49,214 nucleotides of DNA from contig JAUWWQ010000031.1 in assembly GCA_030616775.1 (NCBI GenBank), positions 1 to 49,214 on the forward strand, written 5' to 3'. Both the position numbers and the translations under genes were made by a program. The notes beneath the pieces were generated by a model. That model did no database searches, was not told the DNA's origin, and saw nothing but the letters and a program-made list of their open reading frames with translations. Of this stretch, positions 1 to 49,214 are shown one piece after another; the stretch's first letter is position 1, and each line of letters begins with the position of its first letter. This DNA comes from Planctomycetota bacterium. Its GTDB lineage: Bacteria > Planctomycetota > Phycisphaerae > UBA1845.

Positions 1-93
1 CCAAGCGGCAAGCTCACGCTGACCATCAGCGGAGCCGGCATGGTGAAAGAGAAACTGCTCGACATGCTCGACCGCCTACGACCGGCCGCGTGA
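1..93 (+). CDS. C-terminal fragment of an unidentified protein
   Basis: The reading frame is open from the first base and stops at TGA 91-93, giving about 30 residues that end in DMLDRLRPAA. The amphipathic ending (KEKLLDMLDRL) looks like a C-terminal helix. It lies in the same frame as the next gene, whose first ATG is only 18 nt beyond this stop. I do not recognise the family, and the body of the gene lies outside the window. Confidence 0.45.
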   Translation, partial: PSGKLTLTISGAGMVKEKLLDMLDRLRPAA

Positions 94-111
94 AGAACCC
101 CGACGAGATTT

Positions 112-1743
112 ATGCAACGTTGGGGTTACTGTTCCGTTTGCTGGGGTTATTCGCTCGACTGGCAACACGAGCTTTTTGGCAATATGGCCAGCGGTGATAC
201 GGTCAAAGTCGCATATGACAAGGCCATGGCAGCTTATTCCATGTGCGCCCCGACCGAGGGATGGTGCATGCGTTTTGCGGGCGATGAGAGCTTTGCCGTC
301 GTCCCGGTGGTGCAAAGGGGCATCTGCGGAAATATCCCCGATCCACCCGAGCCGGAGCAGCCGATCGCTGTTCCCAAGAACCGCTACATCTCCATGGTAC
401 CGGGGAATCCGGTGTGGCAGACGGCTTTGAGGGTCACCCTGACCAATTTACCGGCGCCGTTTGACGGACTTAACGGCACCAAGATGTGGATCGGCCAGCC
501 GCGGCAAGTCAGCGAGAACGCCGGCAAGATTGCCCACGAACCAGGCTGGCCGGACTTTATAAGCGCCAACCTGCAGTGCGAGCCATACTGCATGGACTGG
601 GACGCGGTGGGGCTGCTTCACGTTACCGATGACGAGATCATTCCCGGCGCTGTCTATGATGTGCAAACGATCGACTGCGGAGCCGATTTTGACAACGAGG
701 CCAGCTACTCGCCGCCGCTTACGATAACCACAAGCAAGTGGGGCGATCTGGTGGGGCGGTGTGCGGTCATTCCGTGCACGCCGCCGGATGGAGTCGTGAA
801 CGTCACCACGGATGTCACGGCGTGCGTCGACAAGTTCAAGAATTTGCCCAATGCGGTGATGAAGTCCAGGGCGGACATCGAGCCCAATTTCCCGGACTGG
901 CTGGTGAACATCGCAGACGTGACGTATGTCCTCGATGTGTTCCGCGGGTTTCCGTATCCGTTCGACGGGCCCGAAGGGTGCCCGCCGCCGCCGCCACACA
1001 TAGGAATGCATTCCAACAGCGGCTGCTTGCCAGGCAGTGAGGGAGACCTTGATTCGGGTACCGAGCCCTGCGTTGAAGATGATCAGATTGATCTTAAACC
1101 CGGTCCGGGCACGCTCGAATTAATCCACCGGAATGCCAGCTACAACTGCTGCCAGGACGACATCCTAGTCTCGTTGTCCATCGTCGGGAATGTGCTCCGG
1201 CTTACGGAAGAGGAAATCCCCCAAGGCGGGTACTGCGACTGCATATGCTGCTTTAACGTGGAGTCAACCGTGGTCGACCTAGCACCCGGCCAGTACACCG
1301 TGGAGTACTGCTGGTTGGATTACGAGATGGGAGCGCGTTGTCACGTCGAAGACGTTGTGATCCCGGAAGGAGAGCCGAGCATCGCAGCCTATTCCAACAG
1401 TGGATGCTTGGACCAAGGTTACCATAACAGTAGCCAGGAGCCTTGCGTGGAGCCGGATCGAATCGAGTTGGCCGTCGAGTCCGGGACGCTTCACGTGCTG
1501 CACAATGACGCGACGTACAACTGCTGTCCGGATGACATTGTGGTCTCTTTATCCGTCGAGGGCAATGTGATCAGGCTGACGGAGGAAGAGATTCTCACGA
1601 TACCATGCTTCTGTCTGTGTTGTTATAATGTAGATGCGACCGTTGTCGATCTGATTCCTGGCCCATACACTGTCGAATACTGCTGGTACGACTACGAAAC
1701 GGACGGAGAGAAGTGCCACCAGGAAGACATTGTGATTCCATAG
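112..1743 (+). CDS. Cys-rich secreted-type protein with dockerin-like segment and two tandem repeats; N-terminus probably missing
   Basis: A 543-residue product. Residues 1-70 (GYSLDWQHELFG, CMRFAGD, FAVVPVV) resemble, from memory, the inside of large secreted planctomycete proteins rather than a start. No signal peptide precedes them and no good ribosome site precedes ATG 112, so the gene has probably lost its 5' part or its start is wrong. Around residues 232-288 comes a dockerin-like or planctomycete-specific segment (DVTACVDKFKNLP, NIADVTYVLDVFRGFPYPF). The C-terminal half is two tandem Cys-rich repeats of about 121-127 residues sharing SNSGC, EPCVE, YNCC-DDI-VSLS, RLTEEEI, C-C-CC, YTVEYCW-DYE and CH-EDIVIP. 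The many paired cysteines suggest an extracytoplasmic, disulfide-stabilised location. Function unknown. Confidence 0.7.
   Translation: MQRWGYCSVCWGYSLDWQHELFGNMASGDTVKVAYDKAMAAYSMCAPTEGWCMRFAGDESFAVVPVVQRGICGNIPDPPEPEQPIAVPKNRYISMVPGNPVWQTALRVTLTNLPAPFDGLNGTKMWIGQPRQVSENAGKIAHEPGWPDFISANLQCEPYCMDWDAVGLLHVTDDEIIPGAVYDVQTIDCGADFDNEASYSPPLTITTSKWGDLVGRCAVIPCTPPDGVVNVTTDVTACVDKFKNLPNAVMKSRADIEPNFPDWLVNIADVTYVLDVFRGFPYPFDGPEGCPPPPPHIGMHSNSGCLPGSEGDLDSGTEPCVEDDQIDLKPGPGTLELIHRNASYNCCQDDILVSLSIVGNVLRLTEEEIPQGGYCDCICCFNVESTVVDLAPGQYTVEYCWLDYEMGARCHVEDVVIPEGEPSIAAYSNSGCLDQGYHNSSQEPCVEPDRIELAVESGTLHVLHNDATYNCCPDDIVVSLSVEGNVIRLTEEEILTIPCFCLCCYNVDATVVDLIPGPYTVEYCWYDYETDGEKCHQEDIVIP
997..1740 (+). repeat. 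Two tandem ~125-residue Cys-rich protein repeats
   Basis: Repeat 1 spans about 997-1377 and repeat 2 about 1378-1740, inside the Cys-rich gene. Both copies align end to end with conserved YNCC, TEEEI, YTVEYCW and EDIVIP/EDVVIP motifs and matching cysteine spacing. They clearly arose by intragenic duplication, although the DNA has diverged. Confidence 0.85.
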
Positions 1744-1873
1744 CAATCTGAGTTGCCTAAGACACAGAAATTGTGTCTGAGGTGTTTGCATTCTCTACCC
1801 AGACTATGGGCTGGATACCAGTTTCAAGATTCCAGACCGGATGATCCCCTTTGCCGACATTGGGCTGTCTGTG

Positions 1874-3442
1874 CTAGGGTGACTGCGGGATATTTGTGGG
1901 GATTCCTGCTGAACCTAGCCGTTCGAGGCGCCAAAGGTTTCGGTATGGCGAAAGGGCGAGACCCTGCACGGGTCGATACTTCCGTGTAAAGAACACCGGC
2001 CGGTCTTCCATGCCGCTACTCATAGTGAGCCAATGCCTCGGATCAGCGTTGATGATGTGGATATCGGAGCGCTTAGTGAGCACTTGTTGGGCGTATTGAA
2101 GGGGTGGCCAGGACCGCCAGTCCGTGCAAATGACGGCGTTTTTCGGTAATGTTCGCATGTCCAGCTCGGTCACGTAAGAGGTTGCGTCGGCTCTCTCACC
2201 GGTATGCCGGCGATTGGGAGCATCCGTCACAGTCACCACACACATGGCGGTCAAAAAAGCGACGGCAACAAACTCGCGCACCCGACCACACTGTTGTCCC
2301 AATAGGGGTGAGGCAGCTACGCCGCCAAGGACCGCAGCGGCGAACAATAGAGGGAGCAGGTCTGCGGACTGCCCGTGCACGCGATACGCGCATACGAATA
2401 CCACGCTGCCAATCACCATTCCCAGCAATAGGGAAGCGCTTGGTCGACACCGGCGGTACGTGATGACTACTCCAAGTACAACGGTGCAGCACGCGATTGC
2501 CAACGTGGGCTGGAGTTCGTGAGGCAGCAGTTCATACCGCAGCCAGCGAAGCTTGGACCTCAAACGGGGCCAGGAACTGCCCATGTACTTCCGAAACTGC
2601 TTCCCACTGATGTGCCAGGTGATACGCTCCAACTTGGCTTCCCAACCAGCCTTAGCATCCGGCAACACCTTCCACTGAAGATTATACTGCTCGATGTAGT
2701 TGTATGGAGCGTCCGGCCTGTCACGAAACCACAAGAAGCCCAGGGTGTACAACACCGGCAACGCAGCGCACAGTGCAGCCAGCGAAAGCGATGTGGCCCA
2801 TTGGCGCCATGAAGCTTCCCACTTTCTACGTGCCAACCACCACGCGATCAGAAAGAAAGGCAGCGTAAACAGGATGGGTGGTCGATTGGCCAACCCCACC
2901 CCAAATAATAACGCCGCGACAAGCAGGTCCCGACGTACCCCAAGTCGGGCGTACCGGATCAGCATGTACGCCGCGGCCACCAGGAAAGCAAGCGACGGCG
3001 CGTATACTTCGGGTGCCACCAGGTTTGACCACACTCGCGGGTGGGCGAGCAACACCAGAGACATTGCACTGGCCAGCCAGGCGTTTACTCCAAGCCGCAC
3101 CTGCACCAATATGCAAAGCCACAGGGCCACAATCCCCGAGAACAGACACGCAAGCGACACCAAGTACGCCGGGTCAACACCTGGAATCCGTGTGATCAAG
3201 TACCCCAGGGTCACGTATCCGCAGTAACCCGTCGGATGCATGATCCCGAAGGTTTCCGAAGCAAGCTGCAGATCTCCGAAATCATCGTAACAGATGCTCG
3301 GCGGCAACCGCGGCACCGTTGTCACGGCAGCGATCGTCAGAGCGCCTACTATGGCGATCCGGTCGATCCATGGAAGCTTGGGCCACGGCGGCCGATCGTC
3401 CGTGCTCGGCTGGGGCGACTCATCGTCGGGATCGTTGGGCAT
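1874..3442 (-). CDS. DUF2723-type polytopic glycosyltransferase (protein O-mannosyltransferase-like)
   Basis: A membrane protein of about 522 residues from ATG 3442; the frame stays open to a GTG at 3511. A short Pro/Asp-rich cytoplasmic N-terminus is followed by many hydrophobic segments. Motifs typical of DUF2723 are visible: an acidic loop after TM1 (YDDFGDLQLA), MHPTGYCGYVTLGYL, AHPRVWSNLVAPEVYAP, and GVGLANRPPILFTLPF. In this family, related to TMEM260/GT-C enzymes, the acidic residues after TM1 and the PEVY region are thought to bind lipid-linked sugar donors, so a surface glycan or protein glycosylation role is inferred. The C-terminal ~100 residues form a soluble domain (ICTDWRSWPPLQYAQ). 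It is convergent with the Cys-rich gene and divergent from the sulfotransferase. Confidence 0.75.
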   Translation of the reverse strand: MPNDPDDESPQPSTDDRPPWPKLPWIDRIAIVGALTIAAVTTVPRLPPSICYDDFGDLQLASETFGIMHPTGYCGYVTLGYLITRIPGVDPAYLVSLACLFSGIVALWLCILVQVRLGVNAWLASAMSLVLLAHPRVWSNLVAPEVYAPSLAFLVAAAYMLIRYARLGVRRDLLVAALLFGVGLANRPPILFTLPFFLIAWWLARRKWEASWRQWATSLSLAALCAALPVLYTLGFLWFRDRPDAPYNYIEQYNLQWKVLPDAKAGWEAKLERITWHISGKQFRKYMGSSWPRLRSKLRWLRYELLPHELQPTLAIACCTVVLGVVITYRRCRPSASLLLGMVIGSVVFVCAYRVHGQSADLLPLLFAAAVLGGVAASPLLGQQCGRVREFVAVAFLTAMCVVTVTDAPNRRHTGERADATSYVTELDMRTLPKNAVICTDWRSWPPLQYAQQVLTKRSDIHIINADPRHWLTMSSGMEDRPVFFTRKYRPVQGLALSPYRNLWRLERLGSAGIPTNIPQSP

Positions 3443-3549
3443 AGTGGCATGGTAGCGGGATCGGGTCAGGCTCGCCAACCCCGCAAGCATCTGCACGCTT
3501 GCACTGAACACAACTTACGTTAGATTGCGAGGAATGACGGTAGACAGCG

Positions 3550-4536
3550 ATGCGCCCTGCCGGTCACCGTGGGTCAAAGCCTGAATGGGCCGAACCTGAG
3601 TTGGAAAGCGCACTTGGAAACCCTGTCTTCATTCTCGGCCTGCATCGCTCAGGCACGACCCTGCTCTATGAGATGCTCGCCGCCAGCGGCTGCTTCAACA
3701 TCATCACCGCAAGACACGTAATCTGCTTCGACGAGCTGCGCAACGGGTATGTTGACCGAGAGAGGTCCCGTTCCCGGTCTCGGGAGCGTTTTGCCCGGCT
3801 CGGATTGTCGAGTCGCGGCGTAGACATTGTGGATGTGGGCCCGGACACGCCGGAAGAATACGGCTTTATTCTGGACAACCTTCATGCCGGAATTTCGATT
3901 ACCAAACGGCACTTCCATGTGTTCCGATCCATCTGCGAGGTGATCCAAAGCGACTACGGGTGCGACCGGCCACTCCTGTTGAAGAACCCCTGGGATTTCG
4001 GTCATGGCCGGCTCATCAAGACGCTCATCCCGGATGCCAGAATCGTCTACATCCATCGCAATCCATTCCACGTGCTCAGCTCGCTGTATCGAATCGTCGT
4101 GACAGCTACCATACAACGCGATGCGTATCTTTCCATGTTGAGTGATCGCTACGCCTCGCTGACCGAGAGCGAGTTCCCCTGGCGGGCTCTGCAACGGCTC
4201 GGGGCCGCGAAAGGCGGCCTTCTTGCAAAAGGGCTGATTCACCAGGCCGCGCGGTCCGCTTCGGGCTACTTGAAGAGCGTTCGGACGAGCCCCGCCGGCG
4301 GTCGGATTGACGTTCGATACGAGACTCTCTGCCGGCAGCCACACGAGACGATGGCCGCGATCCTCGAGTTTCTCGGAGTCAACGGTGTGCAAGTGGACTA
4401 CCGCGCGATGATCGGCGCCCATACCTCGCGAGTAGTGCCGGAAATCGTCCGTGAACGCGATCTGGTGCTCGGAAAGCTGTCCGACTACGCCTCAGCCGTC
4501 GGGTACGATTTGTCGAAACTGGCAGCGCCCTTTTAG
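3550..4536 (+). CDS. Sulfotransferase family protein
   Basis: A 328-residue PAPS-dependent sulfotransferase-like protein. The 5'-phosphosulfate-binding loop is GLHRSGTTLLYEML near residues 30-45, and the 3'-phosphate-binding region is RIVYIHRNPFHVLSSLYRI near residue 160, preceded by LLLKNPWDFGHG. These are hallmarks of the Sulfotransfer_3 group. The acceptor cannot be predicted; a surface glycan or lipid is plausible given the glycosyltransferase upstream and acyltransferase downstream. The start is uncertain: ATG 3550 has a weak ribosome site, and a nearby ATG at 3534 in another frame soon meets a stop. It ends 33 nt before the acyltransferase and is probably cotranscribed with it. Confidence 0.85.
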   Translation: MRPAGHRGSKPEWAEPELESALGNPVFILGLHRSGTTLLYEMLAASGCFNIITARHVICFDELRNGYVDRERSRSRSRERFARLGLSSRGVDIVDVGPDTPEEYGFILDNLHAGISITKRHFHVFRSICEVIQSDYGCDRPLLLKNPWDFGHGRLIKTLIPDARIVYIHRNPFHVLSSLYRIVVTATIQRDAYLSMLSDRYASLTESEFPWRALQRLGAAKGGLLAKGLIHQAARSASGYLKSVRTSPAGGRIDVRYETLCRQPHETMAAILEFLGVNGVQVDYRAMIGAHTSRVVPEIVRERDLVLGKLSDYASAVGYDLSKLAAPF

Positions 4537-4569
4537 CCGGCGCTTCGATCGTCAGCGAGAGAAACCCGC

Positions 4570-5244
4570 GTGAATCAAACCAAGCGGCTGTTCTACAACG
4601 CCTTTGTCTCATCCATCAGGCTGTATCAGAGACTCTTTCTGGACCTTCAAGTGTGGGGCCGACAGCACATCCCCCCGGGCCCGAAGATCTACGTGCAGAA
4701 CCATATCACCTCGACCGATCCTTACTGGGTCTTGCCGATCCTTCCCGAACCGGTCCACGTTATCATCGGACCGGGGTACCAGTCAAAGGTCGTGGCCCGG
4801 GTCCTGGACTACTTCGAGCAGATCAACGCCACGCCCCGGCATCGCAAGACAGTAGTGGATGACGCGGTCAAATACCTCAAACGCGGCGAGTCTATATACA
4901 CCGCACCGGAAGGGGATGTGCAAGAGACCTTCCGTTTAGGGCGGTTCTATCCCGGTGTCGCCAAAATATACCGCAAGATTCAGGTCCCCATCATACCTAT
5001 CGCGTTACTTGCCCCGCGCAGGGCGATGAAGGAATTCCCGCGCTTGAAGATGATCGTCGAAGGTCATGTCTATCGATGCGTGATGGTCCTTGGCGGGCCC
5101 TTCTGTGTGAATATCGGCGAACCCTTCCTTCCCGACCTGCACCACGGTGATGAGACGAAAGACAACCAGCGCATCATGGACGAACTCAAAGAACGCATAA
5201 GGTGGCTTGTAGAGGACGTCCGGGTCAATAGATCTTGGCTGTAA
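4570..5244 (+). CDS. 1-acyl-sn-glycerol-3-phosphate acyltransferase-like protein (PlsC family)
   Basis: A 224-residue protein starting at GTG. It carries the acyltransferase motif NHITSTDP (HxxxxD catalytic pair) near residue 42, and a second block TAPEGDVQETFRLG near residue 115, corresponding to the EGTR-like substrate-binding motif. Family members transfer an acyl chain from acyl-ACP or acyl-CoA to lysophosphatidate or related acceptors at the inner membrane. There is no strong TM segment, as in many peripheral PlsC-like proteins. The sulfotransferase just upstream suggests a lipid or lipoglycan modification unit, which is an inference. A lysophospholipid or ornithine-lipid acyltransferase is an alternative. 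Confidence 0.85.
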   Translation: MNQTKRLFYNAFVSSIRLYQRLFLDLQVWGRQHIPPGPKIYVQNHITSTDPYWVLPILPEPVHVIIGPGYQSKVVARVLDYFEQINATPRHRKTVVDDAVKYLKRGESIYTAPEGDVQETFRLGRFYPGVAKIYRKIQVPIIPIALLAPRRAMKEFPRLKMIVEGHVYRCVMVLGGPFCVNIGEPFLPDLHHGDETKDNQRIMDELKERIRWLVEDVRVNRSWL

Positions 5245-5341
5245 ACGCATTGGAGGTGATTCTGAATACCGTGTCGAAGTGCGCCGACCCACCACCCGCA
5301 CTGTGGCCTTGGCGCGCCGCCGCTGATATCTCTCGGATGAT

Positions 5342-6973
5342 TCAGATGGGGCACACCAATTTGCCGAGACGCTCTGTGAGCCTCAGATTCTCCGCATAGT
5401 CCACCCGGCAGTCGATGAGTGTGGGCCTGCCCGACGCAAATGCCGTATTCATGGCCGGGGCGAGCTCGTCCGCAGCTTCAATTCGAACACCTTCCCAGTC
5501 GAAGCTGCGTGCCAGCAACACGAAGTCGGGATTGCCAAAGTCGACATGCGATGATCGGCCGAAGTGAATCTCTTGCTTCCATTTGATCATACCGTATGTA
5601 CCGTCGTTGAATATCAGACAGACCACCGGGGCACCGACCCGCGTCGCGGTCTCCATCTCTTGACAGTTCATGAGAAAGCCCCCATCGCCGCACGCAGCCA
5701 GGATTCGACGCTCAGGGTACAGCAACTTCGCGCCGATCGCGCCGGGCAGGGCGATGCCCATACTTGCAAAGCCGTTGGAGATAAGGCAGGTGTTCGGCTC
5801 CAGCGCCGGATACATCCGGGCGATCCACATCTTGTGCGCCCCGACGTCCGAGATCACGATGTCGTTGGGGCCCATTACCCTGCGAATATCGTGGATCATC
5901 CGCTGGGGCTTCATCGGGAACGCGCGATCGTCGGCCAGTTCACTCAGCTCATCGAGAATGGCCCGGCGCAGGGTGTGGACAGCCTCGTCCTCGCGGCAAG
6001 TCACCGTCTCTGCCAGCTCGTCAAGCGTCTGACAGATGCCCGCTTCGATGCCGACTGTGACAGTGTAATGTGCATCTACCTCGGCCGGGGTGCGGTCGAT
6101 GTGGATAATCTTCTTGTCCCTGCCGGGATTCCACGTCTGAGGATGGTACTCCACCATGTCGTACCCGATGCACAGGACGACGTCCGCCCGGTCCAGCCCG
6201 CAGCTCACCATGTCTTTGGTCTGTAAGCCGACCGCCAGCAGCGACAGTTCGTTGGTATAGGGCAGCACGCCCTTGGCCATGAAGGTGTGTGCGCAGGGAA
6301 TGTGCGTCTTGTCGACGAACCGCCGCAACGCATCGGACGCACCGTTTCGGATGAGGCCGTTGCCCGCGATGATAAGGGGAAATCGTGCCGCGTTGATGAC
6401 CTCGGTGGCGCGTTTGAGTTGCGATGACAGCGGCTCGGAATCCTTGGGTTGTTGGACCGGCAGGGGTTCCCCCTCCGCCTCGGAGCCCGCGACATCCTCG
6501 GGGAAATCGATGTGGGTGGCCCCGAACTTTTCCGTCTGGGCAACCTTGAACGCCTTGCGGACCACCTCGGGAATGATCTGGGGCGTGGTCACCTGTGCAT
6601 TGTATTTGGTCATCGGGCGAAACAGGGCGACCAGGTCCATTGCCTGATGTGATTCCTTGTGTAGTCGGCTGATCCCTCCTTGACCGGTGACAGCTACGAC
6701 CGGAGCGTGGTCCATATTGGCATCGGCGACACCCGTTACCAGATTGGTGGCCCCCGGCCCGAGCGTGGCCAGACACACCGAAGCCTTGCCGGTGAGCCGC
6801 CCTTGCACGTCGCACATGAACGCCGCACCCTGCTCGTGCCGGGTCTGGATGAACTTCAGGTCACTGTCGAGCAGGGCATCCATGATGTCCAGGTTCTCCT
6901 CGCCCGGCAGGCCGAAGATAAATGGGACGCCCTCGTTCTCCAGACACCTCACGAACAGTTCAGCAGCCCTCAT
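5342..6973 (-). CDS. alsS: Acetolactate synthase, catabolic (AlsS-like) thiamine-diphosphate enzyme
   Basis: A 543-residue enzyme that condenses two pyruvates to acetolactate with CO2 release. The N-terminal ThDP-binding domain holds the catalytic glutamate in TRHEQGAAFM (about residue 47) and GPGATNLVTG. The middle domain runs from about 190 to 330. The C-terminal pyrophosphate domain carries the GDGGFLMNCQEMETA metal-binding motif (GDG...N) and a tail (VDYAENLRLTERLG) like AlsS. The start has a strong AGGAGG. No regulatory small subunit is adjacent, which favours the catabolic acetoin-type enzyme or an unspecific 2-oxoacid lyase over the biosynthetic IlvB. It is transcribed alone, away from the 498-bp gap to its right. 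Confidence 0.88.
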   Translation of the reverse strand: MRAAELFVRCLENEGVPFIFGLPGEENLDIMDALLDSDLKFIQTRHEQGAAFMCDVQGRLTGKASVCLATLGPGATNLVTGVADANMDHAPVVAVTGQGGISRLHKESHQAMDLVALFRPMTKYNAQVTTPQIIPEVVRKAFKVAQTEKFGATHIDFPEDVAGSEAEGEPLPVQQPKDSEPLSSQLKRATEVINAARFPLIIAGNGLIRNGASDALRRFVDKTHIPCAHTFMAKGVLPYTNELSLLAVGLQTKDMVSCGLDRADVVLCIGYDMVEYHPQTWNPGRDKKIIHIDRTPAEVDAHYTVTVGIEAGICQTLDELAETVTCREDEAVHTLRRAILDELSELADDRAFPMKPQRMIHDIRRVMGPNDIVISDVGAHKMWIARMYPALEPNTCLISNGFASMGIALPGAIGAKLLYPERRILAACGDGGFLMNCQEMETATRVGAPVVCLIFNDGTYGMIKWKQEIHFGRSSHVDFGNPDFVLLARSFDWEGVRIEAADELAPAMNTAFASGRPTLIDCRVDYAENLRLTERLGKLVCPI

Positions 6974-7471
6974 GGCAGACCTCCTGGTTGCAGCAATCGA
7001 TCACGGCCCAAGCGATCAGATACGTCTCGTCGCAGGATTATAGACCTGAGGTTCGGAGTGCAAAGGCCAAACATCCAAACCCAAAGCCAGGGCGCCGGGA
7101 GCGAAAACTCATGGCCAGCCTTCCGGGCTGAGAAATGCAGCGCGCGTTCCTGGTAAACCACAGAACACAGGGAAACGATCTTGCCCAGCGGCTTGACCAC
7201 CCCGTTCGGTTCTTGCCAGGTGCGCTCGCCGATGACACGCCAAGTCGGTGATTAGTCGGCTAATACCCGGACGAGACAACGTCAGACGCAGCCGGCTGGG
7301 GCCACGTCTTGACGGCGGGTCGTGCTGCCTCTCCAATGGCCGCCGTGCGGCTGATGAGACTCGCCGCTGAGAATCCCACCTGGGGAATGGCGAATTAGGG
7401 ATGAGGAGAGCCGGACCGGCTTCTTCGCTATTGTTAGCTCACTATTCGCCAGTTGAGGGCAACACAGAACG
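6974..7471. other. Intergenic region between divergent genes (498 bp)
   Basis: The gap separates the minus-strand alsS from the plus-strand gene at 7472. No convincing ORF is present. A perfect 13-bp palindrome (AGCCGG-A-CCGGCT, 7409-7421) lies about 50 bp before the plus-strand gene and could be an operator or half of a repeat element. No consensus promoter is clear. Confidence 0.5.
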
Positions 7472-8035
7472 ATGGCCCAGCAACGAGAGGTTGAGGCAAG
7501 GACAGGTCGTTGCGCCACCACCGGTCGAGTGTTCGAGGAGGGTGAGGAGTTCTACACCGTCCTCTTCGAAGACGGTGAATCGTTCACCCGGGCCGATTAC
7601 TGCCTGGAAGCCTGGCAAGGGCCCCCCGAGGGGGCCTACTGTCACTTCAAGACCCGCATCCCTGTAAGAGAAAAACAGAAGAAGCTGCTCGTCGATCAGG
7701 AATTGCTCGTCAATTTCTTCGAGCGGCTGGCTGACGAGACCGAGCCGGTCCGTGTGCAGTTCAGGTTTGTGCTGGCGCTTATCCTCATGCGCAAGCGCCT
7801 ATTGCGTTACGAAGGCTCCAGCGTCGAAGACGGTGTTGAGACCTGGCGGATGACACGGACACGAACTCAGTCGGTCCACCGGGTCGTCAATCCTCAACTC
7901 ACCGATGAGCAAATCGAGGGAGTCAGTGAGCAACTCAGTGCCGTCCTGCACAGTGACATGGGCGAATGGGCAATCGCACACGACGAGACCGGTTCGCCGT
8001 ATCCAGAATCGGATGAAGACCGGGAAGAGCAATGA
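7472..8035 (+). CDS. Conserved hypothetical protein (planctomycete-type)
   Basis: A 187-residue soluble protein. The N-terminus holds GRCATTGRVFEEGEEFYTVL, with the first half of a possible metal knuckle (CxxTGR), then DYCLEAWQGPPEGAYCHFK. The central part is helical (NFFERLADETEPVRVQFRF, LALILMRKRLLRYE). The C-terminal part has VNPQLTDEQIEGVSEQL. From memory the same arrangement recurs as a conserved hypothetical in planctomycete genomes, but I know no function. It overlaps the next gene by 4 nt (ATGA), indicating translational coupling. Confidence 0.8.
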   Translation: MAQQREVEARTGRCATTGRVFEEGEEFYTVLFEDGESFTRADYCLEAWQGPPEGAYCHFKTRIPVREKQKKLLVDQELLVNFFERLADETEPVRVQFRFVLALILMRKRLLRYEGSSVEDGVETWRMTRTRTQSVHRVVNPQLTDEQIEGVSEQLSAVLHSDMGEWAIAHDETGSPYPESDEDREEQ

Positions 8036-8994
8036 GAAGGATCGATCGATGGCCTGCTCACGCGGGGCGGCATATTGACGTTTGCCAGAGTACATCTTGC
8101 GGGGACATGTTGGCGCGTTGGTCCGGCGGACAACGTCACAGGCACGCGGCTGTGCCGCTCCCGACTAGCTCCGACTGCGTAACCCGATCCGCCCTTCTGT
8201 TTAGCGCTGTAGCAGTGGTGTTGAGCGGCTGTCATCCCCGTCCCGAGCGATTTCCACTCGAGCCGATCCCCATGCGTAACGCGATCCAAATCGTCAATGA
8301 GAACACCGGGGAGGTTGCGGGAACGCTTCGGGCGTCGGGTTTTGTGGATGGCCGCTTCGTCCTTCCCGACGGTCGGAGGGGCAGCTACCACCTCGATGGT
8401 ATACTGTTCTATCTTGCACCCATCTATGTCCGGTTCGACTTAAAGAGCTTCGGGGATCGGAAGTTCCTGTTCGGATCCAACGCGGACTACTACTGGTATT
8501 ACGACAGAGAGGCCGATACCTATCAATGCGGCCGCCATGGTGTGGACGATGAGCTTTCGCCGGATATCCCGATTTCACCGGAGCAGATCGTCGACGCGTT
8601 GGGCTTGACGCCGATCCCAACCGAAGTGTCAGTCGCCGGGCAATCCCAGGCGGTTCAGCGCATTGTGCACGAATACCAGCAGATTCTCTTTATTGTGCAC
8701 GACGACGAGAACCACGTCAGGCTGCAGAAAGAATACTGGCTCGACCGCTACTGGCCTCGGCTCGTTCGCCGCGTCATCTTTCGCGATGCCGACGGCGTGG
8801 TTGAGATGGAGTCGAAGCTGGACAATTACAGACCCGTCACACCCGGGGGACTGCTTCTTCCACAGGAGATGACGGCAGCCTGGCCCAAAACGGGCGCACA
8901 GATGCGATTCCGCGTCCGCAAATGGCAACTGGTGGAAGGTGTCGGCCCGGAGAGTCTTCAGTTCACCGCACCAGGCGTATGCGGTGACCAGTAA
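8032..8994 (+). CDS. Putative lipoprotein, conserved hypothetical
   Basis: A product of up to 320 residues. A lipobox-like sequence AVVLSGC sits after a hydrophobic stretch (ALLFSAVAVVLSGC), so the mature protein would begin at Cys 67 counted from ATG 8032. Because a 66-residue leader is long, ATG 8107 (41-residue leader) may be the real start; the ATGA overlap and GGAAGAG favour 8032. The mature part is rich in beta-strand patterns and tyrosines (NADYYWYYDREADTYQCG) and ends in RFRVRKWQLVEG, broadly like LolA/LppX-type lipid-binding periplasmic folds, though this is only an impression. It is cotranscribed with the preceding conserved hypothetical. Confidence 0.75.
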   Translation: MRRIDRWPAHAGRHIDVCQSTSCGDMLARWSGGQRHRHAAVPLPTSSDCVTRSALLFSAVAVVLSGCHPRPERFPLEPIPMRNAIQIVNENTGEVAGTLRASGFVDGRFVLPDGRRGSYHLDGILFYLAPIYVRFDLKSFGDRKFLFGSNADYYWYYDREADTYQCGRHGVDDELSPDIPISPEQIVDALGLTPIPTEVSVAGQSQAVQRIVHEYQQILFIVHDDENHVRLQKEYWLDRYWPRLVRRVIFRDADGVVEMESKLDNYRPVTPGGLLLPQEMTAAWPKTGAQMRFRVRKWQLVEGVGPESLQFTAPGVCGDQ

Positions 8995-9278
8995 ACCGTG
9001 CCGTCGCTGGACACTCCCACAGTCGGGCCACATCGTGCTGGTTGGGCTGTCGCCGGCCTGCTACCACGATACCCAGTGCGCAACCTATTGTATCACAATA
9101 CGTTACAGCTGAACCCTAACGGCTGCGCCATACAGTAGCCGCTGTCCGATATTGGCCTGCCCGATAAGTTCAGCTAACCGGTCGCTGGTCCGATGTTTCT
9201 TTGGGACGTGCCCGCAGCCTGCGCGCTGCGTGTGCAAGACGCTGTAATTCCGATTCCTCTCGTCGAGGTGTGGACACG

Positions 9279-12200
9279 ATGTATTGCAACTTTTTCGGAC
9301 TTCGCTGCCGTCCCTTTGAGGATCGCGCCGACACGCGCTTTCTGTATGCAACAGCCGACTGTGAGGAAGCGCTGGCAGCGATGGAGTACGAGGGATGCTA
9401 TGGCGAGGGTATGGCCCTTGTTTTGGGTGGAGCCGGCACGGGGAAGACCCTGCTGATCCGTAGCCTCCTACAACGGTTGGACACCTCGCACCGTGTAGTT
9501 GTCTTGACCTGGCCGGCAACCGGGCAGATCAATTTTATCCGCGAGGCCGCCAAGGGTTTCGGGGTCTCACTGCCGCCTGCAAATCACGACGCTCGTTGCC
9601 TGGCTCGGTTGCGGCGCCACCTGACACGCAGAGCAAAGACGAATGCTCGCGCCATCTTGATCATCGACCAGGCAGAACACCTGACCAGCGAGAACATGAC
9701 CCAGCTCGCCTCGCTGGCCGACATGCGGCACAGCAACGCGAGACTGTTGAGTATCACGCTGGTGGGCCAACCACGCATCCGCTCGCTGTTGGACCGACCT
9801 GAATTCGCACGTATTTCGCAACAGCTCTACGGTGAATGCATCCTGCCGCCGTTGACGTGTGACCAGACAGGGCAATACGTGCAACACCGCTTGCGGACCG
9901 CCGGGGCGGTGGACGCCCGCATATTCGATAAGGAAGCGGTGGCACTGATTCATGAAGCGGCCGGCGGCATCCCTCGCCTGATCAATCATATATGCGACGC
10001 TGCCATGTTGGCGGCCTATGGTGCGGGAGTCTCTCGCATCAACCGGGAGATGGCCGCTGAAATAACCAGGGCCACAGGCCCGCGCGAACGGGCTATCGAC
10101 GCGCGTGAGGTCGGTATTGATACCACTGACCGAGTGGCGGCTGGTTTGACCGGCGCGAGCCGGCCACGTGCTCCCACCGAGCAAGTCGCGGCAGGGCTGA
10201 CAGGCACGACTCAGCCATTTGTGGGCGCTGAACAAGCACCTCGAGAGGTGACGGGCGCAGGGACAACTGGAACGAGTGGGTCTCGGAGCGAATCCGATCT
10301 GTCAATGACTAGTGCCCAAGGAGACGACAAGGGCGCAGGCGACCGACCTGTTACCGGATCCGTCTTGGATCAGACCGCCACGGGACAAGGATTCGAGGGC
10401 GATCCGCCGAATGGGGATTTGCAGAAAATGCTGTCTTTACCTGTGGAATCGCTTTCAACGAACGGTGAGGGGATGCTCGATCGGTTGGAGCGGGCATTGG
10501 CCCGGGCCGATCGGATGAACGCTACCACTGAAGCATCGCTTGCCCAGTTTACGGCGGTGGAAAGACATTTGAATTCGCTGTCGGACGGCGCCGAGCGGCT
10601 TATCACCAGTCTGACGGAAACGGTCCAACGGGCGACCCAATCGGTCGACAGCGTGCAAAGACGCTTGGACGAAATCCTCGTCCAGGCTGAGGATCGTATG
10701 GGCGCGGTTGAAGCCCAGATGTCGCGGACATCGGAGGTGTCAAGCGATATTGATGAGCAGGCCAACCGGATAGAGCACACCTGTGAGCACGCCGATGATG
10801 TTGAATCGCGCTTGAAGTCGATTGCGGAGCAGCTTGCCGACAAGGCCGACGAGGTCCAGGATCGAGTAGCACTTCTGATGACCGGCCTGGGATCGGGCGA
10901 AGAAGCCCAAAACAAACTCGCCGCTCTGCTTCAACAGGCATCGTCTGTGACGGACGATGCCCAAGAGACGATCAACAGTCTGCAACTAAAGTCACAGGAA
11001 GCCGTCGAGAGAGGGGAACGGTTCCAAGAACAGTTTGCCAACACCGCTCTGGAGACCTATCGAGCGAAGATGCAGGAACACATCGAGCATTACGAGCGCT
11101 CAGGGCTTGAGCGGATCGAGACCGCACAACGTAAGCTTGACAGTGCGATTGAGCAGGCTTCGACTCTCACTTCCCAGGTAGACCACAAGATCGACCGGCA
11201 TCGACAACAGCTTGAAGTGCTGGAGCAGCAAGAGGGTGAGGTGGAATCGTCTCTAGCGGCGATTACGGGCGGGCTGGCTGGAGCAGGAACCAGGGCAACG
11301 GAACTCAGCGAAGCGATCGATGGTTTCGAAGCATCCGTGGGCGAGTTGACCAGCCGCGCCGACGCAGCCAAGACAGGCTTGGCCAATGTCGTACCGCAAA
11401 GTGAGAAGCTGGTGCTCGATGTGCATGCGGCCTACGGCCAGATCGAAGCCGGACAGCGCACCGTCGGGGCAATGCTCGCCGAAGTCGGTGGTGCCTGTGA
11501 ACGCGTCAATGCGCTGCGCGACCAAGCGATGCAGTGTCAGGACATAGTCACTCGGTTGAGTTCCGGTCGGACAGAGGGCGAAACGACAATGAAGCAGCTC
11601 GACGAACTCGTAACATCGGCCAATCAGCTTCATGAGGCCATGCAGGGTCTGGTCGCCCACGTCGACGAGAAAATCGGCCAGCTCAATTCACACCACGCCG
11701 CAGCCACAAGCGTACTGCGCAACCTCTCGGATACGAACGTGAGCTGTCACAGCCTGCTTGAACGTGTCAACGAGTCGAGAGTTGCGTACGAGCAGTTGGC
11801 TGACAATACCAAGGGACAGATCGACCGGCTCGTGCAAGACCTATCGGCGCTGACAGCCCGAACGGAAGTCAACGCAAAAGAACTTGACACGCGGAATACG
11901 ACGGCGGCTGAATTGATTGACAAGCTCAACACGGCCACCACACCCGCTGAGAAGACCGCCACACAGCTAACTCAATACGTTGACCAGGCGAAGCAGTATC
12001 TCGCCAGCATGGCGGAGCAATGCAACCAGGCCGGTGACCTCGCAGAGCGACTGAACACCGTTATGCACCTGCTAACCTCGGCGAAGGAGACTGAAGCCTC
12101 GGTCGAGAAGGCGACCCAAGACGCGCGGTCGACGCATGATCAACTTGTGGGGTCGTCCGACGCCGCCAGGCAGCAGGTCACGACTCTTCAGGAACTCATC

Positions 12201-12962
12201 GACTTCGCAAGCGCCCTGATCGAAACGCATGAGCAGGTAAAGCAGGAAGCGGAAGGGTCTACGGAGCGACTCTCAGTACAACTGACCGCCACCGAGAAGC
12301 TGTTCGAGACCGCCAAGCCGCTACTCGATCAGTTTGTCGGGCAAGCGCGGGCACTCCAGGAAAAACTGCGCGACTTGGAAGGCGGTGCCTCCCGGATCGA
12401 GGATACCCTTCATGAAGCGACGGCGAGGCCGTTGGAGATCGTGGCCAGCGCCCAAGCCGAGGCTGCCCAACTCGAGCAAGTCTGTGCGGCAGTGCGAAAG
12501 GTATTCACCGGTTTATCCCAGGCGAGCTTGGAGGCGAAACAACGCTCCGCCGAGTGCACTCAGGCCACCCAGGAAACAGCCAAGCAACTCTCGCAGCTTA
12601 CCACCGAGACTGATCGCACGGCCAATACGCTTAACCAGTGGGTTGAAGAGGCCCTTCGGGCTCAGTCGCGTCTGGAGAAGACCTTGGAAGACTGTCCCCC
12701 CATCCGCGAAACACACCCCGGGGACGTGATCCACCGAGTGTCTCGTATCGTCAGACCCGGGGGGCGAATCGCCAATGCCAGCGCTATCGGCGAGCTGGAA
12801 ATGCTCAGTGAGCCCGGTACTACCGAACCACCGCGACAGGAAGGAACAACCAAGCCCCCGGCGCGGGCTGAAGAAATCTCGCAACTGATTGAGGACGCCA
12901 AGCGAGCGGTTGCCGAGGCTAAACCCCAAGGCGGCCTTCGGCCGCAACCAAAGAGGCCTTGA
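9279..12962 (+). CDS. ExeA/GspA-like AAA ATPase fused to a very long coiled coil
   Basis: A 1227-residue protein from ATG 9279; the frame is open to 9201. The start matches ExeA-type proteins (MYCNFFGLRCRPFEDRADTRFLY). Residues 1-270 form an AAA+ module with Walker A GGAGTGKT (50-57), a Walker B-like LIIDQAEHL near residue 130, and sensor-2-like GGIPRLINHICDAA. Gln replaces the usual catalytic Glu (ExeA has DEAQ). A low-complexity Thr/Gly/Ala linker (about 270-390) is followed by roughly 750 residues of continuous heptad-rich helix with recurring SVTDDAQET, ALRDQAMQC and EQASTLTSQ patterns, then a Pro-rich tail. No transmembrane segment is evident. ExeA proteins help build secretin pores, but the coiled coil suggests a filament- or scaffold-like role. 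It stands alone with no secretion genes nearby. Confidence 0.8.
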   Translation: MYCNFFGLRCRPFEDRADTRFLYATADCEEALAAMEYEGCYGEGMALVLGGAGTGKTLLIRSLLQRLDTSHRVVVLTWPATGQINFIREAAKGFGVSLPPANHDARCLARLRRHLTRRAKTNARAILIIDQAEHLTSENMTQLASLADMRHSNARLLSITLVGQPRIRSLLDRPEFARISQQLYGECILPPLTCDQTGQYVQHRLRTAGAVDARIFDKEAVALIHEAAGGIPRLINHICDAAMLAAYGAGVSRINREMAAEITRATGPRERAIDAREVGIDTTDRVAAGLTGASRPRAPTEQVAAGLTGTTQPFVGAEQAPREVTGAGTTGTSGSRSESDLSMTSAQGDDKGAGDRPVTGSVLDQTATGQGFEGDPPNGDLQKMLSLPVESLSTNGEGMLDRLERALARADRMNATTEASLAQFTAVERHLNSLSDGAERLITSLTETVQRATQSVDSVQRRLDEILVQAEDRMGAVEAQMSRTSEVSSDIDEQANRIEHTCEHADDVESRLKSIAEQLADKADEVQDRVALLMTGLGSGEEAQNKLAALLQQASSVTDDAQETINSLQLKSQEAVERGERFQEQFANTALETYRAKMQEHIEHYERSGLERIETAQRKLDSAIEQASTLTSQVDHKIDRHRQQLEVLEQQEGEVESSLAAITGGLAGAGTRATELSEAIDGFEASVGELTSRADAAKTGLANVVPQSEKLVLDVHAAYGQIEAGQRTVGAMLAEVGGACERVNALRDQAMQCQDIVTRLSSGRTEGETTMKQLDELVTSANQLHEAMQGLVAHVDEKIGQLNSHHAAATSVLRNLSDTNVSCHSLLERVNESRVAYEQLADNTKGQIDRLVQDLSALTARTEVNAKELDTRNTTAAELIDKLNTATTPAEKTATQLTQYVDQAKQYLASMAEQCNQAGDLAERLNTVMHLLTSAKETEASVEKATQDARSTHDQLVGSSDAARQQVTTLQELIDFASALIETHEQVKQEAEGSTERLSVQLTATEKLFETAKPLLDQFVGQARALQEKLRDLEGGASRIEDTLHEATARPLEIVASAQAEAAQLEQVCAAVRKVFTGLSQASLEAKQRSAECTQATQETAKQLSQLTTETDRTANTLNQWVEEALRAQSRLEKTLEDCPPIRETHPGDVIHRVSRIVRPGGRIANASAIGELEMLSEPGTTEPPRQEGTTKPPARAEEISQLIEDAKRAVAEAKPQGGLRPQPKRP

Positions 12963-13039
12963 TCTCCTCTGATTCCAAAAACGGCGTTCTTGCCTGACCG
13001 TGGTACTGTTCACGCAGCCATGGAAAGGAGAACGCCGCG

Positions 13040-13231
13040 AGACAATTCGTCAACAAGCAGCAGGCCACAATCACCGGCACGATTTCCTGTTTCGACCGGA
13101 TCCTCTTCAAAGGCTATCTGCCCCTCGGATGGCCCGATGCCATGGAACAATTCATATTCTGTCAGGATCTGCGGATCAAAGACTGCGCCGGGTCCGTCTC
13201 CCAGCAATGGGCCATATTTAGTTGCATGTAA
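13040..13231 (+). pseudogene. 5' remnant of a multicopy hypothetical gene family
   Basis: In frame from 13040 to TAA 13229 the sequence encodes 63 residues, including TITGTISCFDRILFKGYLPL, GWPDAMEQFI and DLRIKDCAG. From memory this is the N-terminus of a widespread bacterial hypothetical protein of about 450 residues, often multicopy (ITGVLSCFDR-FKGHLPL-). A plausible ATG at 13020 is in another frame, so a frameshift separates start and body, and the rest of the gene is missing. I call it a decayed fragment. Confidence 0.55.
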
Positions 13232-13385
13232 CGGTGCGTGTAACGGCTGGAGGCGTCCTCCAACGATCGGGACTGCCTGCCAGTCCCTGTCAAATTGGCA
13301 CAAACCGTCGCGAGAAGGCTTCCGGATAATCCCATAAGTCCTTGAAAAACAGTGGTTTACGGCGATTCCATCGCCACGGGACTTC

Positions 13386-13400
13386 TGGCACGCGATTTGT
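13386..13400 (+). promoter_or_regulatory. Candidate sigma-54 (-24/-12) promoter
   Basis: TGGCACGCGATTTGT matches the sigma-54 consensus TGGCAC-N5-TTGC at all positions except the last (T for C), with exact GG/TG spacing. It lies about 90 bp upstream of the first small heat-shock gene and leaves a 5' leader of about 80 nt. Confidence 0.5.
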
Positions 13401-13417
13401 CTAAGCGTCTTGTGCAG

Positions 13418-13435
13418 CCGTCCGAGGGAGGACGG
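13418..13435 (+). promoter_or_regulatory. Hairpin in the hsp20 leader
   Basis: CCGTCC-GAGGGA-GGACGG forms a perfect 6-bp stem with a 6-nt loop between the candidate promoter and the start codon. A second small stem (AGATC/GATCT) follows close by. The loop GAGGGA does not cover the real ribosome site (AAGGAGG, about 13480-13486), so a thermosensor role is only speculative. Confidence 0.35.
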
Positions 13436-13490
13436 AGGCAAGAGGATTTCAAGATCGTAAGGATCTGTAAGAACAAAAAGGAGGTGCAGC

Positions 13491-13943
13491 ATGTTGGCAC
13501 TACGAGTCAATGGTTCGCACTCGATCAATCGGTTGCGAAGTGAAATGGATCGTCTGTTCGACAGTGCGTTCGAGGGGTTCCCGCGGCTGACCCGCGATGC
13601 GTGGTTCGCCCCGACCTCCCCGGCCGTGAACGTGTGGGAGGATACGGACAACGTTTACGCCGAGGCGGAGCTGCCGGGCTTGAAGCTGGATGACATCGAG
13701 CTTCTCGTCATGGGCGACGAACTGACTATCAAGGGAGAGCGCAAGGACGTTTGCGAGGACGAAGTGTCGTATCACCGCAAGGAGCGCGGTGCCGGCTCCT
13801 TCAACCGCGTATTCCGTTTGCCCGTAGGTGTCGACGCGGAGAAGGTGGAGGCGACGTTGCGTGACGGCGTTCTCACGGTGACCATGCCGAAGGCCGACGA
13901 AGCCAAGCCGCGCAAGATCGAGGTGAAGACCCTTCCGAGGTAG
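13491..13943 (+). CDS. Small heat-shock protein (Hsp20 family)
   Basis: A 150-residue ATP-independent holdase chaperone. The alpha-crystallin domain spans about residues 42-145: NVWEDTDNVYAEAELPG, DDIELLVMGDELTIKGER, then RVFRLPVGVDAEKVEA and the signature GVLTVTMPK. The N-terminus contains the RLRSEMDRLFD helix that drives oligomerisation. Length is typical for bacterial class A/B sHSPs. It has a strong AAGGAGGT ribosome site and a candidate sigma-54 promoter. The second sHSP follows 49 nt later, so the two are probably cotranscribed and may form mixed oligomers. Confidence 0.93.
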   Translation: MLALRVNGSHSINRLRSEMDRLFDSAFEGFPRLTRDAWFAPTSPAVNVWEDTDNVYAEAELPGLKLDDIELLVMGDELTIKGERKDVCEDEVSYHRKERGAGSFNRVFRLPVGVDAEKVEATLRDGVLTVTMPKADEAKPRKIEVKTLPR

Positions 13944-13992
13944 TCCAGCTACGTGACGGGAGTACCTCAGAACAAAGAAAGGAGATAGAGCC

Positions 13993-14391
13993 GTGACAAC
14001 GATGGCTATTGAGAAACCAGCAGAGCGAGAGATCGCACGTACTGAACCGACGTGGAACAGGCCGCAATTCCGGCCCAACGTGGACATTCTGGAGCGACCC
14101 GATGAGCTGACCGTGCTGGCTGACATGCCGGGCACCAGCGCAGAGGATGTCAACATTCAGTTCGAGAATGGAACGCTGAAACTCCATGGCAAGGTCAAGG
14201 ATCGGGAGCCGCAGGAGACGGGATACGTCTTGCAGGAGTACGGCGTTGGCGACTTCCACCGGACGTTCCAGGTGAGCGAGATCATCGATGCGGCGCGTAT
14301 CAGTGCCGAGTACGAGGACGGAGTTCTGATCCTGCATCTTCCGAAGACGGAGGCTGTCAAACCCCGGAAGATCGCCGTGAAGACGAACTAG
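13993..14391 (+). CDS. Small heat-shock protein (Hsp20 family), second copy
   Basis: A 132-residue Hsp20 starting at GTG 13993 with AAAGGAG about 9 nt upstream; an ATG four codons in is an alternative. The alpha-crystallin domain runs from NVDILERPDELTVLADMPG to the GVLILHLPK signature. It is divergent enough from the upstream paralogue (different N-terminus; GDFHRTFQV against GSFNRVFRL) that the duplication is old. Paired divergent sHSPs in one operon are common and usually co-assemble on unfolding clients. Confidence 0.92.
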   Translation: MTTMAIEKPAEREIARTEPTWNRPQFRPNVDILERPDELTVLADMPGTSAEDVNIQFENGTLKLHGKVKDREPQETGYVLQEYGVGDFHRTFQVSEIIDAARISAEYEDGVLILHLPKTEAVKPRKIAVKTN

Positions 14392-14441
14392 CACTGCGTT
14401 TCGTAAGTCTCGCGACTATCTGGGCCGCAGGCTTCAGTCTA

Positions 14442-14501
14442 CGCGGACGTCCGCGCGGCTAAAGCCCGCGGCTCGGGCAAGTATGTGCCACCAGCGTGGC
14501 A
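14442..14501. repeat. Cluster of short palindromes (REP-like) between convergent genes
   Basis: Three hairpin-forming sequences sit close together: a perfect 14-bp palindrome CGCGGACGTCCGCG (14442-14455), a GCGGCTAAAGCCCGC segment, and TGCCAC-CAGC-GTGGCA (14486-14501). They lie between the convergent hsp20 and nifS genes, the usual place for REP elements or bidirectional terminators. No T-run is present. Confidence 0.5.
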
Positions 14502-14553
14502 AACGTTCATTCGCAGAACCACCGGATCTTGATAGACCTCTGGCGTGACGGGC

Positions 14554-15777
14554 CTATCGGCTCTGGTGGAATAGGTTCTCGGCGTTCGGGCGGGGCGTGT
14601 TTTTCTTGTTGTCCCAATAGGGCGAAAGCTTGCGAAGATTTGCCACGATCTGTGGAAAGACTTCGATGATCCGGTCAATTTCCTCTTCAGTGTTGTACCG
14701 GCTGAGGCTGAACCGGACGGAGCCGTGAACGGCGGTGAATGGGACGTTCAGGGCTCTTAGCACGTGGGACGGTTCAAGTGACCCGGATGTGCAGGCTGAA
14801 CCGCTGGAGGCGCAGATTCCGTGGGCACTAAGCTGATACAGCATCCCCTCCCCCTCCACGTAATGACATGAAATGTTCAACGTGTTGGGAAGCCTGGTTG
14901 CGCCCTTGCCGTTCACCTGGACGCAAGGGACCTTCTTCTCAAGAGCCTTTTCCAGGCGGTCTCTGAGTCTTCGTATCCGCGCCTCTTCCTTTTCACGGTT
15001 TTCCATGGCAAGCGTCATGGCCCGGGCCAGGCCCACGATGTATGGTACGTTCTCCGTTCCTGCCCGTCTCCCTCCTTCCTGGTGTCCGCCAATCATGAAA
15101 GGCCGGCACGGTGTCCCCCGCCTGATGAAGAGCGCCCCGATTCCCTTGGGCGCGTGAAGCTTGTGCCCGGAGAAGGATAGAAGGTCTACGTGCCGGTACT
15201 CCCCCTCTAGATTGAACGGCATCTTGCCGACGGATTGCGTCGCGTCAGTGTGGAAGACGATGGACGGATCGGTTTCCTTGGTCAAGCGCGAGAGTTGCTC
15301 AATGGGGAAGATCACGCCTGTCTCGTTGTTGGCGTGCATGATGGTGACCAGGAGCGTATCTGGTCTAACGGCGCGCACAAACTGGCGGATGTCAAGATTG
15401 CCATCTCCATTGACCGGAAGGAAGGTTACGTCGTACCCGCTGCGCTGCAGATCCTTGCAGACCTCGAGCACGGCCGGGTGCTCTACGGAAGTCGTAATGA
15501 TGTGGCTCCGATTCGTGTTGGCTTTAGCCGTCCCGACAATGGCGGTGTTGTTGCTCTCCGTGGCACAGGAAGTGAAGAGGATTTGTTTGGCGTCGGTCAC
15601 GCCCAGATGTCCAGCGATTTCCTGTCGGGCCTGGGCGATCGCCGCTGCCGCGCCCCGCGCGGGTTCGTACATGGAGCTTGGATTGAAGTAGTTCTCAGTG
15701 AGAAACGGAGTCATCGCCTCGTACACTTCGGGCGCGATTCCTGTCGTAGCATTGTTGTCGGCGTAGATGATTCCCAT
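14554..15777 (-). CDS. nifS: Cysteine desulfurase NifS
   Basis: A 407-residue PLP enzyme that takes sulfur from cysteine for Fe-S cluster assembly. YADNNATTGIAPEV at the N-terminus, the PLP lysine in SFSGHKLHAPKG (about 205), and the persulfide cysteine in SGSACTSGSLEPSHVLRAL are all intact; the long active-site loop places it with group I (NifS/IscS). A C-terminal extension of about 20 residues is present. It follows nifU by only 15 nt, forming a nifU-nifS operon. No nitrogenase gene is visible, so it probably serves general or stress Fe-S assembly, as in Helicobacter. Confidence 0.95.
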   Translation of the reverse strand: MGIIYADNNATTGIAPEVYEAMTPFLTENYFNPSSMYEPARGAAAAIAQARQEIAGHLGVTDAKQILFTSCATESNNTAIVGTAKANTNRSHIITTSVEHPAVLEVCKDLQRSGYDVTFLPVNGDGNLDIRQFVRAVRPDTLLVTIMHANNETGVIFPIEQLSRLTKETDPSIVFHTDATQSVGKMPFNLEGEYRHVDLLSFSGHKLHAPKGIGALFIRRGTPCRPFMIGGHQEGGRRAGTENVPYIVGLARAMTLAMENREKEEARIRRLRDRLEKALEKKVPCVQVNGKGATRLPNTLNISCHYVEGEGMLYQLSAHGICASSGSACTSGSLEPSHVLRALNVPFTAVHGSVRFSLSRYNTEEEIDRIIEVFPQIVANLRKLSPYWDNKKNTPRPNAENLFHQSR

Positions 15778-15792
15778 GGGCTTGCCCCCATC

Positions 15793-16758
15793 CTATACTT
15801 CCACTTCGATGACCCTGATACGCTCGTCCACCATATCTTTCAGAGTCCGTTCCACCATCATCTTGAGGGTCCGGCTCGCCCCGGCACAGGCCGCGCACGC
15901 ACCGTGGAGGCGGCAGTAGACCAGCGTGTCCTTGATGTCGATGATCTCAACATCGCCGCCGTCCTTCTGGAGCATCGGGCGGATGTACTGGTCCACGGCC
16001 TTCTCGATTCTTTTGGCGAACTGATAGGGTGACACGGCGGGCTCCTCTTTCGTCACATCGGCACCGGCCTTGCTCGTCTTACGCGTAGCTCTCTGTGAGC
16101 CCTCGCCACTGCCCCATGTGTCGTCGAGAAGATCCTGCAACCCGCCTGGAACGTGATGGCAGGACATGCATGCTCCACCGGCCTTTACTGCGTTGGTGAC
16201 CTCAGGAATCGTGCGCAGGTTCAGCTCCTTGATCTTGCGCCTCAAATAGGGCTCACTCACAGAGAAGCACTTGCAGACGATTCGGCCTTCCTCCTGTTCA
16301 TCAGCATGCACATCTATGCCCAGCCGTTCCAGATCGACTCCCCGCTTCTGTGCCCAGTTGAACACGGCCGCTTCCAACGCCTCGGCCCCCATGACGGAAC
16401 AGTGGATCTTCTGCTCCGGCAGCCCTTCGAGGAACTCTACGATGTCTTTGTTCTGTATCTTCAGCGCCTCAATCGGCGTGTATCGTCCCTTATCGATCAG
16501 GGTACACAGCGCCTCCGAGGCGGCGATGGCTGATGTGCATCCAAAAGTCAGATACTTAGCCTCAACGATCACGTCCTTCGTGGGGTCCGTGCGGTGCCGC
16601 TCGACTCGGAAGGTAAAACGCATCGCGTCACCGCACACTATCGAGCCGTGCTCACCGAAGCCGTCCGGATCTTCGATCTCCCCAAGATGAGTCCCAGGCT
16701 TGCCGTGGACCGCATCCATGAAGAGCCGCGTCGTTTTTTCGCTGTAGTCCCACACCAT
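15793..16758 (-). CDS. nifU: Fe-S cluster scaffold protein NifU (three-domain)
   Basis: A 321-residue full-length NifU. The N-terminal IscU-like domain has its three cluster cysteines, C42 (IVCGD), C74 (TFGCTSA) and C120 (KIHCSVMG). The central BFD-like [2Fe-2S] domain has CKC (about 162-164) and CMSCH (about 198-202). The C-terminal Nfu domain carries CAACAG. It builds clusters with sulfur from NifS encoded immediately downstream. It has a strong GGAGG ribosome site and lies divergent from the PerR-like gene across a 525-bp region carrying the operator described at 16859-16887. In organisms without nitrogenase, this pair is the housekeeping or stress Fe-S system. Confidence 0.95.
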   Translation of the reverse strand: MVWDYSEKTTRLFMDAVHGKPGTHLGEIEDPDGFGEHGSIVCGDAMRFTFRVERHRTDPTKDVIVEAKYLTFGCTSAIAASEALCTLIDKGRYTPIEALKIQNKDIVEFLEGLPEQKIHCSVMGAEALEAAVFNWAQKRGVDLERLGIDVHADEQEEGRIVCKCFSVSEPYLRRKIKELNLRTIPEVTNAVKAGGACMSCHHVPGGLQDLLDDTWGSGEGSQRATRKTSKAGADVTKEEPAVSPYQFAKRIEKAVDQYIRPMLQKDGGDVEIIDIKDTLVYCRLHGACAACAGASRTLKMMVERTLKDMVDERIRVIEVEV

Positions 16759-16841
16759 GTCTGTCCTCCAAAGCGGGCTCCTGGGGCTCCATCACCCCGG
16801 CGTCGTTCCGCACTATACACTCATTTTTTCTCAAAAAGGCC

Positions 16842-16872
16842 TTGACAAGGCTTTCCTATTAGTAATGATAAT
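16842..16872 (+). promoter_or_regulatory. Possible plus-strand promoter overlapping the operator
   Basis: A perfect -35 hexamer TTGACA at 16842-16847 is followed by AT-rich -10 candidates (TGATAA/GATAAT, 16866-16872) with 18-19 nt spacing. The -10 would lie inside the inverted-repeat operator, the usual arrangement for repression. It could drive perR, about 400 bp away, or a lost gene. Confidence 0.45.
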
Positions 16873-16887
16873 GACTAGGATTACTAA
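16859..16887. promoter_or_regulatory. Inverted-repeat operator, Fur/PerR-box-like
   Basis: Perfect 8-bp arms TTAGTAAT (16859-16866) and ATTACTAA (16880-16887) are separated by 13 bp, so the arm centres are 21 bp or two helical turns apart. The overlapping 15-mer from 16866 (TGATAAT-G-ACTAGGA) matches the 7-1-7 Fur-family box TGATAAT-N-ATTATCA at 11 of 14 positions. It is a markedly AT-rich island in GC-rich DNA between divergent nifU and the PerR-like gene. Binding by that regulator is inferred; an Rrf2/IscR-type protein is an alternative. Confidence 0.6.
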
Positions 16888-16938
16888 ATACAGGCGGAAA
16901 ATGCCAAAAACGCGAACACCGCGGTACTGGAGGGTTAA

Positions 16939-16986
16939 GTGATACTGGACGAACTAGTCAAGGCCGGGTCGGCCCAGGGCGGCTGA
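16939..16986 (+). other. 15-codon mini-ORF with strong ribosome site
   Basis: GGAGGG (16929-16934) precedes a GTG at 16939 that opens a 15-codon frame (MILDELVKAGSAQGG) ending at TGA. It directly follows the operator/promoter. It may be a leader peptide or the surviving start of a deleted operator-controlled gene. Confidence 0.3.
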
Positions 16987-17283
16987 TCCTCACGACGACG
17001 GACAGCATCGACCACCCTGGAGAGTCCCCCGGTCGTTCGTGTAGGAAACTTGGCGTTGAGGAGCGCAGCCAAGCCATATGTGTTTCGACGCGGTGGCGAG
17101 AGAGGTGCACAGGGGCGCGTGAGGGCGTACTGGCGGATCTCTTTTGAGATGGGAAAAACCTGAATAGCCAATCCAGCGTTGAGCGTGGCGCGCCCCGGAT
17201 ACTCCAGGACTGGCTTAAAGCCGGTTCTGGAGGCGCCGTCAGCAGGAAGTCGAGAAGGTTTGCCTTCGTATGGTGTCATAGCA
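16987..17283. other. Non-coding stretch between operator and perR
   Basis: No supported gene is present between the mini-ORF and ATG 17284. The only structure seen is the 31-bp hairpin repeat at 17202-17232. Confidence 0.5.
17202..17232. repeat. 31-bp hairpin (REP-like)
   Basis: CTCCAGGACTGGCTT and AAGCCGGTTCTGGAG pair over 15 bp around a single central base, with only two G-T type mismatches that would still pair in RNA. It lies 52 bp upstream of the perR start, so it could be a REP element or a leader structure. No U-tract follows. Confidence 0.5.
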
Positions 17284-17730
17284 ATGGCGACCGGGAAAGC
17301 CCAGAGAAACACACGGCAGCGTCAGGTGGTGCTGGAGGAATTAAAGAAGCTCACCTCGCACCCGACGGCGGCTGATCTTTACGAGATTGCGAGGGCCCGC
17401 ATGCCCAAGATCAGCTTGGGGACCGTCTACCGGAACCTGGAGCTCCTCGCGGAGAACGGGGTCATTCAAAAACTCGAGATCGGTGGGTCCGAGGCCCGGT
17501 TCGACGGCAACCCGGAGCGGCACTACCACGTCCGTTGTGCTCGCTGCGAACGAGTGGATGATGTGCATGACTTGCCCGGCGGTTTCGTGAAACGCCCGGT
17601 CAAACATCTGAGCGGCTACGAGATTCTGGGCCTCCGCCTGGAGTTCATCGGAATCTGCCCCGAGTGCAGGAAGCGGTCGGAACCGGGGAGCGACGAAGTC
17701 GCGCCTCATGAGAGAGACCATACGAGATAG
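17284..17730 (+). CDS. perR: Fur-family peroxide-stress regulator, PerR-like
   Basis: A 148-residue winged-helix repressor from ATG 17284; the frame continues upstream, but the family N-terminus fits here (RQRQVVLEELKK). DNA-binding helix SLGTVYRNLELLAENG is present. All five PerR-type regulatory metal ligands align: H26, D74, H80, H82 and D93, where Fur would carry Glu at the last position. Aspartate there is what distinguishes peroxide-sensing PerR. Structural-zinc cysteines CARC (85/88) and CPEC are intact. It heads a long plus-strand series of peroxide and oxygen defence genes, which it plausibly represses. The ribosome site is weak. Confidence 0.85.
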   Translation: MATGKAQRNTRQRQVVLEELKKLTSHPTAADLYEIARARMPKISLGTVYRNLELLAENGVIQKLEIGGSEARFDGNPERHYHVRCARCERVDDVHDLPGGFVKRPVKHLSGYEILGLRLEFIGICPECRKRSEPGSDEVAPHERDHTR

Positions 17731-17805
17731 CGTGCGTCGGTGCGGACTACGCTGGGTCATCGCACCCGAGCAAACGGTTTTGAACAACAAAACGGAGCGT
17801 AAAAC

Positions 17806-18321
17806 ATGATGAACCCACAGATTCAGGACGCGTTCAACGAGCAGCTCAATGCGGAGCTCTTTTCGTCTTACCTGTATCTTTCAATGTCGGCGTACTTCGA
17901 GTCGCAGAATCTTAAGGGCATGGCCCACTGGATGCGGGTCCAGGCGCAGGAGGAGAACATGCATGGGATGAAGTTCTTCGACTTCATCAACGAGCGCGGT
18001 GGCAGAGTGGCTCTCGACAAGATAAAGGAGCCCAAGACGGAATGGAGTTCACCGTTGGACGTCTTTGAGGACACCTGCAAGCACGAGAGCAAGGTTACGG
18101 GTCTGATCAACGATCTGGTGGACCTTTCAGTTAAAGAGAAGGATCACGCAGCGAGCGCCTTCCTTCAATGGTTTGTCACGGAGCAGGTTGAGGAGGAGGC
18201 CACGGCTCAGGAGATCAGGGACAAGCTCAGACTTGTGAGTGACAATCCAGTTGCGCTGTTCATGATCGACCAGGAGCTGGGTCAGCGCGGGGTGCCGGCC
18301 TCTGGTCCGGCTCGGACATGA
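17806..18321 (+). CDS. ftnA: Non-heme ferritin
   Basis: A 171-residue iron-storage protein that assembles into a 24-mer and oxidises Fe(II) at a diiron ferroxidase centre. Ligand motifs are present: the first-helix glutamate in NEQLNAELFSSYLYLSM, the ExxH in QAQEENMHGMKFFDF, and QWFVTEQVEEEATA in helix 4. The start is at the first of two adjacent ATGs, behind GGAG. It lies 75 nt after perR and 34 nt before a ferritin-like protein, consistent with one transcription unit. Removing free iron limits Fenton chemistry. Confidence 0.95.
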   Translation: MMNPQIQDAFNEQLNAELFSSYLYLSMSAYFESQNLKGMAHWMRVQAQEENMHGMKFFDFINERGGRVALDKIKEPKTEWSSPLDVFEDTCKHESKVTGLINDLVDLSVKEKDHAASAFLQWFVTEQVEEEATAQEIRDKLRLVSDNPVALFMIDQELGQRGVPASGPART

Positions 18322-18355
18322 TGGGAAGTATTCTCTTGCGTTGAGGAGTGGATAC

Positions 18356-18856
18356 ATGACGATCGAAAAGGCGATACAAACGGCTATTGAACTTGAGAAC
18401 GAAGTACGCGATGTGTACAAGGCGGCGGCGAAGGAGGCGGTCGATCCGGTCGGCAAGCGAGTGTTCGCCGTACTGGCCGACGAGGAGCAGGGACACGTGA
18501 ATTACCTTCAGAGCCGGCTGGAAGAGTGGCGCAAGACCGGCAAGGTCAACCCGGTTGCGCTCGAGACGGCGGTCCCTTCTCGCGAGGTCATTGCCGAAGC
18601 AGCGGACAACGTGTCGGAAAGCATGTCCGATGTGGATCACGGGACTGAGCTGAAGATGCTCGGAATGGCGCTAGAAGCGGAGCGCAAGACCAGCAGCTTC
18701 TACAGGAAGATGGTCGCAGAGCTACCGGTGGAAGGGCAGAAGCTCTTTGAGCGGTTCGTGGAGATCGAGGAAGGCCACTTGGCCATCGTGCAGGCAGAGA
18801 TGGATTTCATAACCGGCACCGGAGCATGGTTCGACGTCCTCGAGGTTAAGCTGTGA
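18356..18856 (+). CDS. Ferritin-like/rubrerythrin-family diiron protein without rubredoxin domain
   Basis: A 166-residue four-helix-bundle protein; ATG 18356 sits behind TGAGGAG, while an upstream ATG at 18341 lacks a site. Two half-bundles each carry an E and an ExxH: IELENEVRDVY / DEEQGHVNY and LEAERKTSSFYRKM / EIEEGHLAIVQAE, giving a complete diiron site. It resembles the erythrin subset of rubrerythrins. Such proteins reduce peroxide or oxidise iron, but here the electron donor domain is separate, perhaps the rubredoxin-like protein encoded next. The C-terminus ends with a short hydrophobic strand (GAWFDVLEVKL). Confidence 0.88.
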   Translation: MTIEKAIQTAIELENEVRDVYKAAAKEAVDPVGKRVFAVLADEEQGHVNYLQSRLEEWRKTGKVNPVALETAVPSREVIAEAADNVSESMSDVDHGTELKMLGMALEAERKTSSFYRKMVAELPVEGQKLFERFVEIEEGHLAIVQAEMDFITGTGAWFDVLEVKL

Positions 18857-18898
18857 CAGCGGCGAATCTGCGGAGCATAACGAAAAGGAGAAGCCAAG

Positions 18899-19234
18899 AT
18901 GAGAAAGTGGAAGTGTGGTGTGTGCGGCTACATTCATGACGGTGATGAGGCTCCGGCACGGTGTCCCAAGTGTGGCGCCGGCACTGAGAAGTTCGCGGCC
19001 CTGGATCAGAAGGCCGCTGGTCTGGTGGAGCGGTCGCGGCACACCAATGCCCTGCATTGCCGGCTGGCGAACCTGGGTCGCAAGATGGAACAGGTCTGCA
19101 AGGACGGCATCGAGGACAATCTGGATCCCGGTTGTGTGGATGTCTTCCAGAAGGCCCTGGCGCACAGCTACGAGATTATGAAACTGGCGATGACCGAGAT
19201 GCAGGCGCACATGGGCAAGGGCAAGTGGGGATAG
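18899..19234 (+). CDS. Rubredoxin-like domain fused to a helical tail
   Basis: A 111-residue protein. The first ~35 residues form a compact rubredoxin-type Fe(Cys)4 knuckle of the rubrerythrin kind: CGVCGYIHDGDEAPARCPKCG. The remaining ~75 residues (NALHCRLANLGRKMEQVC, SYEIMKLAMTEMQAHMGKG) look all-helical and contain two or three extra cysteines and several histidines. I do not recognise the tail as a named family. Its location between a rubredoxin-less ferritin-like protein and a peroxiredoxin suggests a dedicated electron carrier, by inference. It has a strong AAAGGAG site. Confidence 0.8.
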   Translation: MRKWKCGVCGYIHDGDEAPARCPKCGAGTEKFAALDQKAAGLVERSRHTNALHCRLANLGRKMEQVCKDGIEDNLDPGCVDVFQKALAHSYEIMKLAMTEMQAHMGKGKWG

Positions 19235-19237
19235 GAG

Positions 19238-19272
19238 AAGGATGAAGGATGAAGGATGAAAGATGAAGGATG
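19238..19272 (+). repeat. Heptanucleotide tandem repeat (AAGGATG)5
   Basis: Five consecutive copies of AAGGATG, the fourth as AAAGATG, immediately follow the rubredoxin-like gene's stop. Each unit resembles a ribosome site plus ATG. It may be a slipped-strand tract or simply low-complexity spacer. Confidence 0.85.
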
Positions 19273-19346
19273 AATCGGCCAGATTGACGCTGGGGCAATT
19301 CGCGTGTCCTTCATCACTTTCATGAATCGAAAGGAGAATGCTGATC

Positions 19347-19937
19347 GTGTGTGAATTAGTCACTAAGGAAGCCCCTGACTTCGCGGCCCAGGCCGTGATG
19401 CCGGACAACACGTTTTCCGAGCTGAAGCTCTCGTCGTATCGGGGCAAGCATGTGGTCCTGTTCTTCTATCCGTTGGACTTCACATTCGTGTGTCCATCGG
19501 AGATTATCGCGTTTGACAAGGCGCTGGACAAGTTCAAGGAGAAGAACGCCGAGGTGATCGGTGTCTCGGTGGACTCTCACTTCACGCACCTGGCGTGGAA
19601 GAATACGCCACGCGAGAAGGGCGGCATCGGTAACGTACAGTACCCCATCGTGTCCGACCTCACGAAGGAGATTGCCCGTTCGTATGGTGTTCTGCTCAAC
19701 GACTCGGTGGCCCTGCGGGGTCTTTTCCTGATCGACAAGGAAGGGATCATCCGTCATGCCCTGATCAACGACCTGCCGCTGGGGCGCAACGTCGAGGAGG
19801 CCTTACGAGTGCTGGATGCCTTGCAGTTCACCGAGAAGCACGGCGAGGTATGCCCGGCCAACTGGCGGGAAGGTGAAGAGGCCATGAAACCCACTGCCGA
19901 CGGTGTGGCCAGCTACCTGGCCAAGCATGCGGGGTAG
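19347..19937 (+). CDS. Typical 2-Cys peroxiredoxin (AhpC/TSA family)
   Basis: A protein of about 196 residues that reduces hydrogen peroxide, organic peroxides and peroxynitrite. The peroxidatic cysteine lies in DFTFVCPSE and the resolving cysteine in HGEVCPANW, with the conserved PLDFTFVCP context and a C-terminal YF-less tail. Start choice: AAGGAG at 19331-19336 is only about one base from ATG 19338 but 10 nt from GTG 19347, and GTG gives [12 protein letters not shown], the usual family N-terminus. No AhpF is adjacent, so thioredoxin or rubredoxin is the likely reductant. Confidence 0.95.
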
Positions 19938-19985
19938 CGACACGGTTATGTGGTGACAAAAGGTCCATTCTCGAAGGAGAAAAAC

Positions 19986-20438
19986 ATGGCACTGGACACT
20001 GTGGACAAGATACTGGACTTTGCGATCGGACAAGAAGAGCACGCGGCGAAGTTCTACACTAGCCTGGCAGGTAAAATGGGTCACGAACATATGAAGAAGG
20101 TTCTTCTCGGCTTCGCTGAGGAAGAAAAGGGACACAAGGCCAAGCTTATGGCCGTCAAAGAAAGCAAGTTGATGCTGCCGGCGGAGCAACGCGTTCTCGA
20201 TCTCAAGATCGGCGACTATCTCGAGGAGGTGACCCTCTCGGCTGACCTGGATTACCGCGAAGCTCTTGTCCTGGCTATGAAAGCCGAGAAGGCGGCGTTC
20301 AAAGTATACAACGACCTGGCGTCGGCCACGGACGATCCCGGGTTGAAGGCAACCTTGCTGGGCTTAGCGCAGGAGGAGGCTAAGCACAAGCTGCGGTTTG
20401 AGATTGAGTACGATGACGAGATCCTCAAGGAAAACTAA
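19986..20438 (+). CDS. Ferritin-like/rubrerythrin-family diiron protein, second stand-alone copy
   Basis: A 150-residue four-helix protein from ATG 19986 behind GAAGGAG; the upstream ATG 19950 has no site. Diiron motifs are complete: IGQEEHAAKFYTSLA, FAEEEKGHKAKL, MKAEKAAFKVYNDLA and LAQEEAKHKLRFE. It lacks a rubredoxin domain and is clearly distinct in sequence from the 18356 protein. Iron oxidation or peroxide reduction is inferred from the site geometry of the family. It sits between the peroxiredoxin and the full-length rubrerythrin. Confidence 0.88.
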   Translation: MALDTVDKILDFAIGQEEHAAKFYTSLAGKMGHEHMKKVLLGFAEEEKGHKAKLMAVKESKLMLPAEQRVLDLKIGDYLEEVTLSADLDYREALVLAMKAEKAAFKVYNDLASATDDPGLKATLLGLAQEEAKHKLRFEIEYDDEILKEN

Positions 20439-20465
20439 GGCGTTTGAGAAACGTGAAGGGTGTGC

Positions 20466-21047
20466 ATGAGAATGAGCAGCTTAAAGGGAAGTCAGACAGA
20501 GAAGAATCTTCTTACCGCGTTTGCCGGCGAGTCTCAGGCAAGGAATCGCTACGCCTACTTCGCCAGCAAGGCGAAGAAGGAGGGCTTCGTCCAGATTGCG
20601 GACATCATCGAGGAGACCGCCAACCAGGAGAAGGAGCACGCCAAGCGGTTCTTCAAGTTCCTGGAAGGTGGGGACGTGGAAGTTCAGGCGGCGTTCCCGG
20701 CCGGGGTGATTGGCAGCACGGCCGAGAACCTCAAGGCCGCAGCCGGCGGCGAGCATTATGAATGGGAGAACATGTATCCCGAGTTCGCGCACGTCGCCCG
20801 CGAGGAAGGCTTTGAGGAGGTCGCAAGGGTGTTTGAGTCGGTGGCGGTAGCTGAGAAGCAGCACGAGAAACGATACCTCGGTCTGCTGGCGAACGTAGAG
20901 GCCGGCACGGTCTTCAAGAAGAAGGAGAAGGTTGTCTGGCGGTGCCGGAACTGCGGTTACCTGCATGAGGGCGAGGAGGCACCGGATTCGTGTCCGGCCT
21001 GCGCACATTCGCAGGCTCATTTCGAGCTGCTGGCGGAGAACTGGTAA
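20466..21047 (+). CDS. rbr: Rubrerythrin
   Basis: A classical two-domain rubrerythrin of about 193 residues, reducing hydrogen peroxide to water in anaerobes. The N-terminal diiron bundle includes LLTAFAGESQARNRYAYFA, ANQEKEHAKRFFKFL, GGEHYEWENMYPEF and VAVAEKQHEKRY. The C-terminal rubredoxin domain has CRNCGYLHEGEEAPDSCPAC. ATG 20466 follows GAAGGG at good spacing; ATG 20472 is an alternative. It is the only one of the three ferritin-like proteins here with its own rubredoxin domain. Confidence 0.96.
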   Translation: MRMSSLKGSQTEKNLLTAFAGESQARNRYAYFASKAKKEGFVQIADIIEETANQEKEHAKRFFKFLEGGDVEVQAAFPAGVIGSTAENLKAAAGGEHYEWENMYPEFAHVAREEGFEEVARVFESVAVAEKQHEKRYLGLLANVEAGTVFKKKEKVVWRCRNCGYLHEGEEAPDSCPACAHSQAHFELLAENW

Positions 21048-21105
21048 CGGCCCGACAAGTGGCTGAAGGGACTGGAACGAGAGTCACAAACAGGTTCGCG
21101 CAAGG

Positions 21106-22428
21106 ATGTACGAGACTTCTGTGGACATCATTACTGAAAGCTGGCAGGTTCTTGGCCAGATGGCCCCGTATCTGCTGCTCGGTTTCCTGGTGGCCGGGGT
21201 GCTGTCGGTGTGGGTCTCTCCTGCGTGGGTGGAACGTCATCTTGGCGGGCGCGGGTTGGGGCCTGTGCTGAAGGCGTCGCTATTCGGCGTACCGCTGCCG
21301 CTGTGCTCGTGCGGGGTGATCCCCGTGTCGGCCTCGATTCACCGACATGGTGCGAGCCGCGCGGCGACGACTTCGTTTTTACTCTCCACACCTCAGACGG
21401 GCGTGGACAGCATTGCCGTAACCTACGCGCTGCTCGGGCCCGTATTTGCCGTATTCCGGCCGGTGGCGGCCCTGCTCACCGGATTCCTTGGCGGTGGACT
21501 TGTGCACTTTTTCGGCGATTCGGGCAAGACGAACGGGACAAGTGAGCCCGAGCCTCCGACCTGCACTGATGCCTGCTGCACAGGGGACCATGAACAAAGC
21601 AGGTTCCTGCGCGTGTTGCGCTACGGCTTTGTGACTCTCCCCAAAGACATCGGCCTGGCGCTTTTGCTAGGGATTGTCATCGCTGGGGTAATAGCAGCGC
21701 TCGTCCCGCAGGATTCTCTGAACGCGTACATCGGCGGCGGACTGCTGTCGATTCTGTTGCTGATGGCGGCCGGCGTACCCATTTATGTCTGCGCCACCGC
21801 GTCCGTGCCTATCGCGGCCGGCTTCATGCACATGGGTGCCTCGCCCGGCGCGGCGCTGGCGTTCCTGATCGCCGGACCGGCGACCAACGCTGCTACGTTT
21901 ACCACAATCTGGAAGGTGCTCGGACGGCGGACGGCGATTCTGTATCTCGTCACTGTGGCCGTAAGTGCGGTTGCGTGCGGACTGTTGCTCGATTGGCTGG
22001 TCCCGACAGCGCGGGCGGTGTTGCCGACGCTCGACAGTCACGCTCACGCGGCTGTAGAAGGCGGCTGGTTTTATCATGCTGGAGCCATTGTGCTTCTGGC
22101 TGTGCTGGTGTTTTCTTACTGGTCAAGCAGGGAACGCAGACATGTTGCCGAAGAGGCTGGCAAGGGGCAGGGGGACGCGAACGTTTCTTCTTATGAGCAG
22201 CGTGTGGAACTCGTGGTTGCGGGCATGACATGCAGCCACTGTGCCGAGAGTGTCAGGCGCGCCCTGGCCGAGTGCATGGGTGTAGAATCGGCAGACGTAA
22301 GTCTGCAAGATGGTCGTGCCGTAGTAACGGGTGGTGATCTTAATCGAAAACAGCTCGTGGCCGCGGTGGCCGAGTTGGGATACGCGGTAGACCTGCAGGA
22401 CGACATGGGAGCGTGCGCCGCTCCTTGA
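21106..22428 (+). CDS. SO_0444/ArsP-type metal efflux permease with C-terminal HMA domain
   Basis: A 440-residue protein. Residues 1-350 are a DUF318-type permease with about 8-10 membrane segments and the family motifs GVPLPLCSCGVIPVSASI, FLLSTPQTGVDS and FLIAGPATNAATFTTIW, associated with Cu/Zn or arsenical efflux. A Cys-rich cytoplasmic loop (CTDACCTGDH) follows TM4. The last ~70 residues form a heavy-metal-associated domain with GMTCSHCAESV, a Cu(I)/Zn chaperone fold. Fusion of the two implies self-loading of soft metal onto the pump. It sits among peroxide-defence genes, so metal protection of Fe-S and diiron sites is plausible. Confidence 0.88.
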   Translation: MYETSVDIITESWQVLGQMAPYLLLGFLVAGVLSVWVSPAWVERHLGGRGLGPVLKASLFGVPLPLCSCGVIPVSASIHRHGASRAATTSFLLSTPQTGVDSIAVTYALLGPVFAVFRPVAALLTGFLGGGLVHFFGDSGKTNGTSEPEPPTCTDACCTGDHEQSRFLRVLRYGFVTLPKDIGLALLLGIVIAGVIAALVPQDSLNAYIGGGLLSILLLMAAGVPIYVCATASVPIAAGFMHMGASPGAALAFLIAGPATNAATFTTIWKVLGRRTAILYLVTVAVSAVACGLLLDWLVPTARAVLPTLDSHAHAAVEGGWFYHAGAIVLLAVLVFSYWSSRERRHVAEEAGKGQGDANVSSYEQRVELVVAGMTCSHCAESVRRALAECMGVESADVSLQDGRAVVTGGDLNRKQLVAAVAELGYAVDLQDDMGACAAP

Positions 22429-22490
22429 ACAGATGAAGCGGGCTTGCGGAGACGAGTGTGGTTGGTGACGGTGGCCGAGAGGCGAAATCA

Positions 22491-22697
22491 ATGACATACG
22501 ACATGACAAGATACGCCTGTACCGTCTGCTCGTATGGCTATCACCCGATGAAGGGTGACCCGGAAAACGGCATTCCGCCGGGCACGGCTTTCGAGGATCT
22601 GCCGGATAACTGGCGCTGCCCGTGGTGTGGAGCTTCCAAGGAGCAGTTCGTGCCGGAGAAGGAAGAGCAGAGCGACGTTCGTAGAGAGGATTCATGA
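22491..22697 (+). CDS. Rubredoxin
   Basis: A 68-residue rubredoxin from ATG 22491. The iron ligands are [10 protein letters not shown] and [11 protein letters not shown], with the [19 protein letters not shown] core. It has a short acidic C-terminal tail, somewhat longer than the 52-54 residues usual for rubredoxins. Its stop overlaps the flavodiiron start by 4 nt (ATGA), the classical rubredoxin-flavodiiron coupling, so it is almost certainly that enzyme's electron donor. Confidence 0.95.
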
Positions 22698-23917
22698 ATA
22701 CGACATTGCGTGACAACATCGACTGGGTTGGCTATGTCGACTGGACGGTCCGCGACTTCCACGGCTATAACACCGATCGCGGCGTCACGTATAACGCATA
22801 CCTGATCCGCGACGAAAAGACGGCTCTGGTCGACACGGTCAAGGCGCCGTTCGCGGATCGGCTGCTTCAGAGCATCGCGGCGCTGACTGATCCGGCGGAG
22901 GTGGACTATGTCGTCTGCAACCATGCCGAGCTCGACCACGCCGGAGGTATGACGCGGGTCATGGAGGTGCTGCCCAACGCCACGCTCGCATGCAACAAGA
23001 AGTGTGAGGCAGTCCTTAGCAAGCACCACGACTCGTCCGGATGGAAGACCCATATCGTTGCGACGGGCGATACGTTGCCCCTTGGCAAACGAACGCTTCG
23101 ATTCATCGAGACCCCGATGGTGCACTGGCCGGAGTCGATGTTCACGTACATTCCGGAGGAGAAGCTGCTATTCTCAATGGACGCTTTCGGCCAGCACTAT
23201 GCCTCTTCACAACGGTTCGACGACGAAGTGCCGCTCTGCACCGTGATGGAGGAGGCGAAGACTTACTACGCCAACATCGTCATGCCCTTCGGCAGGCAGG
23301 TGGCCAAGGTGTTGGAGGAGGTGGCCAAGCTCGACATCGAGATGATTGCCCCCAGTCACGGCGTGATCTGGCGCAGCCACGCCCCAGCGATTGTCGAGGC
23401 CTACACGAACTGGTCGACCTGCCGCCCCAAGCCGAAGGTGCTGGTCATCTATGACACGATGTGGGACAGCACCGGCCGGATGGCCCGGGCGATTCACGAG
23501 GGTGCATCGCTGCCGGGGGTGGCGGCCGAGCTCATTCACATCAGAAGCTCGAGCCTTACCAGGATCGCTGCTGAGGTGCTCGATGCGGCTGCGATCGCAT
23601 TCGGTTCCTCGACACTCAACCAGGGCATGCTTCCGATGGCAGGCGCAGTGCTGACCTATTTGAAGGGGCTGAAGCCGGTTGCCAAAGCCGGTATGGCATT
23701 CGGCTCCTATGGTTGGAGCAAAGGCGGGCCGGAAGCGGTGGATGATTACATGAAGGCGATGAAGTGGGAGGTCCTGCGCGAACCGATCAGGGCGCAGTAC
23801 CGACCCACCTTCGAGGTGTTGGATGAATGTCGCGCGGCCGGGAGGTTGCTGGCTGAGAAGGCAAGAGAGATGGCCGCTGATCGCAGGGCAGGCGAGAGGC
23901 TGTGCGTTGATCCGTAG
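22694..23917 (+). CDS. fprA: Flavodiiron protein (rubredoxin:oxygen/NO oxidoreductase)
   Basis: A 407-residue class A flavodiiron protein that reduces O2 to water, or NO to N2O, in the cytoplasm. The metallo-beta-lactamase-like domain has the diiron ligands H77-x-E79-x-D81-H82 ([10 protein letters not shown]), [16 protein letters not shown] and SHGVIW. The flavodoxin domain begins around residue 252 ([19 protein letters not shown]) with an FMN-binding glycine loop and GSYGWSKGG. It is translationally coupled to the rubredoxin upstream. In anaerobes this pair scavenges oxygen using NADH-derived electrons. Confidence 0.96.
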
Positions 23918-23968
23918 CAATGGGTGCGCGATCGTGGTCAACAGGCAGTTGCCGTTTGGCGCTGTTGG

Positions 23969-24541
23969 ATGGGAAGCTCGGGTGTGAGCTGGTTGAACCT
24001 GTCTGGAATCGCGGTTGGACTGGCGATGGATGCGTTTGCCGTCTCCATTGCCGCGGGGCTGATGATTGACGACGTGACGCCCCGACACGTATTCCGAATC
24101 GCCTTTCATTTCGGGCTTTTCCAGTTCATTATGCCGGTTCTCGGCTGGCTGGTCGGATCGACTATCTCGACGCAGGTTGCCGCTTACGACCACTGGTTGG
24201 CGTTTGCCTTGCTCGGCATCATCGGCGGCAAGATGTTGCTCGATGCTCGTTCGGGCTCTGGAAGAACTGCAAAGAGCGACCCCAGTAGAGGCTGGATGCT
24301 TGTGGCACTGTCGGTGGCAACAAGCATTGATGCGCTGGCCGTGGGTCTGAGCATGGCGTTTCTTCAAGTGTCGGTCTGGATGCCATGCGTCGTCATTGGC
24401 CTTGTTGCAGCTCTGTTCAGCACTGTGGGCATTACCTTCGCGGGCCGGCTACTGCGTCGTTGGGGACGCATGGCTGACGTGGTCGGAGGGTGCATACTGA
24501 TATTGATTGGTATCAGGATCATTGTCTCGCATCAAGCGTGA
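23969..24541 (+). CDS. mntP: Manganese efflux pump MntP
   Basis: A protein of about 190 residues with six predicted membrane segments. Family signatures are the paired conserved-aspartate motifs GLAMDAFAVSIAAG (TM1) and VATSIDALAVGLSMAF (TM4), plus FHFGLFQFIMPVLGW. It exports Mn(II). ATG 23969 is the best family start although its ribosome site is weak; the frame opens at GTG 23924. Placement next to PerR-type control makes sense, because PerR reads the Fe/Mn ratio. No yybP-ykoY riboswitch fits in the 51-nt gap. Confidence 0.92.
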   Translation: MGSSGVSWLNLSGIAVGLAMDAFAVSIAAGLMIDDVTPRHVFRIAFHFGLFQFIMPVLGWLVGSTISTQVAAYDHWLAFALLGIIGGKMLLDARSGSGRTAKSDPSRGWMLVALSVATSIDALAVGLSMAFLQVSVWMPCVVIGLVAALFSTVGITFAGRLLRRWGRMADVVGGCILILIGIRIIVSHQA

Positions 24542-24641
24542 AGCTGTGGAATCTGTATCGATGCGTGGTCTGGAACCGGTACCGGTGTGGGGCAACTGAA
24601 TCGGTTCATCATCGAGTTTACCGCGACACGGAGACGAGAAG

Positions 24642-24803
24642 GTGGAAAAGTATGAATGCAACGTGTGCGAGTACGTTTATGATCCCGAAAAAGGCGACCC
24701 GGAAAACGGGATCGAGCCAGGAACGGCATTCGAGGATCTTCCCGAGGACTGGGTCTGTCCCGTGTGCGGTGTGGGCAAGGACAGCTTCTCGCTGAAGGAG
24801 TAG
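24642..24803 (+). CDS. Rubredoxin, second copy
   Basis: A 53-residue rubredoxin starting at GTG 24642. It has the canonical ligands [18 protein letters not shown] and [11 protein letters not shown] with [10 protein letters not shown]. The length is exactly that of classical rubredoxins, and it is more canonical than the 22491 copy. It is encoded between mntP and the ZIP transporter; GGAG lies about 8 nt upstream. It could donate to rubrerythrin, the stand-alone ferritin-like proteins or peroxiredoxin. Confidence 0.95.
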
Positions 24804-24853
24804 CACGGTAACGTGGGCTGTCGTGCCTCCAAGTCGGCTTCCGTAGGTGTGCT

Positions 24854-25678
24854 ATGGACCAGTGGCTCGTCGAGTTCTTCGGGCAGTACCACCCCGTCAC
24901 CCAGGCGCTGATCGCCACGCTCTTTACATGGTTCGTCACCGCGGCTGGGGCGGCGCCGGTGCTGTTTGCCAAGCGGGTCAACCAGAAGATGATGGACGGG
25001 ATGCTGGGCCTGGCGGCTGGGGTAATGATTGCGGCCAGCTTCTGGTCGCTGCTTGCTCCGGCCATCGAGATGTCGGGCGGTGATTGGAAACCGGCCACGG
25101 TTGGCTTTTTGGCCGGCGGGTTCTTCCTGTACATCATTGACAAGATTCTCCCGCACCTTCACATCGGGCTCGAGATCTCCGAGGCGGAGGGCATCAAGAC
25201 TTCCTGGCATCGCAGCATCCTACTGGTTTCGGCGGTGACACTGCATAACATTCCCGAGGGGCTGGCCGTGGGTGTGGCATTCGGGGCGGTTGCCCAGGCG
25301 ACTGACGCAGCCGCCGCGCGGGAGTTGATGCTGGGCGGCATCGCCCTGGCAATCGGCATCGGCCTGCAGAACTTCCCGGAAGGACTGGCCGTTGCGATGC
25401 CGCTTCGACGGGAGGGACTCGGGCGCTTCAAGGCGTTCATGTACGGACAGGCGTCCGGCGTGGTGGAGCCGATGGCCGGCGTGCTTGGCGCGTGGTTGGT
25501 GATGACCATGGAGTCGCTTCTGCCGTATGGCCTGGCCTTCGCCGCGGGCGCGATGATCTTCGTCGTGGTGGAGGAGCTCATCCCCGAGTCTCAGCGGGAC
25601 GGCTTCAGCGATTTCGCCACCGCGGGTGCCATGGTCGGTTTTGCGATCATGATGACGCTTGACGTAGGGTTGGGATAG
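24854..25678 (+). CDS. ZIP-family divalent metal transporter
   Basis: A 274-residue membrane protein with eight predicted helices. The binuclear metal site motifs HNIPEGLAVGVAFG (TM4) and LQNFPEGLAVAMPL (TM5) define the family, and the loop between TM3 and TM4 contains ISEAEG and H residues. ZIP proteins such as ZupT bring Zn, Fe or Mn into the cytoplasm. The first His is replaced by Asn in the second motif (QNFPEG), as in many GufA-like bacterial members. With MntP and the HMA permease, it completes a metal-balance set in this island. Confidence 0.93.
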   Translation: MDQWLVEFFGQYHPVTQALIATLFTWFVTAAGAAPVLFAKRVNQKMMDGMLGLAAGVMIAASFWSLLAPAIEMSGGDWKPATVGFLAGGFFLYIIDKILPHLHIGLEISEAEGIKTSWHRSILLVSAVTLHNIPEGLAVGVAFGAVAQATDAAAARELMLGGIALAIGIGLQNFPEGLAVAMPLRREGLGRFKAFMYGQASGVVEPMAGVLGAWLVMTMESLLPYGLAFAAGAMIFVVVEELIPESQRDGFSDFATAGAMVGFAIMMTLDVGLG

Positions 25679-25714
25679 GAATGAGAGCGTGCTTGATGAA
25701 CGGGAAATTGTGAT

Positions 25715-27058
25715 ATGGAACTGGATACTTTGTTTCTGTCTCGTTTGCAGTTTGCCCTCACGATAGGGTTTCACTTTCTGTTTCCTCCGCTGTCGATTGG
25801 CCTGGCGTGGCTGATCGTGATCATGGAGTGGCGAGGCTGGAAGCGCGGTGATGAGGACTACGTTCGAGCAGGCAAGTTCTTCGGGAAGATTCTGGGACTG
25901 ACTTTTGTTGTTGGTGTGGCCACCGGGATCGTCATGGAGTTTCAGTTCGGCACGAACTGGGCGGAGTACTCAAAGTTCGTTGGCGACATCTTCGGGGCAC
26001 CTCTGGCGGCCGAGGGCGTGTTTTCGTTCTTCCTTGAGTCGACGTTCCTCGGCTTGTATCTGTTTGGAAGAAACAGAGTCTCAAAGGGCGTGCACTGGTT
26101 CTCGGCGCTGATGGTGGCAGTCGGCGCGACGCTGTCGGCGTTCTGGATCATCGTGGCCAACTCATGGCAGCAGACGCCGGCTGGCTTTGAGATTCGCAAC
26201 GGCCGCGCGGAGTTGACCAGCTTCGCGGAGGCGGTGTTCAACGCCTCAACTTGGCCGCGATTCTTCCACACGTTTGATGCATGCCTTATCGCCGGCGCGT
26301 TCCTCGTGGCCGGCGTTTCGGCGTATCTCATTCTCAAACACAATGCGACCGAGATAGCCCGCAAATCGCTTAAGCTCTCGCTGATATTCGGGTTGGTGGT
26401 GTCATTGCTGGCGTTGTTCCCGACCGGCGACTGGCATGCCAAGCAAGTGGCCCGCACCCAGCCCGAGAAGTTCGCGGCCATGGAAGGGCTCATCGTAGGG
26501 CAAACGCGCGCCCCGCTGACAGTGTTCGGGATTCCGTCGGAGGAGCCACCGCGTCTGAATCTCAAGATCGGCGTCCCCGGAGTGCTGAGCCTGATGGCGT
26601 TCGGCGATATGGACGCGCACGTACCGGGCATTGAGGACCTGCGCGGAGAGGGCCACCCAACGCCGCCGTTTGTGCTCACGTTTGTCTCGTTTCATACGAT
26701 GGTGGGGCTGGGCACGCTCTTTATCGTCTTGACTGTGTTCGGCGCCTTCCTGCTCTACCGCAGGAAGCTGTTTGAAACAAGGTGGTATCTGAAACTGCTA
26801 CTGTGGGCGATCCCACTGCCGCTGATCGCCTGCGAAGTCGGATGGATCGTGGCTGAAGTCGGTCGTCAACCCTGGGTGGTGTACCGAGTCCTGAAGACAC
26901 AGGATGCATACTCCGCGAACATTACCAGAGGTGAGGTGTTGTTCTCGATCATCATGTTCGGTTTAATCTACCTGGTGCTGGGTGTGTTGTACCTTTACAC
27001 CCTTGCCAGAATCGTCAAGCGCGGTCCTGAAACGCTTCCGGCCAAGGAGGTGCACTGA
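25715..27058 (+). CDS. cydA: Cytochrome bd quinol oxidase subunit I
   Basis: A 447-residue integral membrane subunit holding hemes b558, b595 and d. Visible markers are the heme-ligating His in the first TM region (TIGFHFLFPPLSIGLAW), the FGTNWAEYSKF block, FFHTFDACLIAGAF, the GDWHAKQVARTQPEKFAAME quinol-loop start, and EVGWIVAEVGRQPWVVY. The Q-loop is short. It oxidises quinol and reduces O2 with high affinity and without proton pumping, protecting anaerobic metabolism from oxygen. It overlaps cydB by one base (TGATG). Confidence 0.97.
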   Translation: MELDTLFLSRLQFALTIGFHFLFPPLSIGLAWLIVIMEWRGWKRGDEDYVRAGKFFGKILGLTFVVGVATGIVMEFQFGTNWAEYSKFVGDIFGAPLAAEGVFSFFLESTFLGLYLFGRNRVSKGVHWFSALMVAVGATLSAFWIIVANSWQQTPAGFEIRNGRAELTSFAEAVFNASTWPRFFHTFDACLIAGAFLVAGVSAYLILKHNATEIARKSLKLSLIFGLVVSLLALFPTGDWHAKQVARTQPEKFAAMEGLIVGQTRAPLTVFGIPSEEPPRLNLKIGVPGVLSLMAFGDMDAHVPGIEDLRGEGHPTPPFVLTFVSFHTMVGLGTLFIVLTVFGAFLLYRRKLFETRWYLKLLLWAIPLPLIACEVGWIVAEVGRQPWVVYRVLKTQDAYSANITRGEVLFSIIMFGLIYLVLGVLYLYTLARIVKRGPETLPAKEVH

Positions 27059-28074
27059 TGGACCTAAACACCGTATGGTTCCTGTTGATCTGGGTTCTGT
27101 TGATCGGCTACGCCATCCTTGACGGATTCGACCTCGGGGTCGGAGTACTGCACCTGTTTGCCCGCAGCGATCGTGAGCGGCGAATCCACGTTAGCGCGAT
27201 CGGGCCGTTCTGGGACGGCAACGAAGTCTGGTTGTTGACCGGCGGAGGTGCCTTGTTTGCGGCATTCCCAGTGGTTTACGCCACGGTGTTTAGCAGTTTC
27301 TACCTCGCGATCATGCTGTTGCTGTTTGCCCTGATCTTCCGCGCCGTTTCGCTGGAGTTCCGCGGCCAGGTGGACAGCCCCGGCTGGCGGCGGGTTTGGG
27401 ATTGGGCCTTTGGATTGGGCAGCTTGATCCCGGCGCTGCTCTTTGGTGTGGCCATAGGCAACATCCTCCGCGGCATTCCGATCGAAGCCGATGGTACGGC
27501 CAACGTACCGTTCCTCTCGCTGCTCAATCCCTACGCACTGCTGATCGGCGTCTTGAGCCTGGTCATGTTCACCATGCACGGCGCCGTGTTCCTGACCGTC
27601 AAGACCGAAGGCCATTTGCAGCAGCGCATGGCCCGATGGGCTTCGGGCGCTTGGACCGTTTTCATCTTTCTCAATCTGGTGGCTTTCGTGGCGACGTTCT
27701 TTGTCTCTCCGTTCCTCTTCGAGGGCGCCTTGGGTAATCCACTATTCTGGATCTTCCTCGTCCTCCTATCAGCCGCTGCCGTCAACGTCCCGATTGCCAT
27801 TCGGTCCGGGAAGTTCCTGGGTTCGTTTCTGGCTTCGTCTATTGCGATCGCATCGACGATGGGGCTGGCATCCGTCTGCCTCTTTCCCAGGATGGTTCCG
27901 TCCAGCATTGACCTGGCCAATAGCCTGACGGTCTACAACGCGTCGTCTACACCGCGCACCCTGACTGTCATGCTGGTCATCGCCCTGATCGGCATGCCCA
28001 TCGTGATCGTGTACAGCGCCTATATTTACAGAGTCTTCGCAGGCAAGGTAGTCATTACGGAGGACAGCTATTGA
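27058..28074 (+). CDS. cydB: Cytochrome bd quinol oxidase subunit II
   Basis: A 338-residue subunit with about eight membrane helices. The family start LLIGYAILDGFDLGVGVLH and FWDGNEVWLLTGGGALFAAFP are intact. It pairs with CydA to form the oxidase core. The intergenic 80 nt downstream contains no CydX-like membrane peptide that I can identify, and no cydDC exporter is nearby. Confidence 0.97.
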   Translation: MDLNTVWFLLIWVLLIGYAILDGFDLGVGVLHLFARSDRERRIHVSAIGPFWDGNEVWLLTGGGALFAAFPVVYATVFSSFYLAIMLLLFALIFRAVSLEFRGQVDSPGWRRVWDWAFGLGSLIPALLFGVAIGNILRGIPIEADGTANVPFLSLLNPYALLIGVLSLVMFTMHGAVFLTVKTEGHLQQRMARWASGAWTVFIFLNLVAFVATFFVSPFLFEGALGNPLFWIFLVLLSAAAVNVPIAIRSGKFLGSFLASSIAIASTMGLASVCLFPRMVPSSIDLANSLTVYNASSTPRTLTVMLVIALIGMPIVIVYSAYIYRVFAGKVVITEDSY

Positions 28075-28154
28075 ATGATCGTCGGAGTCTGCAGGAAACA
28101 TTCCCGGATGAACGGCGGACCAGGCTCGCCTGCATCTGCAATGAGTGAAGTGAA

Positions 28155-30050
28155 ATGCCCGATAGACCACGACTGCTGTGGCGCAACACGCTGACGCTTG
28201 CCGGTGGGGTGATATCGATCGTTGCCCTGCTGTTCATTCTGAGCTTCCTATTTTTCGACGTGGTTTCGGAGGGGCGAAGCGCGTACATCGGGTTGTTTAC
28301 CTATTTGATCTTTCCGGGATTTCTTGTATTTGGGATCGTTTTGATCATTGTGGGTCTGTTGATCGCTCGCTGGCGCACGAAGCGGGTGAGTAGCGATGCG
28401 GCAGGTGTGGCACAGTATTATCCGAGGATTGATCTGAGCCTCAAATCGCACCGGACGGCGCTGGCGGGGATTGGGCTAGTTGTGGTGCTCGCCCTGCCGT
28501 TCATCGGCCTAATGAGTTATAAGGGCTATCACTACACCGATTCGAACGACTTCTGCGGGCTCGTGTGCCACAGCGTCATGGAGCCGCAGTTCACCGCTCA
28601 TCGCCTCTCGCCGCACGCGCGGGTGGACTGTGCGGAGTGTCACATTGGGGAAGGGGCGAGCTGGTATGTCAAGTCGAAGCTATCGGGCGTGCGCCAGGTG
28701 TTCGCCGTCGCACGGAACTCCTACCCACGTCCGATCCCACCGGCAATAACGGAACTCCGCCCAGCCACCGAAACCTGCGAGCAGTGTCACTGGCCGGTCA
28801 AGTTCTTCGGCGACCAGCTCATCACCATCAATTATGTCGCCTCCGACGAAGCCAACACGCACAATCAGGTTCGCATGTTGGTCAAGACGGGAGGCGGTGA
28901 TGCCTTTGCAGGTCCGCCATCGGGCATCCATTGGCACATGACTTTAGGGAAGAAGATCGAGTTTGTCGCAACAGATGAGTCTCTGCAGGAGATTCCGTGG
29001 GCTATAGTCACTGACCGCACTACAGGCATACAGACCGTGTACCGATCCGACGGTCAGTCTGCCGACGACGCGCCGCCGGACGGAACGCATCGGACCGTGG
29101 ATTGTATGGACTGTCACAACCGGGCGACGCACATCTTCCGTACGCCGTCGCGGGCAGTCGACCGTGTGCTCAGTGTGAAGCCGGCGCTGCGCTCACTCCC
29201 GTTTGCGAAGCGCGAAATGGTTGCCGCCATCGTCAAGCCGTTTCGTTCGAGGGAGCAAGGCCGGTCCGGTGTCGCGGCCGCGCTGAGACAATTCTATCAG
29301 ACGCACTATCCCGAGGTCGCCGAGGTTCATGGCCTCGAACTGGACCGCCTGATCGAAGCGGGAGAGGAATGCTACGACAGGAGCTTCTTTCCAGGGATGA
29401 AGGTTTCCTGGCGTACCTATCCCGACAACATTGGGCATCTCGAGTTCCCCGGTTGCTTCCGTTGTCACGACGGCAAGCATGTGAACGACGAGGGGAACCC
29501 AATCACCAGCGAGTGCTCGTCCTGCCACGAGTTTCTCGTTCCCTCCGATCCTCAGGATCCTTCGTCACTGCCCCGCGTCGGGAAGTTCCAACATCCCGTC
29601 ACGTTGGAAGGAGTGCACGGGACGATGCGGTGTGATCGCTGCCATACCGGTGGCATAGCGCCTGCTTCTACGTGCGCGGGCTGCCATACCACGCAGGCGC
29701 AGTTTCTCGCAGGAACGCTTTCCGCTCTCGCATCGTTTGAGATCCCGGCCGACCCGATGGCCGACAGCGTCGAATGTCAGGACTGCCACGATTTGTCCCG
29801 ACCGACCGACGTCGAGACGATCAACGAAGCGTGCATCGACTGCCACGATGACGAGGAGCGCTTTGAAGGTATGCTCCAATCCTGGAGGCTTCAGGTCGAT
29901 CACTTACTGGCGGAGGTCCAGGATCAGGTAGACGAAAGCGGCAAGCCCGCCATCGAGGCGCTTCTCGGGGCCGGCCCGCTACACAACATCGAAGCGGCTC
30001 GGCAGGTCCTCTCCAGCCTTGCCGGCAAGGGCGAACAGCGCGAGCAGTAG
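28155..30050 (+). CDS. NapC/NirT-type membrane multiheme cytochrome c (ten heme motifs)
   Basis: A 631-residue protein with three N-terminal membrane segments (two in residues 10-75 and one near 102-120), then an extracytoplasmic region. Nine CxxCH motifs plus one CxxxCH (CGLVCHSVMEP, the first heme) are present; the others are CAECH, CEQCH, CMDCH, CFRCH, CSSCH, CDRCH, CAGCH, CQDCH and CIDCH. The N-terminal part resembles NapC/NrfH-like quinol dehydrogenases (SPHARVDCAECHIGEGASWYV). The C-terminal half adds further hemes. It probably carries electrons from quinol to a periplasmic acceptor, but no NrfA-type reductase is encoded nearby. Following cydAB, it shares the quinol pool. Confidence 0.88.
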   Translation: MPDRPRLLWRNTLTLAGGVISIVALLFILSFLFFDVVSEGRSAYIGLFTYLIFPGFLVFGIVLIIVGLLIARWRTKRVSSDAAGVAQYYPRIDLSLKSHRTALAGIGLVVVLALPFIGLMSYKGYHYTDSNDFCGLVCHSVMEPQFTAHRLSPHARVDCAECHIGEGASWYVKSKLSGVRQVFAVARNSYPRPIPPAITELRPATETCEQCHWPVKFFGDQLITINYVASDEANTHNQVRMLVKTGGGDAFAGPPSGIHWHMTLGKKIEFVATDESLQEIPWAIVTDRTTGIQTVYRSDGQSADDAPPDGTHRTVDCMDCHNRATHIFRTPSRAVDRVLSVKPALRSLPFAKREMVAAIVKPFRSREQGRSGVAAALRQFYQTHYPEVAEVHGLELDRLIEAGEECYDRSFFPGMKVSWRTYPDNIGHLEFPGCFRCHDGKHVNDEGNPITSECSSCHEFLVPSDPQDPSSLPRVGKFQHPVTLEGVHGTMRCDRCHTGGIAPASTCAGCHTTQAQFLAGTLSALASFEIPADPMADSVECQDCHDLSRPTDVETINEACIDCHDDEERFEGMLQSWRLQVDHLLAEVQDQVDESGKPAIEALLGAGPLHNIEAARQVLSSLAGKGEQREQ

Positions 30051-30156
30051 AGCTCGGGCGTGTCGAGGTCGGAAGGGTAGGACTCTTGTTTTCTGCAATC
30101 GTTCGGCACCGTTTGGAGTCAAGGGTGGGCTGACATCTACCAGAAAGGGTGATGAT

Positions 30157-30618
30157 ATGGAACGAAAACCGGCCAAGCCTTCGCATTTGCTGAACCTGGG
30201 CGAGAAAGCACCGGCATTCTCGCTTCTGGACCAGAGCGGCAAGACAGTCACTCTGGATGAGCATCGCGGCAAGAAGAACGTCGTTCTGATCTTTTATCCC
30301 GGCGACAATACTCCGGGGTGCACAAGACAGCTCTGCGCTATCCGTGATCAGTATGACCTGTTTGCCGATAGCGAGACGGTCGTCTTTGGCATCAATCCAC
30401 AGGAGGCTGCATCACACAAGAGGTTTATCGGCAAGCATAACTTCCCCTATCCGCTGCTGGTCGACAGTGAGAAGAGTGTCGTATCGGCCTATGGATGTAG
30501 AGGGACGTTGATGACGAAGCGAACCGTCTATGGCATCAACAAGGAAGGCATCATCGTCTTTGCCCGCCGGGGCACGCCTTCCAACGAAGAGATCCTCAAG
30601 GCATTCAAGGAGCAGTAA
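30157..30618 (+). CDS. bcp: Peroxiredoxin, PrxQ/Bcp type
   Basis: A 153-residue thiol peroxidase from ATG 30157 behind GAAAGGG. The AhpC/TSA core is APAFSLLDQSGKTVTLDEH, and the active site FYPGDNTPGCTRQLCAIRD has the peroxidatic cysteine followed by the typical PrxQ resolving cysteine four residues later. The rest (VFGINPQEAASHKRFIGKH) is canonical. It is the second, distinct peroxiredoxin of the island and is likely reduced by thioredoxin. It directly precedes korAB. Confidence 0.95.
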   Translation: MERKPAKPSHLLNLGEKAPAFSLLDQSGKTVTLDEHRGKKNVVLIFYPGDNTPGCTRQLCAIRDQYDLFADSETVVFGINPQEAASHKRFIGKHNFPYPLLVDSEKSVVSAYGCRGTLMTKRTVYGINKEGIIVFARRGTPSNEEILKAFKEQ

Positions 30619-30679
30619 GTCTACGTAGCGGTGCAGTCTTTGTGAGCAAAGCGGTCATCCCGTAAATGAGGAGACAGCA

Positions 30680-32419
30680 GTGACAACGAACGAGCTGAGC
30701 TTCATAGTTGGGGGGGCGGCGGGCCTTGGGATCAAAACGGCCGGGCTGATCTTCGCCCGGCTATGTTCGCGCGCCGGATGGCACGTGTACGGCAACGTGG
30801 AGTATCCCTCGATCATTCGAGGCGACCACAACAGCTATCAAGTTATGGTGTCCGAGAAGCGTGTGTTTGGCCACATCCGTGCCCTAAACATCCTGCTCGC
30901 GCTAGATGACCTGAGCATCGAATTGCACAAGGATGAGATCCGTCCAGGCGGCGCCGTAATCTATGATGTGAACAAGAGCAAGGCTGACAGGGGGGAGCTG
31001 GAGGAACAGGAGGTTCTCCTTGTCGGTCTGCCCTTCCAGTCCATGATCAAAGAGGTCGGTGGTGGACAGCGTCTGCTTAACACCGTCGGTGTCGGTGCCA
31101 CGATGGGTCTGCTGCACTTTGATTTCGATGCCATCGCTGTGACGCTCGAGGACACATTTGCCCGACACGGTGAAAGCGTGCTCAAACAGAATCTTGACGT
31201 TGCCCGGCGGGCCTACGATGCGGCAGCCGAAGGCTTCGCCGATCGCTTCGACGTTACCCTGCAAAGGCGAGACGCGCCGAAACGGATGCTGCTCACGGGG
31301 AATGAAGCTCTGGCCATGGGAGCTATCAAGGCGGGGGTCAAGTTCTACGCTGGCTACCCCATGACCCCTTCCTCCTCGATCCTGAACTACATGGCCGCCC
31401 GCGAGCGTGAATATGGCCTCGTGGTCAAGCACGCTGAAGACGAAATCTCCGCGGTGGGCATGGCCCTCGGCGCGGCTTTCGCAGGGCTTCGGTCGATGAC
31501 TGCTACATCCGGCGGCGGCTTCTGTCTCATGTGCGAGTTTGTGGGGTTGGCTGGCATGACCGAAACACCACTGGTCATCGTCGAGTCCCAACGGCCAGGT
31601 CCGTCCACCGGGCTGCCGACGCGGACCGAGCAAGGTGACCTGAAGTTCGTGCTCTCAGCTTCGCAGGACGAATTCCCGCGTATTGTCATCGCTCCTGGCG
31701 ATCCCGAAGAGAGCTTTCGACTTACCTTCGAGGCGTTCAACCTGGCTGAGAAGTACCAGACGCCCGTCATCATCCTTATGGATAAGCACCTATCCGAGTC
31801 CACATGGACGTACGAACCGTTCAACTGTGCGGGCATGACGATTGACCGTGGAGAACTCTTGGACGAGTCAGCCCTGGCCTCGATGAAGGAATACAGGCGG
31901 TACGCCCTCACGGAGTCGGGTATCTCCCCAATGGTCCACCCGGGGACGCCCGGCGGCGTTTTCTGTGCCACCAGTGACGAACATGATGAACGGGGAGACA
32001 TCTGCGAAGAAGAGAATGTGCGATCTAGGATGGTGGAGAAGCGGCTGCGCAAGATCAAATCGCTGGATGTCTCGGAGTGTGGCTGGAGACTGCACGGCGA
32101 CAGTGACGCAGACTTGATGATCGTTGGCTGGGGATCGACGACATCAGCGATTCACGGTGCTATGGATTTGCTGGCGGAGGACGGAACGAGGATCAGCTTC
32201 CTCCAGGTGATCTACATGAATCCATTCCCAAGCGAACAGGTGGCTGATGTCCTCACCAAGGCGAGAAGAGCCGTAGTCGTCGAGAACAACGCGACGGCTC
32301 AGCTCGCGGATGTCATCCGGGAGAATACCGGAATCAAGATCGACGATGCGATTCTCAAGTATAGTGGCCGACAGTGGCTTGTTGACGAGTTGGCCGATCA
32401 GATTCGACGGAGACTGTAG
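30680..32419 (+). CDS. korA: 2-oxoacid:ferredoxin oxidoreductase, fused gamma-alpha subunit (KorA)
   Basis: A 579-residue subunit starting at GTG. Residues 1-190 are the gamma domain (FIVGGAAGLGIKTAGLIFAR). The alpha pyrimidine-binding domain begins about residue 200 (LLTGNEALAMGAIKAGVKFY) with GYPMTPSSSILNYMA and the SGGGFCLM and ESQRPGPSTGLPTRTEQGDL motifs. The gamma-alpha fusion with a separate beta subunit is the KorAB arrangement acting on 2-oxoglutarate or related 2-oxoacids, producing acyl-CoA, CO2 and reduced ferredoxin. The enzyme class is highly oxygen-sensitive, fitting the surrounding defence genes. Confidence 0.93.
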   Translation: MTTNELSFIVGGAAGLGIKTAGLIFARLCSRAGWHVYGNVEYPSIIRGDHNSYQVMVSEKRVFGHIRALNILLALDDLSIELHKDEIRPGGAVIYDVNKSKADRGELEEQEVLLVGLPFQSMIKEVGGGQRLLNTVGVGATMGLLHFDFDAIAVTLEDTFARHGESVLKQNLDVARRAYDAAAEGFADRFDVTLQRRDAPKRMLLTGNEALAMGAIKAGVKFYAGYPMTPSSSILNYMAAREREYGLVVKHAEDEISAVGMALGAAFAGLRSMTATSGGGFCLMCEFVGLAGMTETPLVIVESQRPGPSTGLPTRTEQGDLKFVLSASQDEFPRIVIAPGDPEESFRLTFEAFNLAEKYQTPVIILMDKHLSESTWTYEPFNCAGMTIDRGELLDESALASMKEYRRYALTESGISPMVHPGTPGGVFCATSDEHDERGDICEEENVRSRMVEKRLRKIKSLDVSECGWRLHGDSDADLMIVGWGSTTSAIHGAMDLLAEDGTRISFLQVIYMNPFPSEQVADVLTKARRAVVVENNATAQLADVIRENTGIKIDDAILKYSGRQWLVDELADQIRRRL

Positions 32420-32467
32420 GAGACACCGGAGAGCCAACACTGCGAATCTCCACAGGAAGGAACGGAC

Positions 32468-33325
32468 ATGGAAAACGCGACAAGATTCAATACAAAGGCC
32501 AAGCCCACGTGGTGTCCCGGCTGCGGCAACTTCGGGATACAAAATGCGATCAAGAAGGCACTGCTGTCGCTTGATCTGCAACCGCACGAGGTGGCAATAT
32601 CCTCGGGGATCGGTTGCTCGGGGAAAATACCGCATTGGATCAACGTCTACGGCTTTCACGGCTTGCACGGTCGCACGCTGCCGGTCGCCACCGGTCTGAA
32701 GCTGGCCAACCACAAGTTAGTGGTCATTGCCGAAGGCGGGGATGGCGACGGTTACAGCGAGGGGATGGGCCACTTCATTCATGCCTGTCGGCGAAATGTG
32801 GATATGACGTACATCGTTCACAACAACGGCGTCTATGGTCTGACCACCGGCCAGGTGTCGCCAACGGGTGACAGGGGGTTCGCGTCAAGCACGACCCCGC
32901 ATGGCGCCATTGAGTGGCCGCTTCAACCGTTGGCCTTGGCGATTTCGGCCGGGGCGAACTTCGTGGCTCGCGGTTTCTCAGGCGACTCCGAGCGCCTGGG
33001 CAAGCTCATCTCCGAGGGGATTCAACACAGGGGCTTCTCCTTCATTGACGTACTTCAGGTATGCGTGTCATTCAATCCCTCCAAGAGCTACAAGTGGTAT
33101 CAACAGCGCGTAGGCAATCTCGAAGATGAAGGTCACGATCCAACCGACCGGACGAAGGCCTTGGAGGCGGTCTTTCGGGACGATGGCCGCCTGCCCATCG
33201 GCGTGTTCTACCGCGGCAGTGAGCCTGCGCATGAGGAGGGCCTACCGCAGTTGGCCGCGGAGCCGCTCGTGAAACACGACATCACGGACGTTGACATCCG
33301 TCCACTAATGGAAGAACAGGTCTGA
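32468..33325 (+). CDS. korB: 2-oxoacid:ferredoxin oxidoreductase, beta subunit (KorB)
   Basis: A 285-residue ThDP-binding subunit. Markers are the CPGCGNFGIQNAIKKAL start with cluster cysteines, SSGIGCSGKIPHWIN, EGGDGDGYSEGMGH (GDG-N ThDP/Mg motif) and the YIVHNNGVYGLTTGQVSPT block; CVSFNPSKSYKWY is typical of KorB/VorB. The separate ferredoxin-like delta subunit is not encoded here, as is usual for two-subunit KorAB. It lies 48 nt after korA behind AGGAAGG. Confidence 0.94.
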   Translation: MENATRFNTKAKPTWCPGCGNFGIQNAIKKALLSLDLQPHEVAISSGIGCSGKIPHWINVYGFHGLHGRTLPVATGLKLANHKLVVIAEGGDGDGYSEGMGHFIHACRRNVDMTYIVHNNGVYGLTTGQVSPTGDRGFASSTTPHGAIEWPLQPLALAISAGANFVARGFSGDSERLGKLISEGIQHRGFSFIDVLQVCVSFNPSKSYKWYQQRVGNLEDEGHDPTDRTKALEAVFRDDGRLPIGVFYRGSEPAHEEGLPQLAAEPLVKHDITDVDIRPLMEEQV

Positions 33326-33370
33326 GATGGAATACCGAACCGAACGTGATACGCTGAGCAGGAGATTTTT

Positions 33371-35089
33371 GTGAGTCTCTGGACGGCGTTGCTGGATGTA
33401 TTGATTCTGCTGCTGGCAGCGTTGCTGCTGGGTTCGCTGTGTGAGCGATTGAAGCAGAGTGCGCTCCTAGGCTACCTGCTCGCCGGGACGTTGCTGGGCC
33501 CCAACGCCTTGGACTGGATGCCGAATCACACAGCGGTGGCGACGATCGCGGAATTAGGCATTGCGCTGCTGCTGTTCACGATCGGACTTGAGTTTTCCTG
33601 GCGCAGATTGCGAAGCATCGGGCCGATCGCCCTCGGTGGAGGAACTGTTCAGGTGCTGCTGACCAGCGTCCTGGCGGCCGGGATCTGCCTAATGCTGGGG
33701 CTCGGGGGCCGGGCAGCGCTGGCCTTCGGCGCCATGATCGCATTGAGCAGCACCGCCTGCGTGGTGCGCCTGCTGGTGAGCCGCGCGGAGATCGACGGCG
33801 TCTACGGCCGCAACGCGCTGGGCATCCTGCTCCTCCAGGACATCGCGGTGGTTCCGCTGGTGCTCGTGGTAACCGCGTTGGGAGGCGAAGGTCAGGGTTC
33901 GATGGCGCAGATCGGCTTGGAGATGGGCCGGGCGGTCGTGGTGGCGGCAGTTCTGGTGGGGGCGCTTTTCCTGCTGCTCAACTACCTCGTGCCGTTGTTG
34001 TTAAACACCGAACAAGCGGCGCGGAATCGCGATTTGCCCATTCTGCTGGCGATTGTCACGGGTGTGGGGACAGCATGGGTGTCACACACTTTGGGCCTTT
34101 CGCCGGTGCTCGGGGCGTTCATCGCGGGTTTGTTGCTGGCTGAGTCCCCCTTCGCCACGCAAATCCGCGCTGACATTGCCTCGGTGCGCACGCTGTTCGT
34201 GACTCTGTTTTTCAGTTCGATCGGGATGTTGTGCAATCCGGCGTGGGTGCTGGAACATTGGGCAACGGTGGCTGGCGTGGTAGCGGTCATCGTGTTTGGC
34301 AAGTCGATCGTGATATTCGGCGTGGGGCGTCTGTTCCGCTGCTCGCCGGGCCATGCGGTTGCGACGGGCATTTGCCTGGCCCAGGTGGGCGAGTTTTCAT
34401 TCGTGCTTGCCGAGGTGGCGCGACAGGGGCAGTTGATTGACAGCGGCTTGTTTGAGTTGATCGTTGCGTCCACGATTGGAACGCTGTTCCTCACGCCGTA
34501 CCTGGTGGCTGCCGCGCCGCATGTTGCGAGGGCCGTCGGCAGGCTTTCGGCTTGGCGCACCCAGGCACTACCCCGGCAGCCTGAACCGTTGGCCGAGTCC
34601 ACCGCAAAGATGAGCGGGCATATTGTGATCGTGGGTTTTGGTCCTGCGGGCCAGTGCGTTGCCAGAGCACTCGAACAAGACCACCAGGCGCTCGTTGTGG
34701 TCGTCGAGTTGAACGCCAAGTCAGCGGACGTCGCTCGGGGCTACGGCCTGCGGACGTACATCGGTGACGCAACCAGCCCGGAAATGTTGGAACACTTGTG
34801 CGTCGGAGCGGCTAAGGTCGTCGCGGTGACAATTCCCGATCCAGCCGCTGCCCGGCAAATCATCGAAGGAGTTCGTTCCCTGGGAACGGATACGTCAATC
34901 ATCGCCCGGGCGCGGTATCATAGGTATCGTTCGGAATTGGCCCTTGCCGGAGCGGTCGCGGTCATCGACGAGGAAGAACAGGTCGGCCTCCAGATGGCCT
35001 CGGCGGTGCAAGAGAAACTGCGGACCGGCGTGGCCCACGGTTACCCGAAGCCCCCCCCGGGTATCGAACCAGCAGACACCAGGTGGTGA
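33371..35089 (+). CDS. Kef-type (CPA2) cation:proton antiporter with TrkA-N domain
   Basis: A 572-residue protein starting at GTG behind AGGAGA. Residues 1-380 are a Na_H_exchanger domain with 12-13 helices (ELGIALLLFTIGLEFSWRRL, LLLQDIAVVPLVL, SPVLGAFIAGLLLAESPF). From about residue 415 an RCK/TrkA-N Rossmann domain begins (HIVIVGFGPAGQCVARAL). The layout is that of KefB/C/YbaL potassium efflux systems, which acidify the cytoplasm during electrophile stress, here without a KefF/G helper. It closes the plus-strand run. Confidence 0.9.
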   Translation: MSLWTALLDVLILLLAALLLGSLCERLKQSALLGYLLAGTLLGPNALDWMPNHTAVATIAELGIALLLFTIGLEFSWRRLRSIGPIALGGGTVQVLLTSVLAAGICLMLGLGGRAALAFGAMIALSSTACVVRLLVSRAEIDGVYGRNALGILLLQDIAVVPLVLVVTALGGEGQGSMAQIGLEMGRAVVVAAVLVGALFLLLNYLVPLLLNTEQAARNRDLPILLAIVTGVGTAWVSHTLGLSPVLGAFIAGLLLAESPFATQIRADIASVRTLFVTLFFSSIGMLCNPAWVLEHWATVAGVVAVIVFGKSIVIFGVGRLFRCSPGHAVATGICLAQVGEFSFVLAEVARQGQLIDSGLFELIVASTIGTLFLTPYLVAAAPHVARAVGRLSAWRTQALPRQPEPLAESTAKMSGHIVIVGFGPAGQCVARALEQDHQALVVVVELNAKSADVARGYGLRTYIGDATSPEMLEHLCVGAAKVVAVTIPDPAAARQIIEGVRSLGTDTSIIARARYHRYRSELALAGAVAVIDEEEQVGLQMASAVQEKLRTGVAHGYPKPPPGIEPADTRW

Positions 35090-35478
35090 CGGACCGTGCC
35101 GTTTCGGGACACAACGCCTTGCAGGAGGGTCTCTCACCCGCCGGAACTAGGGCTGCGATCGTACTCAAAAAGAGCATATCACTGCAAGCAGGCCAGGGTA
35201 TTCGTTGCCTGAATCCTTGGTCTTCCACGAGCGAATCCCGCACATGTGGGCTACGGATTGTCCGGGTGCGGAGTCGACCTCGCCCACTGATGTTCCGGTG
35301 TGAGCAACGCATGTTCAATACGTAACGGGGCGCGCAAGGGCGTTCCGCCTTGCCGGCGGTGACGCTTGACTTCCTTTTGCTTGCCGTGGTGAGTGCGCTT
35401 CAGCCAAAGCGACTTGGTTCAAGGCACTGCCAAGGTGATAGCCTGCGGCCTGGATGCCTCCCGTATGCCCCAGACGGT
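35090..35478. other. Intergenic region between convergent genes (389 bp)
   Basis: The gap separates the Kef-type gene from ftsH. No convincing gene is present. Short GC-rich inverted repeats are seen, such as CAAGG...CCTTG and CCGCC...GGCGG around 35335-35360, and CCCCAG...CTGGGG at 35468-35493 straddling the ftsH stop. None has a T-run typical of an intrinsic terminator. Confidence 0.5.
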
Positions 35479-37509
35479 TTAGCTTGGCTGGGGTACCGCT
35501 CCGCCCCCAATGTCGGTATGTGGTTTGGGATCAATGGGCACCGGACGGGCCACCCCGACCTCCGGCTCGGGAACGGCACTGTCAAGCAGGTCAGCAACTC
35601 CCGGACGCTCGAGCGATTCGCCGCGGATCAGGGCGTTGACCTCCTCCCCCGTGATCGTCTCCAGCTTGAGTAGGGCCTGGGCGATCGCTTCCACCTTGTC
35701 GCGGTTCTCCAAGATGGTCTGGCTGGCTACCTGGTAGGCGCCGTCCAGAATCCGCTTGATCTCGGCGTCGATCATCTCAGCCGTCTTGTCAGAGTAATCG
35801 CGCGTGCCCAAGTCGAATATACCGCCTCTTGCCTCGTCATCGCCGTAATACACGAAGCCGGCCTTTTCTCCCATCCCCCACTCGCGGACCATGCGCCGAG
35901 CAATTTCGGTTGCCTGCTTGATGTCTGCGGCAGCGCCGCTGCTGATGTCATCGAAGAATACCTGCTCCGCGATTCGCCCACCGAACATCACCCGCATCGT
36001 TGCCAGCAGGTACAACTTGGCATAAACGGTGCGATCTCGCTCAGGTAGTGAGAAGGTCGCCCCACCGGCAGGACCTCGCGGGATGATGCTCACCTTGTGA
36101 AGTGGGTCCGCTTCTTTCTCCAGCGCTTGGATCAGTGCATGGCCAGCTTCATGATAGGCGGTGATCTTCCGGTCGCGCTCATCTATCACCGCGCTTTTCT
36201 TGGCCCTGCCCCAACGGATCTTATCGCGAGCTTCCTCCAGATCCTCCTGCTCGACGAACTCCTTGTTTTGCATCGTGGCGATCAGGGCAGACTCATTGGC
36301 TATTGCGGCGAGTTCTGCGCCGCTGAACATCGGCGTGCCTCGGGCGCAACGACGTATATCCACGTTGGGCCCCAGTTTGATCTTGCGCATGTGCACCTTC
36401 AAAATCTCATAGCGACCTTGAAGGTCGGGCAGGGACACGAATACCTGTCGATCAAACCGTCCAGGCCGAATCAGCGCCGGGTCGAGTACGTCCGAACGGT
36501 TGGTAGCGGCAATAACGATGACCTGGGAATTGGTATCAAATCCGTCCATCTCGACCAGGATGGCATTGAGGGTCTGCTCGCGTTCGTCGTGACCGCCGCC
36601 GGCAAAGCTGGCCCCACGCCTTCGCCCCACGGCGTCAACCTCGTCCAGGAAGATGATGCACGGCGAGTTCTCTTTGGCCTGCTTGAACAGATCGCGAACC
36701 CGCGAAGCGCCCACACCGACGAACATCTCCACGAAGTCCGAGCCGCTGATCGAGAAGAAGGGCACCTCCGCCTCCCCGGCGATGGCCTTGGCCAGCAGAG
36801 TCTTGCCGCAACCCGGCGCTCCCACCAGCAGAATGCCGTGCGGAATCCGCCCACCGAGGCGCTGAAACTTCTTGGGCGACCTGAGAAACTCAATGATCTC
36901 CGCGACCTCTTCCTTGGCCTCGTCGATGCCGGCTACATCGGTGAACGTGACGTTGGTGTGTTCCTTATGGCTTACCTTATGGCGTGATCGGCCGAAGTTG
37001 CCCAGCATACCGCCGGGCCCGCCGGCACCGCGGATCTGGCGGAATATGAGAAACCAGATGATCGCAAAGATGAGGATATACGGAAGCATGCTGAGTAGAA
37101 CCAGCATGAACTGGTTTGGCTTTTGAGCTTCCACGTCGGCAACGCCGCGCAGCTCCTCCTCCATGCGTTTCACGAAGTCGCCATCGATGGCCTCGCGCGG
37201 ATAGATAACCTTGAACTGCCGTGGAGTGTTGAGCGGCTCGCCCTCATCGAGGATCCTCAATCCCTCGAGGAATCCATCCTCCTTGATCACCAGCTTTTCG
37301 ATCTTCTTATTCTGAACGAGCTGCTGGAACTCGCTAATTGAGAGCTCTTTCGACGGCGTCAACTGGCCACTCAACACCGCCACCAGCAGCATCGCCAGCC
37401 CGAGAAGAACGAGCCAACTGAAGATACTGCGGGAGACCTTCATGTTGGGTCCACCCGGCCTCTTCGAGTCAGGAGGCTGTTGTGGCGGTGAACCGTTGTC
37501 GTCCGCCAT
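35479..37509 (-). CDS. ftsH: ATP-dependent zinc metalloprotease FtsH
   Basis: A 676-residue membrane AAA+ protease for quality control of membrane proteins. Two N-terminal helices (about 27-48 and 132-152) flank a periplasmic domain. The AAA module has Walker [18 protein letters not shown], Walker [17 protein letters not shown], and the SRH region [21 protein letters not shown]. The zinc site HEAGH lies near residue 430. A Pro/Gln-rich N-terminal tail (about 22 residues) precedes TM1. It has GGAG 7 nt upstream of ATG. It follows lptE by 66 nt on the same strand, a linkage that suits an envelope-maintenance unit. Confidence 0.97.
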
Positions 37510-37575
37510 CGGATTACTCCGTTTCCAGTGAAACTTGACCTAATGGTACGCCGCTACCGAAATATCATAGCGGCA

Positions 37576-38082
37576 CTACCAGCTCGATTCCATCGCTTCG
37601 ACGATCTGCTCCGCCATCCCGTCCAGCGCCCGGGTCATGCCCTGGTTGAATGTCTCCCCAACGGGGGGAATATAGCTGGTCTGGTAGACGAAACGCGGCC
37701 TATCCACCAGGATATCTCCGCTGCGCATGTCCTGCACGCGAAAACGTATGGCCACGGTAGATCCAATCTCCCGTGGGAGATCCAAATCGAAATCGTCGCC
37801 AAAGGTTCGGTTCTCGACGGCTAGAATCTCGCCTGTCAGGATTGCGTCGGCCGTTCGCCGCGGCGCGATTCGGTAAGGCGTATCCATCTCGATCCGCTTA
37901 ACGATCGCTTCGGTCAGACGAAACTCCAACTCGCGTCGAAACTCCTTGGAGTGGAACATCTCCACGTGGATCGTTTGAATATCGGTCCGAAACGGGCGGG
38001 TTGTGGTGTAACCGCATCCCGTCATGCCGATAAGGGGTATCGTTACCAGCGGTGACATCCAAAGACGAGTCTTCGGCTCCAT
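37576..38082 (-). CDS. lptE: LptE-like LPS-assembly lipoprotein
   Basis: A 168-residue lipoprotein. The lipobox LIGMTGC puts the acylated cysteine at residue 23, followed by GYTTTRPF, which is typical of LptE (GCGY/GCGF after the lipid site). The remainder (TIHVEMFHSKEFRRELEFRL) matches the LptE core that plugs LptD and helps insert LPS in the outer membrane. It starts within the bamD stop (TAATG), showing translational coupling, with GGAGG about 12 nt upstream. It implies a diderm cell envelope. Confidence 0.85.
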   Translation of the reverse strand: MEPKTRLWMSPLVTIPLIGMTGCGYTTTRPFRTDIQTIHVEMFHSKEFRRELEFRLTEAIVKRIEMDTPYRIAPRRTADAILTGEILAVENRTFGDDFDLDLPREIGSTVAIRFRVQDMRSGDILVDRPRFVYQTSYIPPVGETFNQGMTRALDGMAEQIVEAMESSW

Positions 38083-39098
38083 TATTTGTCCGGCACCTCC
38101 TTCGTGTCCACCGTTTCCAGCGCGCCGAGAAGTTCTAAGCGCGCCGTCGCCTTGGTCGCAGCGATCGTTTCAGGCCAGGTATCATGCACCAACTGATAAT
38201 AGAAGATTGCCGAGCCTATATGATTGGTCCATTCGTAAAACTCTCCGACGGAGAAATCCTTCTCGGCACGCATCTCCCGGACGCGGTCGAGAATCAACGC
38301 CACGCCGTTGCGATCGGCCTCGGCCGGGTATCGCAGACGATACTCGCGGTAACGCTCTTCGGCTTCGACCAGCGCAGCCTCGTCGTAATCCACGCCCGCA
38401 AAGCTTGCCATGGCGGCGTCAGCCGAGCGGCGCAGTGCGAATTGATGGTATCGGCTTTGCGGATAATCCCGCAGAAGGCGGGCGTATTCGAGTTCCGCCA
38501 GGGCGTGTTCGCCGCTCTTGAACAGATGGTCCGCCTTGGTTTTGATCGCCAGCTCCGCCAGCCGGCTCTCAGGATAGTCAGCCGATATCTCGTCGAGAAT
38601 CCGAAACGCAATGTCCTCACCGGAAAGCAGCCGGACACCCCAAACCTTACGCTTCACCCCGCCTAAATACGCCTCCGCAATAATGAACTCCAGCCGAAGC
38701 GTTTCAGAGGTCAGGGCCATACCGCCGAACTCGCCCAGAAACTCCTGCAAGACGATGTGGGCCTTGTGGTATTCACGCCGACCGATCAGAGCCTCCGCCC
38801 TTGCGAGCCTGACCTCGGGGCAGAGCGGATGAGACTCGCCGTAACGATCGATGAATTTCGTGATTGCTGAAAACGCCGGTTGGTATTTCCCCTGCTTGAT
38901 CTGCACCCTTATCGCATGCAGGTCGCCCTCGGCCGTACCGGGCGCCGGAGGCGGAAGCTCCACCCATTCCTTGCGATCGGCATCGTATGTCAGGGTCCGC
39001 GCGCGTGGCTGCTGGGCGTAGGCCGTCTGTAGCGTTGCCATCGTAAATACGGCCAACAAAGCACCCTCGATGCGATACCTTCTAAATCGAATCACCAC
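38082..39098 (-). CDS. bamD: BamD-like outer-membrane assembly protein with TPR repeats
   Basis: A protein of about 338 residues. GTG 39098 lies 6 nt after GGGAG and yields a clean signal peptide (RFRRYRIEGALLAVFTMATLQTAYA cleaved before QQ); the frame is open to 39134. The mature part has several TPR-like helical pairs (AFSAITKFIDRYGESH, DEISADYPESRLAELAIKTK, YARLLRDYPQSRYHQFALRR), like the YfiO/BamD family. BamD helps BamA fold outer-membrane beta-barrels. There is no lipobox, unlike proteobacterial BamD. It is coupled to lptE. A generic secreted TPR protein is an alternative. Confidence 0.75.
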   Translation of the reverse strand: MVIRFRRYRIEGALLAVFTMATLQTAYAQQPRARTLTYDADRKEWVELPPPAPGTAEGDLHAIRVQIKQGKYQPAFSAITKFIDRYGESHPLCPEVRLARAEALIGRREYHKAHIVLQEFLGEFGGMALTSETLRLEFIIAEAYLGGVKRKVWGVRLLSGEDIAFRILDEISADYPESRLAELAIKTKADHLFKSGEHALAELEYARLLRDYPQSRYHQFALRRSADAAMASFAGVDYDEAALVEAEERYREYRLRYPAEADRNGVALILDRVREMRAEKDFSVGEFYEWTNHIGSAIFYYQLVHDTWPETIAATKATARLELLGALETVDTKEVPDK

Positions 39099-39402
39099 AC
39101 ACTGCTCCCACATCCGCGCCACAGCGGGAGTCAAGATACAAGGCCAGCCCGGCGCTGGTAGCGTATGCCATTGTACCGCCGATCGGCCATGAGACGCAAA
39201 TCAGCCTCAAACGTCATTATCCTACCCGTGAGCCCACAATCAGATCTCACCTACCCGATAAGGATGATCGATGTTGTCGTTTGGCGGTCGCGCCTGTAGA
39301 TTGCGAGCAGATCGCTGCCCAAGAACAGGCGCGGGCTTATACTTGACCGGCAGCCGGCGGGACGCCGCCGCCCTAAGTCTGACGCAGATAGGATCATCTA
39401 AG

Positions 39403-40362
39403 TTGAGAGCTGTTGTCTTCGATGGCGCGCTCAGATTCGAGCCGAACCACCCGGACCCCAAACCGGGTGACGAGGACTGCTTAGTTCGTGTGCAGTTGGC
39501 CGGAATCTGCGCGACCGATCTACACATCATCCACGGGTACATGAGCTTCACCGGTGTATTAGGCCACGAGATGGTCGGTCAGGTCGTAAGCGGGGCTTCC
39601 GAGTGGCGCGATAAGCGCGTCGTGTGCGAGATAAACTGCGTCTGCCGGGAATGCGAGATGTGCCTGGCCGGTCTGGCCAACCATTGTCGCAAGCGGACCG
39701 TCCTGGGCATAGATGGGCGTGACGGCTGCTTCGCCGATCTGGTGGCTGTCCCCAAGCGAAACCTGCACGTACTGCCCGACGTCATCTCGGACGAGGAAGC
39801 CGTGTTCGTCGAGCCGCTGGCATCGGCCTATCAGGTTGTCGCCCAGTGTTCTTTCGATGAACGGACGAAAGTCTGCGTTCTGGGGCCGGGGCGATTGGGG
39901 CTGCTTGTGGCCCAGGTGCTTGCCTCGACCGGATGCAAGCTCACCGTCATCGGGCGCAACCCGAGAAAGTTGCTGCTCTGCGAGAAGAAGGGCATCCAGG
40001 CGATTCACGTCGACGACCTGGTCCCCCGTCAGGACCGTGACGTTGTGGTGGAATGCACCGGATCACCGGAAGGATTGAACATCGCCATGCAGCTCGTTAG
40101 GCCGCGCGGCACCATCGTCCTGAAGAGCACCTGTGCCAAGCCGGGGTCACTCAACCTTGCACCGATCGTAATCCACGAGGTGAATCTTCTGGGCAGCCGC
40201 TGCGGCCCCTTCCCCGAAGCCATCAACGCTCTCGCCCGTCAGGCCGTCGATGTCCGCTCACTCATCTCCCGAACCTTCCCCATAGAACAGGCCCTTGAAG
40301 CCTTCCAGGCAGCCCAAAACCCGGACCATGTCAAGATCCTGCTCAAGATCAATCCGAGATGA
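39403..40362 (+). CDS. Zinc-dependent medium-chain dehydrogenase (alcohol/threonine-dehydrogenase type)
   Basis: A protein of about 319 residues if it begins at TTG 39403 (RAVVFDGALRFE), the natural MDR start, though the frame is open to 39271. The catalytic zinc pair is in GICATDLHIIHGY and GVLGHEMVGQVV. The structural zinc site is ECEMCLAGLANHC, preceded by CVC. The Rossmann fold carries VCVLGPGRLGLLVAQVL (GxGxxG). A threonine 3-dehydrogenase- or sorbitol dehydrogenase-like redox reaction with NAD(P) is likely, but the substrate is unclear. It overlaps the next small gene by 4 nt (ATGA). Confidence 0.88.
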   Translation: MRAVVFDGALRFEPNHPDPKPGDEDCLVRVQLAGICATDLHIIHGYMSFTGVLGHEMVGQVVSGASEWRDKRVVCEINCVCRECEMCLAGLANHCRKRTVLGIDGRDGCFADLVAVPKRNLHVLPDVISDEEAVFVEPLASAYQVVAQCSFDERTKVCVLGPGRLGLLVAQVLASTGCKLTVIGRNPRKLLLCEKKGIQAIHVDDLVPRQDRDVVVECTGSPEGLNIAMQLVRPRGTIVLKSTCAKPGSLNLAPIVIHEVNLLGSRCGPFPEAINALARQAVDVRSLISRTFPIEQALEAFQAAQNPDHVKILLKINPR

Positions 40363-40778
40363 GGGCTTATCGTGCAGTACGGAAGCTGCACGAACATGTT
40401 CGACGAACGGCTTTGTTCCTGTTGGCTATGGCAACCAGCGTCGGCTGTTTGTCCATCCTGCTACAAGCGGGTGACCTGACGCGCGTTTCCCAAAACGGCG
40501 TCTGGGAAGCGGTTGACGCGGTACCACAGGCCGAGGCCGGGGAGATGCCCTGGATCAGGCCCGGCGTGTTCCGCCTGTTCAGGCTGAATCGGGATGAACT
40601 GGTTGACACTCTTCCACGGGCGCCCCGGGAGTTCACTGCGGAAACGCGACAGGCTGACGTAACCATGACCCGCCATAACATATCGGGGTGCAACACACGG
40701 CGTTCGCAAGACATGGTACGACCGCCTAACGGCCTCATCGAACTGCTTCCGGAGTACCCGGGTCCGCTCGGGACGTGA
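40359..40778 (+). CDS. Hypothetical protein with N-terminal membrane segment
   Basis: A 139-residue product beginning in an ATGA overlap with the dehydrogenase. The only clear feature is a hydrophobic stretch (ALFLLAMATSVGCLSILLQ, about 18-36), a signal anchor or signal peptide. The rest is polar, with WEAVDAVPQAEAGEMPW and FRLFRLNRDEL. I do not recognise the family, and support comes mainly from the coupled start and signal-like segment. Confidence 0.5.
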   Translation: MRAYRAVRKLHEHVRRTALFLLAMATSVGCLSILLQAGDLTRVSQNGVWEAVDAVPQAEAGEMPWIRPGVFRLFRLNRDELVDTLPRAPREFTAETRQADVTMTRHNISGCNTRRSQDMVRPPNGLIELLPEYPGPLGT

Positions 40779-40870
40779 CGGGGGTCCTGACACCTACCGC
40801 AACGTTTCCACCACTCATGGGTGGGTAAACTGAGGCCACAGAAACCACAACGCCATTCGCTCATGATCTA

Positions 40871-41467
40871 TCAAGAAGAACTGTGCCGCGGTGGGCGGCT
40901 GATGCGATCTTCGGGAGAGTCGGGTTGTGAGTCTTCCACGTTGTGCCTAGTGGCGTCTGATTCTGCCCCGTAGGTGCGGTGGGCGACGGCGAGCCACACC
41001 GCCGCCACGACGACAACGATCCAAGCCAAGAGACAAATGTAGAGATCGATCGTGCCAAAGACAGCAACCCACATCAGAATGACAATAGGTAGGCACAAGG
41101 TGACAATGACACCGGCCAATAGCCCGGACAGGAATGCGGTGTCTTTGCGCGAAACTTCTTGCTCTGCCGGTGTAATGGGCGGATCGGCAAAAGCCTCCGG
41201 GCCGTACGTCTGCCACAACCGCTGCCTGCGGGAAAAGGGCAGACCGCATTCTGAGCAGTACCCGGACTCACCCAGTCCTTTCAAATCGTGATCGCACCGC
41301 TCACACCGGATGGGGAAATCGGCTTCCGGGATGTGCGATATGTCAACCTCCGTCCAATCGTACATCAGCCATACAGGGATCGAAAGGACCAACATCCTTA
41401 CCGTTACAAACGAAACCCCACAATGACGGGTCCGGGCATCGTATAGCTGTGCCTCCTCGCCCGCCAC
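40871..41467 (-). CDS. Membrane protein with zinc-ribbon, hypothetical
   Basis: A 198-residue product. Residues 52-75 form a zinc-ribbon, CERCDHDLKGLGESGYCSECG, of the type seen in many planctomycete membrane proteins. A hydrophobic segment precedes it (TVRMLVLSIPVWLMYDW), and two strong membrane helices follow (FLSGLLAGVIVTLCLPIVILM, LYICLLAWIVVVVAAVWLAVA). The C-terminus is hydrophilic. A start further in is possible. No function can be proposed. Confidence 0.65.
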   Translation of the reverse strand: MAGEEAQLYDARTRHCGVSFVTVRMLVLSIPVWLMYDWTEVDISHIPEADFPIRCERCDHDLKGLGESGYCSECGLPFSRRQRLWQTYGPEAFADPPITPAEQEVSRKDTAFLSGLLAGVIVTLCLPIVILMWVAVFGTIDLYICLLAWIVVVVAAVWLAVAHRTYGAESDATRHNVEDSQPDSPEDRISRPPRHSSS

Positions 41468-42047
41468 ATCCAGCCTCTGTGTCGAGACGTGGGCGGGATT
41501 TGTGAGGTTGCGCCGGAAGGGGTTTGGACAACGGCATTGGCTCTATGCCGGGGCCAAGCCGGACAACACTTGTCATTCCGTCATTGATCGACGATCATAC
41601 CCGAACCGTTCCGAGGCTACGCGAAGCCACGGAACGCATCGGGTACATGGATCGAATCGTCGATTGATGTACTCTGGTCCGGAGCGGGGCCTCCGGAGAA
41701 TTGGATCACGTCGGTCCTGGCTTGCTTAACCGCACCTCATAGGTCCCGATGCCAGGTAGCTGTCGAATGCTGGCTGCGACGCAAGAAAAACAGGGGTGGT
41801 TACTGCCCGCTGTCCGCAGGTCCAGCCCTCACTGCACCTTACATGATGCCACAAGGTAGCGTCCTTGCCCCGTTTCAGGATCACGCCGATAAGGATGCCC
41901 GGAGCGCTTTCAAGGGACCGGATTCACCTCCGCCGTAGGTTGCTGAAACCTTCGCGGGACTTGTGCGTCTAATCCTGCGGTGTGAAACAGTATAGGTTCA
42001 TTTGCCCCATGCGAACGTGGCGATACACGTACTTGGAGGTCACAACC
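41468..42047. other. Intergenic region (580 bp) with a large hairpin
   Basis: No supported gene is present between the zinc-ribbon membrane protein and the VIT/vWA gene. The main content is an 88-bp imperfect palindrome at 41582-41669, listed separately. Confidence 0.5.
41582..41669. repeat. 88-bp imperfect palindrome (MITE- or hairpin-RNA-like)
   Basis: Nested arms pair around the loop ACGCGA (41619-41624): GGCT/AGCC, CGTTCCG/CGGAACG, ACCCGA/TCGGGT, and the outer CATTGATCGACGAT against ATCGTCGATTGATG. Symmetric small bulges separate the arms. It is not an intrinsic terminator, as no T-run is attached, and the ends do not look like integron attC core sites. Confidence 0.65.
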
Positions 42048-44357
42048 ATGACACGACAAACGCTTCGGCTATGTATCACGATGGTAACCATGCTGGCGAC
42101 ATACGCAGGCTCGGCCGGCGGCCAGACGATCATTATCGACCCCCGGCCGGTGCCGCCGATACACCCCCCGCATCCGCATCCACCAAGACCTCCACGTCCG
42201 CCGCGACCGCGTCCCCGGCCGCCACAGCGGAACATGCCGCTCGAGGTGAAGAAGCACGCAGTGGACACGTCGATCGTTGATGGCGTGGCCGTCACCAAGC
42301 TCGATCAGGTCTTCTTCAATCCCTATGACCGAACCGTCGAGGGCACCTACATCTTTCCGCTGGCCGATGACGTTGCCCTCAGCAAGTTCAGCATGTACGT
42401 CAACGGGCAGGAGATTGAAGGTAAGCTGCTCGGTGTCGAGGAGGCCCGACGGCAGTACGAGTCGATCGTTGCCAAGATGCGCGACCCGGCCCTTCTCGAA
42501 TATCTGGGTACGCGGATGTTCCGAGCCCGCATCTTCCCGATCAACCCGAAAACGGAAGTCCGCGTCAAGCTGTCGTACACGCAGATGCTCATCAGCCACG
42601 ACGGCCTGGTCCGCTACCGGTATCCGCTGGGTACCGAGAAGCATCTGGCCGCTCCCGTCGAGACCGTAAGCGTCCTGGTCAACATCGAGAGTAAGACACC
42701 GATCAAGAGTGTCTTTAGCCCGTCACATAAAATGGTCATCAGCCGGCCATCCGAATACAAGGCCAGCGCCAGCTACGAGGGTAAGAACGTCTTTGCCGAC
42801 AAGAACTTCGAATTCTACTACGCGCTGGGCGACAAGGAATTCGGCTTGACGGTTCTTACCTATCGTGAAGGCGGCCAAGACGGCTTCTTTCTGGCCCGCA
42901 TCGCCCCGCCGGTCAAGACCAGCGCTCAGGATGTGCTTGCCAAGGACATAGCTTTCGTGATCGACACCTCCGGCAGCATGGCCGGCGAAAAGATGGACCA
43001 GGCACGTAAAGCGCTGAAATTCTGCCTCTCTAACCTGAACAGGGAAGATCGGTTCAACGTCATACCTTTCTCGCACGAGGCCACGACATTCCGTGACACC
43101 CTGGTTTTAGCAACGGGTGAGAACACGGAGGAGGCCCGCAAGTTCGCCGATGAGTTGCGCGGAATCGGTGGCACCAACATCAACGACGCCCTGCTCACCG
43201 CGCTGACCTCTGCTCCTACCGCTGATGCTGATCGGCCCTATCTGATCATCTTTTTGACCGACGGCCAGCCCACGATCGGCGTGACCGAACCGGATGAGAT
43301 TCTCAAGAACGTGTCGGGCAAGAACACCGGCCGCGTGCGGCTGTTCGTCTTCGGGGTAGGTTATGACGTCAATACCCATCTCCTGGACCTGCTGGCCGAG
43401 CAGAACCGCGGGGCTCGCGACTACGTAGAGCCGGATGAGGATTTGGAGCTGACTCTGGCGAGCTTCTATCGAAAGGTGTCGGAGCCGGTGCTCGCCGATC
43501 TGTCGCTGTCGTTCGGCGATCTGAAGGTCTATGACATGTTCCCGCCAGAGCTGGGCGATCTGTTCGCCGGAAGCGAGCTGGTCGTCGCCGGTCGCTACAA
43601 GGACGTAGGCGCCAAGGCCGTCACACTGACCGGAACGCGCCGAGGCAAGAAAGAGCGCTTTGTCTATGAGACCACTTTCCCAAGCGAAGCGCAAACTCAT
43701 GACTTCCTGCCACGCCTGTGGGCCACCCGCAAGGTCGGCTATCTGCTCGATCAAATCCGCCTGCACGGGGCGAACAAGGAACTCAAGGACACGATCGTCG
43801 AGCTGGCCACGAAGTACGGCATCGTCACGCCCTACACGGCCTACCTGGTCACCGAACCGGGCAGCGTGGCCTGGCGCCACCGGGGACGTGGCAACCGTCT
43901 CGCCCAAGCACTCTCCGGCCTGGACGAAGAGGATATGTCCGCTGACTACAAACGTCTCGCCATGCGACGTCCGCAGGATGACCGTTCCGGAGAGTCGCTC
44001 TTTTCCGGAGCTGGAGCAGGTGCGGTGCGCGCGTCGAAGAGAGTGAGGATTCTGCAAGACGATGCGGCTGGCACGCTGGTCATTCCCGTATTCGCGGAGC
44101 GTCAGGAGGGCGAGGCGAAGAAGCGGGAGTTAGCGTCGCGAGTTGGGAACCGGACATTCTACCGTATCGGCGAGCGCTGGATCGATGCCGACTACGACGA
44201 GGAGGTTGAAACCAAGAAGGTCGAGGTCTTCTCCGAGGAGTATTTCCAGCTCATCCGCAAACACCCGGAGTTGGCCAAGTGCTTCGCTCTCGGCGAGCGG
44301 ATCATCGTCGTTGTCGACGGCACAGCCTACGAGACTGTACCTTCGGCCGAGGAATGA
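42048..44357 (+). CDS. Secreted VIT domain / von Willebrand factor A domain protein
   Basis: A 769-residue protein from ATG 42048 behind GGAGGT; an in-frame ATG at 41982 is disfavoured. A signal peptide (to about residue 24) is followed by a Pro/His/Arg-rich linker (30-60, HPPHPHPPRPPRPPRPRP). A VIT domain spans about 62-190 (TKLDQVFFNPYDRTVEGTYI, GVEEARRQYESIVAK). The vWA domain, from about 300, has the MIDAS motif DTSGS (FVIDTSGSMAGEKM) and GGTNINDALL. The C-terminal half is hydrophilic, with no anchor. VIT/vWA proteins resemble inter-alpha-trypsin inhibitor heavy chains and probably mediate extracellular or surface protein binding. Confidence 0.92.
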   Translation: MTRQTLRLCITMVTMLATYAGSAGGQTIIIDPRPVPPIHPPHPHPPRPPRPPRPRPRPPQRNMPLEVKKHAVDTSIVDGVAVTKLDQVFFNPYDRTVEGTYIFPLADDVALSKFSMYVNGQEIEGKLLGVEEARRQYESIVAKMRDPALLEYLGTRMFRARIFPINPKTEVRVKLSYTQMLISHDGLVRYRYPLGTEKHLAAPVETVSVLVNIESKTPIKSVFSPSHKMVISRPSEYKASASYEGKNVFADKNFEFYYALGDKEFGLTVLTYREGGQDGFFLARIAPPVKTSAQDVLAKDIAFVIDTSGSMAGEKMDQARKALKFCLSNLNREDRFNVIPFSHEATTFRDTLVLATGENTEEARKFADELRGIGGTNINDALLTALTSAPTADADRPYLIIFLTDGQPTIGVTEPDEILKNVSGKNTGRVRLFVFGVGYDVNTHLLDLLAEQNRGARDYVEPDEDLELTLASFYRKVSEPVLADLSLSFGDLKVYDMFPPELGDLFAGSELVVAGRYKDVGAKAVTLTGTRRGKKERFVYETTFPSEAQTHDFLPRLWATRKVGYLLDQIRLHGANKELKDTIVELATKYGIVTPYTAYLVTEPGSVAWRHRGRGNRLAQALSGLDEEDMSADYKRLAMRRPQDDRSGESLFSGAGAGAVRASKRVRILQDDAAGTLVIPVFAERQEGEAKKRELASRVGNRTFYRIGERWIDADYDEEVETKKVEVFSEEYFQLIRKHPELAKCFALGERIIVVVDGTAYETVPSAEE

Positions 44358-44690
44358 CACGGACTGCGCCAGGCCGGCTCGGGTGAGACTATCAAGCAGC
44401 AGCTCGAGCCGGTTCACGGCGCAGTTGGCGGCTTGGCCGATTCTCGTGGCTGGCAGCCCGGTTGCCCGCTTTCGTCCACCCTGTGCTGTGCCGCTTGAGC
44501 GGTATCCGTGCGTGCGCGAAACGCGGATCGCGACCTGTTCTCAGAGGGAACGCCGCCCCGGGGAGACGGCCTCCACCGTGATTCGGACCTGTTTGTCGTT
44601 CTTTGGGCCGTTGCCGCTGTCCGATAAGGGGCATATAATCTATGCGGGGTTGGGAGGACCACCTTCAGGCCTTTTGGGGTCAGACGGTAG
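44358..44690. other. Intergenic region (333 bp)
   Basis: No gene is supported between the VIT/vWA gene and the TPR gene. It contains the promoter at 44611-44639. Confidence 0.5.
44611..44639 (+). promoter_or_regulatory. Sigma-70-like promoter
   Basis: TTGCCG (44611-44616), a 17-nt spacer and a perfect TATAAT (44634-44639) lie about 50 nt before the TPR gene. Confidence 0.6.
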
Positions 44691-46049
44691 ATGAACGATT
44701 GGCTGGAAGCAGAGCAGCGCATCGAGCGGGCTCAGCAGTTATCCGAATCGCAGCGGTGGGAGGAAGCCCTCGCCGAGATTGACGTTGCTCTTTCGATCAA
44801 CCCCAACAACGCCATGTGGCATGCACATCGCGGGTATATCCTGGAGGAGCTCGATCGCTTTGAGGAGGCGGCCCAAGCCTATGGGGCAGCCCTCGAACTC
44901 GAGCCCGGCGATCGCGATGTGGCTGTCGCCCTCGGCGTCAACCTGGCTCGCTTAGGCCGCTTCAGCCGGGCGTTGGAGATCTTCGGGGAGCTGGCGAAGG
45001 TATATCCGGGTTTTGAGCCGGCTTATTGTCACCGGATCGGCATCTACGCTGAACTCGGCCAGCATGACAAAGCCGAGGAGATGTTCTACCTTGCACAGGA
45101 ACTCGACGAGACCTCGCCGCACAGCTTCTTCCACATGGGTGTCTCACTGGCGGCCCGAGAGCGGTTCGATCGAGCGATCTACTGCTGGCAGCGCGTGCTG
45201 GAGTTGTCCCCGGAGTACATCGGGGTCAACCGGCTCATCGCCCAGGCCTATCGGGCCCAGGGGAGACTTGATCTCGCCAAGGAGTACTACCTCCGTGAGG
45301 TTCGCGATGACCCCGGCAACACCGATCTTATGTACGAGCTGGCCGAGCTGACTGTCGAAGCCGGTGAGTTGGCGATGGCGGCCGCCAAGTTCGCTCAGAT
45401 CGTGGAGCTCGATCCGGAACATGTGGAGTCCCATTTCGCCCTCGGTAAGATCTGGCTGCTTCGGGATCAACCCGGGAAAGCGCTGGCCTGCTTCGAGGCG
45501 ATACAGTCAATCACACCCGGCGAGGGTGATCTACCACAGTTTGAAGCCAAGCTCGGCGAAGCATTGGTCCAGCTCGGGCGGTTCGCCGAGGCCCGCAAGC
45601 AGCTCGATATCGCAGTGGAAAAGGATCCCGGCACGACGGACACCCATCTGTTGCTGGGCAACTGTCTGCTGGCCATGGACAAACTTGGTGAGGCGGGTGA
45701 TGTGTTCCGCCGTGTGCTGGCGTCGGATGCTGAGAATGCCGTTGCCCATCACCGATTGGGCATTTGTCTGATCCGGCAGGGACGTCACGCCGCGGGACTG
45801 GACCATTTTCTGCACGCCATCCGAGCCAGGCCCGATTTTGGACCAGCCATGTATATGGCGGTTTTGGCCCATCTGCACTTGGCCCAGTGGCGTGAGGCGC
45901 GGTCCATGTTGCGTCGTGCCATGCGGCGTTACCCGGAGAACGCGGATCTGCGGCAGCTCGGGAAGCGGGTCTGGCGTTATCGGCTGCGGCATAGCCTGCA
46001 TAGGGTGTTCGGGCTTCTAGAAGGTCCGTTCGGGAGCCGTCACGCGTAG
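44691..46049 (+). CDS. Tetratricopeptide-repeat protein
   Basis: A 452-residue protein made almost entirely of TPR units, about eleven to twelve in a row (ALAEIDVALSINPNNAMWHAHRG, EAAQAYGAALELEPGDRDVAVALG, AIYCWQRVLELSPEY, ALACFEAIQSITPGEGD). The Asn/Pro capping and hydrophobic pattern are typical. A short Arg-rich C-terminus follows (VWRYRLRHSLHRVF). There is no signal peptide, so it is a cytoplasmic scaffold. Partners are unknown. It has its own promoter with TATAAT about 50 nt upstream. Confidence 0.88.
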   Translation: MNDWLEAEQRIERAQQLSESQRWEEALAEIDVALSINPNNAMWHAHRGYILEELDRFEEAAQAYGAALELEPGDRDVAVALGVNLARLGRFSRALEIFGELAKVYPGFEPAYCHRIGIYAELGQHDKAEEMFYLAQELDETSPHSFFHMGVSLAARERFDRAIYCWQRVLELSPEYIGVNRLIAQAYRAQGRLDLAKEYYLREVRDDPGNTDLMYELAELTVEAGELAMAAAKFAQIVELDPEHVESHFALGKIWLLRDQPGKALACFEAIQSITPGEGDLPQFEAKLGEALVQLGRFAEARKQLDIAVEKDPGTTDTHLLLGNCLLAMDKLGEAGDVFRRVLASDAENAVAHHRLGICLIRQGRHAAGLDHFLHAIRARPDFGPAMYMAVLAHLHLAQWREARSMLRRAMRRYPENADLRQLGKRVWRYRLRHSLHRVFGLLEGPFGSRHA

Positions 46050-46206
46050 TCACCCTAAGTTGCCAAAAACTGCGAAGAAGAGAAGAATAGGGCATTGGAC
46101 GCATAGTGGACGCGTGTGGCAGCCGTTATGTTATGTGTGGATCGGTGATCTCAGTGGCGCGGCACCGGTCGGTTGCCCCCTTGCAACCCGGACAGTTTCC
46201 GTTTGT

Positions 46207-46212
46207 TATAAT
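46207..46212 (+). promoter_or_regulatory. TATAAT -10 box before the secreted Lys-rich gene
   Basis: A perfect TATAAT lies about 80 nt before the start at 46292. The -35 is uncertain: TTGCAA is 20 nt upstream. It resembles the arrangement before the TPR gene. Confidence 0.45.
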
Positions 46213-46291
46213 CTGGGAGCGGGAGCAACCATTAAGAGCTTGAGTGCCCCAATGGGACGTGAGTGTGGATATGGGGCGTAGGTATTACACC

Positions 46292-47398
46292 ATGACTTTG
46301 CGAAAACGAGCAGTCTGTGCGCTCGGTGGATGCGTCATTTTCTGGAGCGGCGCAGGGCGGGCGGAAGAACCGGAAAAGGTGAAAAAGCCGGAGAAGCCGG
46401 CCATAGTGGATGCAACGGAAGCGCTTGATTCCGGCAAAACCCCGGCTGCCGCAACGATTGACCGGATCATGGAGCAAGCGGTTCGGAACATCGCGGCCCG
46501 GTACAATCTCAACGACGTCCAGGCCGAGGAAACCGACAAGCTCATGAAACGCGAGGTGTATCGTTTCCTCATTGAGCACGAAAATGAGGTCTGGCCGATC
46601 ATTCGTGATCTGCTCAAGTGGCAGCTCCAGACGCCGGACGATCCTGAGAAGATGATGGATATCGGCAAGGCGGCTGGGCCGCTTGCTAAACTTGCCGAAG
46701 AGGCGATCTACCGATCGAACGAGGAGTGGGGGCTGATCCTGACCCCCGAACAGAAACGGGTGCACGACTTTGACCTGACCGAGATGAGAAAGACCTTCGA
46801 AGAGATCCATCAAAACTTCGCCGAATGGGAGGCAGGCCGCCCGACCGAGAAGGGCATCGTCCCGGATCCTCAAATTGCCGGGCGTGATCCGCCTCGCCCT
46901 CCCCGGCCGCCGAAGGGTCGTCTCCCCGATCCAGAGGTGGAGATTTTCGATCCCAACCAGATCTTTGAGACGCTTGTCGAAGAGTTTATCAAAGAGTATG
47001 GGCTGGACGAGGGGCAGATCACCTCAGCCCGCTCAATCCTCGAGGAGTTCAAAGTCAAGGCAAATGACTTTCGAGAAGCGAAGAAAGTGGAGTTTGCGAA
47101 GATCGCGCTGAAGCAGCAGGAGGCAATGGTTGACCGAGACCTCGACACCATCAAAAAAGCGCGAGCGGACCAGAAGAAGCTCCTTAGACCAGTTTACGAA
47201 CTCTCTGCAGAAATGCACGATCGGTTGGAGAAATTGTTGACTACGGCGCAGATTCAGCGCCATGCGGAGAGAAGTAAACGTGCTGATGAGAAACCCAAGG
47301 CCTCAAAGGTAACGAAGAAAACGTCGCCTAAGAAGAGCAAGCCCTCGGAAGGCGAATCGAGCGAGTCCGGCTCGCAGGCCAAGAGCGACAAAGGTTGA
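46292..47398 (+). CDS. Secreted/periplasmic helical protein with Lys-rich tail, hypothetical
   Basis: A 368-residue protein from ATG 46292; ATG 46271 is an in-frame alternative. A signal peptide (KRAVCALGGCVIFWSGAGRA, cleaved before EE) is present. The body is largely alpha-helical, with two similar regions, 60-190 and 215-330 (AARYNLNDVQAEETDKLMKR, KEYGLDEGQITSARSILEEF), separated by a Pro-rich linker (DPPRPPRPPKGRLPDPEV). The two regions may be an ancient duplication (Y-L-DxxQ-xxA). The tail is Lys/Ser-rich (KKTSPKKSKPSEGESSES). Function unknown; no recognised family. Confidence 0.7.
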   Translation: MTLRKRAVCALGGCVIFWSGAGRAEEPEKVKKPEKPAIVDATEALDSGKTPAAATIDRIMEQAVRNIAARYNLNDVQAEETDKLMKREVYRFLIEHENEVWPIIRDLLKWQLQTPDDPEKMMDIGKAAGPLAKLAEEAIYRSNEEWGLILTPEQKRVHDFDLTEMRKTFEEIHQNFAEWEAGRPTEKGIVPDPQIAGRDPPRPPRPPKGRLPDPEVEIFDPNQIFETLVEEFIKEYGLDEGQITSARSILEEFKVKANDFREAKKVEFAKIALKQQEAMVDRDLDTIKKARADQKKLLRPVYELSAEMHDRLEKLLTTAQIQRHAERSKRADEKPKASKVTKKTSPKKSKPSEGESSESGSQAKSDKG

Positions 47399-47684
47399 CA
47401 CTCTGGGGGTTCCGTCTGGTTCGATCAGCACGCAAGTGATTCCTCTCTGTCGATGTCCATCCTGTTCGTCACGCTTTCCTGCTGGCCTCATGACCGGTCG
47501 GTATTGTTCAACGCGTGCTGAATATATGTGGCGTATACGGCTATAGGACGTCACCCACTCGCCGTCCATCTCCAACGTTTGCCTACGGTCATTGCGAATC
47601 CTAACATCTGATTGGGGTGCGATGTGCTTCGTGCTGTCGTCGAGCCCGGCCCGGCGGCGGCATGGTCACTGGTGATGCAGGTGT

Positions 47685-48236
47685 ATGATGGAGTCGATCA
47701 GACGGGACCATCCTCTCCGGCGTTTGTTTGCGGGACTTGTCGAATACGCCTTTTGCACAGAAGTGGGGATGTGCGACCCGGTCCTTACCGAGTATGTCGT
47801 GGATCTGCTGGTCAGCTTCACCCACGTCGATCGGCTTCACGCGATCCGAAACGCTCAAGGTAAGCACCTGGAGCATATAGCCGCCATGTTGACGGTCCTG
47901 TCTGATGAACAGCCAGTGACTCCCGTGGATCGCGACCGAACGATGTATCGGAATATCGGCGACTACACTCTGTTCTGGGCCGGCGTCTATCCGGAGCAGC
48001 TCAGACGGTCCAGCCGGAACCCGTCCGACGTGTTGCTCGACTACGTGTCCCAGGGGAAGCGCTCCTACGCGATCGTTTCCCAGCTCGCCGGGGAGGACGA
48101 TGCCCCGCCCTCCTCATTGTTTCGCCACCTGAGCGAGGACTTCGAGTTTTGCCTTTACGGTCTGGGTCTCGTCCGACGCGGGTGGGAGCAGACCGAAAGC
48201 GCCACTGGGCGGTGCGGCGGGGAGCTGCTGTATTGA
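47685..48236 (+). CDS. Conserved hypothetical protein
   Basis: A 183-residue soluble protein. Motifs I recall from conserved hypotheticals in planctomycetes and other bacteria are YVVDLLVSFTHVDRLHAIRN, IGDYTLFWAGVYPEQLRR and DYVSQGKRSYAIVSQL. It is probably an all-alpha fold. No catalytic motif is visible. The ATG is one of two adjacent codons, with only a weak ribosome site. It precedes the tRNA region by 185 nt. Confidence 0.75.
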   Translation: MMESIRRDHPLRRLFAGLVEYAFCTEVGMCDPVLTEYVVDLLVSFTHVDRLHAIRNAQGKHLEHIAAMLTVLSDEQPVTPVDRDRTMYRNIGDYTLFWAGVYPEQLRRSSRNPSDVLLDYVSQGKRSYAIVSQLAGEDDAPPSSLFRHLSEDFEFCLYGLGLVRRGWEQTESATGRCGGELLY

Positions 48237-48420
48237 TCGCATACAACAGGGCGAAGGGCCGTTGCCAAGTTGAAGGCTGTGGAGGGCGCCTGGTCCACAA
48301 TATCTGATTCAACCAACCGATATCACCGCGGAACGGCAAGGCAGCCGATATTGACTTGCCGGCTCGATACGCTACGTTACAGCCTCGACCGTAAGCGGGA
48401 GCGATGCTCAACTACGAGGA

Positions 48421-48537
48421 TTCCCCGATAGCTCAATTGGTAGAGCGAGTCCCGATGTCCATCGGGATTAACCGTTGGCGGGAACGGGGACGACAAGCGG
48501 GAGAACTTTTCCCCGATAGCTCAATTGGTAGAGCGAG
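48421..48537 (+). repeat. 29-bp direct repeat of the tRNA-Asn 5' half
   Basis: The sequences at 48421-48449 and 48509-48537 are identical and offset by 88 bp. The second copy belongs to the functional tRNA; the first is the pseudogene. This could be an attachment-site duplication. Confidence 0.75.
48422..48491 (+). pseudogene. tRNA-Asn pseudogene with hairpin in place of the anticodon arm
   Basis: The first 28 nt from 48422 are identical to the intact tRNA-Asn 88 nt downstream (acceptor strand, D-arm and start of the anticodon stem). The sequence then changes to a perfect 7-bp hairpin (TCCCGAT-GTCC-ATCGGGA), picks up TTAACCG from the anticodon side, and ends in CGGGGA that could still pair with the 5' acceptor strand. 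The T-arm is destroyed, so it cannot be functional. Confidence 0.7.
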
Positions 48538-48582
48538 CGGCTGTTAACCGCTAGGTTGTAGGTTCGAGTCCTACTCGGGGAG
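48510..48582 (+). tRNA. tRNA-Asn (anticodon GTT)
   Basis: A complete 73-nt cloverleaf: acceptor TCCCCGA/TCGGGGA, D-arm GCTC...GAGC, anticodon stem AGCGG/CCGCT with loop CTGTTAA (GTT at 48543-48545), 5-nt variable loop, T-arm GTAGG-TTCGAGT-CCTAC. The discriminator is G and no CCA is encoded. All pairs are Watson-Crick. Confidence 0.95.
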
Positions 48583-48999
48583 GTTCGCGGCCCGGAACGG
48601 GCCGCTTCCCTCCGTGGTTGACGCCGCCGGGTCGCATTTCCGAGTTCCGCGCGTTTCGTAAGTTGCGAACGGGTCCGGCTTTGCGGTAACGGCCGCGTTT
48701 CGTCGCGATCCTCTCTGTTTCGTTGCACGCCCTCGTGCGTCTTGGACCTGCCACGAAACGAGATCCAACGCGTGCGTTCCTCTCCATTTCGCCCATGATT
48801 TCGCGTTCCGTGGTTAACTGCCGCGATCTTGGTCGTCGGAAAGGACAGCTGACCGGTCGACGAATCGTGTCATGTCGTTTCGCCGTCCTGCCTATCCTCG
48901 GCCGAAGGCAGACCATTTGAGCATCGTCCTACCCTTTCGAATGAATACTTTTGCGTGGCATGGCTTTCTTCGGGTGGCGCACTTCACGGTTCACGTTGA
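48583..48999. other. Region downstream of tRNA-Asn, no supported gene
   Basis: About 420 bp without a credible gene. Minus-strand frames here read through the tRNA and give the well-known artefactual GLEPTT and YQLSYRGK endings, so they are rejected. The terminator-like hairpin at 48587-48605 is the only clear structure. Confidence 0.5.
48587..48605 (+). terminator. Terminator-like hairpin after tRNA-Asn
   Basis: GCGGCCC-GGAAC-GGGCCGC is a perfect 7-bp GC stem immediately 3' of the tRNA. The following TTCCC is too poor in T for a classical intrinsic terminator, so the call is tentative. Confidence 0.45.
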
Positions 49000-49214
49000 T
49001 CATAATGCCGAGGATCGTCGTTGTACTTGAGAAAGCCGGCGCTCCAACTCCTCAAGCTGTTCGATCGACGGCGAAGCTGCGACTAGTGGTCGCAACTGTC
49101 GCTCGGTCAGCCGCGGGCAACGCATTGGGTCGGCGAGCAACAGCGTTTCCAGGAGGGCGGGAGGCAAACGAAGGAGGCGCATGATTTGGCTGACGCGGGC
49201 CCGCGTCATGCCGA
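49000..49214 (-). CDS. Fragment of HTH protein resembling phage recombinase/ParB-type regions
   Basis: The frame is open to the window edge, so its start lies to the right. It ends at 49000. The visible part has MTRARVSQIMRLLRLPPALL, a helix-turn-helix-like segment that, from memory, follows the catalytic region in some serine-recombinase-associated and ParB-like proteins (VTRARVSQI-LL-L-P), then LTERQLRPLV and LEELERRLSQ. Function is uncertain, though a mobile-element origin is plausible given the nearby duplicated tRNA. Confidence 0.5.
   Translation of the reverse strand, partial: GMTRARVSQIMRLLRLPPALLETLLLADPMRCPRLTERQLRPLVAASPSIEQLEELERRLSQVQRRSSAL

Follow-up and report, generated by a model that had tools for sequence, protein, structure and literature searches.

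In the predictions reported for Desulfovibrio vulgaris, Desulfovibrio desulfuricans and Desulfotalea psychrophila, PerR boxes are 19-bp palindromes such as AATAGGAATCGTTCCTGTT (PMC545781). The consensus sequences given there for the delta-proteobacterial boxes are AwnAGnAAtngTTnCTnwT and GtTAATgATnATcATTAaC, and the boxes lie upstream of perR, rubrerythrin and related genes, forming mainly local regulons; the same source describes a Geobacter palindrome of different consensus that overlaps a candidate -10 element, and quotes the Bacillus subtilis PerR box as TTATAATNATTATAA (PMC545781). With regard to the regulator, asparagine 61 and aspartate 104 are presented as canonical for PerR, the former for recognising the B. 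subtilis-type box and the latter as pivotal for H2O2 sensitivity (PMC8638851). For Fur, it has been described that overlapping units may hold several dimers per site (PMC3293774). A limited literature search on the PerR regulon in Planctomycetes gave no description among the matches listed. Here we describe a predicted PerR operator in a 49,214-nucleotide stretch of DNA from a member of the Planctomycetota (the window, analysed at its full length), whose assembly comprises 4.45 Mb.

The inverted repeat and its promoter

The inverted repeat TTAGTAATgataatgactaggATTACTAA is located exactly where the original prediction had placed it, between divergent nifU and perR genes, and its most plausible role is as operator of the perR promoter. 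The features of this region are:

14554..15777, minus strand: nifS cysteine desulfurase gene, downstream of nifU (profile matches)
15793..16758, minus strand: nifU-type Fe-S scaffold gene, the divergent neighbour, whose link to the operator is not supported (profile matches)
16842..16847, plus strand: -35 element TTGACA of the perR promoter (sequence, promoter scan, ortholog comparison)
16859..16887, no strand assigned: 29-bp inverted repeat, predicted PerR operator (sequence, motif scan, shuffles)
16864..16869, plus strand: predicted -10 hexamer AATGAT, inside the operator (consensus match only)
17284..17730, plus strand: perR (Fur-family profile); no other Fur-family gene was found in the assembly

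With up to three mismatches allowed in the 16 arm bases, the arms occur once in the window (0.01 expected), and the genome scan that had been proposed as a check returned 16859-16887 as the sole copy in the whole assembly, against two places for the reversed control. The 525-bp intergenic stretch between nifU and perR holds one repeat with arms of at least 8 bp and a spacer of at most 20 bp. Because 38 of 400 dinucleotide shuffles of this stretch contain such a repeat of any composition, a perfect 8-bp inverted repeat alone is weak evidence; no shuffle (0/400) holds one with at least 65% A+T. Thirteen such repeats are present in the window and the operator is the only one reaching 65% A+T, its content of 22/29 being equalled by 0.016% of the window's 29-mers. 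The overlapping Fur-type 7-1-7 box, announced with 11 of 14 matches, was recovered as TGATAAT-G-ACTAGGA at 16866-16880, with three mismatches. The claim that the repeat lies upstream of both nifU and perR stands as far as position is concerned, at 100 bp from the nifU start and 396 bp from the perR start; control of nifU is another matter, to which we return below.

A promoter scan of 16700-17350 pairs TTGACA with AATGAT at 16864-16869 (16 nt spacing, 10 of 12 matches), and for this reason the predicted -10 falls inside the palindrome, in agreement with the overlap that had been proposed. This pair was the only promoter-like match on the plus strand, and no sigma-70-like promoter was found on the minus strand of the same interval. 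Among the perR orthologs analysed below, 18 of 25 have TTGAC 17-42 nt before the box centre, and in one of them (L038) TTGACA is followed, 9 nt on, by a near-perfect palindrome of 29 bp, TTATCGCTAATAatatgTATTAGCGATAA.

Conservation and phasing of the box at perR orthologs

Proteins of the window were compared by tblastn with 46 loci around FUR-family genes, and the 26 loci with at least 41% identity, holding 27 perR genes, were analysed for the motif; loci at 40% or below, or without a match, were left out. Before the motif was trained, two perR genes were set aside, L037a, which lies directly behind a coding gene, and L132, which has no visible box; scored after training, they gave -4.3 and 2.3 bits, that is, no box. 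The 25 remaining upstreams, with the window excluded, yielded the palindromic motif AATAgTAATcATTAcTATT. In a leave-one-out analysis, slightly biased in its own favour because the joint motif had supplied the site positions, the top-scoring site of the whole locus lay at most 150 bp upstream of perR in 22/25 cases at widths 19 and 23 and in 23/25 at width 29. The failures were L041 and L123 at all widths, where no convincing site was found upstream of perR, and L037, whose site took second rank at widths 19 and 23. If the two genes set aside are also scored as failures, 22-23 of 27 perR genes carry the box. The 25 orthologs are not all independent, since L126/L127 and L130/L131 are close relatives (one genus). 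The motif whose presence at related loci the original prediction had made decisive is a Fur-type palindrome found at 22-23 of the 25 perR orthologs, and in the window, too, perR is preceded by an AT-rich palindrome, about 19 bp long, that overlaps its promoter. The PerR/Fur-type autoregulation suggested at the outset may thus be regarded as a well-supported prediction, on the strength of site conservation at orthologous perR promoters.

When the window was scanned with this model, trained without it, the three best sites were those at 16858, 16864 and 16870, phased by 6 bp; the next best scored 8.0 bits at 34919:

16858..16876, no strand assigned: 19-bp PerR box 1 (15.0 bits, best of the window)
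16864..16882, no strand assigned: 19-bp PerR box 2 (12.8 bits), containing the 7-1-7 match TGATAATgACTAGGA at 16866-16880
16870..16888, no strand assigned: 19-bp PerR box 3 (9.6 bits, weakest of the three)

A second box 6 bp away from the first, of at least 9 bits, was present in 17 of 25 orthologs, and a third phased box of at least 9 bits in none of the 25; this threshold was chosen after the scores had been seen. Outside the perR upstreams, 17 chance sites of at least 9 bits, 13 of them of at least 9.6, occurred among 205,916 positions scanned in the ortholog loci. Since the motif resembles itself shifted by 6, box 3 deserves the least confidence. The operator of L127, TTAGTAATGATAATGGTTACTAA, measures 23 bp; it shares the 7-bp arms of the window's repeat and places them 6 bp closer together. 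As two boxes occur in 17/25 relatives and three in none, the 29-bp spacing probably reflects a 23-bp box of two units extended by a further unit of 6 bp, which suggests an operator that apparently changes length by a whole unit of 6 bp.

Beyond perR, the simplest reading is a local regulon. The pattern WTARTAATNATTAYTAW, which recovered the perR sites of three genomes (G000, the genome of the window, G002 and G454), occurs at 12 places in the window's own genome versus 13 for the control. The Fur 7-1-7 pattern with three mismatches occurs there at 57 places versus 12 for the reversed control; of 14 other such places that were inspected, 11 lie in coding-like frames and three are seemingly intergenic, and none of the 14 precedes an obvious stress, iron or iron-uptake gene. 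One of these reaches 14.7 bits but overlies the start codon of a gene, identified by eye as cytidylate-kinase-like, and was regarded as a chance site. Separately, two genomes belonging to the same genus share an identical 17-mer, AGAGTAATGATTACGGT, the two copies being oppositely oriented (G000:C106:33518-33534 and G002:C1:663457-663473).

The regulator, its neighbours and the leader

The product of perR matches the Fur family (PF01475, 5.3e-26; match at 17305-17643), and since it is the single Fur-family gene found in an assembly that is 98% complete, a separate Fur or Zur appears to be missing. As a side observation, no Fur-family match was obtained in 34 of the 120 genomes examined. The closest solved relative is B. 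subtilis PerR (2fe3, 91.5 bits). The regulatory ligands of PerR are H37, D85, H91, H93 and D104, accompanied by structural CxxC pairs. All of them are present in the window protein: H37, D85, H91, H93 and the four CxxC cysteines are invariant across the 28 PerR sequences, and D104 is conserved in 27/28, L131 having N. Residue 61 is not asparagine; it is R in 28/28, as in B. subtilis Fur. The retention of D104 together with R61 leads to the expectation of a peroxide sensor with a more Fur-like box, and a more Fur-like box is what the sites show; specificity of the B. subtilis PerR type is not claimed. The NCBIfam PerR equivalog cut-offs are not reached (NF052545, 112 vs 180 bits; NF047406, 99.8 vs 200), and the name PerR therefore rests on the ligands, the gene order and the nearest structure. 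The genes that follow perR are:

17806..18321, plus strand: ferritin (profile match)
18356..18856, plus strand: rubrerythrin-like protein (profile match)
18899..19234, plus strand: protein with a rubredoxin-like domain, RUBY_RBDX (profile match)
19338..19937, plus strand: peroxiredoxin, AhpC/TSA (profile matches)
19950..20438, plus strand: rubrerythrin/ferritin-like protein (profile match)
20460..21047, plus strand: rubrerythrin (over its NCBIfam cut-off)

The rubrerythrin gene is followed by one for an ArsP-type permease. Ferritin, rubrerythrin, peroxiredoxin or rubredoxin-like genes stand behind perR on the same strand in 20 of the 26 loci; L105 has them on the other strand, L130 and L131 have the permease only, and L041, L104 and L132 show none.

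The distance between operator and perR sets the window apart. From the end of the box to the start of the perR match there are 12-63 nt in 22 of 25 orthologs, the exceptions being L041 (-1), L123 (70) and L125 (101). In the window, the 396 bp that separate the operator from the working perR would be accounted for by decay of the adjacent copy, the intact one lying farther on:

16903..17012, plus strand: decayed 5′ piece of a perR copy, frame broken (semi-global alignment, L102 promoter alignment)

Aligned semi-globally with the perR start, these 110 nt score 25.0, against a mean of 7.7 and a maximum of 17.5 in shuffles (0/1000 as good); among 3152 segments of the 49 kb compared in this way, the perR start scores highest, and the best unrelated one reaches 19.5. 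Among ortholog perR genes, that of L102 scores 23.5 and the others 4.5-16. L102 belongs to the same genus (genome 71% complete, one Fur-family match) and its perR, 77% identical, lies directly behind its operator. Its promoter aligns with 16825-16933 over a T-rich tract, TTGACA and the operator and into the perR start, with 82 of 103 aligned bases identical and a score of 39 versus a maximum of 21 in 1000 shuffles. This alignment indicates that promoter and operator of the window are orthologous to those of L102 perR, and that the perR copy expected behind the window operator is broken, an intact perR coming after it. The semi-global test on 110 nt and the L102 promoter alignment thus support the reading of this piece as a perR remnant. 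Other tests gave fainter signals: a stringent nucleotide alignment with the window perR was weak (9/300 shuffles as good) and gave no signal with most orthologs, a nucleotide profile gave a weak 1.8 bits, and a relaxed local alignment of the whole leader was matched by 1/500 shuffles. Because this last alignment, at 35.5 versus 34.0 for the best of 863 unrelated stretches, is not above background past 17012, nothing is claimed beyond that position. At 5430-6438 of L037, two intact tandem perR genes are found, from which it follows that perR duplication occurs in the family; the L037 operator differs in preceding the second of the two intact copies.

The leader beyond the remnant (17013-17283) is of no recognisable origin: a search of 60 genomes gave nothing convincing, the best E value being 0.006 across 30 bases. 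The whole 525-bp intergenic stretch matched only itself in 114 genomes of the order, a search that was insensitive because five candidates per genome were scored and the L102 homology was missed. The leader folds better than most shuffles (z -2.2, 2/100 as good) and matched no RNA family, a Rfam search of 16700-17800 giving nothing near the gathering score. A strong hairpin without a T-run, CCAGGACTGGCTTAAAGCCGGTTCTGG, unique in the genome, lies at 17204-17230, some 55 nt upstream of perR. By eye, no good Shine-Dalgarno sequence precedes the start of the intact perR, and as this start also lies 396 nt downstream, expression of perR from the operator promoter can only be inferred.

Weighing the explanations and comparison with known systems

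From the evidence above, the repeat is very probably the operator of the perR promoter, through which PerR would repress its own gene until peroxide releases it, with perR set at a distance by a remnant of itself. Metal-loaded PerR dimers would occupy overlapping Fur-type boxes set 6 bp apart, three in this operator and often two in relatives, and, lying across the -10 region, would block RNA polymerase. Peroxide would oxidise PerR, which would leave the operator, and perR and the ferritin, rubrerythrin and peroxiredoxin genes behind it could then be transcribed across the leader. The copy directly behind the promoter would have decayed to its 5′ remnant, the intact copy farther on taking the role of regulator. 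One may speculate further, with rather little probability, that the third phased unit was gained while the adjacent copy decayed, so that a remnant leader lowering PerR output was offset by an extra unit tightening repression, a compensated rewiring of a peroxide circuit with one regulator.

The original prediction had also coupled the site to Fe-S assembly, and a PerR operator shared with divergent nifU-nifS, tying Fe-S assembly to peroxide stress, would suit a nifU that starts only 100 bp away on the other strand. Two other genomes of the order also show peroxide-type genes or domains upstream of nifU, a rubrerythrin-like gene in L157 (5477-7053) and a rubredoxin-like domain in L158 (4590-5665), which means that the window is not alone in having peroxide genes next to those for Fe-S assembly; in both, however, the neighbourhood exists without this operator. 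Neither the site nor perR was found conserved next to nifU. No NifU or NifS match was obtained by tblastn in the 46 FUR-family loci (each 3.8-12.4 kb), and NifU matches at E 1e-40 or better occur in 7/120 genomes, own included. Upstream of the two close nifU orthologs, in G025 and G092 (78% and 70-71% identical), no convincing box was seen, and neither genome, at 84% and 87% completeness, yielded a Fur-family match. In none of six nifU loci of relatives does a convincing box precede nifU: their best motif scores are 2.2-9.3 bits, and when the top three sites of each locus are considered, a single one, of 1.4 bits in L156, falls in the 200 bp in front of nifU. With the minus strand also devoid of a promoter in the scan, the coupling was not borne out and a shared operator is unlikely. 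Beside nifS, two adjacent Hsp20 small heat-shock genes were seen at 13491-14391.

A different sensing role for the same protein would make the repeat a Fur-type iron operator, the single Fur-family protein controlling ferritin and rubrerythrin genes by iron status. The lack of any other Fur-family gene among those found, the Fur-like R61 of all 28 sequences, the 7-1-7 core and its excess over the control in the genome agree with this, but D104, pivotal for H2O2 sensitivity in the account of PMC8638851, is kept in all but one sequence, peroxide-detoxifying genes are among those downstream, no inspected 7-1-7 place precedes an obvious iron-uptake gene and the ortholog-like pattern stays at control level, all of which makes iron sensing quite improbable. 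Three Rrf2-family genes are present in the genome, and nifU-nifS would be a plausible target for one of them; yet across genomes the site accompanies perR and not nifU, and the motif resembles Fur-family boxes, so that an operator of the Rrf2/IscR type, or of another unrelated regulator, is very hard to credit. A chance palindrome in an AT-rich promoter could explain arms of this length, as the shuffles of any composition show, but not an AT-rich repeat conserved at orthologous promoters, and is the least probable reading of all.

The perR operator thus favoured can be compared with three described systems. It is of the kind predicted as PerR boxes in Desulfovibrio and Desulfotalea, as these are presented in PMC545781, from which it differs by its Planctomycetota host, its three phased units and the intervening decayed piece of perR. 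B. subtilis PerR is the regulator's closest solved structure by sequence and has the same metal and zinc ligands, and its box has the same 7-1-7 symmetry as the site; in contrast, residue 61 is R and not N, and the box halves read TGATAAT and AGTAAT rather than TTATAAT. Like the E. coli-type Fur box GATAATGATNATCATTATC, in the description of PMC3293774, it consists of overlapping units phased by 6 bp, whereas its neighbours include peroxide defence and its regulator carries the PerR residue D104. In conclusion, the comparison argues well for what appears to be an ordinary autoregulatory PerR operator whose unusual details are the extra phased unit and the perR remnant, suggesting that a regulator gene has become separated from its operator by a degenerate copy of itself, and it provides a predicted PerR box and a predicted autoregulated peroxide/ferritin operon for a Planctomycetota lineage.
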